In this document: in pieces, positions 1-64,000 of the stretch | Position numbering within the stretch: position 1 is the first letter of the stretch | Layout of the letters: each line of letters starts with the position of its first letter | Source: Desulfocurvus sp. | GTDB lineage: Bacteria; Desulfobacterota; Desulfovibrionia; Desulfovibrionales; Desulfovibrionaceae | DNA: 64,000 nt | Assembly: GCA_020692325.1 (NCBI GenBank) | Contig: JAIMKR010000006.1 | Location: 1 to 64,000, forward strand | Direction of reading: 5' to 3' | Translations under genes and position numbers: made by a program | The notes under the pieces: generated by a model | What the model was told of the DNA's origin: nothing | What the model saw: only the letters and a program-made list of their open reading frames with translations | Database searches by the model: none

Positions 1-785
<785 letters not shown>

Positions 786-790
786 TTAAG

Positions 791-806
791 GCAAGGCGCG
801 TGCCAA
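791..806 (-). promoter_or_regulatory. Sigma-54 (-24/-12) promoter of nifH
   Basis: On the minus strand this reads TTGGCACGCGCCTTGC, an excellent match to the RpoN consensus, with GG and GC ten bases apart. The expected transcription start is near 779, about 36 bases before the nifH ATG. It implies control by an enhancer-binding protein, presumably the NifA encoded at 4.3 kb. Confidence 0.93.
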
Positions 807-931
807 GCCTCACGATTTTTGGCAACCGCGTGATATAAGCGGATTTTCCTCGCCACGCCCGAATCGTTGGGCTATGCTTGTCCACACTGACTGACATACC
901 GAATTTGTAGGAACGACATTTTCGTATGCTG

Positions 932-960
932 GTTGGACGTTCTTCCCCCATACGTTCAAC
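932..960. promoter_or_regulatory. Inverted repeat between the divergent nif promoters
   Basis: GTTGGACGT (932-940) and ACGTTCAAC (952-960) form 9-base arms with one mismatch and an 11-base spacer. An overlapping pair, CGTATG (923-928) and CATACG (949-954), also exists. The site is about 130 bases upstream of the nifH -24 element and 40 upstream of that of nifV, so it is placed as an activator site. The canonical NifA site TGT-N10-ACA was not found here. Binding by NifA is inference. Confidence 0.45.
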
Positions 961-999
961 ATGCTGATTTCGCAGATCTTTGGTCATCGTCCACGAGGC

Positions 1000-1015
1000 T
1001 GGCACCAGGAGTGCA
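1000..1015 (+). promoter_or_regulatory. Sigma-54 (-24/-12) promoter of nifV
   Basis: TGGCACCAGGAGTGCA has GG (1001-1002) and GC (1013-1014) ten bases apart, as RpoN requires. The start would be near 1026, giving a 20-base leader that contains the AAGGAG ribosome-binding site (1033-1038). Confidence 0.85.
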
Positions 1016-1046
1016 AGCCCCGTCCAAGAACTAAGGAGCGCGGACG

Positions 1047-2180
1047 ATGCTGATCGACACGACTTTGCGGGAAGGCGCGCAGGCCTACGGCGTGTATTTC
1101 GGACAAGGCGCCCGCCGGCGCATGGCGGAAATGCTGGCCGCCGTGGGCGTGGACGAAATGGAGTGCGGCTGGATCGGCCAGCCGGGGCTTTCGGAATTTC
1201 TGACCTGGGCGGCGCAGGCGCTGCCCGGACTCGGCCCCGGCGGACGCGGGCCGGCGCTTTCCGTATGGTGCCCCTGCCGCGAGACCGACGCCGAGGCGGC
1301 GGCCGGGCTGGTGCGCGCCGGGCTCGTTTCGCGCGTGAACATTGGCGCGCCCTCCTCGGCCCGGCACCAGCGGGTGCGCCTGGGGCTCACGCCGGGCGGC
1401 ATGGCCGAGCGCGCGGGCGCTGTGGTGGCGTCCGCGCTGGCCGCCGGGGCGGACTACGTGGCCGTGGGCCTGGAGGACGTCTCCAGGGCCGACCCGGACG
1501 ACGCGCTCACGCTGGCCCGGGCGGTCGTGGCCGCCGGAGCCTCGCGGGTGCGCCTGTCGGACACGGTGGGGCTGCTCACGCCGCTTTCCACGGCGGAGCT
1601 GGTCCGCCGCCACGTGGCCGAGCTGGGCGTGGACGTGGCCCTGCACGCCCACAACGATTTGGGTATGGCCGCCGCCAACGCCGTCACGGCCCTGCAGTGC
1701 GGGGCGGCGTTCGTCGATGTCTCCGTGCTGGGGCTTGGCGAACGCGCGGGCGTGGCGCCGCTGGAGCAGGTGGCGGCCTGGGCCTGGCGCGAAAAAAAGG
1801 CCGGGTACGATCTTTCGCATGTGCGCGCCCTGTGCCTGTTGGCCGCCCAGGGCGCGCGAGTGGCCGTGCAGCGCAACCGGCCCGTGGTGGGCGAGGACAT
1901 TTTCGCCGCCGAATCGGGCATCCACGTGCATGGCATGTTGCGCGACCCCGCGCTGTTCGAGCCCTTCGCCCCCGAGGCCGTGGGCGCGACCCGGCGCATG
2001 GGCGTGGGCGCGAAGAGCGGCGGCGCGGCGCTGGCCGCCGCGGCCGAGCGGCTGGCCGGCAAGGCTGCGGAGCATCACGCCGGCCCGAAGCCGGGGCCCG
2101 GGGCCCTGGAGCGCGTGCGCCGCAAGGCGGAGCTGCTAGGCCGGCCGCTCACCGACGCGGAGTTGCTGGCCACGCTGTGA
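1047..2180 (+). CDS. nifV: Homocitrate synthase NifV
   Basis: Condenses acetyl-CoA with 2-oxoglutarate to (R)-homocitrate, the organic ligand of FeMo-co. The 377-aa protein opens with IDTTLREGAQ, the DRE-TIM metallolyase motif giving the metal-binding Asp and catalytic Arg, and carries HAHNDLGMAAAN and GLGERAG, both typical of the isopropylmalate/homocitrate synthase family. It lacks the long C-terminal regulatory domain of LeuA, as expected for NifV. AAGGAG precedes the ATG, and the sigma-54 promoter and nifH neighbour support NifV over LeuA or CimA. modB follows after 176 bases, perhaps in the same transcript. Confidence 0.92.
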   Translation: MLIDTTLREGAQAYGVYFGQGARRRMAEMLAAVGVDEMECGWIGQPGLSEFLTWAAQALPGLGPGGRGPALSVWCPCRETDAEAAAGLVRAGLVSRVNIGAPSSARHQRVRLGLTPGGMAERAGAVVASALAAGADYVAVGLEDVSRADPDDALTLARAVVAAGASRVRLSDTVGLLTPLSTAELVRRHVAELGVDVALHAHNDLGMAAANAVTALQCGAAFVDVSVLGLGERAGVAPLEQVAAWAWREKKAGYDLSHVRALCLLAAQGARVAVQRNRPVVGEDIFAAESGIHVHGMLRDPALFEPFAPEAVGATRRMGVGAKSGGAALAAAAERLAGKAAEHHAGPKPGPGALERVRRKAELLGRPLTDAELLATL

Positions 2181-2356
2181 TCGCGGTTCAAGCGGCGACG
2201 CGCGCGTCTCGAACCGGGCCGGATTTCGACATGTCGTGGCTGGCGGTCGGACGCGGATCCGGTTATTCCCACGGCTCGCGGGAAGTTCCCCGGGGCCGAC
2301 GCGCCACGCGGGCGCAAGGCCGTTTTTCGCATTCGCACGCATCTGGAGGTTTCCCC

Positions 2357-3046
2357 GTGCCGGATTCCCTGCTTCCCCTCCTGCTCGCGGCGATGGTGCC
2401 GCTCAAACTGACGCTCAAGGTCTCGCTGACGGCCACGGCCATGGCCTGCGTGGCCGGCGTGACGGCGGGGTACGCCCTCTCCCGCAAGGGGCTGCCCGGC
2501 CGCGAGCTGCTGGACGCCGTGTGCACACTGCCGCTCGTTCTGCCGCCCACGGTCCTGGGTTACTATCTGCTGGTGGTCTTCGGCCGGCGCGGCGTCATCG
2601 GCCAATGGCTGCTGGAAAAATTCGACATCACGCTGGTCTTCACCTGGCAGGGCGCGGCGCTGGCCGCCTGTGTGGTGGCCTTTCCGCTGGTGTGCAAGGC
2701 CGCGCGCACAGCCTTCGAGGGCGTGGACGAGGGCCTGGAGAACGCGGCGCGAACCCTCGGCGCGGGCGAGGGACGGGTGTTCATGCGCATCTCCCTGCCG
2801 CTGGCGTGGCGGGGCATCGTCTCCGGCGCCATGCTGGCGCTGGCACGGGCCATGGGCGAATTCGGCGCCACGCTCATGATCGCCGGAAACCTGCCCGGCC
2901 GCACGCAGACGCTTTCGCTGGCCGTGTACGAGGCGGTGCAGGCCGGCAACGACGATCAGGCCGAATTCCTGGTCATCCTCACCTCGCTGGTGTGCGTGAC
3001 GCTGCTGCTCGCCTCGGGCAAACTGCTGGCCCGCAACCACGTTTGA
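2357..3046 (+). CDS. modB: Molybdate ABC transporter permease ModB
   Basis: Inner-membrane permease of the molybdate/tungstate importer, 229 aa. It has about five hydrophobic segments and the EAA-type loop around residues 120-165 (ENAARTLGAGEG, then ISLPLAWRGI), followed by ARAMGEFGATLMIAGN, a ModB signature. GTG at 2357 is chosen because GGAGGT stands six bases upstream; starting at the internal ATG (2393) would cut the first hydrophobic stretch. The gene ends 12 bases before a small secreted ORF and about 190 before modC. No modA (periplasmic binding protein) is present in the window. Confidence 0.93.
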   Translation: MPDSLLPLLLAAMVPLKLTLKVSLTATAMACVAGVTAGYALSRKGLPGRELLDAVCTLPLVLPPTVLGYYLLVVFGRRGVIGQWLLEKFDITLVFTWQGAALAACVVAFPLVCKAARTAFEGVDEGLENAARTLGAGEGRVFMRISLPLAWRGIVSGAMLALARAMGEFGATLMIAGNLPGRTQTLSLAVYEAVQAGNDDQAEFLVILTSLVCVTLLLASGKLLARNHV

Positions 3047-3058
3047 AGGAGGTCCGTC

Positions 3059-3226
3059 ATGAGACGTTCCGGTCCCCTGCTTGGAGCGCTGGCCCTGACC
3101 ATGCTGCTGGCCGCCCGCGCCGTTCCCGAACGGACCGTGCTCGCCGCCGCCGACGCCGCCGCGGCGAACGTCCCCTGCCCGCTGCACGCGCTCGCCGCTC
3201 CGCTGTGCGCATGGTTCGGGCGCTGA
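3059..3226 (+). CDS. Small secreted or membrane peptide inside the mod operon
   Basis: This 55-aa ORF fills the gap between modB and modC. AGGAGGT lies close upstream of the ATG, the ORF starts 12 bases after the modB stop and ends 11 bases before the modC ATG, so it is well placed for translation with them. The N-terminus (MRRSGPLLGALALTMLLAAR) resembles a signal peptide or single membrane anchor. The rest is Ala-rich with two cysteines (PCPLHALAAPLCAWFG). I do not recognise a family. It could be a transporter-associated micropeptide or a chance ORF; the ribosome-binding site and spacing favour a real gene. Confidence 0.6.
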   Translation: MRRSGPLLGALALTMLLAARAVPERTVLAAADAAAANVPCPLHALAAPLCAWFGR

Positions 3227-3237
3227 GGGAGGAGAGC

Positions 3238-4020
3238 ATGACCCTGGACATCGATTTTTCCAAAACGTTGCACGGCGGCGGCCGCAGCTTCACCCTCAAG
3301 ACCCGCGTGCGTTCCGAGGGCCGTTCCACCGTGCTCTTCGGTCCCTCGGGGTCGGGTAAGACGCTGACCCTGCGCGCCGTGGCCGGGCTCATCCGGCCGG
3401 ACGCCGGGCGCATAACCGTGGCGGGGGAGACGCTCTTCGATTCCGACAAGAAAGTGGACACCCCCGCGCGCGACCGCGGCGTGGGCTACGTGTTCCAGGA
3501 CTATGCCCTCTTCCCGCACCTCACCGTGGTCGAGAACGTGGGCTTCGGCCTGTCGCGCGGGATTTTCGGCCGCATGGACGCCGCCGCGCGGCGGCGTGTG
3601 GCGGAGCTGCTCTCCCTGGCCGGGCTGGAGGAACTGGGAAGAATGCGGCCGGGCCGGCTCTCCGGCGGGCAGCGGCAACGCGTGGCGCTCCTGCGCGCGC
3701 TGGCGCGCCGTCCCAAGGTGCTGCTGCTCGACGAGCCCTTCGCCGCGCTGGACCCGCTGCTGCGCCGGCGGATGCGCCGCGAGGTGCGCGCCATCTGCGA
3801 GGCGGCGGGCGCGCCCACGGTGCTCATCACCCACGATCCCGACGACGTGCAGGAGTTCGGCGGCACGGTGGCGTTGTACGAGACCGGCGCGGTGCGCGAC
3901 ATCCGCGTGTTCGAGGACGGCCCCGTCGGCGGCGCGGCCGCGCGAGAGATGCTGCTCACCGAACACTTCGGCGCTTACGGCGATGCGCCCGCCAACGTGA
4001 CGAAAAGCGGCGCGGCCTGA
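3238..4020 (+). CDS. modC: Molybdate ABC transporter ATPase ModC, short form
   Basis: Energises molybdate import. The 260-aa ATPase has Walker A GPSGSGKT (about 38-45), Q-loop FQDYALFPHLT, signature LSGGQRQR, Walker B LLLDEPFAALD and the switch His in THDPDD. Typical ModC is about 350 aa and ends in a TOBE/Mop molybdate-binding domain; here the protein stops soon after the nucleotide-binding domain. Free Mop proteins are encoded 2 kb downstream, so ATPase and molybdate-binding functions are split. GGGAGGA precedes the ATG. The family could also be called a tungstate or generic anion ATPase, but modB next door makes ModC most likely. Confidence 0.9.
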   Translation: MTLDIDFSKTLHGGGRSFTLKTRVRSEGRSTVLFGPSGSGKTLTLRAVAGLIRPDAGRITVAGETLFDSDKKVDTPARDRGVGYVFQDYALFPHLTVVENVGFGLSRGIFGRMDAAARRRVAELLSLAGLEELGRMRPGRLSGGQRQRVALLRALARRPKVLLLDEPFAALDPLLRRRMRREVRAICEAAGAPTVLITHDPDDVQEFGGTVALYETGAVRDIRVFEDGPVGGAAAREMLLTEHFGAYGDAPANVTKSGAA

Positions 4021-4120
4021 CGAAGGTTTCGCCACACGGCGCGGCGCGGGCCGGCCGGAAGCGGGACTTTTCCCCACGCGGATGACGGGAATGGCAAACG
4101 CGTGCGCCGTTCAGCCTACT

Positions 4121-4147
4121 AATTTGCAAATTTGTCATTTATGACAA
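4121..4147. promoter_or_regulatory. Adjacent palindromes upstream of nifA
   Basis: AATTTGCAAATT (4121-4132) is a perfect 12-base palindrome. It runs straight into TTGTCATTTATGACAA (4132-4147), with 7-base perfect arms around two bases. They sit in an unusually AT-rich patch about 110 bases before nifA. The second is shaped like a dimer site of a CRP/FNR-type regulator, but I cannot assign a regulator. Confidence 0.5.
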
Positions 4148-4254
4148 TTAGGAACCGGCGCACTTGTATCTAAACATTTGATGTAATTCCAGCATATTAA
4201 CACTTCATACGCCGACACTTTCCGTCGCGGCATCGTTATTGCTTGCTCGGGGGC

Positions 4255-5829
4255 ATGACGCTCATGCTCGGCAACCTGAAACTTCAGGTCCTCTCCTCCA
4301 TCTGCCAGATCATCGACACGGCCCTGGACCTGGAAAAGGCCCTGGCCGAGGTCTTGCGCATCCTCTCCGAGACGCTTTCGATGAAACGGGCCACCATCAC
4401 CCTGGCCGACCCGGACAACGAGCGTCTCGCCATCACCGCCTCCCACGGGCTGACCGCGGAGGAGCGCCAGCGCGGCGTGTACGAGCTGGACGAGGGGGTG
4501 ACCGGCCTGATCTTCCAGACCGGCAAGCCTTACGTGGTGCCGGATATCCGCCGGGAACCGCTGTTTCTGGACAAGACCGGCTCGCGGCATCTGGAGCGCG
4601 GGCGCGTCAGCTTCATCGGCGTGCCCATCACCGCCAACGGGCGCTGCCTGGGCGTGCTCAACGTGGACCGGCTCTTCGGCGACGAGGTGGCCTTCGAAGA
4701 GGATCTAAGCTTCCTCACCGTGGTGGCCACGCTCATCGGCCAGTTCCTGTCCCTCAACGAAAAAGTCAAAGCGCGCGAGGAGGCCCTCGTCCGCGAGAAC
4801 ATCTCCCTGCGCTCACAAATCACACGCGAGCAGCGCGGCCCGTACATCGTGGGCAAGAGCCAGGCCATGCAGGACGTGGAGCATCAGGTGAGCAAGGTGG
4901 CACCGACCAGGGCCACGGTGCTGCTGCTGGGCGAGTCCGGCGTGGGCAAAACGCTCATCGCGCGGATCATTCACGAGCTTTCCGGACGCAAGGGCCATCC
5001 GTTCATGAAGGTGAACTGCGCCTCCATCCCGGAGAATCTGCTGGAGAGCGAGCTCTTCGGCTACGAGCGCGGGGCCTTCACCGGCGCGGTGGGCTCCAAG
5101 CCCGGCCGCTTCGAGGACGCCCACGAAGGCACCATCTTCCTCGACGAGATCGGCGAGCTGCCCCTTGGCATTCAGGCCAAACTGCTGCGAGTGCTGCAGG
5201 ACAAAGAGTTCGAACGCCTGGGCTCCAACACCACCCGCAAGGTGGACGTGCGCGTGGTGGCCGCCACCAACCGCGACCTGGGCGAACTGGCCGAGCGCGC
5301 CGCCTTCCGCCCAGACCTCTACTACCGCCTCTCGGTGTTCCCCATCCAGGTGCCGCCCCTGCGCCAGCGCAAGGAGGACATTCCGGTCCTGCTCAACCAC
5401 TTCATCGACAAGGTGGCCCGCGAGTACGCCCGCACCATCACTTTCACCCCGCGCGCCCTTTCCGATCTGACGCTGTACGATTGGCCTGGCAACGTGCGCG
5501 AGATGGAAAACCTCATCGAACGCCTCGTCATCATGAGCGACGGCGACCGCGTGGACGCCACCTTCCTGCGGCCCTATCTCAACCAGTCGGCCGCGCAGCC
5601 GGGAATGCACACGCCGGAACACGGATTCGCCGCGCCCCGGCCGCAGGGGCTCAGCTCCCTCAAGGCCATGGAACGCAACGAGGTGCTGGCGGCGCTGCGG
5701 CGCAACGGCTGGGTGCAGTACAAGGCCGCCGAGGATCTCGGCATCACCCCCCGACAGATCGGCTACCGCATCAAGAAATACGGCCTCTCCGCCGTCATCG
5801 ATCACGAATCCGCCGGAGCACGGGAATAA
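4255..5829 (+). CDS. nifA: Nif-specific sigma-54 activator NifA
   Basis: Enhancer-binding protein for sigma-54 nif promoters, 524 aa from this start. Domains: GAF (about 20-165), AAA+ (about 195-430) with Walker A GESGVGKT (226-233) and the sigma-54 contact loop GAFTGA (273-278), and a Fis-type helix-turn-helix at the C-terminus (AAEDLGITPRQIGYRIKKYG). The linker before the HTH lacks the cysteines of oxygen-sensing rhizobial NifA, so activity is probably gated through GAF or a partner such as NifL or GlnB-like proteins. The start is uncertain: TTG 4243, ATG 4255 and ATG 4264 share the frame, and GGGGG at 4249-4253 would best serve 4264. Confidence 0.9.
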   Translation: MTLMLGNLKLQVLSSICQIIDTALDLEKALAEVLRILSETLSMKRATITLADPDNERLAITASHGLTAEERQRGVYELDEGVTGLIFQTGKPYVVPDIRREPLFLDKTGSRHLERGRVSFIGVPITANGRCLGVLNVDRLFGDEVAFEEDLSFLTVVATLIGQFLSLNEKVKAREEALVRENISLRSQITREQRGPYIVGKSQAMQDVEHQVSKVAPTRATVLLLGESGVGKTLIARIIHELSGRKGHPFMKVNCASIPENLLESELFGYERGAFTGAVGSKPGRFEDAHEGTIFLDEIGELPLGIQAKLLRVLQDKEFERLGSNTTRKVDVRVVAATNRDLGELAERAAFRPDLYYRLSVFPIQVPPLRQRKEDIPVLLNHFIDKVAREYARTITFTPRALSDLTLYDWPGNVREMENLIERLVIMSDGDRVDATFLRPYLNQSAAQPGMHTPEHGFAAPRPQGLSSLKAMERNEVLAALRRNGWVQYKAAEDLGITPRQIGYRIKKYGLSAVIDHESAGARE

Positions 5830-5864
5830 TCCACCCGACGCGGGCCTTGACGATTTCGCTCCTT

Positions 5865-5918
5865 CTGTTATGGGAGAAAGTAATGGTCCCCCCTCCCAAA
5901 CGACTTTCCATATAACAG
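5865..5918 (+). promoter_or_regulatory. Leader hairpin abutting the mop1 ribosome-binding site
   Basis: CTGTTAT (5865-5871) pairs with ATAACAG (5912-5918), and GAAAGT (5876-5881) with ACTTTC (5903-5908), separated by a small internal loop and closed by a 21-base loop. The lower stem ends within the AGGAGG ribosome-binding site (5917-5922), so folding could control mop1 translation. It is not a recognisable Moco riboswitch. Half-sites for a DNA-binding protein are the alternative. Confidence 0.45.
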
Positions 5919-5930
5919 GAGGAAATCGCC

Positions 5931-6140
5931 ATGAAAGTCAGCGCCCGCAATCTCATTCCCGGCAAGATCAAGGAGATCACCATGGGCCCCGTCAACGCGG
6001 AAGTCGTTGTGGAAGTCGCCCCCGGCATCGAGGTCGTGTCCGTCATCACCGCCCACTCCGTAAAAAGCATGGGCCTCAAGAAAGGCTCCGAGGTCAAGGC
6101 CATGATCAAGGCCTCCAACGTCATGCTCGTCACTGACTAA
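5931..6140 (+). CDS. mop: Molbindin Mop, copy 1
   Basis: A 69-aa single-domain TOBE/Mop protein that binds molybdate or tungstate oxyanions; molbindins form hexamers that store or buffer Mo. It begins MKVSARNLIPGKIKEI, with GPVNAEVVV and TAHSVKSMGL, all classic molbindin features. AGGAGG precedes the ATG. It supplies the domain missing from the short ModC. Copy 2 differs at only three residues (51, 59 and 67). Confidence 0.95.
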   Translation: MKVSARNLIPGKIKEITMGPVNAEVVVEVAPGIEVVSVITAHSVKSMGLKKGSEVKAMIKASNVMLVTD

Positions 6141-6165
6141 CTTTCCGAACAGCGAATGCGCGCGG

Positions 6166-6208
6166 CCGCCCTTCCCGCTCCATCGCGAGGGGGAGGGGCG
6201 GTCTTTTC
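6166..6208 (+). terminator. Rho-independent terminator after mop1
   Basis: A GC-rich stem (CCGCCC with GGGGCGG, extended through CTCC and GGAG) around ATCGCG is followed by TCTTTTC. It is conserved behind copy 2, so it was duplicated with the gene. Confidence 0.85.
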
Positions 6209-6318
6209 GTGTCTTTCACGGTCCTTCCGCGAACTGTGTTGCCGAAAATTATTTTTTCCGTGACAGTAAGGGCGAAAGCTCACTTCTCCATCAACCCGAA
6301 CCGCACAAGGAGCATGCC

Positions 6319-6528
6319 ATGAAAGTCAGCGCCCGCAATCTCATTCCCGGCAAGATCAAGGAAATCACCATGGGCCCCGTCAACGCGGAAGTCGTTGTGG
6401 AAGTCGCCCCCGGCATCGAGGTCGTGTCCGTCATCACCGCCCATTCCGTGAAAAGCATGGGCCTCAAGCAGGGCTCCGAGGTCAAGGCCATGGTCAAGGC
6501 CTCCAACGTCATGCTCGCCACCGACTAG
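6319..6528 (+). CDS. mop: Molbindin Mop, copy 2
   Basis: A 69-aa molbindin nearly identical to copy 1 (Lys51 to Gln, Ile59 to Val, Val67 to Ala), also nearly identical at DNA level and with a matching downstream terminator. The duplicated unit runs from the start codon to the terminator, about 277 bases. The upstream DNA is different: AAGGAG is the ribosome-binding site and the hairpin found before copy 1 is absent, so the two genes are probably expressed under different conditions. Confidence 0.95.
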   Translation: MKVSARNLIPGKIKEITMGPVNAEVVVEVAPGIEVVSVITAHSVKSMGLKQGSEVKAMVKASNVMLATD

Positions 6529-6553
6529 CCTTCCGAACAACGAACACGCACGG

Positions 6554-6596
6554 CCGCCTTTCCTTCTCCATCGCGAGGAGGAGGGGCGGTCTTTTT
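6554..6596 (+). terminator. Rho-independent terminator after mop2
   Basis: CCGCCTTTCCTTCTCC pairs imperfectly with GGAGGAGGGGCGG around ATCGCG, followed by TCTTTTT. It is the counterpart of the mop1 terminator. Confidence 0.85.
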
Positions 6597-6698
6597 GTCT
6601 TTTCTTCCTCCGAAAACGCCATCGGATATGGCGATCTCCTCATCGCCCATTCCTCTTGCGCCAAAGTGGTATCGTTGATAGAAATATCTACGTTTCCC

Positions 6699-6725
6699 TA
6701 TCGATCGGCTTCAATGGGCCGATAA
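6699..6725 (+). promoter_or_regulatory. Candidate sigma-28 (FliA) promoter of the chemoreceptor
   Basis: GCCGATAA at 6718-6725 is a perfect FliA -10 element. Fifteen bases upstream, TATC (6699-6702) is a poor match to the TAAA -35 element. A FliA promoter would be normal for a chemoreceptor gene. The start codon is 62 bases downstream of the -10. Confidence 0.5.
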
Positions 6726-6786
6726 ACAAGACGTCCGCCGTCACGCCCCCACGCGCCGGCCACCCCGTTGCTCGCGAGGAGTCCGT

Positions 6787-8637
6787 ATGTTGCGCGATAA
6801 AATTCTGGACACCAGGACCTCCACCAAGCTCTACACGCTTTTCGGTTGTGTCCTCGGCCTGTTCCTGGTCGCGATTTTCTTTATTTTCCTGCCATATTAC
6901 GAACAGGACCTGCTGCGAGCGAGGCGAAACAGCCTCGCCGACTGCGTGGACATGACCTACGACCTGGTGAAACAGTACCAGGATCGCGTGGACAAGGGCG
7001 AATTCTCCCCCGACGAGGCCAGACGACGCGCCGCCGAACGCCTGCGCGTCATGCGCTACGGCAACGGCGAATACTTCTGGGTCAACGACACCACTTCGCC
7101 CGTGCCGCTCATGATCATGCACCCCACCAGCCCGGCGCTGGAGGGCAAGCCGTTGAGCGACCCCAAGTTCGACAAGGCCACGGGGTTCTGGCTGGGACGG
7201 GAGGGCAAGACGGGCGAGGGGACCTACGCCACGCCGAAGAACATCTTCGTGGCCATGGCCGAGGTCTGCCGGCAGGCCGGCGAGGGCTTCGTCGGCTATG
7301 AGTGGACCAAGCCCAAGACCGGCGGCGGCGCAACCACCGAGACCTACCCCAAAATCTCCTACGTGCGTCTGTACAAGCCCTGGGGCTGGATCATCGGCAC
7401 CGGGCTCTACGTGGATGACATCCACGCCAAGGTCGATGACCTGCGCCTGTGGCTGGGTGGCATCATGGCCGGGCTCATCACCATTTTGAGCGTGGCCGTG
7501 TTCCTCATCGTCCGCGTCATCTCCCGGCCCATCACCACGCTCTCGTCCGTGTCCGGGCGCATCGCCGGCGGCGATCTGGACGCCAGGGCCGACGAGGACT
7601 TCCACGGCGAGATGGGCACGCTGCAAAAGTCCATGCAGGGCATGGTCCGCGCCCTGCGCGAAAAGATTGGCGAGGCGGAGGAGAGCAAACTCCACGCCGA
7701 GGAGGAGACCGCCGCCGCCCGCGCCGCCCAGGCCGAGGCCGACGAGGCCAAGCGCCAAGCCGCTCAGGCCACCCGCGAGGGAATGCTCGCCGCCGCCGCC
7801 AAGCTGCGCGACGTCAGCCAGGCCATCGGCGGGGCCAGCCATGATCTCAAGAGCCGCATCGAATCCTCCCGACATGGGTCCGAGCTGCAAAAGGACCGCC
7901 TCGGCGAAACCGCCACCGCCATGGAGGAGATGAACGCGACCGTCCTCACCGTGGCCGGCAACGCCGGGCAGGCCGCCGAGGCCGCCGGACAGGCCAGGCA
8001 AAAGGCCAAGGATGGCGCGGGAGTGGTCAACAACCTCGTGACCGCCATTCAGGACGTCTACGCCCAGGCCCAGGGGCTGAAGGTGAACATGGGCGAACTC
8101 GGCCGGCAGGCCGACGGCATCGGTCAGGTCATGGGCGTCATCAACGACATCGCCGACCAGACCAACCTGCTCGCCCTCAACGCCGCCATCGAGGCCGCCC
8201 GCGCCGGCGAGGCCGGACGGGGCTTCGCCGTCGTCGCCGACGAGGTGCGCAAGCTCGCCGAAAAGACCATGAACGCCACCCGCGAGGTCGCCCAGGCCAT
8301 CGGTGGCATCCAGAAGGGCACCCGCGAGAACGTCAAGCGCGTCGATCTCGCCAACGAGCGCATCGAGGAGGCCACCGGCCTCGCCCGCGAATCCGGCAAG
8401 GCACTCAACACCATCGTCACCCTCGTCGAAAGCTCCACCCAGCAGGTGCAGAGCATCGCCGTCGCCAGCGGCGAACAGTCCACCGCCAGCGAGGAAATCA
8501 ACCGCTCCCTGGACGACATCAACCGCATCGCCAGCGAAACCGCCGACGCCATGAATCAGGCCGTCGAGGCCGTCAGCGGGCTGCTCGGCCAGTCCGAAAA
8601 CCTCCTCGCCCTCATGCGCGAACTGGAAAACGGCTAA
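6787..8637 (+). CDS. Methyl-accepting chemotaxis protein with single Cache sensor
   Basis: Transmembrane chemoreceptor of 616 aa signalling to CheA/CheW. TM1 is about residues 15-36. A periplasmic single-Cache domain (about 40-215) contains [10 protein letters not shown] and GTGLYVDD, motifs of the sCache_2 family that binds small organic acids. TM2 is about 222-243, followed by HAMP, a short coiled coil ([20 protein letters not shown]) and the MCP signalling hairpin with [20 protein letters not shown]. The C-terminus (LMRELENG) lacks a CheR-tethering pentapeptide. GGAG precedes the ATG. No other chemotaxis gene is adjacent. The ligand cannot be read from sequence. Confidence 0.95.
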
Positions 8638-8660
8638 CCCGGCTAACCCGATCCGCCCAA

Positions 8661-8703
8661 AGTCCCCCTGGATTGATCCGTTCGATCCAGGGGGACTGCT
8701 TTT
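8661..8703 (+). terminator. Rho-independent terminator after the chemoreceptor
   Basis: A perfect 13-bp stem, AGTCCCCCTGGAT (8661-8673) with ATCCAGGGGGACT (8685-8697), is followed by GCTTTT. Confidence 0.85.
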
Positions 8704-8794
8704 GGGGAAACGCCGCGCTTGTGCCCGCCCAGCGGGGCGGCTATCATGGCGCGGCGGCGCGCGGCGCAAAACGGGGCAAGCCAAAGGGGGCGGG

Positions 8795-9445
8795 ATGAAG
8801 CGCATCGACATGCGGACGTGGAGCAGACGAGAGCCTTACAGATACTTCAGCGGCATGCAGTGGCCGTACTGCTCGCTCACCTGCGAAATCGCCGTCACAC
8901 CCACCCGCGCGTTCATGAAGGGCCGCGGCATCGGCTCATACCTCGGCATGATCTACCTTGTGGCCAAGGCGGCCAACCATGTCCCGGAACTGCGGTTGCG
9001 GATAGAGGACGGCGAAGTCTGCGAGCACGAAGCGGTGCACCCCTCCTTCACCGTCCAGAACACCAGCGGGCGACTCGCCTTCTGCCAAGCGCGCTACAAC
9101 GAGGACCCCAACGAATTTCTGACCCTGACCAGGGCGGACATGGACCGGACGAAGCGCTTGCCGGAGCCGCCGCTCCAAAGCACGGGGAACGATACGCTCT
9201 ACCTGAGCTGCCTGCCCTGGGTGCATTTCACCTCCGTCAGCCACCCCATGAACATGACTCCGCAGGACTCCATCCCCCGCATCACCTGGGGACGTTTTGA
9301 ACCCAAGGGCGGCGAAACCGTCCTCGCGGTCGATCTTCTTGTGCACCACGGGCTGGCGGATGGCGAGCACATGGCGCAATTCATGCTGAAGCTGGAGGAA
9401 TTCTGCGCCAAGCCGGAGACGGGCTTCGCGGGATTGCGCCCCTGA
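8795..9445 (+). CDS. Chloramphenicol acetyltransferase-like protein
   Basis: A 216-aa cytoplasmic protein of the CAT/BAHD fold; typical CATs are about 215 aa trimers transferring acetyl from acetyl-CoA. The active-site motif HHGLADGEH places catalytic His185 and structural Asp189 as in HHxxxDG. The N-terminus (RREPYRYFSGMQWPYCSLTC) fits the family, which normally shows a related FxxxxxPxxS-like stretch. The ATG at 8795 follows AAAGGGGGCGGG and matches the usual family start. The real substrate is unknown; stand-alone CAT-like proteins in environmental anaerobes need not confer chloramphenicol resistance. The gene lies between two strong stops and looks monocistronic. Confidence 0.85.
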   Translation: MKRIDMRTWSRREPYRYFSGMQWPYCSLTCEIAVTPTRAFMKGRGIGSYLGMIYLVAKAANHVPELRLRIEDGEVCEHEAVHPSFTVQNTSGRLAFCQARYNEDPNEFLTLTRADMDRTKRLPEPPLQSTGNDTLYLSCLPWVHFTSVSHPMNMTPQDSIPRITWGRFEPKGGETVLAVDLLVHHGLADGEHMAQFMLKLEEFCAKPETGFAGLRP

Positions 9446-10018
9446 CGGGACCGCGTTGCCTGCACTGCTGGCGGCCAGGATGCCGCGCCTTCCGCCGCGG
9501 GAAGCCAAGGGGCGCCGCCCCCGCGACACTCCCCGCCCATGCAGGCACCGGGGTCTTGCCATCGCATGGGGCATTCCCTTCGACCACGGGCGTGCGCACG
9601 GCCCGTTTTTCTCCCCCTTTTCCCTCCCCCCTTTCTCCGTCCTTATTTCCGCTTCGGGGCCCTGCGGTTCAAGCCGGACGGGGATGCGCCAAGCGTCGCG
9701 GGTGGCCGCCGGATTTTGATCCAGCGCCCAGCCAAACACCTTTTCCCTTTCGGCCGCCTCGTTTGCAAAAGGTGTCCGCATGCCCGAGCCATCACCGGCG
9801 CGCTTGGCCCAGCGAACGGATGCGGAAGGATGGAGGCTTCGGGCGCGGGGTGAACGGTCCACCGCGGATTTTGCGGAGGCAGACAGCAGCGCAGGCCAAG
9901 GCCCTGTGACTGGAGCGCGGGGGCGGAGCATGCGGCGAGGGGCCGGGCAGGCTCCCCGGCAGGAAAGGACGAAGAGGCGGTCAGCCGGAAATGGCGAGGT
10001 ACAGGATGCGCACCCGCG
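9446..10018. other. Gene-poor intergenic DNA
   Basis: No gene is supported here. The open frames have no ribosome-binding site, no recognisable domain, and a composition typical of GC-rich non-coding DNA. No terminator with a T-run follows the CAT-like gene. The right end carries the 77-nt structured repeat annotated separately. Confidence 0.5.
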
Positions 10019-10095
10019 CGCCCTCCGGCCCATGTGGGCCCGCCAGCGCTCCATCGCCATGTCCAAGCTGGCGTGGAGGGCAGCGACGGGGCGGC
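10019..10095 (+). repeat. 77-nt structured direct repeat, copy 1
   Basis: It matches 12109-12185 with about 6 substitutions in 77. The element can fold as a three-way junction: outer stem GCCCTCC (10020-10026) with GGAGGGC (10075-10081), hairpin GGCCC/GGGCC (10027-10040) and hairpin CGCCA/TGGCG (10055-10073). All substitutions between the copies fall outside these stems. The two copies flank the DJ-1/GlxA gene pair in the same orientation. Confidence 0.8.
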
Positions 10096-10124
10096 AAGGG
10101 GTGATGCCCCATGAGGTGCGCGAC

Positions 10125-10173
10125 TGATAAAGAGACGCGGCGGGGTCCGGGGTGATGCCCGGGATCCCGCCGC
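10125..10173 (-). terminator. Terminator of the glxA-like/DJ-1 operon
   Basis: Read on the minus strand, GCGGCGGGATCCCGGG pairs, with two mismatches, to its complement around ATCA and is followed by GTCTCTTTAT. It lies 28 bases beyond the DJ-1 stop codon. Confidence 0.65.
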
Positions 10174-10200
10174 TTGTTCCGGGATATGCGTCGGGTTGGC

Positions 10201-11016
10201 TTAGTGGATCAGCCCGGCCTTGACGGCGAAGGGATCCCATGACGGATCGCGGTGCGGATCGTATTCGGTGACCAACGCCAGCCATTCGCTCACGGGCCGG
10301 CCGTACAGCCGCTCGACGACCGCCAGGGTCATGTCCATTCCGGCCGAGACACCGGAAGAGCTGACCACATCGCCGTCATCCACCCAGCGGGCCTGCTTGA
10401 CCCACTTCACCTTGGGACCTGGCGCGGTGGAGGACGCGAAGGCCATCTTGTTCGTGGTGGCGGGCCTGCCGTCCAGAATACCGGCCGCGGCCAGCAACGA
10501 CGCGCCGTTGCACACGGACATGATGATTTTCGTCCTGCCCACCTGGGCGCGCAGCCAGTTCAGAGTCGCGGCGTCGCGTTCCAGGGGAATGGCCCCGCTG
10601 CCGCCGGGCACCAGCAGATAATCCAGCCTGGGCGTGTCCGCGTAGCCATACTCGGCCACGGTCTTCGGTCCCTGGTTCGAGGCGACTTCCCCACGGGTGG
10701 CCGCAATGGTGACCAGCCGCGCGCTGACGCGTTTTTCCTCACCGCCCCAGAAACGGGCCGGGGCGTGTTTGAGGCTGCCCCACATTTCCATGGGACCGTA
10801 TGCGTCCAGCATTTCGAATCCGGGGAAGATGAGCACGCCGACGGTGATCTGTCTGGCGGCGTGCGCGGGCTGCGCCTCGTACATGCTCTGACTTTCCGGT
10901 TCGGGGGATTGCGCCTGGGTGCTCCGGGCCATGGCCGCGGAAGCCAGGGCGGAGCCAAGCAGCATGGACGCGAGACCAAAACGCAGCGCAACACGCTGCA
11001 ACATAATGCGTTTCAT
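10201..11016 (-). CDS. Exported DJ-1/PfpI family protein
   Basis: A 271-aa protein with an N-terminal signal peptide (MKRIMLQRVALRFGLASMLL, cleavage likely after about residue 30-35), then a DJ-1/PfpI domain from about residue 56. The acidic pocket (GFEMLDAYGP) and the nucleophile elbow SVCNGA with Cys169 are present. Relatives include isonitrile hydratases and the ligand domains of GlxA-type regulators. Export makes a periplasmic enzyme or binding protein likely. ATG 11016 is preceded by AGGAG; a longer upstream frame lacks support. It follows the AraC regulator by 19 bases, so the two form an operon. The substrate is unknown. Confidence 0.88.
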   Translation of the reverse strand: MKRIMLQRVALRFGLASMLLGSALASAAMARSTQAQSPEPESQSMYEAQPAHAARQITVGVLIFPGFEMLDAYGPMEMWGSLKHAPARFWGGEEKRVSARLVTIAATRGEVASNQGPKTVAEYGYADTPRLDYLLVPGGSGAIPLERDAATLNWLRAQVGRTKIIMSVCNGASLLAAAGILDGRPATTNKMAFASSTAPGPKVKWVKQARWVDDGDVVSSSGVSAGMDMTLAVVERLYGRPVSEWLALVTEYDPHRDPSWDPFAVKAGLIH

Positions 11017-11035
11017 ATGCTTTTTCTCCTGAGTG

Positions 11036-12040
11036 TTAGCGCCAGACGCCGGAACGGAATCTGTCCCGGTACTGGCCGGGGGGAATGCCGAAGCGGCGCG
11101 CGAAGGCCAGGCGGAAGTGCTCGCCGGACTGAAAACCACACTCCCGGGCGATGGTTTCCAGTGCCTGCGCTGTTTCCTCCAGACGTTTCACAGCCGCCTC
11201 GAGGCGGATGCCTTCGATGAAATGGGCCGGGGTGGTGCCGGTTTCGCGTTTGAAAACCCTGGCGAAATTGCGCGGGCTCATGGCGGCGTGCTCGGCCATA
11301 TCCTCGTTGCGCAGCGGGTGCCGATAGTTGGCGCGCATCCACTGAATCGTCGGAGTCAGTGTGCCGCCTTCGTGGAACTGGGCCAGCAGGGCCGTGCTGA
11401 ACTGCGATTGCCCGCCGGGGCGCTTGAGATAGAGCACCAGCACCCGCGCGACGTTCAGCGCCAGGGCGCGGCCGCAATCCTCCTCCAGCAGGGCCAGAGC
11501 CAGGTCTATGCCGGCCGTCACCCCGGCGGAGGTATAGATGGAGCCGTCCTTCACATACAGGGCGTCGCCCTGGACATCGATGTTCGGAAAGGCGGCGTGG
11601 AGCCGCTCCACCTGCAACCAGTGGGTGGTGGCCCGGCGGCCTTCCAACAGGCCCGCGCGCGCCAGAATGAACGCCCCAGTGCAGATGGAGCCCACGCGCC
11701 GCGCCTGGGGAGCGACAGCGCGCAGCCAGTCCACCAGCGCCTGCGGGGCGTGCTCCGCCACGGGGCCGCCGGCCACCAGCAGGGTGTCGACGCCGCCGCA
11801 CCGCGTCCAGGCCGTGTCGGTCACGAGCCGAATGCCGGATGCGCTGCGCACGATGGCGTCGCCGGTCGCTCCCGCGATGAGGACACGGTAGAGCGGCCCC
11901 GCGCCGCCGGCCTGCTCATGCAGGACGTTGGCCGTGGAAAAGACGCTCAGGGGGCCGGTGACGTCCAGAATCTCCATCCCCTCATGGACGACCATGACGA
12001 CGAGACGCGACGGCGGCGGGGTATGCGCTTGCTGTTCCAT
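11036..12040 (-). CDS. GlxA-family AraC regulator with DJ-1 ligand domain
   Basis: A 334-aa transcription regulator. Residues about 10-190 form a DJ-1/PfpI-like domain, including SICTGAF at the position of the nucleophile elbow, and about 215-330 form the AraC/XylS double helix-turn-helix (NEDMAEHAAMSPRNFARVFK). GlxA-type proteins sense small molecules through the DJ-1 domain. It is the first gene of a two-gene operon with the exported DJ-1 protein, to which its ligand domain is homologous, suggesting both handle the same or a related compound. No strong ribosome-binding site is visible before the ATG. Confidence 0.92.
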   Translation of the reverse strand: MEQQAHTPPPSRLVVMVVHEGMEILDVTGPLSVFSTANVLHEQAGGAGPLYRVLIAGATGDAIVRSASGIRLVTDTAWTRCGGVDTLLVAGGPVAEHAPQALVDWLRAVAPQARRVGSICTGAFILARAGLLEGRRATTHWLQVERLHAAFPNIDVQGDALYVKDGSIYTSAGVTAGIDLALALLEEDCGRALALNVARVLVLYLKRPGGQSQFSTALLAQFHEGGTLTPTIQWMRANYRHPLRNEDMAEHAAMSPRNFARVFKRETGTTPAHFIEGIRLEAAVKRLEETAQALETIARECGFQSGEHFRLAFARRFGIPPGQYRDRFRSGVWR

Positions 12041-12108
12041 GGCGGCACACTAGGACGGCGGCGGGACATGGCGCAATGACAACGTCCACGACATTTCAGC
12101 CATCCACC

Positions 12109-12185
12109 CGCCCTCCGGCCCATGTGGGCCCGCCCGCGCTGCATCGCCATATTCAATCTGGCGTGGAGGGCAGTGACGGGGCGGC
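12109..12185 (+). repeat. 77-nt structured direct repeat, copy 2
   Basis: Counterpart of 10019-10095 in the same orientation. Three of the substitutions fall in the loop of the CGCCA/TGGCG hairpin, leaving the stem intact. It lies 68 bases beyond the start of the GlxA-type gene, so the repeats bracket a 2.0-kb module. Confidence 0.8.
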
Positions 12186-12699
12186 GCATTCCCTTTGGTG
12201 GGAAGGGACTGAGGGAAGGCCGAACATCAAGCCGGGCCGGTTTGATCGGAAGTGAAAAGCGGTTGAATTTCTGACATGACGACGTTTCGACGGACCAAGC
12301 GCGGGGCTTTCATGAGGGTGGAAGGCGGCGGCCAGCCCGCGCCGCCATGTCCAAAACGTGGACGATGAACGGCGAGGCATCCCCTACGGGGCGAAATGGG
12401 GAACAGGGCTCGGGGCGTCGCCGGGCGTATCGAAAAAATCCGCTGGCGGCAAAAACGGGGAGAGACAAAAGCAGCGGCCGTCGCGGCGTCGAATCGCGGG
12501 AGGCCAAGGCATCAATGGCGAATATTTTGGGGAGGTACAAGGCGTGGAAGGACCGTCGAGGCCGGTGGAGCCGATGCGGCCCGAAAGGAAAGCGGCGCGC
12601 CAGCCATCGGCGTTGCGGGGGAGAGGGGAATCGCCGGGGAATCCAGGCGTGACGACGCCGCACCAGACCTTACCGGGAGGGAGGAGCAGGCTGCGGCTA
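12186..12699. other. Gene-poor intergenic DNA
   Basis: No gene is supported. A highly basic 101-aa frame (12347-12652, plus) has no ribosome-binding site or domain. A stretch at about 12186-12210 (ATTCCCTTTGGTGGGAAGGG) loosely resembles the end of the repeat found at 49.48 kb. Confidence 0.45.
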
Positions 12700-13038
12700 T
12701 CACGCGTCGCCGTGGGGGCCGCGACGATCGTTCCGGGTGGCCATCTCCAGACTGCGGATGAGCTTGCGCATACGCCGGTAACGCAGCACGCCGAGGACGA
12801 TGGTGACGACGGAGGCGGGCACGAGGAGCCAACCAACGACGGTGAGCGCGGGATGGTCGAAGAATCGGATGAACGTGGCGGCGACGGCCAGCTGGGTGAG
12901 GGCGGTGCGCTGATAGGCGAGGAAGGTGCGCTCGTTGGACAAGACGGAGCGCGAGGCGGCGAGCAGCTCGCGCAGGTCGAGGCGCGCGCGTGCCGGACCC
13001 TGGTCGTCCTCTGACGGGGGCAGCGGCGTTTGGGTCAT
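12700..13038 (-). CDS. DUF202 (YidH-type) membrane protein
   Basis: A 112-aa inner-membrane protein with the DUF202 pattern: a cytoplasmic N-terminus, the conserved SNERTFLAYQRTALT stretch leading into the first of about three transmembrane segments, and a basic tail (RYRRMRKLIRSLE). Function in this family is unknown; some members are linked to vacuolar transporter chaperone-like proteins in eukaryotes. Its ATG overlaps the stop of the upstream GGDEF-EAL gene by four bases (ATGA), so it is translationally coupled. Confidence 0.85.
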   Translation of the reverse strand: MTQTPLPPSEDDQGPARARLDLRELLAASRSVLSNERTFLAYQRTALTQLAVAATFIRFFDHPALTVVGWLLVPASVVTIVLGVLRYRRMRKLIRSLEMATRNDRRGPHGDA

Positions 13039-15452
13039 GATTCGCTGCTCTTGGAGTTGTTGATGGCGGCCTCCGCCCTTTCGACGTCGAGGGGCCGGGA
13101 AAAGTAAAAGCCCTGCACGCACTCGCAGCCGAGATCGCGCAAAAGCGTGGCCTGTCCGTTCTCCTCCACACCCTCGGCGACGACATCGAGCCCCAGGCTG
13201 TGGGCCAGGGCGACAATGGCGCGCACGATTTCCTGATTCTCGGGATCGAGACCAAGGCGGCTGACGAAACTGCGGTCCACCTTCAGGGTGTCGACGGGGA
13301 AGCGTTGCAGATAGGACAGGGATGAATAGCCGGTGCCGAAGTCGTCGATGCTGATCTGCACGCCCAGGGCCTTGAGGCGTTTGAGCATGACGAGCGCGCC
13401 CTCGGCGTCGACCATGATGGTGGACTCGGTGATTTCGAGTTTCAGCCGGTCGGCGGGCAGACGGGTGCGTTTGAGGGTCTCGGCCACCTGCTCCACCAGG
13501 GTGTACTGGACAAACTGCTTGCTGGAGAGGTTCATGGCGACGAAAAGTTTGTGGGCGGCGGGGTCGCGCTCGCGCCATTCGGCGAGATCGGCGCAGGCTC
13601 GGGCGAGCACCACGCGGCCGAGTTCGATGATGAGGCCGGTCTCCTCGGCCAGCGAGATGAAGGAGCCGGGACCAACGAGGCCGCGTTTGGGATGCATCCA
13701 GCGCGCAAGCGCCTCGAAGCCGACCAACCGCGTGCTGGAGAGGTCCCAGATGGGCTGGTAGTGCACGATGAACTCACCGCGATCCAGCCCCTGCCGCATC
13801 TCCTGTTCCAGGGTCAAACGCTCCACCGCGTGACGCATCATGCGCTGGGTGAAGACCTTGAAGCGCCCCCGCCCGCTGTTTTTGACCGCGTGCAGGGCGA
13901 TGGCGGCGCTTTGCAGGAGTTCCTCGGCGCGCTCGGCGGAATTGGGCGAGAGCACAATGCCGAAGCTGGCCGAGGTCTGCACCTCGCGCCCGCCCACGTT
14001 CACGGGCTGAGTGATGACGTGGCGCAGGCGCTTGACGATGCGGATGGCCTCGCCGGGCGTGGCGAGCTCCTCCAGGAGCATGATGAACTCGTTGCCGCCG
14101 AAGCGGGCCACGGTGTCCAGACCGCGCAGCACGCCCACGAGGCGACGGGCGACGGTCTCCAACACCTGATCGCCCACGGCGTGTCCCAGACTATCGTTGA
14201 TGATCTTGAAGCGGTCCAGGTTCATGATGACCACGGCGTAGAAGATGTCGTCGCGGCGCTTGCAGCGCTCCAACGCCTGCTGGATGCGGTCCAGGGCGAG
14301 GGTGCGGTTGGCCAGGCCGGTGAGGCCGTCATACAAGGCCTGATGGCGCAGCTTGGCCTCGAACTCCGCGCGTTCCTGCTCGCGCGTTTCCAGGGCCAGG
14401 GCCATGTTGTCGAAGGACTCCGCCAGCCGGCCGAGTTCCCCCTCGCCGTGCCCCAGGCCGCTGCGCGCCCCGAGGTCGCCGCGCCCCAACTGGTCGGCGG
14501 CGTCCATGAGCCGGTCGAGCCGGCGCAGAATGAACAGATTGCCGAGCATCCAGGCCAGGACGGCGGCGACCAGCGTCGCCGTGGCCATGAGCGCCCAGCT
14601 GCGGACCTGGATGCGACGCGACTCCGCCAGAATCCTCGCTTCCGGCACGCCCACGCGCGCGGTCAAGAATCCCCCACCGCCGGACCGGCGCAGCCGGCGC
14701 ACGGCATAGAGCCGGCGCACGCCGTCGCCTCCCGTGGCCACGCCCACGCCCTCCTCGCCCAGGGAAAGCACGCGTGAGCGCAGCGCCGCCGGATCCTCCT
14801 GCCCGATCCATTTCTCGGGATCGGGGTAGCGGAACACCCGCACGCCGCGCTCGTTGGACAGCGTCATCACCGACCCATCGGGCAGATTCATGGAGGGGAA
14901 GCCCGGGGTCAGCGCGCCGAGGTCGAAGCAGGCCACGAGGACGCCAATGAGCCCACCGGCGACGTTTTGCACGGGCAGGGCGAAATACAGCACGGGTCTG
15001 CGCGTTCGCGGATCGAGGGAATAATCGCCGGTGGAGAACCGGCGCTTCCCCGCCGCCTCCCTGAAGCAGGGCGAGCCAGCGAGGTTCCCCGGGCCGCCGG
15101 GACCGGTGGAGGCCACGATTCGGCCATCGGGATCGGCGAGGGCGAGGAAGGCATAGGCGGGATTCTGGCGTTTGAGCTGGGTGAGGAGAGTGGTGGCGGC
15201 GGGGGCGGCCATGCGGCGGATGGTGGGCACCTGCGCCAGCGTGGAAAGCAGCAGGTGCGCGCCGCCCTCGATCTGGTCCAGGCTTTTCACCATGCCGGCG
15301 GCGAGCTGCATGGTGGCCTGGCCGGATTTGTCCACGGCCTGGTCCTCCAGCTCCCTGCCGCTCCACCACACCAGCCCGAAGGCGGGAATGGCCGCAGCCA
15401 ACACCAGCAGCAGCAGGTGCGTTCTGATGGACCAGGAAAAAATCGATTTCAT
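13035..15452 (-). CDS. Cache-HAMP-GGDEF-EAL protein, likely c-di-GMP phosphodiesterase
   Basis: An 805-aa membrane sensor. TM1 is about residues 9-28, a periplasmic Cache-type domain about 35-275, TM2 about 285-305, then HAMP, GGDEF (about 370-535) and EAL (about 550-795). The GGDEF signature reads GGNEF (Asn454 for the metal-binding Asp), which should abolish or weaken cyclase activity. The EAL domain keeps FEALARW (Glu580), NLSSKQF, LEITEST, DDFGTGYSS and AEGVE, so c-di-GMP hydrolysis is the expected activity, perhaps with the GGDEF domain sensing GTP. ATG 15452 follows GGAGAG; an upstream in-frame start adds 15 unlikely residues. It diverges from the Rrf2 gene. Confidence 0.92.
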   Translation of the reverse strand: MKSIFSWSIRTHLLLLVLAAAIPAFGLVWWSGRELEDQAVDKSGQATMQLAAGMVKSLDQIEGGAHLLLSTLAQVPTIRRMAAPAATTLLTQLKRQNPAYAFLALADPDGRIVASTGPGGPGNLAGSPCFREAAGKRRFSTGDYSLDPRTRRPVLYFALPVQNVAGGLIGVLVACFDLGALTPGFPSMNLPDGSVMTLSNERGVRVFRYPDPEKWIGQEDPAALRSRVLSLGEEGVGVATGGDGVRRLYAVRRLRRSGGGGFLTARVGVPEARILAESRRIQVRSWALMATATLVAAVLAWMLGNLFILRRLDRLMDAADQLGRGDLGARSGLGHGEGELGRLAESFDNMALALETREQERAEFEAKLRHQALYDGLTGLANRTLALDRIQQALERCKRRDDIFYAVVIMNLDRFKIINDSLGHAVGDQVLETVARRLVGVLRGLDTVARFGGNEFIMLLEELATPGEAIRIVKRLRHVITQPVNVGGREVQTSASFGIVLSPNSAERAEELLQSAAIALHAVKNSGRGRFKVFTQRMMRHAVERLTLEQEMRQGLDRGEFIVHYQPIWDLSSTRLVGFEALARWMHPKRGLVGPGSFISLAEETGLIIELGRVVLARACADLAEWRERDPAAHKLFVAMNLSSKQFVQYTLVEQVAETLKRTRLPADRLKLEITESTIMVDAEGALVMLKRLKALGVQISIDDFGTGYSSLSYLQRFPVDTLKVDRSFVSRLGLDPENQEIVRAIVALAHSLGLDVVAEGVEENGQATLLRDLGCECVQGFYFSRPLDVERAEAAINNSKSSES

Positions 15453-15493
15453 CGCCTCTCCGCGGACACGCCGCGAAATTCCATCGTCAAAAC

Positions 15494-15508
15494 CCAATGG
15501 TATATTGG
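15494..15508. promoter_or_regulatory. Palindrome over the putative GGDEF-EAL promoter
   Basis: CCAATGGTATATTGG has 5-base perfect arms around GGTAT. On the minus strand, TTGACG lies 17 bases before AATATA, a weak -35/-10 pair overlapped by this palindrome. A repressor site is plausible. The nearby Rrf2 protein is an obvious but untested candidate. Confidence 0.35.
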
Positions 15509-15630
15509 CAATTACCGAACAATCGTCAACAAGTCCAGCCGGCCGGCATTTTCGCCCACAATGGCGACGGGGGCTTTCCCCTTGGATCGGGAAGGCTCCC
15601 GTTCTTTCACACGGGGAGGATTGCCAAAAT

Positions 15631-15642
15631 CATACTGGTATG
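15631..15642. promoter_or_regulatory. Palindrome upstream of the Rrf2 gene
   Basis: CATACTGGTATG has 5-base arms around TG and lies 79 bases before the Rrf2-type gene. It shares TGGTAT with the palindrome at 15494-15508. Rrf2 regulators often bind AT-containing dyads at their own promoters, so autoregulation is possible. Confidence 0.35.
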
Positions 15643-15720
15643 GCAGACAACCGCAAGGTCCGGCTCTTGACCGGCCCGCGCCGCCGCATCCGGCGCAACC
15701 GCAACCCCCCAGCGAGGCCT

Positions 15721-16155
15721 ATGAAGCTCTCCGCCAAGGCGCGCTACGGCGTGCGCATTCTGCTTGATCTGGCCATCAACGGCGAACCCGGACCGGTGCG
15801 CACCGCCGATATTTCCGAGAGGACGGGCGTCACCGCCCGGTTCATAGAACAGATCCTCAAACCGCTCAAAAAGGCCGGCATGGTCCAAAGCACGCGTGGT
15901 GCCTCCGGCGGCTACGTGCTGGCGGAAAAGCCAGAGGACATCAGCCTCGCGCGGATCATCCGCACCATCGAGGGCGCCCTGTGCCTGACCCCCTGTTGCG
16001 AGGATCCCGCGACGTGCCAACGCGCAAAGACCTGCCGCAGCCACCGCGCCTGGGTTCGCGCCTCGCGGGTGCTGGAGGCCGAGCTCGACGGCATCACCAT
16101 CAAGGACCTGCGGGACGACTCGATCCCGAATCATCCACACGGCTGCGGCTGCTAG
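15721..16155 (+). CDS. Rrf2 family transcriptional regulator
   Basis: A 144-aa winged-helix regulator of the IscR/NsrR/CymR family. The N-terminus MKLSAKARYGVRILLDLA and the recognition region TGVTARFIEQILKPLKKAG, then RGASGGYVLA, are characteristic. Cysteines in CLTPCCEDPATCQRAKTC (about 91-108) fit an Fe-S cluster ligand set like IscR or NsrR, though the spacing differs from both. The C-terminus ends HGCGC. It could respond to Fe-S status, nitric oxide or sulfur. No iscS or suf genes are adjacent. It diverges from the GGDEF-EAL gene. The ATG at 15721 matches the family start; no strong ribosome-binding site is evident. Confidence 0.88.
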   Translation: MKLSAKARYGVRILLDLAINGEPGPVRTADISERTGVTARFIEQILKPLKKAGMVQSTRGASGGYVLAEKPEDISLARIIRTIEGALCLTPCCEDPATCQRAKTCRSHRAWVRASRVLEAELDGITIKDLRDDSIPNHPHGCGC

Positions 16156-16438
16156 CCGTCAAACGGCGAGCGATAGCCCGCGGGGGAGCCGATCGCAAAG
16201 CCCTTCATTCTTTCTTTGACACGGCGTCCAAGGATGGACGGTCCGCAACAAGACGCCGACGGGGAGTGGCCACGACGCTCGGTCGTTCGCTGCCGCCACA
16301 CGGCGCTCAAGCTTCTCTCGACGAACCACCGTCAACTGGCATTGGCATGGACGCCCGGTTCTCACGTGGCCGATTGCGTTCTCGCAATCGCAATCCGGCC
16401 GATGCGGACCGGATGAACGGCCGCCCATGGCTTCACAT

Positions 16439-17320
16439 CTAGAGGTTGATTTCCGGAGTGTTGGACGTCCCGCCGGTCTGGGGCTTGGGACTCTGGGACT
16501 TGCGCCAAGCCTGGGGGTCGCCGTAGATCTTGGCGCTGGCGGCCTCGGCGCAGGCCTGCGCCTCCCTATTGGTGGGATTGACGGACAACGCCCCCTCGGC
16601 GGCCGTCATGCACTCGCTCCAGTCGCGCCGGTGCAGAGCCCATTTAGCCAGGCGCACCAGCAGATACTCGTCCGGTCCGAAGCGCCGCACCGTGTTTTTG
16701 ACGGTCTCCTCGGCCTTCAACTCATCGCCTGTGGCTTCCTGACACTCGGCCAGCAGCCGGTAGGCCCGCTGATCCGTGGGAGTGGCCTCGATGCCCTTCT
16801 GGAAATACTCCACGGCCTCCGCGGGCAGTCCGGCCAGCATGAGCCGCGTGCCCACGTCAACCAAAAGGCCCGGCTCGTCGCCGTAGAGTTCCACCGCGCG
16901 GCGGAAGAAACGGCGCGCCTCCAGCGGCTCCTTCTTGTCCAGCTCGGCCTGCCCGGCCAGGACAAAGCCGTCCAGCTCGGCCAGCTGGCGGCGGCGTTCC
17001 TCGACGCGGGCTTTCTCCATAATGAGTTCCAGCGTGTCGGCCATGCGCGTGAGATGAATGGCCAGATCACGCTCGTGCCCCCTCTTGTAGACAAGCCCGC
17101 CGGGCACCGCGCGTTTGAGGGCGTCCTGCTCCATAAGCAGACGCAGGGCCTCCTCCAGCAGAATTCCGATCTCGATGCGCTCGCGGCCGACAATCTGCGC
17201 GCCGACGAGTCCAGAGAGCGCCTGGGCCAAGGAACGCAGGCTGCGCAACAGGTCCTTGCGCTGCGAGTAGAACTTGGAGCGGGCGATGTGCTCGCGCACG
17301 TTTTTCGGACTGACGTCCAT
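16439..17320 (-). CDS. TPR-containing protein
   Basis: A 293-aa soluble protein. The N-terminal half is strongly helical (SPKNVREHIARSKFYSQRKD, then an Arg/Glu-rich stretch around 95-120). Residues about 125-265 carry tetratricopeptide repeats: EARRFFRRAVELYGDEPGLL, AEAVEYFQKGIEATPTDQRA and CMTAAEGALSVNPTNREA. No signal peptide is visible. It is probably a scaffold for protein contacts; the specific role is unknown. GGAG precedes the ATG. Flanking intergenic regions of 283 and 755 bases suggest a monocistronic gene. A perfect 8-bp hairpin at 16371-16390 lies downstream but lacks a T-run on this strand. Confidence 0.8.
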   Translation of the reverse strand: MDVSPKNVREHIARSKFYSQRKDLLRSLRSLAQALSGLVGAQIVGRERIEIGILLEEALRLLMEQDALKRAVPGGLVYKRGHERDLAIHLTRMADTLELIMEKARVEERRRQLAELDGFVLAGQAELDKKEPLEARRFFRRAVELYGDEPGLLVDVGTRLMLAGLPAEAVEYFQKGIEATPTDQRAYRLLAECQEATGDELKAEETVKNTVRRFGPDEYLLVRLAKWALHRRDWSECMTAAEGALSVNPTNREAQACAEAASAKIYGDPQAWRKSQSPKPQTGGTSNTPEINL

Positions 17321-18075
17321 GCTTGCTCCCGTGCTTCGGCCGCGAGGCGGTGGCGCATCGTCCGGCCTGTATGTTTTTTATGCTGTTAGCTCATGCGCAC
17401 GCCGGCCGCAAGCCCGCTTTTTCCCCAAAACACGGCGCGCCCCCCGACCACCAGGATTGATCACGGCGACAACGTCCAACCGCACCAAGACCAGACAAAA
17501 CGGGCCCCACACTCTCCTTTCATGCCACAACCCTCCCCGCCCCTCAAAGCAGCGACACGGCTTCCCGCCACGCGGGGGCTCAGGGGGCGCGCAGCGCCCT
17601 GGCCGCCGGAGGCATGACCAAGCCACAACCACCGGCCACGCTGAACGCGCCCCGACAGGCCGAACCGCCCTTCACGCCCGGAGGGGCCACGGGCCATGCC
17701 TTGTTTCTTGCCCGTCGCCGCGTCTTCGGGCATAGTGAAGACATCGGCCCCTTTACGGCGAGGCTCCAGGCTGGAGCGCGGACTCCCCCCGTCGATGGGG
17801 GCCGACGGCGCGCCGCCTCCCCACGGTGACGGCGGCGACCGATGGACCGCCCCATTACGCGAGGGTCGCCGCCATCGGCCAGCGTCACACGGCGAAGGCC
17901 GACGGCGGGAAACAGCCGAAAGGGATGAACGACTGCACGGCGTGGGCCATGCACTCCCGTATTCTCCGGGAGCCATGGCCGCGTGACCGTACGGAATGAC
18001 CTGAAAATCCACGGACATGGCCCACAGCGGCGCCATGCCGACGCGTTTTTGAACCCGAGCTCGGAGGAATCGCCC
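17321..18075. other. Gene-poor intergenic DNA
   Basis: No gene is supported in these 755 bases. A hairpin with 10-bp perfect arms, GGCGGCGACC (17831-17840) and GGTCGCCGCC (17864-17873), lies about 200 bases before pgm. Long frames on both strands have atypical composition and no ribosome-binding site. The pgm promoter is presumably near the right end but I cannot place it. Confidence 0.45.
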
Positions 18076-19752
18076 ATGGCTGTACATCCCCTTGCCGGCA
18101 AGCCCGCCCCCAAGGACATCCTCATCGATCCGGCGCGCCTCATCGACGCCTACTATTCCAAACGCCCCGACCCCGACGACCCGGCTCAACGCGTGAGCTT
18201 CGGCACCTCCGGCCATCGGGGCACGAGCACCGCCGGCAGCTTCAACGAACGTCACATTCTGGCCATCGCCCAGGCCATCTGCGAGCACCGCAAGGCGGCG
18301 GGCGTCACCGGGCCGCTATTCATGGGCATGGACACCCACGCCCTGTCCCGCCCGGCCCTGTTCACCGCCCTGGAGGTCTTCGCCGCCAACGGCGTCGAGA
18401 CCGTCCTTCAGGAAGGACTTTCCCAGACGCCGGGCTCCACACCGGACTACACGCCCACGCCCGTCATCTCCCACGCCATCCTCACCCACAACCGCGACGC
18501 GACGACCCAGCGCGCCGACGGCGTGGTGGTGACCCCCTCGCACAACCCCCCGAGCGACGGAGGCTTCAAGTACAACCCGCCCGATGGCGGCCCGGCCGGA
18601 ACGGACGTGACCCGCGCCATCCAAAACCGCGCCAACGAACTGCTGCGCGAGAACCTCACCGGCGTGCGACGCATGTCCACCGAGCGCGCCCTGGCCGTGG
18701 AGAACACGCGTCGGCGCGACTACGTGAAGCCCTATGTGGACGACCTGGGCGACATCGTGGACATGGCGGCCATCGCCGCCTCCGGGATCAAAATCGGGGC
18801 CGACCCGTTGGGCGGCTCGGGCGTGGGTTTCCTCGCGCCCATCGCCAAGCGCTGGGGCCTCAACCTCACCGTGGTCAATACGACCGTGGACCCCACCTTC
18901 GCCTTCATGCCCCTGGACAAGGACGGCAAAATCCGCATGGATTGCTCCTCGCCCTACGCCATGCGGGGGCTCATCGCCCACAAGGACCGCTTCGACGTGG
19001 CCTTCGGCAACGACCCGGACTTCGACCGCCACGGCATCGTCACCCGAACCTCCGGCCTGCTCAATCCCAACCACTACCTGGCCGTCGCCGTGGATTATCT
19101 CTTCCGCAACCGGCCCGGCTGGCGCGAGGACGCGGCCGTGGGCAAGACGCTGGTCTCCAGCTCCATGATCGACCGCGTGGCCGCGAGCCTGGGCCGCCGT
19201 CTGGCCGAGGTGCCCGTAGGCTTCAAATGGTTCGTGCCCGGCCTGCTCGACGGCTCCTACGGCTTCGGCGGCGAGGAGAGCGCCGGCGCGAGCTTCCTGC
19301 GCCGGGCCGGCGGCGTGTGGACCACGGACAAGGACGGCATCATCATGGGCCTGCTCGCGGCGGAGATCACCGCCCGCACTGGACGCGATCCCGGCGAGCA
19401 ATACGCCGCGCTGACCGAACGCTTCGGCGATCCGGTCTACGAACGCCTCGACGCCCCGGCCAGCCCGACGCAGAAGGCCGCCTTCGCCAAGCTCACCCCG
19501 CAGATGGTCCAGGCCGCCAGCCTCGCCGGCGAACCCATCCTGGCCAAGCTCACCCGCGCGCCCGGAAACGGCGCGGACATCGGCGGGCTCAAGGTGACGA
19601 CGAAGAACGGCTGGTTCGCCGCGCGGCCCTCCGGCACGGAGAACATCTACAAGATCTACGCCGAGAGCTTCCTCGGACGCGAGCACCTCGCGCGCCTGCA
19701 GACCGAGGCCCAAGCCATCGTGAACGCGGCCTTCCGCGCGGCGGGAGCTTAG
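18076..19752 (+). CDS. pgm: Phosphoglucomutase (alpha-D-glucose specific)
   Basis: Interconverts glucose-1-phosphate and glucose-6-phosphate, linking glycogen and LPS-sugar synthesis to glycolysis. The 558-aa protein matches the E. coli Pgm length. Visible are SFGTSGHRG near residue 42, the phosphoserine loop [10 protein letters not shown] with Ser155, the metal site NDPDFDRHG, the sugar-specificity loop GGEESAG and the phosphate-binding RPSGTEN near the C-terminus. GAGGAAT precedes the ATG. The adenylate cyclase gene begins 21 bases downstream, so the two are probably co-transcribed. Confidence 0.96.
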
Positions 19753-19773
19753 GCGACCGGCAGGCGGCGGATC

Positions 19774-22700
19774 ATGAGAGCGCGGGAGAACGCCAGTCCC
19801 GGAGCGCTGCGCGAATTCCTGCGCGCGGGCGCGCCAGAGGCGCAATGCCACCTGCCGGCGTTCATCGAGGTGGCCAAGGCGGCGTTCGCCCGGCGCGCGC
19901 ATCCCGGGGAAAACGCCGCGCGCGCCGCCGAGTGGGCGTTTCTGCTGGCCCAGGCGCTCGGCGCTCCACGCGATTCGGCATCGACTGGACAGCTGCTGCT
20001 GGCGCTGGCCTCGGCCGGGCGCATGGGCCGGACGCTGGTTCTGGAGCACCTTCTCACCCGCGCGCAGCCCCTGCCGCAAACCGCAGCGATGCTGCAAGCC
20101 CTGCCCGGACGCGTTCTGCTCGCCCTCGTCAACGACATGCTGTTGGACGCCCCTCCCCAGGACAAACCCTTCACGGCGTGGCTCAGAGGTCTCGCCGCAG
20201 CGGCGGGCAAAACGCCCCGGCGCGAGGCGCTGGTCTTTCTGCGCGATCTGCGTGATCCGCTGGCCCCGGCGCTGCGCGCGTCTCTGCGCGACGCCGGCCT
20301 GGACGCGGACGTGACCAGCGCCCTGGCGGCGGGCCCGGGCCCGGCCACCATGGAACTTCTGCTCGGGGCCGCGGAGAAACTCGGGGGCAAGGGCTGCGCC
20401 AAGGCCGCCCTGGCCTGCGCCCTGCACGCCGCCGGCGGAGGAGGAGCAACCCGCCGAGGCCAGCTGGAGCCGCTGCTCGCCGCCCCGCCGGACCTGCCCG
20501 GCCGCGACGACGCCCTGCTCGCGGAGATGCGCCGGCTGGCCGTCTCCCCGGGCGCGGCCCCGGCGCTGGCCCCGGCCGCGCGGACCGAGCCGGAGACCCT
20601 CGGTCTGGTGCTGGCCGACATGCTGCGCGACGGCGGCGCGACGGCCAAAACAGCCATCCGCCTGCTGCCGCTGCTCCCGCGCCTGGGCGTGGAATCCTGC
20701 CTCGCCGACCTGCCGCCGCGCGCGCGCGCCGTGGTGCGGGCCCGGCTTTTCGGCTGGCTGGCGGCCATGGATCCGGTCTTCATCGGCCGCGCGGCCGAAA
20801 CGCTGGGGGCGACACTGCCCCCGGCCACAGCCGCCGCCGTGGCCACACTGTGCGCCGCGCCCTCTCCCCTGCGCGACGCGGCGCATCCGGCCTTTCCGGC
20901 CTCGCCCTTCCATATCGACCAGTGGCGACGGCCCGCGCGGCCGACGGCCACGGGACAAACCGGCGACGCCGCGGCGCTGCTCGCGGCCGCGCAACATCCC
21001 TCGCGCCAACTAAGAAATCCGCGGCTGGCTGGTGTCGTCCTGGCGGACGCTCCCATTGAGGAACTCGCGCTGACCGGTGGCACTCTCGCCGGCGGCCGCT
21101 TCACCCGCGTCGTGTTCCGCCGGCTGCGCGCCATGGGGACGAACATGTCCCAAAGCGTCTTCCAGGATTGCGTCTTCGAGGAATGCACCCTGACCCGGGT
21201 CGATCTGTCCGGCTGCCGTCTGGAAAACTGCCGCCTGAACGGCTGCGCCTTCGAGACCTGCGACCTGGGCCGGACGTCGTTCGCCGGGGGAAGCGCCACA
21301 GACGGCCGCCTCAACGCGAGCAACCTCTCCGGCGCGGCCGTTTCAACCATGCTCCTGGCCGATCTGCGCCTGCGCGCGTGCGCGGCGGCCGGCATGACGC
21401 TGGAGAAGGTCTCCGCCTCGCGGCTTTCCGCCACGCGCACGGACGCCTCTGGCGGGCTGTGGCGGGACTGCCGGCTGCGCGGGTGGAAATGGTGGCGCTG
21501 CGCCCTTTCGCGCTCACGTTTTCTGGACTGCGACGGCGCGGCGCTGACGCTGGCGTCCACGCCGCTGGACGAGGTGGAGGTTTTCGGTGGCCACACGGAC
21601 AGCCCCGACCTGGAACAGGCCCGCCGGGCTACGCTGGCCCGGCTGCTGGAAGGGCCGCTGGCCGACGGCGTCGCCCTGCCCGGAGCGCTGGCCTCCGGTC
21701 CGGGCGCGACGTTCCTGCGCGAAAGCGTGGACGCCTTTCTGCGCGTGGACGAGGCCGAGGCGACGCTCACGGCCATGCGCGGACAGGACGCCCGCCGGCG
21801 CGAGCTGGCCCTGCGCAGGCTGGGCGAACGCGGTGCGTTCCTGCGCCTGCTGCCCGCCCTGCTGACAACGGACATCTTCGACCGCGCGTGCGGCCTCGCC
21901 AACGTCGTCGTCTGCCGCTTCGGCGGTCCGGCGGACCGCGCAGCCGGCCACGCGACTTTGGCCGAACTGGCGCGCCTGTTCCCCACCGCCGCCCCCTCCC
22001 CAGCCAGCGCGACGCCCGCGCCCGACGCGACCATCGAGGCGGCCTACGCCATGGGCTCCGTGGGCTCCGTGGCCCAAAAGCCAGACTCCGACCTGGACTG
22101 CTGGATCTGCCTTGCCCCCGGGGAACGGACCGCGCGCGCGGCGCTCGCCGCCAAGCTCACCGCCATCGAACGCTGGGCCGGGGAGTCCCTGGGCCTGGAA
22201 ACCCACTTCTTCCTCATGGAGCTGGAGGCGGTGCGCCGCGAGGACTTCGGCATGAGCGATCGCGAGAGCTCCGGCTCGGCCCAGGCGGCGCTGCTGAAGG
22301 AGGAGTTCTACCGCACCGCCCTCAAACTGGGCGGACGCGACCTGCTGTGGTGGGCCACGCCGGCGGCGGCGGATCAGACCGCCGCGGACGTTCTGCTGCG
22401 CGAACTCGCGGCGCTGCGCCCGCGCACGGCGGCGGAACTGCTGAACCTGGGCCAGCCACGGCCCATCCCGGAGGACGAGTATTTCGGCGCCTGTTTGTGG
22501 CAGATGGTCAAGGCCCTGCACAGCCCGTACAAATCAGTGCTGAAGCTGGCGCTGCTGGAAAAGTACGCCGGCCAGGGCGACGCCGCGCGGCTGTTGTGCG
22601 ACCGCATCAAGGAGGCGTTGGCGCGCGGCCGGAGACTGTTGTCCGACGTGGACCCGTACCTCTCGCTGTTCACCGCCGCGCGCAAACATTACCTGCGCCT

Positions 22701-23631
22701 GGGCGACACCGCGAGTCTGGAGCTGCTGGAGGAGTGCCTGCGGCTGAAAACCGACGTGGAGCCCCAGGACCTGCCCGAGGAATTCGACGCGCCCGCCGCG
22801 CCCGCTGGTTCTCCCGGCCCGGCGGATCGGGACGCCGGCGGCCCGACCAGCCCCCTCGAAGAGGCCATGCGGCTTGGCGGACTGGTGGAGCTGTTCATGA
22901 TTCGGGCCTATCAACGCATTCAGGAGGGTCTGCGCGAGGGCCGGGCGGCGCGCATCACGCCGGAGGACCTGACACGGCTGGGCCGGCGCATCGCGGCCAA
23001 CTTCTCGCGCCAGCCCCACAAGGTGGACATCGTGCCATTCTTCGCCGAGGATCTGCGCTTCGACGAACTGTCCTTCTCGGCGGAAAAGACCCCGGGGCGG
23101 CGCACGGTTTGGGCGGTGAAGGCGCGCGACGCCCACGCCGCCGGCAAGACGCCCGTGGAGTCCCTGCCGCCCGTGCGGCGCGACGTGGACGCGGCGGGCC
23201 TGCTCGCCTGGCTGTACTTCAACGGCCTGTACGAACCCGGCCGGCCCGTGCTGGCCCAAAAGACCATCGCGCCCATGGCCCTGGCCGACCTGCAAAGCCT
23301 GCTCGCGGACATGGCCGAATTTTTCCCGCGGCGCGAGACCCTGGAGCCGGACCTGGACGAGTACCTGCGGCCCGAACGGATGACGCGCTGCCTGTTGCTG
23401 GTGAATCTGACCGAGGCGGCGGAGCAGCCCAGGATCGTCACGGTCGCGGCGATCTACTCCACGAACTGGGGCGAAATCTTCGTGGAGACGTTCGACAATC
23501 CCGCTCCGGCGCTGGTGAAATCCCCCTCGGCGTTTTTACGCGGGGCGCTGGCCAAAAACATGCCCGATAGCTGCGAGCTGCGCGTTTTCACGCCCAGGCG
23601 GGCGGTCTGTCCCCGGCTCAGGCCCATTTAG
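19774..23631 (+). CDS. cyaA: Giant class I adenylate cyclase with pentapeptide-repeat domain
   Basis: Predicted to make cAMP from ATP. At 1285 aa it is far longer than E. coli CyaA (848 aa). Residues about 1-400 are Ala/Leu-rich and helical, about 414-605 form a pentapeptide-repeat-like region (NMSQSVFQDCVFEECTLTRV, then LENCRLNGCAFETCDL), and the class I cyclase begins near 690. The catalytic nucleotidyltransferase motif GSVGSVAQ...DSDLDCW (761-777) matches GSTASVGQ...SSDLDIW of the E. coli enzyme, as do KEEFYRTALKLGGR, EEYFGA-like DEYFGACLWQ and SPYKSVLKLALLEKY. No signal peptide or membrane segment is seen. The order places the catalytic domain after the extra modules rather than at the N-terminus. 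It follows pgm by 21 bases. No CRP-type receptor gene is in the window. Confidence 0.9.
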   Translation: MRARENASPGALREFLRAGAPEAQCHLPAFIEVAKAAFARRAHPGENAARAAEWAFLLAQALGAPRDSASTGQLLLALASAGRMGRTLVLEHLLTRAQPLPQTAAMLQALPGRVLLALVNDMLLDAPPQDKPFTAWLRGLAAAAGKTPRREALVFLRDLRDPLAPALRASLRDAGLDADVTSALAAGPGPATMELLLGAAEKLGGKGCAKAALACALHAAGGGGATRRGQLEPLLAAPPDLPGRDDALLAEMRRLAVSPGAAPALAPAARTEPETLGLVLADMLRDGGATAKTAIRLLPLLPRLGVESCLADLPPRARAVVRARLFGWLAAMDPVFIGRAAETLGATLPPATAAAVATLCAAPSPLRDAAHPAFPASPFHIDQWRRPARPTATGQTGDAAALLAAAQHPSRQLRNPRLAGVVLADAPIEELALTGGTLAGGRFTRVVFRRLRAMGTNMSQSVFQDCVFEECTLTRVDLSGCRLENCRLNGCAFETCDLGRTSFAGGSATDGRLNASNLSGAAVSTMLLADLRLRACAAAGMTLEKVSASRLSATRTDASGGLWRDCRLRGWKWWRCALSRSRFLDCDGAALTLASTPLDEVEVFGGHTDSPDLEQARRATLARLLEGPLADGVALPGALASGPGATFLRESVDAFLRVDEAEATLTAMRGQDARRRELALRRLGERGAFLRLLPALLTTDIFDRACGLANVVVCRFGGPADRAAGHATLAELARLFPTAAPSPASATPAPDATIEAAYAMGSVGSVAQKPDSDLDCWICLAPGERTARAALAAKLTAIERWAGESLGLETHFFLMELEAVRREDFGMSDRESSGSAQAALLKEEFYRTALKLGGRDLLWWATPAAADQTAADVLLRELAALRPRTAAELLNLGQPRPIPEDEYFGACLWQMVKALHSPYKSVLKLALLEKYAGQGDAARLLCDRIKEALARGRRLLSDVDPYLSLFTAARKHYLRLGDTASLELLEECLRLKTDVEPQDLPEEFDAPAAPAGSPGPADRDAGGPTSPLEEAMRLGGLVELFMIRAYQRIQEGLREGRAARITPEDLTRLGRRIAANFSRQPHKVDIVPFFAEDLRFDELSFSAEKTPGRRTVWAVKARDAHAAGKTPVESLPPVRRDVDAAGLLAWLYFNGLYEPGRPVLAQKTIAPMALADLQSLLADMAEFFPRRETLEPDLDEYLRPERMTRCLLLVNLTEAAEQPRIVTVAAIYSTNWGEIFVETFDNPAPALVKSPSAFLRGALAKNMPDSCELRVFTPRRAVCPRLRPI

Positions 23632-23744
23632 GGCCTGGCGGGACTTGTCTTCCGCGCCGGGCGACGCTAGACAGAACGGCCCAAGGCGACAAGGGCGGGG
23701 CGTCCGCCCGTTCGACCCAAAACAACGCAGCAGAGGTCAAGACG

Positions 23745-23942
23745 ATGAAGAACGCCTACAGGAAGAAACTGGACCGGGCCGCAACGCTCATCCGCGAGGT
23801 CTTTTCCGACATGGAGGCCGACGAGTCCCCAGAATTCGATACCTTCGGCTCGCATCTGGACGATCTGGCCGGGGAGATCGAGGACCTCCTCCTCGAAGAC
23901 GAGGAGGAGGTGGACGACGACAAGGATTACGAGGTCGAATAA
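23745..23942 (+). CDS. Small acidic hypothetical protein
   Basis: A 65-aa protein with a basic, helical N-terminus (MKNAYRKKLDRAATLIREVF) and a very acidic tail (LLLEDEEEVDDDKDYEVE). AGAGGTC precedes the ATG. Its last 16 bases overlap the 3' end of holB on the other strand. I do not recognise the family. Regular helix-forming composition and the ribosome-binding site support a real gene; a longer antisense frame does not. Confidence 0.6.
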   Translation: MKNAYRKKLDRAATLIREVFSDMEADESPEFDTFGSHLDDLAGEIEDLLLEDEEEVDDDKDYEVE

Positions 23943-24856
23943 CGCCGGCCCCGGGCGGCAGTACCCCCCGGGGTCTTCTCGATGACCACCGTGGCCAGCC
24001 AGTCCAGCACCAGCGCCGGGGGCGCGGTGGGCTGACTCAGCGCCTCCTGGGCCTGGACAAGCGCCAGGTCCAGGCGGCGCAGGCCCGCCGGTCCACGCCG
24101 GGCCAGGCGCGCGGCCAGATTCCCACCGCCGCCGGTCATGGCCGCCGCAAGCTCCCGCTGAAGCCCCAACACCACGCGCTGCGCCAGGTCGCGGTCCAGA
24201 CCGCCCTTGGTTATCGTACGCTCGAACCAGCCCAGCCCAGTCTCCCAGAACCCCGCCAGGGCGGCGATCCATTCGGCCGCGTCCGGCTCGGGCGCGCGAG
24301 CCTCGGGCCAGGGCAGCGTGAGCACGAAACTGCGCGAGACCAGCGTCTGGAGCAGCCGCTCGCGCTGCGGGGCCATGAGCACGAACACGTTGCCCGGACG
24401 GGGCTCCTCCAGCGTCTTGAGCAGCAGGTTGGCCACCGTGGGGTGCAGCTCGTGGGCCTCCGGGAACAGGCTGACGCGCTGGCCCTCGCCGTGCGGAGGC
24501 TGCCCCCAGATGGGCAGAAGTTCGCGCACCTTGTCCGTGCCGGTCTTGTCCTCGGCCTTGGCCGCCTCGAAAAAGGCCTTGTCCACGATCAGCAAATCGC
24601 GGAACACGCCGTCCAGGATCTGCCGGCAGACAGCGCACACGCCGCAGGGACGCTCGCCCGGGGCCGCGCAGTTGAGCAGCCGCGCCCAGCACATGGCCGC
24701 GGCCAAGCGATCGGGCGCGCAGCCGCCCTCGATGACCAGGCTTTGCGGTGGGGTGACGGAAAGAACGCGCAGCCGCGCGAGAACCCGGGCGTCCACCTCC
24801 GGCAGAGGCGGACGCCCGGGGTCGGGCTGTGCGGATTTGCGGGCCGGGCCGGGCAT
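23927..24856 (-). CDS. holB: DNA polymerase III delta' subunit (HolB-like)
   Basis: Clamp-loader subunit of 309 aa with an AAA+ fold. The Walker A position is degenerate (VIEGGCAPDRLAA), as in delta' which does not hydrolyse ATP. A zinc-binding cluster CGVCAVC (about 72-78, with a further upstream Cys in LLNCA) and the sensor-1-like segment LLKTLEEPRPGNVFVLM are typical; normal delta' proteins show LLKTLEEPP. The stretch RELLPIWGQPPHGEGQRVSL corresponds to the region around the former Walker B. It is 18 bases downstream of purA, same strand, so probably co-transcribed. Confidence 0.88.
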   Translation of the reverse strand: MPGPARKSAQPDPGRPPLPEVDARVLARLRVLSVTPPQSLVIEGGCAPDRLAAAMCWARLLNCAAPGERPCGVCAVCRQILDGVFRDLLIVDKAFFEAAKAEDKTGTDKVRELLPIWGQPPHGEGQRVSLFPEAHELHPTVANLLLKTLEEPRPGNVFVLMAPQRERLLQTLVSRSFVLTLPWPEARAPEPDAAEWIAALAGFWETGLGWFERTITKGGLDRDLAQRVVLGLQRELAAAMTGGGGNLAARLARRGPAGLRRLDLALVQAQEALSQPTAPPALVLDWLATVVIEKTPGGTAARGRRYSTS

Positions 24857-24874
24857 GTGGCGCCCTTCCGGGGC

Positions 24875-26167
<1,293 letters not shown>

Positions 26168-26248
26168 TTATGACTACCTACTTGCCCGTCTTTTGTAGAC
26201 GCCGATTTTTCGGCAAGTGGCACAATTGCGTAAAAGAGGATTTTGCTC

Positions 26249-27604
26249 GTGTCAACAACCCCCCCGGACAACTTGGCGGTGGCACAGCGAGGAAAGGGAC
26301 GCGAACGTCTCGTTCTCGGCCTGCTCACGGCCGCCCTGGCCGGGCTCGTGGTGCATCACACCCTGACCCTGCCCATGCCCAAGAGTCTCGTGGTCGCGGC
26401 CCCGCGGCAGACCCGCGTCTCCGCCGACGCCTCCATGAGCCTGGAAAAAACGCTGCTCGAACGCTTCGCGCGGGAACACGGCGTCGATCTGCACTTCGTC
26501 TTCACCGATACCCCGGAGGACGCTCTGGACATGGTCGAAAACGGCCGCGCCCAGATCGGCCTGGCCATGGGCGTCGCGCCCGAGGATATCTCCTCGCGCG
26601 AGGTCCGGGCCGAAGACAGGACCGAACGCATCGCCTTCGGCCCCGAGTACGACCGCCAACCGATCTATGCCATAGATTGGACCGAAGGCTACGACCCGCC
26701 CGACAACCCGACGGGAGCCCTCGGCGAGCTTTTGCGAATCGCGGCGTCGTTCTCCACCAGCCCCAGGCAGGCGCCCGCCCTGCCGCTGGACGCCCTGCAC
26801 CTGCTTTTGCCCTTCGTGGACCAGGTGCGCGACACGGCCCCCACCCACCACGTGGCGTCCTACCGTTTCGTGTGGCGCACGGACGTGCCGCACTTGAACC
26901 ACGCCATGCGCAAGTTCTGGTCCCGCGTGGAGGCCGACGGCAGCCTGCCCGCCCTGCGCGAGCGCACCCTGGGCTTCCTGCCCGCCACGCCGGATCCATT
27001 CGAGATGGAGACACTGCGCCGCACCCTGGCGCTGGAGGTGCCCCCCCTGCGCAAGACCATCATGCGCGCGGCACGCAAATGGCACCTGGATCCCTCGCTG
27101 CTCATGGCCGTCATCCACCAGGAATCGCGCTTCAACCCGGACGCCGTGAGCGTGACGGGCGTGCGCGGGCTGATGCAGATGACTGGCGACACGCTCGCCG
27201 AGCTGGGCGTGCGCAACCCGGACGACCCGCGCGAGGTGATCTTCGCCGGGGCGCGCTATCTGGACATGCTGCGCTCGCAGTTCCTGGGCCTGGGGTACGG
27301 ACCGGAGGATGCCATGCTGCTGGCTCTGGCCGCGTTCAACGTAGGCCAGGGGCACGTGCAGGACGCCATCGAGCTGACGCGGGAGGACGGAATGCTGCCC
27401 TCATGGCTGCGCGTGCGCGAGGCCCTGCCCCGCTTGGCCAAGACCTCCGTGGCCCAGAACACGCGCTATGGCGTGTGCCGCGGCGGCGAGGCGGTCGATT
27501 TCGTGGATAAGGTGCGCTACTTCACCTACGCCATCCGCGGCCTAATCCTGGCGGGGGCGCAGGGGGATGAGCTTTCCGGCCTTCGGCTTGCCCTGGCGGA
27601 CTGA
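26249..27604 (+). CDS. MltF-like membrane-bound lytic transglycosylase
   Basis: Predicted peptidoglycan lytic transglycosylase of 451 aa. An N-terminal anchor (about residues 18-38, LVLGLLTAALAGLVVHHTL) is followed by a solute-binding-protein-like domain (about 55-265), then a lysozyme-like SLT domain (about 275-400) with catalytic Glu292 in AVIHQESRFNPDA and the downstream GLMQMT and AFNVGQGHV motifs. This two-domain order is that of MltF. The GTG start at 26249 has AGAGGA eight bases upstream; the TTG at 26243 would be too close. The last 63 bases overlap the convergent gene on the minus strand. Confidence 0.9.
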   Translation: MSTTPPDNLAVAQRGKGRERLVLGLLTAALAGLVVHHTLTLPMPKSLVVAAPRQTRVSADASMSLEKTLLERFAREHGVDLHFVFTDTPEDALDMVENGRAQIGLAMGVAPEDISSREVRAEDRTERIAFGPEYDRQPIYAIDWTEGYDPPDNPTGALGELLRIAASFSTSPRQAPALPLDALHLLLPFVDQVRDTAPTHHVASYRFVWRTDVPHLNHAMRKFWSRVEADGSLPALRERTLGFLPATPDPFEMETLRRTLALEVPPLRKTIMRAARKWHLDPSLLMAVIHQESRFNPDAVSVTGVRGLMQMTGDTLAELGVRNPDDPREVIFAGARYLDMLRSQFLGLGYGPEDAMLLALAAFNVGQGHVQDAIELTREDGMLPSWLRVREALPRLAKTSVAQNTRYGVCRGGEAVDFVDKVRYFTYAIRGLILAGAQGDELSGLRLALAD

Positions 27605-27925
27605 TCCCGGAGCCCTGTCGACCCCGTGCGGCGTGTCGCTCCGCGGCTCGCGCTGCGGCACGGTCAGATCCAGCATCTCCAGCTCAGGCGGCGTAAAACG
27701 CGGCGCGCGGGAAGCCGCGAGATTGTGGTTGAACAGCTGGTTCTTCATGCGCACGGACTGGATGAGCCCGAAGACGATCACAGCCTCTTCCCAGCGGCGG
27801 GTGGGCTCGAACTGGCGGACCTCCTCGGCGTACTTCTCCCACAGGTCCATGAGCGAGGCCTCGTCGAAAGCCACGAGCTGGTGCGCCAGCTTGGCCAGCG
27901 CGTTCTCCAGATACGATTCGGGCAT
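27542..27925 (-). CDS. Conserved-looking hypothetical protein
   Basis: A 127-aa soluble protein with a helical N-terminal 75 residues (MPESYLENALAKLAHQLVAF, then LWEKYAEEVRQFEPTRRWEE) and a disordered, Pro/Arg-rich tail. No known motif, signal peptide or membrane segment. GGAGG stands about nine bases before the ATG. Its 3' end overlaps the MltF-like gene by 63 bases on opposite strands. Function unknown. Confidence 0.7.
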   Translation of the reverse strand: MPESYLENALAKLAHQLVAFDEASLMDLWEKYAEEVRQFEPTRRWEEAVIVFGLIQSVRMKNQLFNHNLAASRAPRFTPPELEMLDLTVPQREPRSDTPHGVDRAPGSVRQGKPKAGKLIPLRPRQD

Positions 27926-28069
27926 AGGTGAAAACCTCCGCGCGCGCTATCGGCGCGGGATGGCAGTTAGCAGAAATCGGCCCGGCCGCCAATTCAAATT
28001 TGCCCGCCGGGACCGCCTGTGCTAGGGCTTGCCCGACGCAACGACACCACCAACAAAGGGAACCACGCC

Positions 28070-29344
28070 ATGAGCGATCTGAAAAAGATGTACTCCACCC
28101 TCCTGCACGACCACTTCCCCGACGATCTGCGCATCATCCTCGGCGAGCAGGAGCTGGTCTACAAAAAACGCACGTGGAACATCGGCGGCGAGGTGCGCGG
28201 CCTGCGCTATGGCGAAAACCCGGACCAACCCGCCGCGCTCTATGAGCACGTGTCCGGCGGCCTTGAACTGGATGGTGTGGCCTTCCGCGGCCCCGGCCAG
28301 GGCCTCGTCTCCGCGCTGACCGAGGAGCATATGCTGCAGGCCGGCAAGCACCCCGGCAAGACGAATTTCACCGACGTGGACAACGCCCTGAACATTCTGC
28401 AATACCTTACCAAGCGGCCGGCCGCCGTCATCCTCAAGCACAACAATCCCTGCGGCGCGGCCTGGACCGATCAGGGCGTCGAGGAGGCGGTCTCGCGCGC
28501 GTTCTGGGCCGACCGCATCGCCGCCTTCGGCGGGGCCATCGTGGTCAACCGCGAGCTGACCAAGGCCTCGGCCGAACTCATCAACTCATTTTATTTCGAG
28601 GTCGTGGCCGCCCCCTCCTTCGAGGCCGGCGCGGTGGATATTCTCAAGGGCCGCAAGAACTTGCGTATTCTGGAGATCCCCGGCATCGCCCGGCTGGACG
28701 AGCTGGCCATGGCCCCCTTCCTGGACATCAAGGCCCTGTTCGACGGCGGGCTGGTGCTGCAGAAGTCCTTCCAGAGCCGCATCCGCGAGGCGGCGGACTT
28801 CCTGCCCGCCACGGCCGAGAAGGACGGGACCACCTACACCGCCCGCAAGCCCACAGCCAAGGAGATGGCGGACCTCATCTTCGCCTGGTCCGTGGAGGCC
28901 GGGGTGTCGTCCAATTCCGTCATCTTCGTGCGCGACGGCGTGACCACAGGCATCGGCACCGGCGAGCAGGATCGCGTGGGCTGCGTGGACCTGACCGTGA
29001 GCAAGGCCCGCACGAAATATGCCGATCTCTTGAGCTTCAAGGAGCAGAAGCAGTCCATCTACGAATTGATGCTCGCCGCCCGCTCGGATGAGGCCAAGGC
29101 TTCGGCGCTGGCCGACATCCGCGCCCGCGCCGAGGCGGCCCGGGGCGGCCTGCCGGGCTCGGTGGTCGTCTCCGACGGCTTCTTCCCCTTCCGCGACGGC
29201 GCGGACGTGTGCATGGACCAGGGCGTCACCGCCATCGCCCAGCCCGGGGGCTCCCTGCGCGACTGGGAGGTCATCCGCGCCGTGAACGAAAAAAGCCCGC
29301 AGGTGGCCATGGTCTTCACCGGCCAGCGCTCCTTCAAGCACTAA
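28070..29344 (+). CDS. Stand-alone AICAR transformylase (PurH C-terminal domain)
   Basis: Formylates AICAR with 10-formyl-THF, the penultimate step of IMP synthesis. The 424-aa protein corresponds to the AICARFT part of Pur[13 protein letters not shown] near residue 45, the catalytic [31 protein letters not shown] and the C-terminal GQRSFKH. The MGS-like IMP cyclohydrolase domain that normally forms the first ~200 residues is absent, so cyclisation must be done by a separate protein not in this window. AAAGGG precedes the ATG. The RNase gene starts ten bases after its stop. Confidence 0.92.
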
Positions 29345-29354
29345 AGCGGACAGG

Positions 29355-31499
29355 ATGACCAAATCGTTCAAGCCCGCCGCCTATGTCCCGCCCGGCACCG
29401 TGGTGGAGTTCCTGCAGGACGGCGAGCCCCACATCGCCTGGGTGCTCGAGGAATCGCAGGGACGCCTGCGTCTGCTCAGCCGCACCAAACGCGAAGTGAA
29501 GCTCGCCGCCACGCGCCTGCTGCCCTGGGTCGGTCCCGAATGCCCCCCCGGCGCCTCGCGCGAGGAGATCGGCCACAGGCTCGACGACATCGACGCCCGC
29601 CGCCGGGAGATCGCCGGCGGCATCAACCCCACGGAGCTGTGGGACATGGCCCAGGGGGAGATGGAACGCGCCCCCGCCGAGTGGTTCGCCGACCTCCTCT
29701 GGACCGAGCCCGGCGTGGACGAGGTGGCCGCCATGGGCCGCACCCTGCTCGAAGCCAAGACCCACTTCAAATTCCAGCCGCCGGACTTTGAGATCCACCC
29801 GGCGGACAAGGTGGCCGCGCGCCTGGAGCGCGAGCGCGAGGAAAAGGACCGCGAGGCCGTGGCCAACGCCGGGCACGTGGTGTTCGCCGCGCTGTGGGCG
29901 CGCATCAAATCCGGCCAGCCGCCGCTTTCGCCCCACGTCATGCTGCGCGAGGCCGAGGGGCTGGATCCCGAGGTGGAGCAGCGCCTGCGCGCCGTGCTGC
30001 TGGCCCAGGTGGCCCGGCAGACCGACGGTGTCGACGCCGACCGCGAGGCCCTGGCCAAACTTTGGGAGTCGCTGAAGAAGCCCCTGCCCGACGCCCCGCA
30101 CCTGGCCCTGCAGCTGGCCCAGGCCTGGGGCGTGCTGCCGCCGCACCACAACCATTTTCTCGACGAGGCCGGCTACGCCTGGGGCGACGACTGGTCACAG
30201 GCCTTCACCGACGAGAGCGCCACGCAAAAACAACGGTTGGAAACCCTCGCCGACGAGGCCGCCGCCAACGCAGCCATCGACCCCGCGCCCTACCTCAGCA
30301 TCGACGCCGCCAGCACCCGCGACATCGACGACGCCTTTTTCGTGGCCGAGGCCACCCTGCCCGACGGCCGGCCCGGCTATTCCTGCACCGTGGCGCTGGC
30401 CCGGCCGTGCGCCGTCTGGGACTTCGGCGGCGCGCTCGACCGCGAGGTCTTCTCCCGCGCCACCAGCCTCTACCTGCCCGAGGGCAGCGGCCACATGCTG
30501 CCGGAGGCCCTCGGCACCGGTCTGTACAGCCTCATCGCCGGGCAACCAAGGCCCGCGCTGGCCGCCGAGTTCCTGCTCGACGAACGCGGCGTGGTGATGG
30601 ACACGCGCCCCCGGCTGGCCTGGATCAGTGTCGCCCACAACATCACCTATCCCGACGCCCAGGCCGCGCTCGACGAGGGATGCGACGACGCCGAGGGACG
30701 CCAGCTCGCGCTGGCCCTGCGCTTGGCGCGCGAACTTTTCGCCCGCCGGCTGGAACGTGGGGCAGTGGTCATCGACAAGCCCGAACCCGTGGTCAGCCTC
30801 GACGGTACGCCGGAAAACGTGCGCGTGGACGTCTCCCTGCGGCAGACCAGCCCGGACGCCGAGCTGCTGGTGAGCGAATTCATGATCCTGGCCAACAGCG
30901 GCATGGCCGCCTGGACGCGCGAACGCGGCGTGCCCCTGCTCTGCCGCACCCAGGACATAGCCCTCCCACGCGAGGCCACCGGCGTGTTCAGCGATCCGGT
31001 GGACATTTTCCGCGTGGTCAAGCTGCTGGCCCCGCCAGTGTTGGAATGCGCACCTCGCCGCCATGCCGCGCTCGCCTGCGACGCCTACGCCACCATAACC
31101 TCGCCCATCCGCCGCTACGTGGACTTTCTGAACATGGCGCAGGTGGAGGCGTTCCTCGCCCACGGTGCTCCAAGACTCGACGCGGCCGCTCTGCGGGCCA
31201 TCGTGCCACATCTCTCCGCGCGCATTCAGGAGGTCGGGCAGGTGCAACGCTTCCGCCCCAGGTACTGGAAGCTCGTGTACCTCGCGCAGCGCAAGCGCGA
31301 GCCCTTCCCCGCCGTGGTGGTGGACGACGCCGGCTCCTACCCCACGCTCTCCCTGCCGAACCTGCAAATCACCGTGCGCGCCCCCCGGCACATCCTCGGC
31401 GACCGCGTGCAGCCGGGAATGCGCTTCGACCTCACCTTCGGCCGCATCGACCCGCTCACCAACGAACTCAAAGTCATCGAGGCGCGCGAGGCCGAATAA
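29355..31499 (+). CDS. RNase II/R family exoribonuclease
   Basis: A 714-aa 3'-5' exoribonuclease with an RNB catalytic domain (about 300-640). The four metal-binding aspartates are present in the order of RNase II: Asp317, Asp323, Asp325 and Asp326 (SIDAASTRDIDDAF), and the catalytic Arg region YATITSPIRRYVDFLN follows. The N-terminal 280 residues diverge from E. coli RNase II and R; the start (VPPGTVVEFLQDGEPHIAWV) looks like a small beta-barrel. The C-terminal S1-like segment is short. It is ten bases downstream of the AICAR transformylase gene, likely an operon. Confidence 0.9.
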   Translation: MTKSFKPAAYVPPGTVVEFLQDGEPHIAWVLEESQGRLRLLSRTKREVKLAATRLLPWVGPECPPGASREEIGHRLDDIDARRREIAGGINPTELWDMAQGEMERAPAEWFADLLWTEPGVDEVAAMGRTLLEAKTHFKFQPPDFEIHPADKVAARLEREREEKDREAVANAGHVVFAALWARIKSGQPPLSPHVMLREAEGLDPEVEQRLRAVLLAQVARQTDGVDADREALAKLWESLKKPLPDAPHLALQLAQAWGVLPPHHNHFLDEAGYAWGDDWSQAFTDESATQKQRLETLADEAAANAAIDPAPYLSIDAASTRDIDDAFFVAEATLPDGRPGYSCTVALARPCAVWDFGGALDREVFSRATSLYLPEGSGHMLPEALGTGLYSLIAGQPRPALAAEFLLDERGVVMDTRPRLAWISVAHNITYPDAQAALDEGCDDAEGRQLALALRLARELFARRLERGAVVIDKPEPVVSLDGTPENVRVDVSLRQTSPDAELLVSEFMILANSGMAAWTRERGVPLLCRTQDIALPREATGVFSDPVDIFRVVKLLAPPVLECAPRRHAALACDAYATITSPIRRYVDFLNMAQVEAFLAHGAPRLDAAALRAIVPHLSARIQEVGQVQRFRPRYWKLVYLAQRKREPFPAVVVDDAGSYPTLSLPNLQITVRAPRHILGDRVQPGMRFDLTFGRIDPLTNELKVIEAREAE

Positions 31500-31657
31500 C
31501 CAGCGCCATCGACACCGCCCGGCGGCCTCGCGACGGACGATCCCGTGAAGGCATCGGCCCAAGCAGGTTTTCCACCACGCGGGACCGGACGCGTGGGCGT
31601 TTCCGGCCGTCAAGGCGCGCCGCGGCATCACGGGCCAGTTCACAGGAGGCCAACGCC

Positions 31658-32428
31658 ATGCCCAACGTTGAACTTGAAATTCTCGCCGACATCGCCGAGG
31701 CCGCCGGCCACGCCATCATGGACGTGCGCGCACGCGGCTACCGCGTGGAGGAGAAGCCCGACCACTCGCCAGTCACAGAGGCCGACCTCGCCGCCAACGC
31801 CGTCATTCTGCGCGAATTGGCCGCGCGTTTCCCGGCCATTTCCGTACTCACCGAGGAGGGTGCGGACATCCCCTACGAAAACCGCGCCCCCTGGCCGCGG
31901 CTGTTCATCGTCGACCCCCTGGACGGCACCAAGGAATTCGTCAAGGAGCTCGGCGAGTTCTGCGTATGCATCGCACTCGCCGAGGCCGGCTTTTCCAAAC
32001 TCGGGGCCGTGCATGCGCCCGTCTCCGGCGCGACCTACGTCGGAGGACAAGGACTCGGGGCCTTCCGCCGCGCCCCCGGCGTGTCCTGGGAACCCATCGC
32101 CGCGCGCAAGGTCCCGGCCGAGGGCCTGACCGTGCTCGTCAGCCGCTCGCACCCGGACCAACGGCTGCAACAATGGCTCGCCGGCAAGCCCGTGCGCGAC
32201 AGCGTCACCCGTGGCAGCGCGCTCAAATTCTGCATGATCGCCGAGGGCCGGGCCGACCTGTACCCGCGCTTCAACCAGACCCACGAATGGGACACCGCCG
32301 CCGGTCAGGCCGTGCTCGAAGGCGCGGGCGGGTCCATGCGCCGCATGATCGACGGCCGGCCTGCCGAACGGATGCCCGTCAACAAGGCCGACCTCCTCAA
32401 CGGCCCATTCATCGCCCGCGGCCTCTGA
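31658..32428 (+). CDS. cysQ: 3'(2'),5'-bisphosphate nucleotidase CysQ
   Basis: Removes the 3'-phosphate of PAP formed when sulfated PAPS is used, a Mg-dependent member of the inositol monophosphatase superfamily. The 256-aa protein shows the metal sites EEGAD (about 65), DPLDGTKEF (about 88-96) and the C-terminal WDTAAGQAVLEGAGG. CAGGAGG lies nine bases before the ATG. It is 158 bases after the RNase gene. In a sulfate reducer, where APS rather than PAPS is the main intermediate, a role in PAP or pAp turnover with nucleases is plausible but is inference. Confidence 0.93.
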   Translation: MPNVELEILADIAEAAGHAIMDVRARGYRVEEKPDHSPVTEADLAANAVILRELAARFPAISVLTEEGADIPYENRAPWPRLFIVDPLDGTKEFVKELGEFCVCIALAEAGFSKLGAVHAPVSGATYVGGQGLGAFRRAPGVSWEPIAARKVPAEGLTVLVSRSHPDQRLQQWLAGKPVRDSVTRGSALKFCMIAEGRADLYPRFNQTHEWDTAAGQAVLEGAGGSMRRMIDGRPAERMPVNKADLLNGPFIARGL

Positions 32429-32507
32429 GCCACGCGGACGCGGGACGCCTGCGGATCCCTCGATGCGCTCAAGGGGCTCCGCCCCTTATCCCGCCTGGGC
32501 GTCACCC

Positions 32508-32601
32508 CGGACCCCACCAAAGGGCGTTCACCATCGATGCCGTCGACAGCCGTAAGATTCGCGGGAGACCGCTCCCCTAACGGCTGACGCCTTTGGAATC
32601 C
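32508..32601 (-). repeat. Dispersed repeat block 1, locus 1
   Basis: The reverse complement of this ~93-base block closely matches 49401-49493 (GGGATTCC... through CTTTGGTGGGG), with about ten differences. In both copies it contains GGCTGTCGAC followed by CATCGATGG. In both loci it is paired with a second repeat block about 180-220 bases away. Confidence 0.85.
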
Positions 32602-32668
32602 CTCATCCGCAGCCGGTGCGGGCTCACAATGCGTCGACGATGGCGAAAGGGGGAAATTTTATACACGT

Positions 32669-32718
32669 CACCCCAAACGGCCCGGAATGGCTTTTGCCAT
32701 TCCGGGCCGTTTGGGGTG
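32669..32718. repeat. Perfect 23-bp inverted repeat with TTTT loop
   Basis: The arms at 32669-32691 and 32696-32718 are exact complements around TTTT. It lies between the convergent cysQ and panE-like genes and could serve as a bidirectional terminator, though no run of T follows directly on either side. It is also the core of the repeat locus 32508-32861. Confidence 0.9.
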
Positions 32719-32784
32719 TTTAAGGGGGAAAAGCCTTGAACTTTCGCCCGCGCATGGATCAAGGCGACGGAGCCATGGCCCGCC

Positions 32785-32861
32785 GGTGTCACCTTTAAAA
32801 GCCTTTGGAAGGGGGGCGGGGAGGAGAACCTTTCCAGCGGAAAGGTTTCCCCCCGATTGTT
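32785..32861 (+). repeat. Dispersed repeat block 2, locus 1
   Basis: Its ~77 bases (GGTGTCACCTTTAAAAGCCT, then TTTGGAAGG, an AACCTTTCC/GGAAAGGTT hairpin, and CCCCCCGATT) match the reverse complement of 49099-49177 closely. The internal hairpin, GGAGAACCTTTCC with GGAAAGGTTTCC, is conserved. Confidence 0.85.
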
Positions 32862-32906
32862 CCGCCTTGCCCGCCAGGGCCACGCCGTGACGCCCGGCCC
32901 GTCGCA

Positions 32907-33935
32907 CTAGAACCCGGGCAGCTCCCGGACGGCGCGATCAAGGCTCTCGTCCATGGTGGGCACGCGGCCGGCGGCCTCGGCGTCGATGACGACGCGGGTG
33001 ACGAAATCGTTGACGGGGGTGGGCACGCCGAGTTCGCGCCCCTTGGCGGAGACGTAGCCGTTGAGGTGCCGGACCTCGGTTTTGCGCTTGGCGGTGAGAT
33101 CCTGATTCATGCTGCTCTTGGTGTCACCCCAGGGAAGAAAGTACTCGCGGAAGAGGTCGAAACGATCCTCGGGGCGGCCGCCGGTCGGAATGGCCAGGGG
33201 CTCCATTTCGCGTCCTTGAAGCGGGGCGAGGACATGCCCGGCGGCGTGGGCCACGCGGACGACCTCGTCGGCGGCGCGGACGGTAAGGGCGAGGGCGGCG
33301 CTGTTCTCCAGGACGCCGCGATCACCGCAGCCGAACACGGCGGTCATGGCCCTGACGGAGGCGTTGATGAGCAGCTTGGCCCAGCGGAGGTCGAGCAGGT
33401 TGGACACCACATGGCAGCCGCCGGCGGCGGAGAGCTCTTCGGCCAGGGCGGTGATGCGCGGGGTGGTCGAGCCATCCAGTTCGCCGATTTCGAAGGCGTG
33501 GGCGAGCATGTCTATCTTGCTGGTAATGCGCGTGACGTTGGGACCCTGACGCGAGGCCCCCACAAGGACCACGCCGCCTGTGGTCCGCTCGCGTCCCACG
33601 GCCCGGGCCACGGCCTCCTCGGGCATGCCGTTCTGCAGGGTGCAGACGAATCCCGACGGCGCGAGGTGGCCGGAGAGCTGACTCAAGGCCTGGTCGCTCG
33701 CGTCGAGTTTGGTGATGAGGATGGCGGAGTCGTACAGGCCGCGCAAGCCGTCGGGCGTGCAGGCGGTCACGGGGATGGTCGCCTCGATGGCGCCGGTGAG
33801 CACCACACCCTGGGAGTTGAGGGCGTCCGCGCTTTCCTGGCGGTGGGCGACGAGGGTCGCGTCGCGCCCGGCGCGGGAAAGCAACGCGCCGATGTACATG
33901 CCGAGGGAGCCGGCGCCGATGATGGCGATGCGCAT
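32907..33935 (-). CDS. Ketopantoate reductase family protein
   Basis: A 342-aa NADP-dependent reductase of the PanE/ApbA family, which reduces 2-dehydropantoate to pantoate in CoA synthesis. The N-terminus MRIAIIGAGSLGMYIGALLS is the Rossmann dinucleotide loop; TLQNGMPEE matches the conserved TLQNG of PanE, and the catalytic Lys is expected in LRWAKLLINAS. At 342 aa it is slightly longer than E. coli PanE (303). GGAGG precedes the ATG. Several oxidoreductases share this fold, so the true substrate is uncertain. It stands alone between repeat-rich DNA and a 445-base gap. Confidence 0.82.
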   Translation of the reverse strand: MRIAIIGAGSLGMYIGALLSRAGRDATLVAHRQESADALNSQGVVLTGAIEATIPVTACTPDGLRGLYDSAILITKLDASDQALSQLSGHLAPSGFVCTLQNGMPEEAVARAVGRERTTGGVVLVGASRQGPNVTRITSKIDMLAHAFEIGELDGSTTPRITALAEELSAAGGCHVVSNLLDLRWAKLLINASVRAMTAVFGCGDRGVLENSAALALTVRAADEVVRVAHAAGHVLAPLQGREMEPLAIPTGGRPEDRFDLFREYFLPWGDTKSSMNQDLTAKRKTEVRHLNGYVSAKGRELGVPTPVNDFVTRVVIDAEAAGRVPTMDESLDRAVRELPGF

Positions 33936-34380
33936 GGGGGCCTCCGTAACTATATTACTTGGTTGAAAAGATGGGTGACGCGGGTCATGCGGTCCTGCCC
34001 GATGAAAGGATGGCCGCGTGAGCGCCGCCGCCCACACCGATCGTTGTTCCGTCAACATACCGTCCCGGGACGGCGTCCGCCCACCATTCAAACCGACGGG
34101 CGACCCCGATTCTTCCAGACGGATCAGGCGTACCGGCGTGTGAGCGCGGGGGCGTTTTCCACACAATGAAAACGGACGCCTCGGCATTAAAAAACCGGGG
34201 GGCCTGGGGAAAACAGACCAATTTTCTCCCGCGGACGAACCTTCCGGCCACGCCCACAAGGGAATGGCCGCGCTGGACGGATGGCCGGATGTTGGATCAG
34301 GATAGGCGGCAGGCGAGGCGTTGTCCAGCCGGACGCGCGAACGCCGTTTTCCGGCATCGGGGCAACGACGGAGGTGGACG
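33936..34380. other. Intergenic region between divergent genes
   Basis: These 445 bases separate panE-like (minus) and the methyltransferase (plus). No gene is supported. A partial dyad (GGCGTTTTC at about 34150 and GAAAACGGACGCC at about 34168-34180) is the only structure noted. Promoters for both genes are presumably here but none is clear. Confidence 0.4.
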
Positions 34381-35139
34381 ATGGAGCAACGGGACATGGC
34401 GGCCGGGCGCTTCGGCGCGGCGGCGGCGAATTATCTGACGAGCGACGTGCACGCCACGGGCGCGGACCTGACGCGGCTGGAGGAGCTGGCCAGGACGGCC
34501 GACGACGGGTCGCCCGCATTGGACCTTGGCTGCGGGGCCGGGCACGCGGCCTATGCGCTGGCGCGCGGCGGGGCGAAGGTGACCGCCTGCGACATCGCCC
34601 CGGAAATGCTCGCCGTGGTGGCGGCCGAGGCCGAACGCCGAGGCTTGGACATCACCACGCGTCAGACGCCCGCCGAACGTCTGCCCTTTCCCGACGGCGC
34701 ATTCGCCCTGGCCGCCACGCGCTACTCCGCGCACCACTGGGCCGACGTTCCCGCCGCGCTGGCGGAGCTCCGGCGCGTGCTCGCCCCCGACGCGCCCCTG
34801 GCTGTGGTGGACATCGTCGCGCCCGAGTCGCCCCTGTGCGACACGGTGCTGCAGGCGGCGGAAATACTGCGCGATCCCTCGCACGTCCGCGACTACCGCG
34901 TCTCCGAATGGCTGGCCATGCTGACCGGAGCCGGGTTCGCCGAGCCGGAGACGACGACTTGGCGGGTGCCAGCGCGCTTCGCCGCCTGGACGGCGCGGAT
35001 GCGCACGCCGGAACGCCGCGCCGAGGCCGCCCGCGACGTGCTCGTCGCCGCGCCCGAGGAGGCACGCGGGCACTTCGACGTGGAGGCGGACGGCTCGTTT
35101 TTAATGGACGCGGCCATGCTCATGTGTCGGCGCGCGTGA
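34381..35139 (+). CDS. Class I SAM-dependent methyltransferase
   Basis: A 252-aa cytoplasmic methyltransferase of the UbiE/Methyltransf_11 type. Motif I is LDLGCGAGHAAYAL (about 47-60), followed by acidic strand 2 (KVTACDIAPEML) and the motif II/III region LPFPDGAFALAATRYSAHHW, with RRVLAPDAPLAVVDIVAPE. This pattern is common to menaquinone, sterol and small-molecule methyltransferases; the substrate cannot be assigned. ACGGAGG precedes the ATG. It converges on rmuC with ten bases between the stop codons. Confidence 0.88.
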   Translation: MEQRDMAAGRFGAAAANYLTSDVHATGADLTRLEELARTADDGSPALDLGCGAGHAAYALARGGAKVTACDIAPEMLAVVAAEAERRGLDITTRQTPAERLPFPDGAFALAATRYSAHHWADVPAALAELRRVLAPDAPLAVVDIVAPESPLCDTVLQAAEILRDPSHVRDYRVSEWLAMLTGAGFAEPETTTWRVPARFAAWTARMRTPERRAEAARDVLVAAPEEARGHFDVEADGSFLMDAAMLMCRRA

Positions 35140-35149
35140 GGGCGCGGAA

Positions 35150-36613
35150 TCAATCCTCGATCCGTGGGGGCTCGCGCGGGAAGATCTCCTGGGGTTCGAC
35201 CTCGGGAAGATCCCGTTCCTCATTGGCGGCCAGCTCCTTGAGCTTGCGCGCCTGGCTGAGCACGCCGGATTGCAGGGTCTTGACACCGCTGTTGTAGGCC
35301 GTGACCGCGCCGCCAAGCCCCCGGCCGACCTTGGCGAAGTGGTCGGCCAGCACGGTCGCGTGCTTGTAGAGCTTGCGGCCGCAGTCGCTGATCTGCTGGG
35401 CGTTCTCGGCCACGCGTTCCTGCTGCCAGCCGTAGTAGACCGCGCGCAGCAGGGCGATGAGCGTGGTGGGCGAGGCCACGATGACCTTCTGTTTGACGCC
35501 CTCCTCGATGAGCGCGGGATCCTGCTCCAAAGCGGAGCTGAAGAAAATTTCGCCGGGCAGGAACATGACCACGAACTCCGGCGTGGGCCGCAAGTGCTCC
35601 CAGTAGGCCTTCTGCCCCAGCTTGGTCAGATGGTCGCGGATCTGCCGGGCGTGGGCCTTCATGAACTGCTCACGCGACTGGTCGTCTGCGGCCTCCTGGG
35701 CGTTGAGATAGGCCTCCAGGGGGGCCTTGGAATCCACCACCACGTTCTTGCCGCCAGGCAGCCGCACCACCATGTCCGGCCGCAGCCGCCCGTCCTCGGT
35801 GTTCACGCTCACCTGCTCGGCGAAGTCGCAATGATCCACCATGTCCGCCAGCTCCACCACGCGCCGCAGCTGTATCTCGCCCCAACGGCCGCGCACCGTG
35901 GGCCGGCGCAAGGCGGTGACGAGCCGGCCGGTCTCGCGCCGCAACTCCACCTGCTCGGTGGCCATCTGCCGCACCTGTTCGGTGAGGCCGGCATAGGCGC
36001 TCACGCGCTGCTTCTCCATGCCCTGTAAATGCGTATCCACCTGGGCCAGCGCGTCGCGGATGGGTTTGACGAGCCCCTCGATGGATTTCTGACGCAGTTC
36101 GAGATCGCCCCGGCCGGTCTCCTGGAGCCGGGCCAGATGCTGCGCGGCGAGTTGCAGGAAATTCTGGTTGTTGTTGGCGAGCGCGTCGGCGGAGAGGGCC
36201 TTGAACGTGTTCTGCAACTGATTCTGCAGATCCGTGAGCATGGCCTCGCGCGCGGCGGCGGCCTTGCGTTCCGCGTCCATGCGCGTGACCAGCTCGCTGT
36301 GGCGCGCGCCGGCCTGGGCCAGCTCCCGCGACTGGGTGGCCACGCGCTCCTCCAGGGTGGGCACGCGGCCGGCCAGCTCCTCGCTGGCGGCGCGGCGGGC
36401 GGTCTCGCGCCGCAACGCGTCGGCGGATTCCATCGCGGCCTCGCGCTCGCGCTCCACCTCCGCCCGCAGGCCCTCGGCCTGCTCCAGGGCGGCGCGCAGG
36501 CGCTCGCGCAGCACGGAGGTCCGGCTTCGGCCCAGCAGCGCGGCCGCACCACCCCCGAGAATCAACCCGAACCCCAGGGCCAGCGACACGATGGACAAAC
36601 CGGCGGGGGACAA
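35150..36613 (-). CDS. rmuC: DNA recombination protein RmuC
   Basis: A 487-aa protein anchored by one N-terminal transmembrane segment (LSIVSLALGFGLILGGGAAA), followed by a long coiled coil rich in Arg, Glu and Ala (about 30-190) and the RmuC domain (about 200-440) with RGRWGEIQLRRVVELADMV and the nuclease-like VDSKAPLEAYL. RmuC limits inversions at short inverted repeats in E. coli. It is third in a tight operon after the PilZ and iron-sulfur flavoprotein genes, with only two bases between it and the latter. Confidence 0.93.
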   Translation of the reverse strand: MSPAGLSIVSLALGFGLILGGGAAALLGRSRTSVLRERLRAALEQAEGLRAEVEREREAAMESADALRRETARRAASEELAGRVPTLEERVATQSRELAQAGARHSELVTRMDAERKAAAAREAMLTDLQNQLQNTFKALSADALANNNQNFLQLAAQHLARLQETGRGDLELRQKSIEGLVKPIRDALAQVDTHLQGMEKQRVSAYAGLTEQVRQMATEQVELRRETGRLVTALRRPTVRGRWGEIQLRRVVELADMVDHCDFAEQVSVNTEDGRLRPDMVVRLPGGKNVVVDSKAPLEAYLNAQEAADDQSREQFMKAHARQIRDHLTKLGQKAYWEHLRPTPEFVVMFLPGEIFFSSALEQDPALIEEGVKQKVIVASPTTLIALLRAVYYGWQQERVAENAQQISDCGRKLYKHATVLADHFAKVGRGLGGAVTAYNSGVKTLQSGVLSQARKLKELAANEERDLPEVEPQEIFPREPPRIED

Positions 36614-36615
36614 GG

Positions 36616-37188
36616 CTAGTCCGCCAGCCTTTCAAGCAGCCAGGCCATGTTTTGGCCCAGGGAGCGCATGGTGGCGAGTCCCTCGTCGTCGGACCTCACC
36701 GAGCCGGGCTCGCGGCCGTAGCCCATGTTCCAATAGCTGGAGCCGGGCACGATCATCTGGCTCACGTACAGGAAGTGGCACAAGGTGTCGAAGGCGTGGA
36801 TGGCCCCGCCCCGGCGCGCGGTGACGACAGCCGCGCCGACCTTGCGCCGGAACAGGTCGTCGTTGGCGCGGGCAACCATGCCGGCCCGGTCCATGAACGA
36901 CTTCATGTTCGAGGTGACGTCGGCAAAGTAGGTGGGCGAGCCCAGGATGACGCCATCGGCCTCGGCCAAAAGTCCGATGTATTCGTTCATCACGTCGTCC
37001 ACGGCGCAACGGCGGTTTCTGTTCTCGAAGCACTTGTAACAGGCGACGCAGCCCTGCAGGGTCTTGGGACCCAGCTGGAGCAACTCCGTCTCCACGCCGG
37101 CGGCGGAAAGTTCCGCGAGGGCGGTTTCGAGCATGATCGCGGTGTTGCCGTTCAGCCGCGCGCTTCCGTTGATCGCGAGCACCTTCAT
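36616..37188 (-). CDS. Iron-sulfur flavoprotein (flavodoxin family)
   Basis: A 190-aa NADPH-dependent FMN reductase/flavodoxin-like protein. It begins MKVLAINGSARLNGNTAIML, the FMN phosphate loop, and has GSPTYFADVTSNMKSFMDR. Four cysteines, C47-x2-C50-x2-C53-x7-C61 (GCVACYKCFENRNRRC), match the compact Isf-type [4Fe-4S] motif of archaeal and anaerobic iron-sulfur flavoproteins. Such proteins transfer electrons or reduce O2 and peroxide. AAGGAG precedes the ATG, which overlaps the PilZ stop by four bases. Confidence 0.88.
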   Translation of the reverse strand: MKVLAINGSARLNGNTAIMLETALAELSAAGVETELLQLGPKTLQGCVACYKCFENRNRRCAVDDVMNEYIGLLAEADGVILGSPTYFADVTSNMKSFMDRAGMVARANDDLFRRKVGAAVVTARRGGAIHAFDTLCHFLYVSQMIVPGSSYWNMGYGREPGSVRSDDEGLATMRSLGQNMAWLLERLAD

Positions 37189-38099
37189 CGATCGTCTCCT
37201 TGCTGTTGCTCGCGGGCCGTCCAAGCCACGCCCTGCGGAGCGGCGTCGTCGGGCGCGCCCACATGGGTGAAGCCCACGGCGACGCGCCTGAGGCCGTCGC
37301 CCGGTCCGGCGCTGAGCCCGCGCACCACGCCGGCGTACCAATAGGGTCTGAACCGCTTTTCCCGGAACTGAAACAGCGAGCATTTGATGACCACCGGGCT
37401 GCCCTCGATCAGGCTGGCGGGCAGAAGCCCGGCCCGCACCTCCAAAGCCAGTCCCCCGGCGGAGATGTCCGTGACGGCGTTGTCCTCGCCATGGCGGCCG
37501 TCATAGGCGTTGACCCAGACATCAGGCGAGGCGGTGGGGAAATACGGCCGGGCGCAGCCGGGCGCGGCCAGCCACAGCCGCACCCGCACGAAGCGCTGGT
37601 CGCTGACGCGCTTGCGCTTGTGACGGCGGCGCGCCACGGCCAGCACGCGCGTAGGCGTGGCGAAAAGCACGCGCGGCGGCTCGGCCACGGCGTCCACGGC
37701 GGCGATGACGGAGGAAAAGGCGTTGACCCGGCGGCCGTCGAGCCGGCGCGGGGGGAAGAAGCAGAGCACGCGCGCGCCGGGGCGGATGTCGTCGGGCGCG
37801 GCGTTGGCGGAGAGTTCGCAGAGCAGCCCGTCCGGGCCGAGGGAGAGGACCGTGCAGCGCGCCAGGGACTCGTGGCCCGCTCCCTCCGCCTCGGGGTCGC
37901 CCCCGCCGGCGGGCGTGATATCGAGGCCGGCGGCGGCCAGATCACGCAGAAATCCGGCCATGGCGGCGCTGGGAACGACGCGCGCCAAACCATCCGCAGG
38001 CAAAACGCGACGCCGGGCGGCCCGGCCCAGAAGGAAACCTCCCGCGCCGGCGACGGCCACCACCAGCGTGAATTCGGCCCACAACGCCGCGTCCATCAT
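37185..38099 (-). CDS. PilZ domain protein, membrane anchored
   Basis: A 304-aa predicted c-di-GMP receptor. One N-terminal membrane segment (WAEFTLVVAVAGAGGFLLG) is followed by a basic stretch, a YcgR-like N-domain (about 70-160) and a PilZ domain whose binding motifs are RRRHKRKR (RxxxR, about 158-165) and DISAGG (D/NxSxxG, about 213-218). It could control motility or exopolysaccharide. ATG 38099 fits the GGGAGG ribosome-binding site best; GTG 38102 and ATG 38096 are also in frame. It is the first gene of a three-gene overlapping operon. Confidence 0.88.
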   Translation of the reverse strand: MMDAALWAEFTLVVAVAGAGGFLLGRAARRRVLPADGLARVVPSAAMAGFLRDLAAAGLDITPAGGGDPEAEGAGHESLARCTVLSLGPDGLLCELSANAAPDDIRPGARVLCFFPPRRLDGRRVNAFSSVIAAVDAVAEPPRVLFATPTRVLAVARRRHKRKRVSDQRFVRVRLWLAAPGCARPYFPTASPDVWVNAYDGRHGEDNAVTDISAGGLALEVRAGLLPASLIEGSPVVIKCSLFQFREKRFRPYWYAGVVRGLSAGPGDGLRRVAVGFTHVGAPDDAAPQGVAWTAREQQQGDDR

Positions 38100-38215
38100 C
38101 ACCCCGCCTCCCTTGCAGTCTGGCGGGAAGATACGTGGCCGCCCAGCGCCTTGTCAATTTTCCCAACACGCCGGCAGCCGCGCGTCGAAAATGCGCAAGT
38201 GCCGGCGCGACCGGT

Positions 38216-38428
38216 CTAGGCGGTCTGGAACACCTCGAAGAGTTCCGGGCTCACGTCGATGACGAAGTTGCCCTCCTCCACGCGCATGCGCACGTTGAGC
38301 TCGGGCACCAGCGCCATGTCCTCGGCCACGTTGACCCACTTGCGCATGAATTCCTTGGGGTCGGTCTCGTCCATGGGACGTTTCTCGGCGAAAATCCACT
38401 CTTCCTTGGGCGTGTTATCTTCAGACAT
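38216..38428 (-). CDS. Small conserved-looking hypothetical protein
   Basis: A 70-aa soluble protein (MSEDNTPKEEWIFAEKRPMD at the start, ending DVSPELFEVFQTA). It is acidic, with a predicted helix around FMRKWVNVAEDMALV and a strand-rich C-terminus. No motif is recognised. It lies 15 bases after alr on the same strand, preceded by GGGAG, so it is probably co-transcribed with alr. The tight spacing and normal composition support a real gene. Confidence 0.75.
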   Translation of the reverse strand: MSEDNTPKEEWIFAEKRPMDETDPKEFMRKWVNVAEDMALVPELNVRMRVEEGNFVIDVSPELFEVFQTA

Positions 38429-38443
38429 ATCGAACTCCCGGGC

Positions 38444-39586
38444 TTACGCCCCGATGAAGACGCGACGGTTCATGCCCAGCAGGCAGAACACCTCGTAGGA
38501 AATGGTGCCCCACCAGCCGGCCAGCTCGTCGCCGGTGATGGCCAGCGGTCCCTCGCCGCCCAGCAGCGTGGCCCAGTCGCCGGGGCGCACGTCGGGCAGG
38601 TCGGTCACGTCGGCCGCGCACATCTGCATGCAGATGCGGCCCACCTGCGGCACACGACGGCCGCCGATGAGCATCTGCGCGCCCCGGCCGGAAAGGCCGC
38701 GGCTGTAGGCGTCGGCGTAGCCGGCCGCGACGATGGCCACGGTCATGTCGCGCGGGGCGGTGAAAATGCCGCCGTAGCTGATGGTGTGCCCCTTTTTGAG
38801 CGGGTGCACGGAGACGATCCTGGTGCGCGCCTGCATGGCGGGAACGAGCCCGGCGCCCAGATGCTCCCACGCGGTGCCGGCGAAGGGGCTGGCCCCGTAC
38901 AGGGAGATGCCGCCGCGCTGGCTCTGGTAGTGCAGTTTGGGATGGGCCAGGATGGCCGCGGTGTTGGCCAGATTGGCCTCCACGTCATAGCCGGCCCCGC
39001 GCAGCGCGCCCACCATGAGCTCGAAGCGGCGGCCCTGCTCCATCACGAAATCCACGGCGTCGGGGTCGTCGGCCGTGGCCAGGTGCGAGCTGGCCATGAC
39101 CGGCCGCACGAGCGGGGCCTCGCCCAGGCGCTCCAACAGGCGGGGCAGGTCCTCCTCAACGAAGCCGAGGCGGGCCATGCCCGTGTCGAACTTGACGGAG
39201 ATGGGCAGGGCGCGGCCCAGGCGCGCGGCGTGGCCGGCCACCTCCTCCAGCTGGCGGAACCCGCCGATGAAGGGGATGATCTCATACTCCCACAACGGCG
39301 CGTAGTCCTCGGGGTCCACGGGACCCAGCAGCGACATGATGCGCGCCTTGATCCCCTTGGACAGCAGGTGCTTGCGCAGCGCCACGCCCTCCTCCACGGA
39401 ACCGATGGCGAAGGTATCGCAACCCTCGGCGGCCAGGGCCTCGGCCACCTCGAACAGGCCGTGGCCGTAGGCGTCGGCCTTGATGACCCCGATGACGTGG
39501 CTGCCGTGGCTCTTGAGCAGACGGTAGTTGGAGCGGATGGCGGAAAGATCGATGCGGACTTCGATTTTGTTGTACAGGATGCTCAT
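38444..39586 (-). CDS. alr: Alanine racemase
   Basis: PLP enzyme interconverting L- and D-alanine for peptidoglycan. The 380-aa protein has the PLP Lys36 in VIKADAYGHG, the second catalytic base Tyr271 in TISYGGIF, and the C-terminal GRICMQM segment. GGAGAC lies nine bases before the ATG at 39586. It follows mutL after 168 bases on the same strand, with the 70-aa protein just downstream. An upstream extension in the same frame overlaps mutL and is not supported. Confidence 0.95.
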   Translation of the reverse strand: MSILYNKIEVRIDLSAIRSNYRLLKSHGSHVIGVIKADAYGHGLFEVAEALAAEGCDTFAIGSVEEGVALRKHLLSKGIKARIMSLLGPVDPEDYAPLWEYEIIPFIGGFRQLEEVAGHAARLGRALPISVKFDTGMARLGFVEEDLPRLLERLGEAPLVRPVMASSHLATADDPDAVDFVMEQGRRFELMVGALRGAGYDVEANLANTAAILAHPKLHYQSQRGGISLYGASPFAGTAWEHLGAGLVPAMQARTRIVSVHPLKKGHTISYGGIFTAPRDMTVAIVAAGYADAYSRGLSGRGAQMLIGGRRVPQVGRICMQMCAADVTDLPDVRPGDWATLLGGEGPLAITGDELAGWWGTISYEVFCLLGMNRRVFIGA

Positions 39587-39753
39587 GGACGGATCGTCTC
39601 CTGCGCTCACGAGAGTTTCGGCGATGAAGTGGGGAGCGCGATGGGCAGATTGGCAGAGATCGGCCTTGGGCGCAAGGCGGGATTCCCGGCGCAGACGGCG
39701 GCGGAGCCAATGTATGGGCGCGTTTCGTGTGGATTCGCCACGGCCGCGCCGAT

Positions 39754-41628
39754 TTATTTGCGCTTGAACAGGTGCTCCAGCTCCGCCGCGCCGAAGCCGA
39801 CCACCACGGGCCGGCCGTGGGGACAGTGCTCGCGGCTTGGCGCGTCGAGCCAGGCGTCCAGCAGGGCCAGGGCCTCGTCGGGGGCGAGGGGCTGGCCGGC
39901 CTTGATGGCCGACTTGCAGGAAAGCAGCGTCCACAGGGTGGCCAACCCGTCGGACTGCTCGGAGAGAATCTCGCGCAGATGCTCCACGGCGCGGCCGGCG
40001 GGCAGGCTGGGCGGCACCCCGAGGACGCGCAGCGAGTCGCCCTCGACCTCCAGCACGTAGCCCACCTCGCGCAATCCGTTTTCCAGCTCGGCCAGACGCA
40101 GGGCCTCGGCCGGATGCAGGGAAAGCGGCAGCGGCGCGGCGAGCAGCTGGGTGTCGCCCCCGCTGCGCGCCCGGCGCATTCCCTCCAGAATCACACGCTC
40201 GTGCGCGGCGTGCTGGTCCACGATGAGCAGCCGGCCGGCCTGCCCGCCCTGGCGCAGCAGCAGATAGGTGTCGGCGATCTGCCCCAGGTATTCCAGATCC
40301 TCGCGGCCCAGGACGCGCGCGGCCGGCCCGGCGGTCAGCCCCGGAACCGGACCGGCGGACCCTCCGGCCTCGGACGCGGTCCCCGCCTCGGCCGGTTCCT
40401 GGGGGAAAACGGGCAGCGGGATGTCCCGCTCCGGTGGCGGCGACTGAAAGGCGCGGTAGGCGGCCAGCGCGCCGGACTTGCCGGTGTCGTCGTCCCCCGA
40501 ACCGGGCCGCCACGTGTTCCGCGACGCCGGCCCCCCGGTCGGTGACCATCCGGTCGCCGCGCCCCCGACGGGGGCGTTCGGTCCCGAAGTGACTCCCGGC
40601 TCGGCCCCGTAGCCCGCCCCGGGCTCGGCCAGGGTCGAGGCCCCGGCGATGGGCTCCAACGCCAGACGCACCAGGGAAAACACCGCGCCCTCGTCGCGGA
40701 AGCGCACCTCCAGCTTGGCCGGATGCACGTTCACATCCACTTCCTCGGGCGGCAGGTCGAGAAAAAGCAGCAGCTGCGGATACTCGCCGGAAAGCAGACG
40801 CCCCTTGTAGGCGTCGCGCGCGGCGCGCATGAGCAAGCGGTCCTGCACGGGCCGGCCGTTGACGTAGAAGAGCATCCGGTCGGCGCGGTTCTGGGCGTGC
40901 TCGGGCGAGCCGGCAAGGCCGTGGACGGTGGAGCCGTCGCGCTCGCGCTCAAAGGCCGCGAGCCCGGCGGAGACCTGCGGCGGCCAGAAACGCCCCAGCC
41001 GCGCGGCGAGCTCCTCCCCTGCGGGCAGGCGGAAGATTTCCCGACCGCCGTTGGTGAGCGAGAAGGCCACGTCCGGACGGGAAAGCGCCATGCGCATGAG
41101 GATTTCCTGGCAGCGTTTGGCCTCCGTGGCCTCCGTGCGCAGAAATTTAAGCCTGGCCGGCGTGCTGGCGAAAAGGTGCAGCATTTCCACCCGCGTGCCT
41201 GCGGAAAGCGCCGTGGGCCCCTCGGCCCTGAGCTCGCCGTGCTCCACCTCGATCATGGCGGCCTCGGCCGCACCGCGTGCGCGGGAGGCCAACGTGAGAC
41301 GCGAGACCGAGGCGATGCTCGGCAGCGCCTCGCCGCGGAAGCCGAAGCTCCTGACTGCGAATAGGTCCGCCGCGCTGGCAAGCTTGCTGGTCGCGTGGCG
41401 GGTGACGGCGAGCGAGAGTTCGCCGGCGGGGATGCCCGCGCCGTCGTCGGCCACCACGAGCCGGGCCGCGCCGCCCCCCTCCAACGCCACGTCCACGCGC
41501 GTGGCTCCGGCGTCGAGACTGTTCTCGACAAGTTCCTTGAGGACACTGGCCGGACGCTCCACAACCTCGCCGGCGGCGATCTGGTTGCGCAGGGTCTCTG
41601 GCAGAAGGATGATATGGCGGCGCTCCAT
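39754..41628 (-). CDS. mutL: DNA mismatch repair protein MutL (endonuclease type)
   Basis: Couples MutS mismatch recognition to strand incision. The 624-aa protein has the GHKL ATPase motifs ELVENSLDAGAT, DDGAGIP and FGFRGEALPSIAS in the N-terminal 120 residues, a variable Pro/Gly linker (about 345-430), and a C-terminal dimerisation domain with DQHAAHERVILE. The latter is an exact DQHA(X)2E(X)4E nuclease motif, and CPHGRP near the C-terminus adds the CPH zinc motif, so this MutL nicks DNA itself, as in bacteria without MutH. The start at 41628 gives the family N-terminus (MERRHIILLPETLRNQIAAG) with a weak ribosome-binding site, 16 bases after lptD. Confidence 0.95.
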   Translation of the reverse strand: MERRHIILLPETLRNQIAAGEVVERPASVLKELVENSLDAGATRVDVALEGGGAARLVVADDGAGIPAGELSLAVTRHATSKLASAADLFAVRSFGFRGEALPSIASVSRLTLASRARGAAEAAMIEVEHGELRAEGPTALSAGTRVEMLHLFASTPARLKFLRTEATEAKRCQEILMRMALSRPDVAFSLTNGGREIFRLPAGEELAARLGRFWPPQVSAGLAAFERERDGSTVHGLAGSPEHAQNRADRMLFYVNGRPVQDRLLMRAARDAYKGRLLSGEYPQLLLFLDLPPEEVDVNVHPAKLEVRFRDEGAVFSLVRLALEPIAGASTLAEPGAGYGAEPGVTSGPNAPVGGAATGWSPTGGPASRNTWRPGSGDDDTGKSGALAAYRAFQSPPPERDIPLPVFPQEPAEAGTASEAGGSAGPVPGLTAGPAARVLGREDLEYLGQIADTYLLLRQGGQAGRLLIVDQHAAHERVILEGMRRARSGGDTQLLAAPLPLSLHPAEALRLAELENGLREVGYVLEVEGDSLRVLGVPPSLPAGRAVEHLREILSEQSDGLATLWTLLSCKSAIKAGQPLAPDEALALLDAWLDAPSREHCPHGRPVVVGFGAAELEHLFKRK

Positions 41629-41644
41629 ATGCCCGAGGATGCCC

Positions 41645-44326
41645 TTAGGGCTTGCCGAAATCAAGCAGGTTGAACTGAAACTCCACGGCGGAATCCGTGG
41701 GTTTGCGGATGTACTTGAGCTGCATCTCGTAGCACTGGTCGCGCCAGACGAAGCCCACGTTCTTCTCCAGGTCCGAATGCCCGGCGATGTCCATGCGGTA
41801 GTTGCTGACAAACTTGAGGTTGCGCGTGATCTGATAGTCCGCGCCCACGGTGAGCACCTGCACGTCGCTGGTGACGTGCCGCGTGTACTCGTCCACGGGG
41901 TGCAGGTAGTCATGGGCGAAACGCAGCTCGCCCACGTTCTCCTTGTTCAGGGTCAGGGAGTGCTCGTGCTCGGTGGGGCGGTTCAGGTACGGCGAATAGT
42001 AGGTTTTGGAGGTCAGCGTGAGATATTTCTCCGGTTTGACCGAGCCCTCGAACATGACATCCGAGAAGGGCCGCCGCGGATAGAGATTCAGTTCGTCCGT
42101 GCGCGAGGCCTCGTCGCGGTTGTAGGACTGCTCCACGCGCAGACGCAGGAAATCCAGATAATCGGTGCTCACCGTGGGCACCGTGCCCGCCGCGCCGTTC
42201 GCCGGCGGATTGGCCACGACGCTGGTGCGCTTGCGATCCAGCACGTTGGTGAGGGAATAGGTGATGGTGTTCTGCCGGGTGAGGCGGTCCAGGCTGTCGA
42301 ACTCGGGCAACCGGTTCTGCGAGGCGGGCACCGGCACGTAGGCGAACTCCAAGCGCGGCTCCACGCTGTGGCGCACGGCCATCCAAAGATTCTTGCCCAC
42401 ATTCTGCGGCAGGGGGTCCAGAAGGTCGTTGTTCAGTTGATACACGCGGGAGAATTCGGTGAAGCCAGTGAAGCCGGTCTCGAACATGTTGCGCGCGGGG
42501 GTCTTGTTGGTCGTGGTGGTGCTGGGCTCACCCGTGTAGCCACCCACGTTGTAGAACGTGCTGCGCACGCCGGCGGTGGGTATAAACGTCACCGGTCCCA
42601 GAGAGAACGGCAGGCTCAGGGTGGGATGCAAATCCGTGCGCATGGCCCGCGTGCCGTACTCCCGCCAGAAATAGTTGAAACGGCCGGCGGCCTCCAGGTC
42701 GAAGGGCGTGCCCGGTATCTTGTTCTTGAAGGCGAAGGCGTTGAGCTCCGGCAGACTTTGCGGTGTGTTGTTCTTGCTGGATGGATTGTTGCCGTTGAGG
42801 TAGTTCAGATTCTCCGTCCAGGCCAGTTTGCCCGTCACGCCAAAGTTCTCCCAGTTGCGCGAGACATACGCCGAACTCGTCCGCGTGAGGGAGTCGGCCA
42901 CGTCGAGGCTGCGTCCGAAGCGGTTCAGGAAATCCGTATTGCTCTTGTCGAAACCGTTGATGCCACTCTGGAATTCGGTGAGGTAGTTCTGGTCGCTCAC
43001 GTAATCCAGGTCCACCTTCAGATTCCAGGCGGGGTCGATGAAGAAGCCGTTGTACTTGCTGCGCAGCCACCAGCGGTTGCTGTTGTTGCGCGTCAACCCT
43101 TTGGTGCGCAGCTCAGGCTTTTCGTCATACAGTTCCTGCGCGTTCATGCGGTCATTCAGAAAGTCGAAACGCCAGTCGCCCTGGGTGAGCGAATTCTCGG
43201 CGTGGCGATACTCGACGCCCTGCATAAGGCCGCGCCGGCTCATGGCGTTCTCGAAGAACGTCAGGTCGCGCTCATCGTCGATGACCCAGTAATACGGCTG
43301 ATTGATGGAGAAACCACGCAGACTGCTGTGGGAAATCTCGGGCACGAGCAGACCGCTTTGCCGCTTGCCGTTGCCCGGAAGCGAAAGGAAGGGAGTGTAG
43401 GCCACAGGGTGGTTGACCACGTTGAAGGTCGAATCATAGAGCCGGGTGCGCCCGGTCAGGTCGATATCGCTCTCCTTGGCCGAGAAGGACCAAGCCGGAC
43501 GGTCGCCGTCGCAGGCGATGAATTTGGCGTTCTCGAAACGGTAGTTGGAGGCGCCGTAGCGGCGGGCGAACTCGGAGTCCACGCGCAGGCTGGACTGCCC
43601 CACGTACACGTTGCCGTGCTTGAACCAGCCCTGCATGCTGGCGAGGTCGAATTCGGCCTCCTGCGCCTGCACCACGTCGCCGTCCCAAAGGATGCGCACG
43701 TTGCCACGCAGAAACACCCAGCGCGTGGCCTTGTAATAGCGGATGAAGTCGGCCTTGAGGCTGTTGAGCCCGCGCACCATGGTGGCGCCGCCCACCGCCA
43801 CGATGAAATCGCTGCCGTGCTGGCCGATGATGCGGTCGCCGGAAAGCCGCCAGGGATCGTCGCCGCCATGGCCGCCCAGCATGAACACGGGCTGCAGGCC
43901 CTCGATCCCTCCGCCAGGGCCTGCCGCCGGCGTCTTGCCGGGGGGCGTCACCGGCAGGCGGATCTCCGGTCCGTCGCTGGAATATCCCGGGAATTCGGGC
44001 GGCGGCGGAACGGTCTCCGTGGGACTGAACCTCGCCTGGTCGGTGAAGACCGGCTTGGGGATGTTGTACAGCGACGGATTTTCGACACCGCGCGAGAAGT
44101 CCGGCGCGGGAGGCGTGGGCTTGGGCGTGATGTCCATGCGCACCTCGCGCACGGCGGCGAGGTCGGCCGAGGGCTGCGGCGGCGGGGTGACGGGCAGGCG
44201 GATTTCCGGCCCGCTGGAGGACGACGAAACGCCCGCCGCGTGGCCCGGTCCCATGGACCCGGCCACGAGGCAACACGAGAGCACCAGGCTCGCGAGCGCG
44301 GCGCGCCACATCCTCCGGCAGTTCAA
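41645..44326 (-). CDS. lptD: LPS-assembly protein LptD
   Basis: Outer-membrane beta-barrel that inserts LPS delivered by LptA. The 893-aa protein has a signal peptide (about 1-31), a Pro-rich segment containing GPEIRLPVTPP twice (near 40 and 120), an OstA/LptA-like jellyroll (about 155-300), and a long barrel domain with alternating strands to the C-terminus (FQFNLLDFGKP). Cysteines at ACDGD and RDQCYE may form the disulfide needed for maturation. The start is TTG: AAGGA lies seven bases before it, while the next ATG follows the GGAGG sequence directly. It sits between hldD and mutL. Confidence 0.93.
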   Translation of the reverse strand: MNCRRMWRAALASLVLSCCLVAGSMGPGHAAGVSSSSSGPEIRLPVTPPPQPSADLAAVREVRMDITPKPTPPAPDFSRGVENPSLYNIPKPVFTDQARFSPTETVPPPPEFPGYSSDGPEIRLPVTPPGKTPAAGPGGGIEGLQPVFMLGGHGGDDPWRLSGDRIIGQHGSDFIVAVGGATMVRGLNSLKADFIRYYKATRWVFLRGNVRILWDGDVVQAQEAEFDLASMQGWFKHGNVYVGQSSLRVDSEFARRYGASNYRFENAKFIACDGDRPAWSFSAKESDIDLTGRTRLYDSTFNVVNHPVAYTPFLSLPGNGKRQSGLLVPEISHSSLRGFSINQPYYWVIDDERDLTFFENAMSRRGLMQGVEYRHAENSLTQGDWRFDFLNDRMNAQELYDEKPELRTKGLTRNNSNRWWLRSKYNGFFIDPAWNLKVDLDYVSDQNYLTEFQSGINGFDKSNTDFLNRFGRSLDVADSLTRTSSAYVSRNWENFGVTGKLAWTENLNYLNGNNPSSKNNTPQSLPELNAFAFKNKIPGTPFDLEAAGRFNYFWREYGTRAMRTDLHPTLSLPFSLGPVTFIPTAGVRSTFYNVGGYTGEPSTTTTNKTPARNMFETGFTGFTEFSRVYQLNNDLLDPLPQNVGKNLWMAVRHSVEPRLEFAYVPVPASQNRLPEFDSLDRLTRQNTITYSLTNVLDRKRTSVVANPPANGAAGTVPTVSTDYLDFLRLRVEQSYNRDEASRTDELNLYPRRPFSDVMFEGSVKPEKYLTLTSKTYYSPYLNRPTEHEHSLTLNKENVGELRFAHDYLHPVDEYTRHVTSDVQVLTVGADYQITRNLKFVSNYRMDIAGHSDLEKNVGFVWRDQCYEMQLKYIRKPTDSAVEFQFNLLDFGKP

Positions 44327-44350
44327 TCCAGCGTCCTTCCTTACTCTTTG

Positions 44351-45337
44351 CTAAAGCTCGCGTGAATCCAGATACGGATCGTCCTTGGCCAGGTAGTTGG
44401 TCACGTAGTCGCGCACGGCGTCCTCCAGACGGGTGAAGGGGATGTCGCAGCCCAGCGCGCGCAGTTTGCCCATGTCCGCCCGCGTCAGGTACTGGTACTT
44501 GTCGCGGATGATCTCAGGCATGTCGATGTACTCGATGTTCGGCTCCCGCCCCATGGCCGCGAACACCGCGGCGGCCAAGTCGTTCCAGGTACGAGCAATT
44601 CCGGTGCCAATGTTGATGACGCCGCAGGCCTCCGGGTGCTCCAGCAGCCACCACAGCACGTTCACGCAGTCCTTCACGTACACGAAATCGCGCATCTGGC
44701 CGCCGTCGGCGTAGTCCGGCCGGTGCGAACGGAACAGACGCATGACGCCTTCCGCGCCGATCTGCTTGAAGGCCTTGCAGATGACGCTCTTCATGTCGCC
44801 CTTGTGGTACTCGTTGGGGCCGAAGACGTTGAAGAACTTGACGCTGGCGACCTTGTTCAGCACGCCGGTGCGCAGGGCCCAGAGGTCGAAGAGCTGCTTG
44901 GAATAGCCATACATGTTCAACGGCTTGAGCCGGGTGATGCCCGCGTGGTCGTCGGAAAAGCCGAACTCGCCGCCGCCATAGGTGGCCGCGCTGGAGGCGT
45001 TGACGAACCTCGCCCCGCAGGAGAGGGCGTATCGGCACACGGCCTTGGCGTAGCCGGTGTTGTTGCGCATGAGGAAATCGGCGTCGCGCTCGGTGGTGCT
45101 GGAGCACGCGCCCATGTGCACCACGGCCGTGGTCCCGAAGGGATCGCCGCCGGCCGCGATGCGCGCGGCGAACTCGTCACGGTGCATGTAGTCGGCGTAG
45201 CGCAGGTTGACGAGATTCTTCCACTTCTCGCTGGTGGCGAGGTTGTCCACCACGAGGATGTCGTCCATGCCCATCCGGTTGAGCTTCCAGATCATGGCGC
45301 TGCCGATGAAGCCCGCGCCGCCGGTGACGATATGCAT
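44351..45337 (-). CDS. hldD: ADP-L-glycero-D-manno-heptose 6-epimerase HldD
   Basis: Last step of ADP-heptose synthesis for the LPS inner core. The 328-aa NADP-dependent short-chain epimerase starts MHIVTGGAGFIGSAMIWKL (Rossmann loop) and carries ACSSTTERDADFLMRNNTGY, SSAATYG and the catalytic YGYSK. FFNVFGPNEYHKGDMKS and GTGIARTWNDLA match HldD closely. AAGGAG is well placed before the ATG. lptD begins 24 bases downstream, linking heptose supply with LPS export. Confidence 0.96.
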   Translation of the reverse strand: MHIVTGGAGFIGSAMIWKLNRMGMDDILVVDNLATSEKWKNLVNLRYADYMHRDEFAARIAAGGDPFGTTAVVHMGACSSTTERDADFLMRNNTGYAKAVCRYALSCGARFVNASSAATYGGGEFGFSDDHAGITRLKPLNMYGYSKQLFDLWALRTGVLNKVASVKFFNVFGPNEYHKGDMKSVICKAFKQIGAEGVMRLFRSHRPDYADGGQMRDFVYVKDCVNVLWWLLEHPEACGVINIGTGIARTWNDLAAAVFAAMGREPNIEYIDMPEIIRDKYQYLTRADMGKLRALGCDIPFTRLEDAVRDYVTNYLAKDDPYLDSREL

Positions 45338-45548
45338 GATTGGCTCCTTGAGCGAATTGCAGGGGAAGGCCGGAGCCGAGCGTCCGGCGCGGGAGCCCCG
45401 CGCGTCCCAATCCCGCCGCTTGACAGAGGTATCACAGCCGCCGGCGGACTTCCGCCGACGCTTGGCAACCCATAATACTAGCCGCTCCCCGGCCAATTGG
45501 CAACCGGAAGCAACGTGTGTATACCGCCCATGGTGACGGCGCACGCTG

Positions 45549-45577
45549 TTGCCATTTGAAGCAATATTATTTAATGT
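45549..45577 (+). promoter_or_regulatory. Candidate promoter of the VWA-OmpA gene
   Basis: TTGCCA (45549-45554), a 17-base spacer and TAATGT (45572-45577) stand 68 bases before the ATG. The area is notably AT-rich (GCAATATTATTTAATGTGCT). The -10 is a weak match. Confidence 0.35.
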
Positions 45578-45644
45578 GCTATGCAGCAAAGGTTTAGCGC
45601 TTGGCAAACCCTCTTCCAAAATACCTTCTAGCAAGGAGCACGTG

Positions 45645-46697
45645 ATGAAAATGCATAAAAAACTTTTCGGCGGCGTTATTTTAGCCGCCCTCATGGCCCT
45701 GGTCATGGCCGCCCAGGCCCCGGCCGAAACGCTGAAGCCCAAGGTCGACAACTTCATCCTGTTCGTCGACTACTCCGGCTCCATGGCCATGAAAAGCGAC
45801 ACCCTCAAGGGCGTCAAGATCAAAAACGCCAAGGATCTCATCGCCCGCATGAACGCGGAGATTCCCGAGCTCGGCTACAAGAGCGGCGTGGCCACCTTCG
45901 CCCCCTACGGCGCGTTGCTGGCCCCCACCACCTATAGCAAGGCCGCCGTGGCCGGCGCCATCGCGCCCATCAAGACCGATTACGACATTTACGGCCGCAA
46001 CACGCCCATGGGCTTCGGCATCAAGGATCTCGATCCCATGCTGTCCCAGATGCACGGCAAGACCGCCCTCATCATCTTCACCGACGGCGACTCCAACTAC
46101 GGTTCCGACCCCGTGGCCGAGGCCAAGGCCCTGTACGCCAAGAACCCCAATCTGTGCATCCACGTGGTGAGCTACGCCGACAACGCCCACGGCAAGATGG
46201 TCGTCGACGAGATCCGCGGCATCAGCCGTTGCTCCGTGGCCGGCGATCCCAAGGCCCTGGAGAATCCCGCCGCCCTGAAGAAGTTCGTGCGCGACGTGTT
46301 CTACGACGTTGCGCCCGACGCCCCCGTGGCCAAGGCCGCGCCCGCGCCCAAGGCCGCCTGCGAGACCATCACCTTCGGTAACCTGAACTTCGATTTCAAC
46401 AAGTACCAGATCACCCCGCAGATGGAGCCCGCCCTGGAACAGGCGCTCACCATCCTCAAGGACTCCAAGTGCCAGAAGTTCGTCATCGAGGGCCACACCG
46501 ACAACGTCGGTGGCATTCCTTACAACCAGAAGCTCTCCGAGCGCCGCGCCGCCTCCGTGGTCAACTGGCTGTCCGCCCATGGTCTGGACATCTCCAAGTT
46601 CTCCGTGGTCGGCAAGGGCAAGCTCGAGCCCAAGTTCGACAACAAGACCGATGAGGGCCGCCACCTCAACCGTCGCGTTGAAATCCGCAGCCTGTAA
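45645..46697 (+). CDS. VWA-OmpA fusion, exported
   Basis: A 350-aa exported protein. A signal peptide (about 1-27) is followed by a von Willebrand A domain (about 35-225) with MIDAS residues DYSGS (Asp42, Ser44, Ser46), NTPMG and FTDGDS. An Ala/Pro linker leads to an OmpA C-terminal peptidoglycan-binding domain (about 240-350) with IEGHTDNVGGIPYNQKLSERR. It is therefore a periplasmic, peptidoglycan-attached protein with a metal-dependent adhesion domain. AAGGAG precedes the ATG. Its lysine- and asparagine-rich make-up differs from the Arg-rich neighbours, as often in abundant secreted proteins. A hairpin follows at 46716. Confidence 0.9.
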   Translation: MKMHKKLFGGVILAALMALVMAAQAPAETLKPKVDNFILFVDYSGSMAMKSDTLKGVKIKNAKDLIARMNAEIPELGYKSGVATFAPYGALLAPTTYSKAAVAGAIAPIKTDYDIYGRNTPMGFGIKDLDPMLSQMHGKTALIIFTDGDSNYGSDPVAEAKALYAKNPNLCIHVVSYADNAHGKMVVDEIRGISRCSVAGDPKALENPAALKKFVRDVFYDVAPDAPVAKAAPAPKAACETITFGNLNFDFNKYQITPQMEPALEQALTILKDSKCQKFVIEGHTDNVGGIPYNQKLSERRAASVVNWLSAHGLDISKFSVVGKGKLEPKFDNKTDEGRHLNRRVEIRSL

Positions 46698-46715
46698 TCA
46701 CGCCTCTTGACCCCA

Positions 46716-46754
46716 GGGGGACTGCGAGGCACAATGCTCCGCAGTCCCCATTTC
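46716..46754 (+). terminator. Hairpin after the VWA-OmpA gene
   Basis: GGGGACTGCG (46717-46726) pairs exactly with CGCAGTCCCC (46740-46749), followed by ATTTCC. The T-run is short, so it may only partly terminate, leaving the secreted 166-aa gene partly linked. Confidence 0.6.
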
Positions 46755-46777
46755 CAAAGCCAACCGGAGCCAACCTG

Positions 46778-47278
46778 ATGCGCAAGAAAATCGTCCCCAC
46801 CCTCGCCCTGATCGCCTGTCTCTCCCTGCCCGCCGCCGCCAGCGCTGGAGGACAGCAGCCGATCCTGGCCAGCCTGGGCGATCAGGAATCCGCCGCGCAG
46901 CCCGCGCCGGACTCTCCCGCCCCGGCGGACAAGGACCTCGTGCGTGAGCACGAACAGTTCTCCGCCTTCGCCCGGATGCAGGTGGAGCGCATGAACGCCA
47001 CCATCATCGGCGGCCGGCGGCAAATGCATGTCTACCACGGCTCCGACGGTCTCTACCACGCCAGCTACCGCGCCATTGATCTGCCCGGTGTGGTCTGTCT
47101 GGTGCGCCGCTCCGAGGCCAGCCCCGGCTTCTACGTCGGCAACCTGATCTACAAGGAGCAGGTGCTGGAGAGCAAGGGCAAGAGCGCCACCGCCTGCAAA
47201 CGCGGACCCTTCGAGCCCGTGAGCGAAAAGTCCAACCGCCTCATCTACACCTCCCGGCGCGGCGGCGGCTGGTACTAA
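46778..47278 (+). CDS. Secreted hypothetical protein
   Basis: A 166-aa protein with a clear signal peptide (MRKKIVPTLALIACLSLPAA, cleavage after about 23). The mature part has an acidic, Pro/Ala-rich start, then a compact region (RRQMHVYHGSDGLYHASYRA) rich in Tyr and His with two cysteines (GVVCLVRR and SATACKRG) that could form a disulfide. No family is recognised. GGAG precedes the ATG at nine bases. It lies 80 bases after the VWA-OmpA gene and nine before an AraC regulator, so a functional link with either is possible. Confidence 0.75.
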   Translation: MRKKIVPTLALIACLSLPAAASAGGQQPILASLGDQESAAQPAPDSPAPADKDLVREHEQFSAFARMQVERMNATIIGGRRQMHVYHGSDGLYHASYRAIDLPGVVCLVRRSEASPGFYVGNLIYKEQVLESKGKSATACKRGPFEPVSEKSNRLIYTSRRGGGWY

Positions 47279-47286
47279 CCGGCCCC

Positions 47287-48117
47287 ATGCCCGGCGCGCC
47301 GCGCAACGACCTCGTCCGGTTCTGGCGCGACCCCGCCCTGTCCGGCGTCGAGGCGCGCAGCTCCACCTACACCCACAACGCCTTCCGCAAACACACCCAC
47401 ACGGCGTGGATCATCGCCGCCATTGAGCGCGGCAACACGCATTTCCCCCTGGGCGATCAGCCCCCCCAAGCAGCCGGCTCCGGCGACCTCGTCGTCATTC
47501 CGGCCCAAACGCCCCACGCCTGCAATCCCGACCCGGGCTGCGCCTTCTCCTACCGGCTCGTGGCGCTCTCCCCGGACTGGCTGTGCGCGGCCACGCGCAC
47601 GGCTCGTCTTCCGCGCTTTTCCACGCCCGTTCTGCGTGACGAGGAAATCTTCGACTCCTGGCGAAGACTGCACGCGGCCTTCGTCGAAGACGCGCCCATC
47701 GGGAAAAAACGGAGCCTCCTCGCGGCCTGCCTGGTCCGGCTCGTGGAGCGCCACGCCGAAGCGCCAGTCCCGACGACGGCCACCTCGCCACTCCCGCGCG
47801 ACGTCCACAGCCCGGCCGTGACCCGGGCACTGCGCCTGCTGGAGGAGACGACCGAACGATTCCTTCCCCTGGATGAGCTGGCACGGGCCGCCGGACTCTC
47901 GCGCTGCCGCTTCGCCCGCGTATTCCGGGCTGAAATGGGCCTGCCGCCCCACGTCTACCAGATGCAACGTTCCATAGAACGCGCCAAATCCCTGCTCGCC
48001 GCCGGAACTCCCATCAGCCGCGTGGCCGCCGAGTCCGGCTTCGCCGACCAAAGCCACTTCTCCCGGCGCTTCCGCGAATTCACCGGCGCCACGCCCGGCC
48101 AGTACGCCGGTCGCTGA
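47287..48117 (+). CDS. AraC family regulator with cupin sensor
   Basis: A 276-aa transcription regulator. The N-terminal ~130 residues form an AraC-type cupin (HAFRKHTHTAWIIAAIERGN-like stretch, then PAQTPHACNPDPG), and about 175-275 hold the double helix-turn-helix (LDELARAAGLSRCRFARVFR and GFADQSHFSRRFREFTGATP). This form often regulates neighbouring exporters of the LysE or DMT type; here a DMT transporter starts 56 bases downstream, making it the likely target. No strong ribosome-binding site is evident. Confidence 0.92.
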   Translation: MPGAPRNDLVRFWRDPALSGVEARSSTYTHNAFRKHTHTAWIIAAIERGNTHFPLGDQPPQAAGSGDLVVIPAQTPHACNPDPGCAFSYRLVALSPDWLCAATRTARLPRFSTPVLRDEEIFDSWRRLHAAFVEDAPIGKKRSLLAACLVRLVERHAEAPVPTTATSPLPRDVHSPAVTRALRLLEETTERFLPLDELARAAGLSRCRFARVFRAEMGLPPHVYQMQRSIERAKSLLAAGTPISRVAAESGFADQSHFSRRFREFTGATPGQYAGR

Positions 48118-48173
48118 ACGCCCACGGCAAAATCGTACAAGATCACCGCCCCGATTTCCGCTACGCCGAAGCC

Positions 48174-49097
48174 ATGAAATCCGACATCCTCCACCCGCGC
48201 CTGTGTCTGGCCGGAGCGGTGCTTCTGTGGAGCACCAGCTTCATGGCCACCAAATTCGCCCTGTCCGGCTTTTCGCCCATGGCCGTGATCTTCCTGCGCA
48301 TGGGGCTGGCCTCCATCGTCATGACCACGTTCTGGAGCCGCGTGCCCGCCGCCCACCCCGCCCGAGGCGACGCCAAATGGCTGGTCCTGCTCTGCCTGCT
48401 GCAGCCCTGCCTGTACTTCCTCCTGGAAGGCTACGCCCTCTCGTTCACCACCTCGGGCCAGGCGGGACTCGTCTCCTCGCTGGTGCCGCTGCTGGTGGCC
48501 GCCGGGGCCTGGGCCTTCCTGCGCGAGCCTCTCACCGGGCGGATGCTCCTGGGCATCGTCCTGTCGCTCGGCGGCGTTGTCTGGCTCTCCCTCTCCGGCC
48601 GCCATTCCGGCGGCGACGCCCCCAACCCCGCGCTGGGCAACCTGCTGGAGCTCGGCGCCATGTGCTGCGCGGCCGGGTACATGCTGGTGCTGAAACATCT
48701 GGCCAGCCGCTACGGCTCCTGGCGACTCACCGGGCTGCAAACCTTCGCCGGAGCCCTGTTCTTCCTGCCCGGCGCGCTCGCCACACAGCCGGTCTGGCTC
48801 GCCAATCCCCTCGCCGCCGCCCACGCCCCCCCCACTGCCGCATGGCTCGCCGTGGCCTACCTCGGCGGACTGGTGACTCTTGGAGGCTTCGGCCTCTACA
48901 ATCAGGCCATTTCCCGCCTGCCAGCCGCCCAGGCCGCCGCCGCCATCAACCTCGTGCCCCTCGTCGCAGTCCTCGCCGGCTGGTCCATGCTCGGCGAGGC
49001 GCTCTCCCCCACCCAGGTCGCCGCCTGCGCCCTCGCCCTCGCAGGCGTCATCCTCGGGCAGACGGGATGTCGGCATCCCCGACCCGGTCGGGAATAA
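48174..49097 (+). CDS. EamA/DMT family transporter
   Basis: A 307-aa inner-membrane protein with ten predicted transmembrane segments in two EamA repeats. The first repeat begins LCLAGAVLLWSTSFMATKFA and the second PALGNLLELGAMCCAAGYML. EamA proteins export metabolites such as amino acids or nucleosides. It follows an AraC regulator that may control it. The substrate is not predictable. A dispersed repeat starts right after the stop codon. Confidence 0.9.
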   Translation: MKSDILHPRLCLAGAVLLWSTSFMATKFALSGFSPMAVIFLRMGLASIVMTTFWSRVPAAHPARGDAKWLVLLCLLQPCLYFLLEGYALSFTTSGQAGLVSSLVPLLVAAGAWAFLREPLTGRMLLGIVLSLGGVVWLSLSGRHSGGDAPNPALGNLLELGAMCCAAGYMLVLKHLASRYGSWRLTGLQTFAGALFFLPGALATQPVWLANPLAAAHAPPTAAWLAVAYLGGLVTLGGFGLYNQAISRLPAAQAAAAINLVPLVAVLAGWSMLGEALSPTQVAACALALAGVILGQTGCRHPRPGRE

Positions 49098-49098
49098 A

Positions 49099-49177
49099 AC
49101 ACGAATCGGGGGGAAACCTTTCCAGAGGAAAGGTTCTCCCCCCGCACCCCCCTTCCAAAGACTTTCATAGGTGACAC
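49099..49177 (-). repeat. Dispersed repeat block 2, locus 2
   Basis: Reverse-complement counterpart of 32785-32861. It contains the conserved AACCTTTCC/GGAAAGGTT hairpin between runs of G and C and ends in GGTGACAC. It begins two bases after the DMT transporter stop and could act in transcript 3'-end formation. Confidence 0.85.
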
Positions 49178-49351
49178 GGACAGGCCTGCGCTCCAGTGCC
49201 GATCTCCACGCCAATGCGCCGAACCCGTCCTTTCCTTTCTCTCGTTGCGACCCATGCATCAACAAAGGCCCGGACGGCCGTGCCACCCGATTCCCTGCCG
49301 TCGAGACGAAAAGACGTGGAAACGTGGACGACGCTTTCCACCCGGCACAAG

Positions 49352-49395
49352 TCGCGAAGGTTTTCCGCCAATCTCGCGGTGGAAAACCCTCGCGA
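49352..49395. repeat. Inverted repeat in the core of repeat locus 2
   Basis: TCGCGAAGGTTTTCCGCC (49352-49369) pairs, with two mismatches, with GGTGGAAAACCCTCGCGA (49378-49395). It occupies the same position relative to the flanking repeat blocks as the 23-bp inverted repeat in locus 1, but is unrelated in sequence. Confidence 0.8.
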
Positions 49396-49400
49396 ATGTG

Positions 49401-49493
49401 GGATTCCAAAGGCGTCAGCCGTTAGGTGAGCGGTCCCCCGCGAATTTTACGGCTGTCGACAGCATCGATGGCGAATGCCCTTTGGTGGGGTCC
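49401..49493 (+). repeat. Dispersed repeat block 1, locus 2
   Basis: Counterpart of 32508-32601 on the other strand. It runs from GGGATTCCAAAGGCGTCAGC to CTTTGGTGGGGTCCA and is followed by a GGGGCaaaGCCCC hairpin (49495-49507), as locus 1 is followed on its own strand by GGGGC/GCCCC. It ends 36 bases from the marR stop. Confidence 0.85.
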
Positions 49494-49528
49494 AGGGGCA
49501 AAGCCCCGGCGAGGGCCGAAAGGCGGAG

Positions 49529-50185
49529 TCAGGAACAGTCGCCCGGAAAATCGCTCCGCGCCATACCGCGTCCCCGACCGCCGCACCCGCAATGGCGCTG
49601 ATGTCGCTCGTACCCGCCGCGCCCACGCCGACCACGCGTCCCCCCAGGGCAATGGCAATCGTCCTCCAGACCGCGCACGAGCTTGAGCAGCAGCGCGCGC
49701 AGCTGATCGCGCTCCGGCTCGCTCAGTACGGCGAAGACCTGGGCGTCGGCATCGACGAACTCCTCGGCCGGGCCGATGGAATCGACAGGTCCGGCGGGAT
49801 CGACGCCGGGCGTATCCGCCCCCTCGACGGCGCGGACGACAAAGCCGCGCCGGTCACGCTCGTCGCGCTCGCGGACGATGAATCCGGCGCGCTCCAGCTT
49901 GGCCAGCAACTCGCTCAGGGACGCGGAGCGGACGTCGAGCACAGCCAGCAGGTCGTTTTGACGCATGGGACCATGCCGACGCAGCAGGCCCAGCACGCGG
50001 GCCTGGGCGTGCCGCCCATGCGGCCCGTGATGGCAACGCCGTGCCATGAGCCGTTCAAGACGTCGCAAAAGCTCGGCCAGATCGCCGCCCGAGGTGGCCG
50101 AGACGTCCAAGAGGTCGGAAACGCCGGAGGCGTCCCGGGAATTCGACGGATCAAGATGTGAGTCGGGTATGACGTCGGCGCCCAA
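49529..50185 (-). CDS. MarR family transcriptional regulator
   Basis: A 218-aa winged-helix regulator. The wHTH lies at about 55-120: QARVLGLLRRHGPMRQNDLL, then SASLSELLAKLERAGFIVRE and the basic wing RDERDRRGFVV. The N-terminal 50 residues are acidic and the C-terminus is Gly/Arg-rich (GGTRGRRGRGGYERHQRHCG), unusual for MarR. The start is TTG: GGGAGGT stands six bases upstream, and only one base separates it from the stop of the cysteine-rich ORF, so the two are translationally coupled. A longer upstream frame overlaps that ORF and is rejected. Confidence 0.82.
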   Translation of the reverse strand: MGADVIPDSHLDPSNSRDASGVSDLLDVSATSGGDLAELLRRLERLMARRCHHGPHGRHAQARVLGLLRRHGPMRQNDLLAVLDVRSASLSELLAKLERAGFIVRERDERDRRGFVVRAVEGADTPGVDPAGPVDSIGPAEEFVDADAQVFAVLSEPERDQLRALLLKLVRGLEDDCHCPGGTRGRRGRGGYERHQRHCGCGGRGRGMARSDFPGDCS

Positions 50186-50186
50186 G

Positions 50187-50387
50187 CTAGACCTCCCGGG
50201 CCGCGCGTGCGGCGTAAGCCCGGCCTTTGCCGCAACTTGGCGCGGAAAGCGGGCAGTGGTTCTCGCACAAGGGGCACACGGCCGCGGCCAAATCCGCGAC
50301 GGGGGACGTCGCCGAGGCGTTAGCCGAAGCAGCGAGGACACAGGCGCCCTCCTCGAAAAACTCGGGAGTGGAAATGACGGCGTTCAT
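50187..50387 (-). CDS. Small cysteine-rich protein upstream of marR
   Basis: A 66-aa protein with Cys16 and a C-terminal cluster C38-x2-C41-x3-C45-x6-C52 (VCPLCENHCPLSAPSCGKGR), suitable for a zinc or Fe-S site. Its ATG overlaps the stop of the next upstream ORF (ATGA), and it ends one base before the MarR start. A longer version with an AAGGAG site in the same frame is possible (from about 50560), but the added segment has the Arg/His-rich look of a wrong frame. The family is unknown to me; it may sense metal or redox for MarR. Confidence 0.6.
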   Translation of the reverse strand: MNAVISTPEFFEEGACVLAASANASATSPVADLAAAVCPLCENHCPLSAPSCGKGRAYAARAAREV

Positions 50388-50545
50388 AGCGCCAAGCGGG
50401 TTCGCGCGATGGAGAAGGCCGAAGACCCCGGAATGCTCCAGGCTTCCACGGCGGTGGTGTGCCAGCCGACAACCCGGACCACGCTGCCCGTCATGGAAAT
50501 GCCGACGGCTCCGGCCATGTCGCTCATACGATTCGCAATGTCCAA
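50384..50545 (-). CDS. Tiny ORF leading the marR operon
   Basis: A 53-aa ORF from TTG at 50545, or 47 aa from ATG at 50527 (MSDMAGAVGISMTGSVVRVV at that start). Third codon positions are almost all G or C, as in real genes of this genome. AAGGAG lies 11 bases before the TTG. Its stop overlaps the ATG of the cysteine-rich ORF. The sequence SVVRVVGWHTTAVEAWSIPG suggests beta strands; no family recognised. Confidence 0.5.
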   Translation of the reverse strand: MDIANRMSDMAGAVGISMTGSVVRVVGWHTTAVEAWSIPGSSAFSIARTRLAL

Positions 50546-50577
50546 ACATCATGTTTCTCCTTGGCCTCGCATTTAGC

Positions 50578-50587
50578 AAGGTACCTT
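50578..50587. promoter_or_regulatory. Palindromic candidate operator 1 of the marR operon
   Basis: AAGGTACCTT is a perfect 10-base palindrome about 33 bases upstream of the first ORF start. A near copy (AAGGTACCAT) is exactly 60 bases away. Confidence 0.5.
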
Positions 50588-50602
50588 TGTTCGTTAACCC
50601 AA

Positions 50603-50631
50603 GGAATAAACATGACGCCGAAGGCTGTCAA
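50603..50631 (-). promoter_or_regulatory. Candidate sigma-70 promoter of the marR operon
   Basis: On the minus strand TTGACA (50631-50626) is a perfect -35. With a 17-base spacer the -10 is TATTCC, a weak match. It lies between the two GGTACC palindromes. Confidence 0.45.
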
Positions 50632-50637
50632 TATACG

Positions 50638-50647
50638 AAGGTACCAT
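50638..50647. promoter_or_regulatory. Palindromic candidate operator 2 of the marR operon
   Basis: AAGGTACCAT matches operator 1 at nine of ten bases. The pair bracket the candidate promoter, an arrangement suited to autorepression by the MarR protein. Confidence 0.45.
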
Positions 50648-51482
50648 CCTAATTCAAAAGGCATGTTTTTCACTACGAGCTTCCGAAAGCAACGGACGGT
50701 GGCGGTCGAGATCAGGGGAGGTGGATCGGCTCTCCCAAGGGAACCGCGCCGGCCGTGCGCGATCGGGCGGGTTGATCAAGCGGAGCGACGCGACCTCGGG
50801 CGAAAGGTCGTGCAGACACGTGAGCCGAGCGAGCAGGGGTTCCCACCGCATGACAACCGAAGCAGTTCCTGACGCTGTCAACGTCCGGGCCGGGAGGGAG
50901 GCCCAGAGCGGTGTTGGCGGGGCCACACACAGCGAGTGGGGACTCCACGACCACGGCGAAGTGCGGGGGGCGAGGAGCGGCTGTCCCCCCATGGTGGCCT
51001 CGGCCCGCGTGGCGACCTTGAAGCAGGGTGGTCAGACGCGCAGGAGCGTCCTTTGGGCATTCCAGCGGTCTCGACCATGTCGCGCATTTCTGCGGCGGGT
51101 TCCTCCCCGCCGGAGTTGAAACGCAGAAGAAAACGCAGCCGGGGCCGCGAGAGCCGATCGGCGTAGTGCCGGCCGGCCCAGCGGCGGGGTGATGCGCCGA
51201 TTCGTGGGAAGGCGCCCCGATAAGGATGGCGTCCCCTCACGAGCCGCCAGGCGACAAACTTCTGACGGCGGTGGGGTATGCGGCCAAGTGCTCCCTGGGC
51301 AGGTCAAAGCCGCATAGGAGAAGCCAGACCTGGCCCTTGGCGCTGTGCTGATCGAAGACCGGAGGGAAACCAGTGGGGGGCAAACGACGGCCCCACGTCG
51401 GAGGGAAGGGAGAGCGCCAGCGCCCAGGGTGCGCGGCGGCTATCGAAAACCGGAGGGGTCGTCGATGCCCCCCCGGAAGGGA
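50648..51482. other. Gene-poor stretch between marR operon and thioesterase
   Basis: About 830 bases without a supportable gene. A minus-strand frame near 51030-51190 (reading RPRLRFLLRFNSGGEEPAAE) looks protein-like for a short stretch but has no start or continuation, so it may be the remnant of a decayed gene. No terminator, tRNA or known structured RNA is recognised. Confidence 0.4.
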
Positions 51483-52010
51483 TCAGTCCTTGTCCCGCCG
51501 CTCTCCGGCGAGCAGCTGCTTGCGCGACTCGCGGCGGCGCTGGGCCTCGCGCAGGCGGCGTTCGGCCTCCTTGTCCTCCACGAGCAGGGGCGGCGCGGGG
51601 CGCGGGCAGCCGTCCTCGTCCAATGCGACGAAGGTGAGGTACGCGGAGTTCGTGTGTCGCACCTCGCCGGTGAGGAGGTTCTCCGCCTCCACGCGCACGC
51701 CGATCTCCATGCTTGTGCGGCCAACCAGGTTCAGGCTGGCCTTGAGAACGACGAGCTCCCCCACGTAGACGGGCCGCAGGAAGTCCATGCGGTCGATGCT
51801 GGCGGTGACGGCCCAGCCGCGCACGTGGCGCATGGCCACCACGCCGGCGGCGGTGTCGATGAGTTTGAGGATGACGCCGCCATGCACGTTGCCAGCGGGA
51901 TTGGCGTCCTCCGGCAGCACCTGATGCGTCATGGTGACGGCGGACTGCGCCGCGTTTTTGGCCTCGGGCATCTCCGCGCGCTGGTGGCAGACGGGATTGT
52001 GGTTGATCAT
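51483..52010 (-). CDS. Acyl-CoA thioesterase, hotdog fold
   Basis: A 175-aa thioesterase of the YciA/BFIT family that hydrolyses acyl-CoA. The catalytic region PEDANPAGNVHGGVILKLID carries the Asn and Asp/Gly residues of the family; SIDRMDFLRPVYVGE is the following strand pair, then SMEIGVRVEAENL. The C-terminal tail is highly charged (EAERRLREAQRRRESRKQ). GGGAGG lies four to five bases before the ATG. The longer upstream frame has no ribosome-binding site. Monocistronic. Confidence 0.92.
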   Translation of the reverse strand: MINHNPVCHQRAEMPEAKNAAQSAVTMTHQVLPEDANPAGNVHGGVILKLIDTAAGVVAMRHVRGWAVTASIDRMDFLRPVYVGELVVLKASLNLVGRTSMEIGVRVEAENLLTGEVRHTNSAYLTFVALDEDGCPRPAPPLLVEDKEAERRLREAQRRRESRKQLLAGERRDKD

Positions 52011-52161
52011 GGATCCTCCCGTGCGCGGGGCGCCGAAAGGCCGCACGAGCGCACTTTTTCACTGTAGGACGCCCCAATGCCCCGGTCAAGGCGGGGCTTC
52101 CTATCCGCCGCCGCGCGTGGTATGTTGATTGGACACCCAAAAGGCAAGGAGTTTCCCAATC

Positions 52162-53070
52162 ATGGCGAGTTCACATTCGCGCCGCGCGTTTTTCGCGCTT
52201 GCCCTTTCGTGCTGCGTTCTCCTGTCCGTCCCGGCCTTGGCGCGGGCCGCCTCCGTGGCCTTCGCCGCCGCCACGCCGTCCCGCTCCGTCTGGTCGCCGG
52301 GCTCGCCGTGGACCTTCCGCGCCTATCAGGAGGCCATGCGGCAATCCGGCAGGCAGGTGCAGATTCCCGAAAAGAATTTCCAGGAAATGCAGGCGCGCAA
52401 AGCCACGGCCATGGCCTCCATCGAGCACTACCTGCAACGGCGGTTCGGCAAGGCGGACCCCAACGTGCTGCGCGCCTTCCGCGACCTCCCACGCGACTAC
52501 TACCAGTATGACTACCAGCGGCGCAAACCCTTCGCCTCCAACTGCTACGAGCCCGAGCCCAAGCCCTGGGCCATCGGATACGGCTCCGCCCTTTCCGACT
52601 ATCTGGGCCAGGCCTACATGACGCAGCTGGCCAAGCCACGCCCCGGCGACACCGTGCTGGAGATCGGCACCGGTTCCGGCTTCCAGAGTTCGCTGCTCTC
52701 GCGCATCGTCAAGCAAGTTTACTCGGTGGAGATCATCAAGCCGCTTGGTGCGGAGGTGGCCAAGATCTACAAGCCGCTGGGTCTGGACAACGTGCATACC
52801 CGCGTGGGCGACGGCTACTACGGCTGGCCCGAGGTCAAGGGCGGCTTCGACATCATCATGGTCACCTGCGCCGCGCGCTACGTCTCGCCCGAGCTGCTCA
52901 AGCAGCTCAAGCCCCACGGCCGGCTCATCGTGCCCATCGGCCAGCCCTTCCGCAAGGGGCAGGTGCTCTACGTGTTCACCAAGGACAATACCGGCCGGGT
53001 GCACTCCCACAAGGACATGGGCGTGTTCTTCATCCCCATGACCGGCAAGATCATGGAGAACAAGTCCTAG
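52162..53070 (+). CDS. Tat-exported PCMT-like methyltransferase
   Basis: A 302-aa protein with a twin-arginine type signal (SRRAFFALALSCC, residues 6-18, cleavage near 34). The C-terminal ~180 residues form a protein-L-isoaspartate O-methyltransferase-like domain: motif I VLEIGTGSGFQSSLLSRI, post-I YSVEIIKPLGAE, and GGFDIIMVTCAARYV with LKPHGRLIVPIG. PCMTs are normally cytoplasmic because they need SAM; Tat export would allow folding before transport. An insert of about 110 residues rich in Tyr (RDYYQYDYQRRKPFASNCYE) precedes motif I. AAGGAG lies nine bases before the ATG. The esterase gene starts four bases after its stop. Confidence 0.85.
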   Translation: MASSHSRRAFFALALSCCVLLSVPALARAASVAFAAATPSRSVWSPGSPWTFRAYQEAMRQSGRQVQIPEKNFQEMQARKATAMASIEHYLQRRFGKADPNVLRAFRDLPRDYYQYDYQRRKPFASNCYEPEPKPWAIGYGSALSDYLGQAYMTQLAKPRPGDTVLEIGTGSGFQSSLLSRIVKQVYSVEIIKPLGAEVAKIYKPLGLDNVHTRVGDGYYGWPEVKGGFDIIMVTCAARYVSPELLKQLKPHGRLIVPIGQPFRKGQVLYVFTKDNTGRVHSHKDMGVFFIPMTGKIMENKS

Positions 53071-53074
53071 GCCC

Positions 53075-54199
53075 ATGCGCCGACCTCCGATCCTTTCGGG
53101 CCTCCTGCTGGCGGCCGGGCTCTTCCTGGCCGCGTCCACCCCGGCCCGCGCGGCCGAGTCCGACGGGCTGAGAGGAATGGCGCGGGACGTTCTGGACGTT
53201 CTGGGATCAGGCCGGGCCAAAACCAAGCCCACCGCCCAAACGCCATCGACCGGTCCCACCGCGCCCACCGCTCCGGTCGCGCCCACGGCCCCCGTCGTCT
53301 CCGGCGCGCCCGCTTCCTTCGGAGGGAGTCCCCTCCCCGGCCAGACACGGCGCACCGGCTCGCCCGGCCGCGTCCTCACGCTGCGGCACGACGGCGCACC
53401 ACGCCGCGCCATCGTCGTCGCTCCGACCGCCACGAAAGGCGGCGCCGCTCCGACCATCATTTTCCTGCATGGCGCCGGCGAATCGGCCGAGATGGGCATG
53501 CGACAGACCGGACTCGCCATCCGCGCCCCGGCCGCCGGATTTCTCGCCGTGTTTCCCGAGGGCCTTGGCGGCGAACGCGGCGACCACACCTGGAACACCT
53601 GGGATTGCTGCGGATACGCGCGTGCCCACCGCGTGGACGACGTGGGCTTCCTTGCCGCGCTCATCGCCAAGCTGGAGAAGGACGGCCTAGCCGATCCGAA
53701 GCACATCTATCTGGCGGGATTCTCCAACGGCGCGGTGCTGGCCAGCCGTTTCGCCCTGGAGCGGCCCGGTGTGGCGTGGGCCATCGCCGCCGTCTCCGGC
53801 GACCTGCCCTGCGACGCCCCGGGACCGCAAACGGCCCTGCCCGTGCTGCTCATCAACGGCGCGCGCGATCGCCTCGCCCGGCTGACTCCCAGCCCGAACC
53901 ATCCGGCCACGGGCCGCTTCTGCGCTGACCGTCCCGCCGCCCATCAGGCCGAGATCTGGACGCGCGGCATGAGCCTGGGCGCGCCACGCACCATCGATTC
54001 ACCGACATCCCCCGTGCGCGAACTCGCCTACGGCCCATCGAAGGCCGGCGGCCGGGGCCTGCTGCGCTGGTACATCCTCAAGCGTGGGGGCCACGCCTGG
54101 CCCGGCGGGGCAAGCGGCCGCTACCCGCACTGCGACGCGACCTGCCGCGACCTGGACGCCACCGGGCTCATTCTGCGGTTCTTCACCGAGATGCGCTGA
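53075..54199 (+). CDS. Secreted esterase of the LpqC/PHB depolymerase family
   Basis: A 374-aa alpha/beta-hydrolase with a signal peptide (cleavage near 26, PARA|AES) and a Thr/Ala/Pro linker (PTAPTAPVAPTAPVV, about 62-76). The catalytic domain starts near 95: HGAGESAEMG (oxyanion region), WNTWDCCGYA, nucleophile Ser217 in GFSNGA, and the C-terminal GGHAWPGG with the catalytic His. The pattern matches feruloyl-esterase/PHB-depolymerase-like LpqC proteins. It follows the exported methyltransferase by four bases, so both act outside the cytoplasm from one operon. The natural substrate is unknown. Confidence 0.9.
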   Translation: MRRPPILSGLLLAAGLFLAASTPARAAESDGLRGMARDVLDVLGSGRAKTKPTAQTPSTGPTAPTAPVAPTAPVVSGAPASFGGSPLPGQTRRTGSPGRVLTLRHDGAPRRAIVVAPTATKGGAAPTIIFLHGAGESAEMGMRQTGLAIRAPAAGFLAVFPEGLGGERGDHTWNTWDCCGYARAHRVDDVGFLAALIAKLEKDGLADPKHIYLAGFSNGAVLASRFALERPGVAWAIAAVSGDLPCDAPGPQTALPVLLINGARDRLARLTPSPNHPATGRFCADRPAAHQAEIWTRGMSLGAPRTIDSPTSPVRELAYGPSKAGGRGLLRWYILKRGGHAWPGGASGRYPHCDATCRDLDATGLILRFFTEMR

Positions 54200-54256
54200 A
54201 TCCGGGCCGGTCGAGGTCCAAGCCCCAACGAAGTTTCCTCGCGGACGGCCCCCCGT

Positions 54257-54826
54257 CTACTTGCCGCTCTTGGACGGCAGCACGCAGGACTCGCTGCAGC
54301 AGGTGCCGTAAAGAAAGCCGTTGTAGGCGTGGAGGATGCGCTCCTCCTTGCTGCGGCGCTCATCGGGCAGGGGAACGCGCGGCGTTTTGGCGTCGATGGC
54401 CAGCGCCTCCTCCCAGGAGGGAATGGCGCGCACGCCGGTGGCCACGCACTCGCCGCTCTTCACGTCGAGGATGCTCGCGCCGATGGAGTCCGACGCGATG
54501 GCCACGGGCACCGGGCCGCCGGGAAACAATCGCGCGCAGCTCACCGTCTCGCGCTCGAAGCTGCCCACGTCGCCCGCGCAGAAAATGACGAGCACGACGG
54601 GCCGGTCCTGTTCGTCGTAGGCCACGAGGTCGATGTGCCGGCCGGTCTCCTCGCCGTCGATGACGAACGTCAGCGGCACCTTGGCCTTGACCCGGCCCTT
54701 GGGATAACCCTTCTTTTCCACGAGGTACCTGGCCAGCGCCTGCCGGAACTCCTCGTAGGTGGTTTCCTCGATGCTCTTGCCGGTGAGATAATCCGTGAGC
54801 ATTCCGCCCAGACTGACTTCATGCAT
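54257..54826 (-). CDS. HsdR N-terminal domain protein, catalytic residues lost
   Basis: A 189-aa protein matching the type I restriction enzyme R N-terminal domain (PD-D/ExK nuclease fold): EEFRQALARYLVEKKGYPKG, VIDGEETGRHIDLVAYDEQD and PVVLVIFCAGDVGSFE. Asp66 is kept, but the ExK pair that normally reads ECK aligns with Ile81-Phe82-Cys83, so nuclease activity is unlikely. There is no helicase domain and no hsdM/S nearby. The C-terminus has a cysteine group (YGTCCSESC). It may bind DNA or have a non-nuclease role. It is divergent from the zinc-ribbon gene with 68 bases between them. Confidence 0.82.
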   Translation of the reverse strand: MHEVSLGGMLTDYLTGKSIEETTYEEFRQALARYLVEKKGYPKGRVKAKVPLTFVIDGEETGRHIDLVAYDEQDRPVVLVIFCAGDVGSFERETVSCARLFPGGPVPVAIASDSIGASILDVKSGECVATGVRAIPSWEEALAIDAKTPRVPLPDERRSKEERILHAYNGFLYGTCCSESCVLPSKSGK

Positions 54827-54894
54827 GTGCTTCTCCTGTCCTTGACCCCGCGACGCACTGGAGTGAAAAACACCGCAGGGGAACCGATTCCCGG

Positions 54895-55281
54895 ATGCGT
54901 TGTCCCTACTGCGACACGATGGTCATCCACGTCGACACCTGTTGCCCCGGCTGCCAGGCCGTCATCGTCTACGGCCTGCACCCGCTGGAACTGTTCAAGT
55001 GGGCGCGCTTCGCGGCCCTGTGCCTCTCCCTCGTCATCTACGTGATACTCCCCCCTTACTCAAGACGCGTCTTCGGCGAATACGCCATGGAGATCATGGG
55101 CCTTCTCGCCTTGCGCTCCGTTCCCTGCCTGCCGCGGCTGACGCGTGGCCGCATCCATTTCTGGCGCGGGCGTCATCCCCTGGTGCATGCCGCCCGCGCC
55201 AAAAGGGAGGGCCCGCCGAAGCGGGCCCTGGTGACGATGAGAGGGAAGGAGGAGAACGATTTCTACGGCAGCAGCTGCTGA
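54895..55281 (+). CDS. Zinc-ribbon protein with one membrane segment
   Basis: A 128-aa protein whose first 20 residues hold two CxxC knuckles, Cys3/Cys6 and Cys17/Cys20 (RCPYCDTMVIHVDTCCPGCQ), followed by one hydrophobic segment (FAALCLSLVIYVILPPYS). The last 40 residues are read through the terminator of the opposite nuo operon and look less protein-like, and the 3' end overlaps nuoN by 19 bases. An AGGGGAA site is loosely placed before the ATG. The N-terminal half is convincing; the true length is uncertain. Confidence 0.5.
   Translation: MRCPYCDTMVIHVDTCCPGCQAVIVYGLHPLELFKWARFAALCLSLVIYVILPPYSRRVFGEYAMEIMGLLALRSVPCLPRLTRGRIHFWRGRHPLVHAARAKREGPPKRALVTMRGKEENDFYGSSC
55201..55229 (-). terminator. 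Terminator of the nuo operon
   Basis: On the minus strand AGGGCCCGC-TTCG-GCGGGCCCT forms a perfect 9-bp stem with a tetraloop, followed by CCCTTTT. It lies 34 bases beyond the nuoN stop. Confidence 0.85.
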
Positions 55282-56717
55282 CCGGCGCGCACGGCGTAGT
55301 CGAACAATCCGGCGGGCGCGATGCCGAAGAGCAGCACCACGGCGGTCAGCAACCCGGCCCCGCACACGCTGAAGGGGCTGTTGTCCGGCACGGGCGGATT
55401 CTCGCCGGCCTCGTGGGTGTAGGCGTGACGCACCAGGCTCAGGTAGTAGAAGATGGCGATGGCGCTGTTGACGCCAAGGGTGATGACCAGCCAGTTGTAG
55501 CCGTGGTTCCAGGCCGCCATGGCCAGGAAGAGCTTCCCGGCGAAGCCGATGGTGGGCGGCAGCCCCACCAGGGCGAAGGCCCCCACGGCCAGGGCGAAGG
55601 CCAGGGCCGGCGCGCGCCGGTACAGGCCGTTGAGGTCATCGAGCTGAAGATTGCGGCCATCCGTGGCCACGCGGCTGATGACCCAGAAGCACAGCAGGTT
55701 CATGCACACGTAGGCCAGCGCGTAGAACGCCGCGGCCGAGAGGCCCATGGCCGTGCCGGCCACCAGTCCCACCATGACGTAGCCCGCGTGGGCCACGGAC
55801 GAGAAGCCGAGCAGGCGCTTCACGTCCGTCTGCGCCAGGGCGCACAGGTTGCCATAGGTCATGGAGATGGCTCCGAGCACCGCCAGCAGCGTGGTGATCT
55901 CCAGCCCCGGCTTCAGGAGCGCGGCCAGCCGCACCAGCACCACCACCGCGCCCAGCTTGGGCAGCGTGGCCACGAAGCTGGCGGTCTCGTTGCTCGCGCC
56001 CTGGTACACGTCCGGGCACCAGAAGTGGAAGGGAAACAGCGCCAGCTTGTAGAACATGCCGCCCATGAACAGCGAGAGCCCGACCACGGCCATGGGCTGG
56101 GCCTGGAAGCTCCAGGACCGCTGCGCCAGCTGGGCGATGTAGCTCGTGTTCTGGCTGGCCAGAATGTAGGAGAAGCCAAACAGGGCGATGGCCGTGGCCA
56201 CCGCGCCAAAGAGAATGTACTTGATGCCGGCCTCGGCCGCGCGCGGGTCGCCCTTGCCGCCGAAGGCGCGCAGGGGAATCACCGCGTAGAGGCTGTAGGA
56301 GCTGATCTCCAGAGCGATGTAGATGGTGATGAGCTCCACCGCCGAGGACAAGATCATCAGCCCCCAGGCGGAGATGGCCAGCAGCATGAAGTAGTCCGGC
56401 CGCTTGCGCTCGGTCAGGGTGGACTGCCGCGCGGCGTTGAGCACCGCCACGTAGAACCCGGCGGAAATGGCCAGCTTGAAGAACTGCGAGAGGGCGTCGA
56501 GCTTGTAGGCCCCGCCGAAGATCAGCCCCTCCGCGCCCCAGGAGACGATGTTCACGAAGACGCCGAAGCCGGCGAAATACGGCAGCCAGCGTTCGGCCGG
56601 CGGCGTCTCGGTTCCGCCGGGACGGTTGGGGCCGCCCCCGAGACTCTGGAGGAGCAGGGCCACGATGAGCAGCAGCTGATAGAGCTCCGGCACGATCAAA
56701 ACGGGATTGAACTCCAC
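55263..56717 (-). CDS. nuoN: NADH-quinone oxidoreductase subunit NuoN
   Basis: Proton-pumping membrane subunit, 484 aa, about 14 transmembrane helices. The antiporter-fold signatures are present: ALEISSYSLYA (TM5 Glu), KLALFPFHFWCPDVYQGA (TM7 Lys region), and ALAQTDVKRLLGFSSVAHAG (TM8-9). YIGCAG-like PPTIGFAGKLFL follows. It is the last gene of the operon, nine bases after nuoM. A terminator follows. Confidence 0.95.
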   Translation of the reverse strand: MEFNPVLIVPELYQLLLIVALLLQSLGGGPNRPGGTETPPAERWLPYFAGFGVFVNIVSWGAEGLIFGGAYKLDALSQFFKLAISAGFYVAVLNAARQSTLTERKRPDYFMLLAISAWGLMILSSAVELITIYIALEISSYSLYAVIPLRAFGGKGDPRAAEAGIKYILFGAVATAIALFGFSYILASQNTSYIAQLAQRSWSFQAQPMAVVGLSLFMGGMFYKLALFPFHFWCPDVYQGASNETASFVATLPKLGAVVVLVRLAALLKPGLEITTLLAVLGAISMTYGNLCALAQTDVKRLLGFSSVAHAGYVMVGLVAGTAMGLSAAAFYALAYVCMNLLCFWVISRVATDGRNLQLDDLNGLYRRAPALAFALAVGAFALVGLPPTIGFAGKLFLAMAAWNHGYNWLVITLGVNSAIAIFYYLSLVRHAYTHEAGENPPVPDNSPFSVCGAGLLTAVVLLFGIAPAGLFDYAVRAGQQLLP

Positions 56718-56726
56718 GGCGACCCC

Positions 56727-58286
56727 CTAGTTGTTGACCGCTACGGGCGTTTGCGCGGTGGCGGCGACGGCTGTGGCCACACCGGACAAGGCCGGAGGAG
56801 CCGGCTGGGCGGAGGCGGTCTGAACCACCGCGGTGCGCGAGGCGAAATCGCCCACCAGCTTCTCCACGCTCGGATCGATGACGTTGAAGAACACCTTCGG
56901 CGCGAGGCCGATGTAGAACACGAACACGGCCGGGACCACGAGATAGACCAGCTCGCGGGTGTTCAGGTCGCGCCAGAGCCTGGCCGTGCTGGGCGTGCCC
57001 CAGGCCATCTTGATGGTCACGCGGAACATGTACGCCGCACTGAGCAACACGCCCGGGACGATCAGCGCGCCGATGTACGGATTCTTCTGGAACGCGCCCA
57101 CGAAGACCAGCATCTCGCCCACGAAGCCGTTGGTGCCGGGGAAGCCGATGCTGGCCAGCGCGTACAGCCCCCAGAAGCCCATGAAGGCCGGCAGGTACTT
57201 GCCCATTCCCATGTTGGCCGAGATTTCGCGGCTATGGCTGCGCTCGTACACCGCGCCGATCATCATGAACAGCGCGCCCGTGACGACGCCGTGGTTGAGC
57301 ATCTGGAACAGCGCGCCCTCGACCCCGCGCACATTGAACAGGAAGATGCCCAGCGTGACGAAGCCCATGTGCTCCACCGAGGAGTAGGCCACCAGCTTCT
57401 TGATGTCCGTCTGACCGAGCGCGATGGCCCCGCCATACAGGATGCTCGCGATGGACACGGCGATCATCAACGGCGCGAAGTACACGCTGGCGTCGGGCGT
57501 CAGCGGCAGGCAGAAGCGCAGAAAGCCGTAGGTGCCCATTTTGAGCAGCACGGCCGCCAGGATGACCGATCCGGCGCTGGGCGCCTGCACGTGGGCGGCG
57601 GGCAGCCAGGTGTGGAACGGGAACATGGGCACCTTGATGGCGAAGGCCAGCGCCATGGCCAGAAACGCCCAGAACTGGAAGTCGAAGCTGAAGTGCGTCC
57701 GCATCAGCTCGGGGATGGAGAAGGTGCCGCCCGTGACGCGGAAGGCCACGATGGCCACCAGCAGGAACATGCTGCCCGCCAGCGTGTACAGGAAGAACTT
57801 CAGCGAGGCGTACCGGCGCTGATCGCCGCCCCAGACCGCGATGAGCAGGTACATGGGAATGAGCATGGCCTCCCAGAACACGTAGAAGAGCACCAGGTCG
57901 AGGGAGGTGAACACGCCCACGCACGCGCTGGTCATGAACAGCAGGCAGAAGTGGAATTCCTTCACGCGCTTGCTGATGTAGGTCCAGGAGCACAGGACGC
58001 ACAGCGGCAGTATGGCCAGCGTCAGCATGACCATGAGGTAGCTGATGCCGTCCACGCCGAGCGCGTAGTTCAATCCCCACTGCGGCACCCAGGCGGCTTT
58101 CTCCGTGAACTGAAAGTCGGCGATGAACCGGTAGCGCAGCAGCGGCAGCCCAAAGATGAGCTCCAGGATGGATGCGCCGAAGGTGTAGGTGCGCGCCACC
58201 TGCGGGCTTTTAATGAGGAACAGCCCCGCTGCGGCCACAAGGGGAAACACGATGAGACTCGTTAAAACCGGGTATCCGAAGTCCAA
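56727..58286 (-). CDS. nuoM: NADH-quinone oxidoreductase subunit NuoM
   Basis: Antiporter-like proton pump subunit of 519 aa. LFYVFWEAMLIPMYLLI carries the TM5 Glu, IKVPMFPFHTWLPAAHVQAP the TM7 Lys, and GQTDIKKLVAYSSVEHMGF the channel helix; GPGTNGF-like FPGTNGFVGEMLV follows. An Ala/Thr/Val-rich hydrophilic tail of about 45 residues extends past the last helix. The gene follows the 598-aa antiporter subunit by 27 bases. Confidence 0.95.
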   Translation of the reverse strand: MDFGYPVLTSLIVFPLVAAAGLFLIKSPQVARTYTFGASILELIFGLPLLRYRFIADFQFTEKAAWVPQWGLNYALGVDGISYLMVMLTLAILPLCVLCSWTYISKRVKEFHFCLLFMTSACVGVFTSLDLVLFYVFWEAMLIPMYLLIAVWGGDQRRYASLKFFLYTLAGSMFLLVAIVAFRVTGGTFSIPELMRTHFSFDFQFWAFLAMALAFAIKVPMFPFHTWLPAAHVQAPSAGSVILAAVLLKMGTYGFLRFCLPLTPDASVYFAPLMIAVSIASILYGGAIALGQTDIKKLVAYSSVEHMGFVTLGIFLFNVRGVEGALFQMLNHGVVTGALFMMIGAVYERSHSREISANMGMGKYLPAFMGFWGLYALASIGFPGTNGFVGEMLVFVGAFQKNPYIGALIVPGVLLSAAYMFRVTIKMAWGTPSTARLWRDLNTRELVYLVVPAVFVFYIGLAPKVFFNVIDPSVEKLVGDFASRTAVVQTASAQPAPPALSGVATAVAATAQTPVAVNN

Positions 58287-58313
58287 GGTTCGCTCTCCGT
58301 CTCGTTGCGGGGT

Positions 58314-60110
58314 TTAGGCCAGATACCAGACCAGGGCGAAGATGCCGAGGGCCAGCGCGGCGGTCAGCCCCAGGTAGTCCTGGAGCCTGCCGCTCTGCAC
58401 CTTGGCGCCGAGAACGCCGATGTTCCGGACCGTGTACGCCGAGCCGTCCACCACGGTGTCGATGCCCTTGGTGTCGAACCACGCCGTGCCACGGCCGGCG
58501 GCGAGCAGCCCGCGCAGGCCGACGGCCCGGTAGGCCTCGGTCCAGCGGTCGTCAAGCCAGGCCAGCGGCCGGGAAACCAACGCCAGCACGCCCCGGCCGA
58601 TGAGCCGGTAGAAGTAGTCGAAGTCCAGGTTGGTCTTGGCGTGCGGGGTGATGATGTCCCGCGTGAGGTAGAAGGCCAGCCCGGTGAAGCCCAGCAGCAG
58701 AAGCGACTGCAACACGTGCCAGGTGGTCCAGGGGTGGTAGGCCTCCTCCATCGCGAAGGGCAGGTAGCGATAAAGCATATCCGGGTACAGACCCTGGGCG
58801 ATGCACAACGCCGCGCCCATGGCCATGGCCAGATACATGTTCAGCGGAATGGGCCTGAGCTCCATCTTGTCGTTGGCCGGCTTGGCGAAGAAGGCGAAGT
58901 ACGGCAGCTTGATGCCCACCGAGAGGAACGTGCCCACCGCCGCGATCTCCATGCCGATGGCCAGCCAGGTGCGATGCGCCTCGGCCGCGCCGGCGATGGT
59001 CATGGTCTTGGAGATGAAGCCGTTGAACCCCGGCATTCCCGAGATCGAGAGGGCCGCCACCATGTACAGAACCATCACCCAGGGCAGCCGGTGCGCCAAA
59101 CCGCCCAGCTTGTCCAGCTTGGTGGTGCCGGCGGCGTAGAGCAGGCAGCCCGCGCCCATGAACAAGAGCCCCTTATACAGGATGTGCGCGTAGGCGTGGG
59201 CCACCGCGCCGTTCATGGTCATGGCCGTGCCGATGCCGATGCCGGCCACCATGTACCCGACCTGCGAGACGATGTGGTAGGAAAGGATGCGCCGGGCGTT
59301 GTTCTCGATGCAGGCGTAGAGCACGCCGTACACCGCCATCACCGTGCCGGCAATGGCCAGCGCCTCCACCCCGTGGAATCCGCGCAAGAGCACGTACACC
59401 GCCGTCTTGGTGGTGAAGGCGCACAGGAACACCGAGCCAGTCACCGTGCCCTCGGGGTAGGCGTCCGGCAGCCAGGCGTGCAGCGGAACCACCGCCGCGT
59501 TCACGCAGAAGCCCAGCATGATCATCCAGTCGTAGGCCATCATGTGGCCGGGATCCACGTGGTCGAAGGCCAGCGTGCCCGCGGACTTGTAGCGCAGGAT
59601 GAGCCCGATGAGCAGGAACAGCCCGCCGATGGTGTGGTACAGGAAGTACCGGAAGCCCGCCTTGGTCGACACCGGATTGCGCGCCAGCCAAATGAGGAAG
59701 GTGGAGCCGATGCTCATCATCTCCCAGAAGATGAACAGCGTCAGGTAGTCGCCGGCGAAGGTGCAACCGAACGCCCCGCCCACGTACACGCAGGCCATGA
59801 TGTGTTGCAGCCGGTCATCCACGTGCAGGGCGTAGACCATGCCGATGAGGCTCATGATGGCGAAGACCTGCGCGAAAATGAGCGAGAGCTTGTCCACCCG
59901 CCCGAAGTGCAGCGTCTGGCCCAGCCACGCGACCTGCCCGTACTCGCCGGGAGCGATGGTCATCACGCTCCATATGGCGACGATGGGCGGCACGAGCAGC
60001 AACCACTTCCAGCCCGTTTTTCCGGGCAGGAACGGCAGCATGAGCGCCAGGAGATAGAACCCCAGCGTGGGATGCACGAAACCGCTAACGATTGCGCTCA
60101 TAGTAGTCAT
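58314..60110 (-). CDS. MrpD/NuoL-like antiporter subunit, 598 aa
   Basis: A proton-translocating Mrp antiporter-type subunit in the position where nuoL would be expected. IFWEMMSIGSTFLIW has the TM5 Glu, VPLHAWLPDAYPEGTV the TM7 pair and ARRILSYHIVSQVGYMVAG the TM8-9 channel. A C-terminal extension of about 170 residues (from ITPHAKTNLDFDYFYRL) has one last helix, reminiscent of the lateral arm of NuoL but shorter. Annotations call such proteins Na+/H+ antiporter subunit D. It overlaps the upstream 88-aa gene by 26 bases. The ion pumped cannot be told from sequence. Confidence 0.9.
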   Translation of the reverse strand: MTTMSAIVSGFVHPTLGFYLLALMLPFLPGKTGWKWLLLVPPIVAIWSVMTIAPGEYGQVAWLGQTLHFGRVDKLSLIFAQVFAIMSLIGMVYALHVDDRLQHIMACVYVGGAFGCTFAGDYLTLFIFWEMMSIGSTFLIWLARNPVSTKAGFRYFLYHTIGGLFLLIGLILRYKSAGTLAFDHVDPGHMMAYDWMIMLGFCVNAAVVPLHAWLPDAYPEGTVTGSVFLCAFTTKTAVYVLLRGFHGVEALAIAGTVMAVYGVLYACIENNARRILSYHIVSQVGYMVAGIGIGTAMTMNGAVAHAYAHILYKGLLFMGAGCLLYAAGTTKLDKLGGLAHRLPWVMVLYMVAALSISGMPGFNGFISKTMTIAGAAEAHRTWLAIGMEIAAVGTFLSVGIKLPYFAFFAKPANDKMELRPIPLNMYLAMAMGAALCIAQGLYPDMLYRYLPFAMEEAYHPWTTWHVLQSLLLLGFTGLAFYLTRDIITPHAKTNLDFDYFYRLIGRGVLALVSRPLAWLDDRWTEAYRAVGLRGLLAAGRGTAWFDTKGIDTVVDGSAYTVRNIGVLGAKVQSGRLQDYLGLTAALALGIFALVWYLA

Positions 60111-60351
60111 CTCCCCGGCTGATCATGGGCTGGACGATCTTTTTCATGACGATGACCATGGCCAGGCCCACCACGAGCCCGAACACGGCCCAGAACCCGG
60201 GATAGGCGTCGAACACGTACTCCGCCTCGTGCGGGCGGACGAACAGGTTCGCCGCGACCAGCCCGGCCAGGGCCAGGAAGAGCAGCCACGCCAACACCCG
60301 CGACTTGCTCCGCAGCCAATTCAGCAGCATTCCGAACAAGCTCATCGCCAT
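60085..60351 (-). CDS. Small membrane protein between the antiporter subunits
   Basis: An 88-aa protein with two transmembrane segments (LAWLLFLALAGLVAANLFV and FWAVFGLVVGLAMVIVM) joined by a loop with VRPHEAEYVFDAYPG. The C-terminus is charged (ISRGDDYYERNR). It starts four bases after the 499-aa antiporter gene and overlaps the next by 26 bases, so it is translated with them. It may be an accessory subunit of the Nuo complex. I do not recognise a named family. Confidence 0.8.
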   Translation of the reverse strand: MAMSLFGMLLNWLRSKSRVLAWLLFLALAGLVAANLFVRPHEAEYVFDAYPGFWAVFGLVVGLAMVIVMKKIVQPMISRGDDYYERNR

Positions 60352-60355
60352 CCCC

Positions 60356-61855
60356 CTAGAACTTTCCGAACACGCGGATGAAGTCCATGAATATGGCCGG
60401 GTACAGGCCCAGCAACACCGAAATGGCCCCCGTGGCGCACAGCGGAATCACCATGGTCAGCGGCGCCTCGCGGTAGTTTTCGAACTGCGCGGGCTCCGCC
60501 ACGGGCGGCTTGAAGAACGCCCGGTAGATGATGGGCACGAAGTAGCCCGCGTTCAGCGCCGTGGAGAGCATGAAGGCCAGGAAAAGCAGGATCTGCCCGG
60601 CCTGGAGCGCGCCGTTGACGATGTACCATTTGGAGACGAAGCCGCACACCGGCGGCATGCCGATCATGGACAGGGCGGCGACGGCGAACGCTCCGAAGGT
60701 CCAGGGCATCTTGCGGCCCAGGCCGTCCATGAGGCTGATCTTGCGCAGGCGCGTGACCACGAAGATGGCGCCGGCCGCGAAGAACAGCGTGATCTTGGAG
60801 AAGGCGTGGTGCGCGATGTGCGCCATGCCGCCCTGCATGGCCATGGGCGTCAGCATGGCCACGCCGCAGACGATGTACGACAGCTGCGCCACCGTGGAGT
60901 AGGCCAGCCGGGCCTTCAGATCGTCCTTGGTCAGCGCGATGAAGCTGGCCGCCGTGAGGGTGAAGGCCGCCACGGCCGCCGTGGGCAGGCCCAGGCCGAG
61001 CTGCTGCATCAGATCCACGCCGAAGCCGGAGAGGATGACGCGGCACACGCAGAACACGCCAGCCTTGACCACCGCCACGGCGTGCAGCAGGGCCGAAACC
61101 GGGGTGGGAGCGACCATGGCCGAGGGCAGCCAGTTGTGGAAGGGCATGAGCGCCGCCTTGGCGATGCCCGCGATGTACAGGGCGTAGGTGATGGTGACGG
61201 CCAGCGGATGCGCGGCCACCACCTCGGGCGGAAACATGCCGGTCATCACGTCGCCCAGGTGGAAGTCCAGGCTGCCCACCAGCACGTAGGTCATGACCAT
61301 GGCCGGGAAAAGGAACAGCTTGCTGGTGCCCATGAGGTACACGATGTACTTGCGCGCGCCGTTGAAGCCCTCCTCGTCCTGGTGATGGGCGACGAGCGGG
61401 TACGTGAACACGGTGATGACCTCGTAGAAGAGGTACATGGTGAACACGTTGGCGGAGAGCGCCACGCCCTCGGCCCCGAAGATGGCCACGGCGAAGCAAA
61501 CGTAGTAGCGCGTCTGGGCGTGCTCGTTGAGCCCGCGCATGTAGCCGATGTTGTAGCTGGTGGCGAACATCCACAGGAAGCTGGCCACCAGACCGAAGAT
61601 GAGCGAGAGCCCGTCGGCGCAGAAGGTCACCGTGATGCCGGGCATGATGTCGAACAGCTTGTATTCCCAGATGTTGCCGGCCAGCACCTGCGGGGCCAGG
61701 CTCAGAACCGAGACGAAGGTGAGGCCGCCGGCAATGAAGCTCACGGACTCGCGGCGGTTGATGTTGCGCCGGTTGAGCCAGATGAACAGCGGCGCCGCCA
61801 TGGTGATGAGCACCGGCAGAAGCACGCGGGCGCTTTCGATGATGCCTGTCGTCAT
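60356..61855 (-). CDS. MrpD/NuoL-like antiporter subunit, 499 aa
   Basis: Second antiporter-type subunit, about 14 helices. TMYLFYEVITVFTYPLV carries the TM5 Glu, LMPFHNWLPSAMVAPTPVSA the TM7 region, and DLKARLAYSTVAQLSYIVCG the channel helix. It lacks the long lateral arm of NuoL. With NuoM, NuoN and the 598-aa subunit it makes four pumping modules where the standard complex has three. It begins seven bases after nuoK and ends four before the small membrane protein gene. Confidence 0.9.
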   Translation of the reverse strand: MTTGIIESARVLLPVLITMAAPLFIWLNRRNINRRESVSFIAGGLTFVSVLSLAPQVLAGNIWEYKLFDIMPGITVTFCADGLSLIFGLVASFLWMFATSYNIGYMRGLNEHAQTRYYVCFAVAIFGAEGVALSANVFTMYLFYEVITVFTYPLVAHHQDEEGFNGARKYIVYLMGTSKLFLFPAMVMTYVLVGSLDFHLGDVMTGMFPPEVVAAHPLAVTITYALYIAGIAKAALMPFHNWLPSAMVAPTPVSALLHAVAVVKAGVFCVCRVILSGFGVDLMQQLGLGLPTAAVAAFTLTAASFIALTKDDLKARLAYSTVAQLSYIVCGVAMLTPMAMQGGMAHIAHHAFSKITLFFAAGAIFVVTRLRKISLMDGLGRKMPWTFGAFAVAALSMIGMPPVCGFVSKWYIVNGALQAGQILLFLAFMLSTALNAGYFVPIIYRAFFKPPVAEPAQFENYREAPLTMVIPLCATGAISVLLGLYPAIFMDFIRVFGKF

Positions 61856-61862
61856 GATTCGC

Positions 61863-62171
61863 TCATCCCTTCAGCGTCGTGACGGCGCTGGTTTTGGTGG
61901 TGCCGAAACGCCGGGCCACGACGATGATGATGGCGAGCACCAGCGTCGCCTCGGCCGCGGCCAGCCCCATGGCGAAGAGCGTGGCCAGCTGCCCCAGCAC
62001 CGCGTTGGCCGGGGTGAGCTGCGCCGCCGCCATGATGGACAACCCCGCGCCGTTGAGCATCAGCTCCACGCAGATGAGCATTCCCACCAGGCTGCGCCGC
62101 TGGCAGATGCCGAACAGGCCGAGCGCCAGCAGCAGCAAGGCCACGAGTTGATAAAGCGTCAACGGACTCAT
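61863..62171 (-). CDS. nuoK: NADH-quinone oxidoreductase subunit NuoK
   Basis: A 102-aa three-helix membrane subunit. GICQRRSLVGMLICVELMLN contains the conserved Glu of TM2, and FAMGLAAAEATLVLAIIIVV the Glu of TM3. The length matches typical NuoK (100-102 aa). Its ATG overlaps the nuoJ stop by four bases. Confidence 0.96.
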   Translation of the reverse strand: MSPLTLYQLVALLLLALGLFGICQRRSLVGMLICVELMLNGAGLSIMAAAQLTPANAVLGQLATLFAMGLAAAEATLVLAIIIVVARRFGTTKTSAVTTLKG

Positions 62172-62677
62172 TTGCCGTTCCTCCTCTCCCAGGCCAGCAG
62201 CACCGCGCCGGCCATGGCCACCAGAAGCACCACGGAAATCAGCTCGAAGGCCAGGCCGTAGGGGCCGAGCAACCCCAGACCCAGCTTCTCGATGCTCACC
62301 TCCACCGGCACGCCCGTGCCGGCCACGGGATGGGTGAGCACCAGCCACGAAAGGACCCCGCCCACCACGGTGACGGCGAGCAGCGCCAGCGTGTTCTGGC
62401 GCAGGGGGGCGCTCTCGGCCTCCTCGCCGCCGGCGTCTGCGCGGGTGAGCATGACGGCGAAGAAGATGAGCACGCACACCGCGCCCACGTAGATGAGGAT
62501 CTGCATAAAGGCCATGAACGGCGAATTGAGCAGCATGTACATGCCGGCCACGCCCAGCAGCGTGGCGATAAGCCCCACCATGGCCCGCACCAGGCTCTTG
62601 GCCGCCACGGCCAGGATGCCGCCGCAAAGAATGATCAGCGTGTACACGCCGAAGGCTATTTTAGCCATCAGTTCCAT
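62168..62677 (-). CDS. nuoJ: NADH-quinone oxidoreductase subunit NuoJ
   Basis: A 169-aa five-helix membrane subunit. SPFMAFMQILIYVGAVCVLI is the family signature around TM3 with the bulge-forming YVGA. It starts three bases after nuoI and overlaps nuoK. Confidence 0.95.
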   Translation of the reverse strand: MELMAKIAFGVYTLIILCGGILAVAAKSLVRAMVGLIATLLGVAGMYMLLNSPFMAFMQILIYVGAVCVLIFFAVMLTRADAGGEEAESAPLRQNTLALLAVTVVGGVLSWLVLTHPVAGTGVPVEVSIEKLGLGLLGPYGLAFELISVVLLVAMAGAVLLAWERRNGK

Positions 62678-62680
62678 TGG

Positions 62681-63247
62681 TTACGCCTCACTCTCGGCGG
62701 CGGGACGCGCTTCCCGCCGCGCCGGTTTGGCCTGCGCCTCGGCTTCGCGGAGCTGAAGCACCAGGTCGTACTGAAAGTCGTTGCGCGAGTATCCGGCCAC
62801 GTAAACGTTGTGCGAGAACCGCAGCGAACCGGTCGGGCAGTTCTCCATGCAGGTGCCGCACAGGCTGCACAGGCTGAAGTCGTACAGGAACTTCTCGGGA
62901 TCCTTGGGCGTCTGGTCCTTGACCTTCTCGCCCCTGGTCTTGGCCTCGGCCACGGCCTTCTCCTCCTCGGGCGTGGGCTTGGGCGGCTTGCGCTTCACCA
63001 CGGTGATGCAACCCGAGGGGCAGGAGATGGCGCACATGCCGCAGGAAATGCAGCGCGGCTTGAACGGATCCTTCGTGCCGCCCACCAGCTCCAGGTGGCC
63101 CTTGAACGTGCCGACGGTGGACACGGCCTTCCACGGGTAACGCACGGTGCGCTGCGGCTCCACGAAGTATTTGCCGGTCACCCGGAGCCCGACCATGAGG
63201 CTCCACAGGTCGGAGACGGTCCGAAATGCTTGTTTGATGGCGTTCAT
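62681..63247 (-). CDS. nuoI: NADH-quinone oxidoreductase subunit NuoI
   Basis: Ferredoxin-like subunit with two [4Fe-4S] clusters linking the peripheral arm to the quinone site. The motifs are CISCGMCAISCPSGC and CSLCGTCMENCPTG. The 188-aa protein has an Ala/Arg/Glu-rich C-terminal tail and a charged insert between the clusters (PKPTPEEEKAVAEAKTRGEK), longer than in E. coli. It starts 22 bases after nuoH. Confidence 0.96.
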   Translation of the reverse strand: MNAIKQAFRTVSDLWSLMVGLRVTGKYFVEPQRTVRYPWKAVSTVGTFKGHLELVGGTKDPFKPRCISCGMCAISCPSGCITVVKRKPPKPTPEEEKAVAEAKTRGEKVKDQTPKDPEKFLYDFSLCSLCGTCMENCPTGSLRFSHNVYVAGYSRNDFQYDLVLQLREAEAQAKPARREARPAAESEA

Positions 63248-63269
63248 GACTGTCCTTTCTCCCCCCGCG

Positions 63270-64000
63270 TCACTTCACGAAGGCGTACTGCGCCACCTTC
63301 ACGAAGAAGGCGGTAAGCGCCAGATTGGCCACGGCCAGCGGCATGAGCCACTTCCAGTTGATGTTCAGCAGCTGGTCGAAGCGCACACGCGGGTAGGTCC
63401 AGCGGAAGAACACGAACAGCAGCACCAGCAAGGAGACCTTGAGCAGGAACCACAGCGGCCCGGGCAGCACCGGCCCCTGCCAGCCGCCCAGAAAGAGCAC
63501 CGTGGCCACGGAGGCCACCACGATCATGTTCGCGTACTCGGCCAGGAAGAACATGCCGAAACCCATGCCGGAGTATTCCGTATGGTAGCCGGCGGTGAGC
63601 TCGCTCTCGGCCTCGGGCAGGTCGAAGGGGGCGCGATTGGTCTCGCCCAGGGCGCTTACGATGTAGATGACGAAGGCCAGCGGCTGGGTCATGACGTTCC
63701 AGTTCCATGGCCAGGTCCCCTGCTCCTTGACCACTGCGGCCATGTTCAGGCTGCCGGAGACGAAGCACACGGCCAGCACGCTGAGCAGCATGGGAATTTC
63801 GTAGGCCACGGACTGCGAAACAGTGCGCGCGGCGCCGAGCAGGGCGTACTTGTTGTTCTGCGCCCAGCCGCCCAGAATCATCGAGAGCCCGGTGAACCCG
63901 GCGAAGGCGATGATGAGCAGGACGCCGAGGTTGATATCCAGGGCGTAGAGGCCGTCGCCCACGGGCAGCGGCAGGTAGAGCAGCAGCACCGGCACGAAGA
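63270..64000 (-). CDS. nuoH: NADH-quinone oxidoreductase subunit NuoH (5' end outside window)
   Basis: Membrane subunit forming the quinone-binding chamber. About 243 C-terminal residues are present of some 320-330. GETNRAPFDLPEAESELTAG with the following YHTEYSGM is the NuoH signature, and ARTVSQSVAYEIPML precedes it. The N-terminus lies beyond the right edge, with nuoABCD presumably upstream. Confidence 0.96.
   Translation of the reverse strand, partial: FVPVLLLYLPLPVGDGLYALDINLGVLLIIAFAGFTGLSMILGGWAQNNKYALLGAARTVSQSVAYEIPMLLSVLAVCFVSGSLNMAAVVKEQGTWPWNWNVMTQPLAFVIYIVSALGETNRAPFDLPEAESELTAGYHTEYSGMGFGMFFLAEYANMIVVASVATVLFLGGWQGPVLPGPLWFLLKVSLLVLLFVFFRWTYPRVRFDQLLNINWKWLMPLAVANLALTAFFVKVAQYAFVK

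Follow-up and report, generated by a model that had tools for sequence, protein, structure and literature searches.

A tripartite class I adenylate cyclase with a predicted helical and pentapeptide-repeat arm in the Desulfovibrionaceae

Here, we describe a class I adenylate cyclase encoded in a 64,000-nucleotide stretch of DNA from Desulfocurvus sp. (contig JAIMKR010000006.1, hereafter the window), in which an arm composed of a predicted helical domain and a pentapeptide-repeat β-helix precedes the catalytic core. Computational analysis reveals that this architecture is conserved across the family Desulfovibrionaceae, that the window protein carries an intact catalytic motif, and that it lacks the C-terminal part of E. 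coli CyaA. Most of what is known about class I cyclases comes from E. coli. We propose, with a slight leaning in its favor, that the arm of this form acts as a docking platform for protein partners.

Domain layout and catalytic core

The cyclase gene is an uninterrupted open reading frame of 1285 codons with an ATG start (Table 1). An initial annotation had described it as a class I cyclase whose catalytic domain occupies the C-terminal half, behind about 690 residues that include about 190 residues of repeats, and these figures proved accurate. The Adenyl_cycl_N domain (PF12633, 135.2 bits versus a gathering score of 27) begins at residue 674 and Adenylate_cycl (PF01295, 132.3 bits versus 27) at residue 888, while an AF2 model of residues 1–690 (mean pLDDT 80.8) is helical throughout residues 2–368 and continues into a β-helix spanning 193 residues (412–604).

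Within the core, G761-S762 and S772-D773-x-D775-x-W777 align with G102-S103 and S113-D114-x-D116-x-W118 of E. coli CyaA, which we take to be the catalytic motif whose role is known from E. coli mutagenesis. The motif is intact in the window protein and, by pattern, in 60/62 family members, and judging from its sequence the gene product probably makes cAMP. The NCBIfam class I equivalogs (NF006977–NF006985) all score below cut-off (best NF006981, 340.7 bits versus 802), placing the window protein outside the curated class I subfamilies. Searching the solved structures by sequence with the window protein brought up proteins with pentapeptide or similar repeats, and class I cyclases were absent from the matches.

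Table 1. Positions in the window of the cyclase gene, its parts and its neighbors
Feature	Position	Strand	Basis or remark
pgm (phosphoglucomutase), upstream neighbor	18076..19752	+	linkage seen only within the genus
Tripartite class I adenylate cyclase gene, 1285 aa	19774..23631	+	ORF, Pfam, comparison with relatives
Residues 1–370, all-helical arm, probably HEAT-like solenoid	19774..20883	+	AF2 model
Residues 371–395, low-confidence linker	20884..20958	+	pLDDT <50 at 369–395 (AF2)
Residues 412–604, pentapeptide-repeat four-sided β-helix, ~9–10 coils	21007..21585	+	Pfam, AF2 models, HetL match
Residues 611–698, helical cap and continuous helix 643–698	21604..21867	+	AF2 model of 390–1285, conservation
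Adenyl_cycl_N domain (PF12633), residues 674–860	21793..22353	+	Pfam
Catalytic motif G761-S762 ... S772-D773-x-D775-x-W777	22054..22104	+	alignment with E. coli CyaA
Remaining class I core, residues 888–1187	22435..23334	+	PF01295; second match extends to 23421
C-terminal tail, residues 1188–1285, conserved T-x-W-G-E	23335..23628	+	conservation, common to short class I form
holB, DNA polymerase III delta' subunit-like, convergent neighbor	23927..24856	-	housekeeping

Residues 748–1187 of the window protein are collinear with residues 89–534 of E. coli K-12 CyaA (848 aa) at 31% identity (BLAST). Only 88 residues precede the aligned part in CyaA, compared with ~750 in the window protein, and the E. 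coli C-terminal part beyond residue 534 has no counterpart. Consistent with this boundary, the PF01295 match stops at model position 338 of 601, with positions 1–109 and 165–338 alone covered in the window protein, whereas the E. coli protein covers positions 1–600. The E. coli layout is thus not inverted, as the annotation had it; the core keeps its order, an N-terminal arm is added and nothing corresponds to the C-terminal part of CyaA. According to one report (PMC7382830), residue 609 of CyaA is the IIAGlc site and its last 48 residues are the glycerol-3-phosphate-sensitive end. Because the control region so delimited has no counterpart, a control route unlike that of E. coli is likely. To this extent the suggestion of a novel way to regulate cAMP stands, while its proposed link to sugar-phosphate or glycogen state through pgm is not supported. 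The arm suggests itself as the element that takes over this control.

Short class I cyclases (~650 aa) from Desulfobulbaceae and relatives share the same core, including the C-terminal tail, and the family core profile aligned with one of them (L043) over positions 6–543 of 550. In these proteins the core comes first (motif at residue 101–140 in frames of ~650–690 aa), and they carry neither solenoid nor pentapeptide arm (L043 by domain scan, the others judged by length). An N-terminal sensory or regulatory part before the cyclase is similarly found in class III adenylate cyclases with sensor domains, such as one encoded in the same genome (L168). Its catalytic family, PF00211, is unrelated to class I, and where the window protein has an internal scaffold it carries a domain that resembles Cache but scores below the Pfam cut-off.

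Predicted fold of the arm

Residues 1–370 contain 24 helices of at least 4 residues in the AF2 model and probably form a HEAT-like solenoid. HEAT homology in the window protein itself is not significant, with no HEAT match up to E = 1 (Pfam). Among relatives, HEAT_2 matched at E up to 0.001 in 6/31 proteins of one set (A2) and 0/31 of another (A1), and one relative (L145) has a HEAT_2 match above cut-off. A helical-arm profile also gave weak matches (E 5.5e-7 to 1e-3) in other frames, and two of the three retrieved, L174 and L176, are HEAT_2 proteins.

The repeats are recognized by PF13599 (Pentapeptide_4, residues 437–491, 53.1 bits versus a cut-off of 38), by PF00805 (29.4 bits versus 20.2) and by PF13576, also above its curated cut-off (all Pfam). 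HetL is a structural match to them (Z 25.3, 216 residues, rmsd 2.0). Foldseek and VIA lists were filled by pentapeptide and β-helix proteins and yielded nothing informative on the helical arm, and no fold match to the catalytic core occurred among the 50 matches listed. HetL, Qnr, MfpA and AlbG have the four-sided right-handed β-helix predicted for the window repeats; they are stand-alone proteins, whereas the window β-helix is flanked by a helical solenoid on one side and a cyclase on the other.

In an AF2 model of residues 390–1285, a continuous 56-residue helix (643–698) connects the β-helix to the catalytic core. This helix is broken at low confidence near residues 669–672 in the model of residues 1–690, which stops inside it, and the placement of arm relative to core in the 390–1285 model is uncertain (pTM 0.66). 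R675 and P694, both within residues 611–698, are kept in 62/62 and 61/62 family sequences, respectively.

Distribution and conservation in the family

Each of the 62 Desulfovibrionaceae class I cyclases sampled has its pentapeptide repeats and cyclase in one frame. A search for the same architecture in other genomes, as the annotation had proposed, was therefore positive, and two genes joined by sequencing error or frameshift are excluded. The modules called new there are not peculiar to this genome, but they do appear to be undescribed: in literature searches of partial coverage we found no publication joining a class I adenylate cyclase with a pentapeptide repeat and none on a class I adenylate cyclase in Desulfovibrio or Deltaproteobacteria, and among the matches listed none concerned the tripartite architecture by title and abstract. 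The arm-plus-cyclase design is common to many related bacteria, apparently with no printed description. Of the 90 genomes in the family sample with a cyclase, 82 have a best-scoring frame of at least 1150 aa; elsewhere in the phylum, 34 of the 44 sampled genomes positive for the cyclase have a frame of only 612–752 aa.

Across 119 family genomes, the helical-arm profile gave 67 strong matches (E 1.9e-37 or lower). We found no free-standing arm among them and none outside such cyclases; most lie in frames of a length expected for the cyclase, as judged by place and frame length. In three genomes (G022, G055 and G077) the arm match stops at a contig end and the rest of the cyclase lies at another contig end, in a fourth (G082) it is frame-shifted relative to its cyclase, and one match (G096:C4) is a degenerate cyclase paralogue. 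Three paralogues retain the arm without the catalytic Asp or motif. A tblastn search for the arm on plasmids gave no match.

Conservation differs along the protein. In an alignment of 62 sequences, identity reaches 90% or more in 77 of 433 core columns; the β-helix has three such columns among 202 (F468, C471 and C491), and the helical arm has none among 343. On these alignments, the arm appears to preserve its fold while conserving little of its surface, in the way scaffolds do, a pattern that fits protein docking better than ligand sensing. A family-wide small-molecule pocket in the arm is not supported, with no helical-arm column at 90% identity in 62 sequences. Within the genus, G605-G606-H607-T608 is conserved in 10/10 sequences, and arm residues conserved at this level may mark a binding site common to close relatives.

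Candidate routes of control

We regard as somewhat better than an even bet a model in which this cytoplasmic cyclase uses its N-terminal solenoid and β-helix as a protein-docking platform. Partner binding to the arm would be signaled through helix 643–698 to the nucleotidyl-cyclase core and would set or place cAMP output, standing in for the control that IIAGlc and glycerol-3-phosphate exert through the C-terminus of E. coli CyaA. Docking is supported because arm and core stay together and the core, not the arm, is conserved, and because three paralogues retain the arm after loss of the catalytic Asp or motif. Against it, the neighbors of the window gene (pgm, holB and purA) are housekeeping genes, placing or assembling the enzyme might be all that the arm does, and its low conservation could also reflect a weak function.

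An arm that only localizes or oligomerizes the cyclase, for example at the cell pole or in a large complex, without switching activity, is possible but in our judgment unlikely. Passive scaffolding is a common role of solenoids and pentapeptide helices, the arm sequence is poorly conserved and a ~650-aa class I form exists without it; however, the long continuous helix of the AF2 model runs directly into the catalytic domain, and without the E. coli control region no other obvious control part is left. We consider it improbable that sugar transport (PTS) still controls the cyclase by way of a IIA-type protein docking elsewhere on the enzyme. The genome does encode an EIIA(Glc type)-HPr-EI fusion (PF00358 at 147 bits), adjoining a gene that by eye resembles trehalose-6-phosphate synthase, but the fusion gene is on a different contig from the cyclase, and the E. 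coli region with residue 609, the IIAGlc site according to PMC7382830, has no counterpart.

The stop codon of pgm does lie 21 nt upstream of the cyclase start, as initially annotated, and pgm is found upstream on the same strand in 11 of 13 genus loci, the other two stopping at a contig edge. The gap is 34–73 nt in four close relatives and ~390–1030 nt in six genus loci (~1 kb in five of them), and same-strand upstream pgm occurs in 0/47 loci of other genera, so we rejected the pgm operon as a functional clue beyond the genus. Sugar-phosphate sensing coupled to this operon, which the short gaps would favor, is very improbable given these counts, the ~1 kb gaps and an arm whose three columns at 90% identity suggest no family-wide ligand pocket. 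Qnr and MfpA are pentapeptide proteins that mimic DNA and act on gyrase, and MfpA, QnrB1 and AlbG appeared among the Foldseek and VIA-align matches. We nonetheless give almost no credence to a β-helix that ties the cyclase to gyrase in this way, as HetL and designed solenoids matched at similar or better Z and Qnr models score at most 25.9 bits (NF033086) against cut-offs of at least 240 (NCBIfam).

For the docking model, a sister branch offers a candidate partner. A gene of HD-GYP type (c-di-GMP phosphodiesterase-like) lies upstream of the cyclase in 15/15 sister-branch loci versus 0/53 others, counting only the upstream, same-strand position because the HD-GYP profile also matches downstream genes. 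Such downstream matches lie ~2.0–3.6 kb away on the opposite strand in L107, L117, L118, L125 and L126, and others occur downstream in L105 and L141. The protein encoded just upstream may be the arm partner in the sister branch. More tentatively, and with the odds against it, the tripartite enzymes could represent a second, apparently undescribed mode of class I control in which partners dock on the arm, a DUF3391-HD-GYP-type partner in the sister branch converts c-di-GMP status into cAMP, and non-catalytic paralogues serve as regulatory or decoy subunits.

With no class I cyclase among the solved-structure matches, the window form could be of use as a target for structural work. An architecture conserved without the control region of E. 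coli but with a dedicated arm would show that class I cyclases are regulated in different ways. The sister branch connects c-di-GMP-type enzymes genetically with cAMP, and the tripartite cyclase suggests a cAMP input in sulfate reducers.

Domain anatomy and comparison with E. coli

The cyclase gene downstream of pgm is an unbroken frame of 1285 residues that starts 21 nt past the pgm stop, and a PF01295 search found it to be the single class I cyclase of its genome (3.05 Mb, 27 contigs). Over-cut-off Pfam matches place pentapeptide models around residues 437–501, Adenyl_cycl_N at 674–860 and the start of Adenylate_cycl at 888. An AlphaFold2 model of residues 1–690 (10 sequences, mean pLDDT 80.8, pTM 0.80) is helical throughout residues 2–368, continues in a low-confidence linker (369–395) and forms a beta-helix at 412–604; we refer to the helical part and the beta-helix together as the arm. 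VIA-align matches of the beta-helix include HetL (Z 25.3, 216 residues, rmsd 2.0), Qnr, MfpA and designed pentapeptide solenoids. A second model, of residues 390–1285 (36 sequences, mean pLDDT 84.0, pTM 0.66), also contains the beta-helix at high confidence, followed by a helix (643–698; model residues 254–309) that enters the catalytic part. These models leave the placement of the arm relative to the core loose.

The initial annotation described this layout as an inversion of E. coli CyaA. Instead, BLAST aligns window residues 748–1187 collinearly with CyaA 89–534 at 31% identity, and of the 601 positions of PF01295 the E. coli protein covers 1–600 versus 1–109 and 165–338 for the window protein. 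The layout is thus not inverted, because the core keeps its order while an arm stands in front and the C-terminal part of CyaA is absent. According to PMC7382830, E. coli adenylate cyclase is thought to comprise a catalytic domain at the N-terminus and a regulatory one at the C-terminus, with phosphorylated IIAGlc binding at residue 609 and glycerol-3-phosphate thought to act via some element of the final 48 residues. Our alignments of the window protein contain no counterpart of residue 609 or of those last 48 residues. The short, armless class I form likewise lacks the C-terminal extension: a 654-aa Desulfobulbaceae protein (L043) matches positions 6–543 of the 550-position family core profile and 2–344 of PF01295.

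Distribution and conservation of the arm

The same architecture, which the initial annotation had proposed seeking in other genomes, recurs in the Desulfovibrionaceae. Class I cyclases occur in 90 of 199 sampled family genomes, and 82 of these 90 have a best-scoring frame of 1150 aa or more. Five of the eight shorter frames were assigned a cause (all but G152, G167 and G181): contig-end cuts with the arm found on another contig (G022, G055, G077), a frameshift with the arm in the adjacent frame (G082) and truncation by a contig end (G153, locus L090). Adenyl_cycl_N, Adenylate_cycl, Pentapeptide_4 and Pentapeptide all matched in 62/62 long proteins scanned (the window protein and 61 others, taken from 60 loci).

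PF01295 was found in 49/395 phylum-sample genomes, five of them from the family, and 34 of the other 44 carry a frame of 612–752 aa. Among 15 places fetched from this sample, chiefly those with long frames, four genomes have the full arm (G536, G203, G239, G274); the other seven long frames (L146, L150–L155) gave no match to the helical (Nhel) or pentapeptide (PRP) profiles. These seven, of about 950–1270 aa and from other families, have another layout, with long non-core stretches free of Pfam matches in the five scanned (L146, L151–L154). The order sample held 45 cyclase-positive genomes out of 150; the two outside the family both carry the full arm, one with a short form besides.

A quick tree built from 100 cores groups all but one of the 66 long forms in one starred branch (65); the remaining one (L145) sits outside it, beside other class I forms, and the long-form label needs two changes. 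A second tree (the same set plus six rows and minus four) also placed the two order-sample members outside the main branch, on long terminal branches with weak support. A single origin of the architecture is thus likely, though short of demonstrated. The arm sequence evolves fast: across 62 sequences, columns at least 90% identical number 0/343 well-filled ones in residues 1–370 and 3/202 in the beta-helix, against 77/433 in the core and 10/98 in the tail.

The catalytic motif is absent from 3/70 long cyclases (the scanned 62 plus L145, L147–L149, L170–L172 and L178). All three (see table) keep the pentapeptide part and helical-arm matches, and each genome also holds an intact copy (L119:10721 and L120 for L119; L113–L115 for L116; L127 for L170). 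From their sequences, these paralogues are possible regulatory pseudo-cyclases.

Two kinds of unusual frame were also seen. In L095 a histidine phosphatase (PF00300, residues 4–218) precedes a tripartite cyclase in one 1578-codon frame, which may be an additional fusion or two genes read through, and two cyclases are split over overlapping frames, probably through decay or assembly error.

Locations of the cyclase under study and of related features
Feature	Location	Strand	Detail
Tripartite cyclase	window 19774..23631	+	
Degenerate paralogue	L119:5799-9935		first Asp to Asn
Degenerate paralogue	L116:8623-12594		motif lost
Degenerate paralogue	L170:2161-6453		Ser-Asp to Ser-Pro, Gly-Ser to Gly-Ala
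Phosphatase-cyclase frame	L095:3719-8452		
Split cyclase	L177:3434-7259		G037, second copy
Split cyclase	L185:6264-10131		G082
EIIA(Glc type)-HPr-EI fusion	C20:10804-11172		L169, window's genome
HD-GYP-type gene upstream	L096, L099, L103, L105, L112, L115, L133-L138, L140, L141, L170	cyclase strand	15 loci

Gene neighbourhoods

The initial annotation had linked the cyclase to sugar-phosphate or glycogen state through pgm. The association holds within the genus, where a same-strand pgm lies upstream in 11/13 loci, but in none of 47 loci of other genera. Ten of the 11 were read directly and L086 indirectly, the start of its frame having been placed too early; the other two of the 13 loci, L083 and L090, have little or no upstream DNA. 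Measured to the first possible cyclase start, the gap is 34–73 nt in L088 and L091–L093, 390 nt in L082 and 957–1032 nt in L084, L085, L087, L089 and L094. In one locus of another genus (L138) pgm lies downstream on the opposite strand, and the housekeeping genes holB and purA lie near the cyclase in some other genera too.

Neighbour clustering revealed a recurrent same-strand gene upstream of many cyclases. Its product, of HD-GYP type, has an HD domain, joined by DUF3391 in L105 and in all four complete copies that were scanned; in the L099 copy, truncated where the retrieved DNA ends, only the HD domain is seen. HDxGK is present in 12/13 of these proteins and HHE...G[Y/F]P in 13/13 (3 GYP, 10 GFP). 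In 11/13 no more than 105 nt separate the gene from the earliest possible start of the cyclase; the remaining two have gaps of 285 and 861 nt. L105 and L170 bring the set to 15 loci. Among 68 long cyclases scored (leaving out L083, L090 and the split L177), the gene is upstream in 15/15 inside exactly one core-tree branch (SH-aLRT 96, one change) versus 0/53 outside. In the 64 kb of the window its profile gave no hit at E 1e-5; five loci from a single other genus (L107, L117, L118, L125, L126) have weaker matches on the opposite strand, 2.0–3.6 kb downstream. The arrangement, upstream on the same strand, suggests an operon, possibly with a joint function, in this sister branch and not in the window, and it may couple c-di-GMP and cAMP there.

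cAMP context and a proposed role for the arm

The window's genome also encodes one class III cyclase (L168), whose Cache-like domain scored below cut-off, and has eight cNMP-binding matches. One of these lies in a SulP-STAS-cNMP protein with a canonical-looking phosphate cassette (RSA); by eye, the CRP-type regulator L160 lacks this cassette. One frame (L163) combines metallo-beta-lactamase, two cNMP-binding and hemerythrin matches, an unusual mix. The genome further carries an EIIA(Glc type)-HPr-EI fusion, whose neighbour resembles trehalose-6-phosphate synthase by eye. Given the cNMP-binding proteins and the EIIA fusion, cAMP could therefore have a target in this organism, and a PTS route of control over the cyclase is conceivable though unlikely.

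We found no description of this architecture in the literature searched, and the tripartite form, which is conserved in its family, is an apparently undescribed variant within an established class of enzymes. The most likely reading, at somewhat better than even probability, is a class I cyclase that is controlled or placed via its arm by a partner protein: the partner would dock on the arm, docking would be passed on to the core, and the core would form cAMP.
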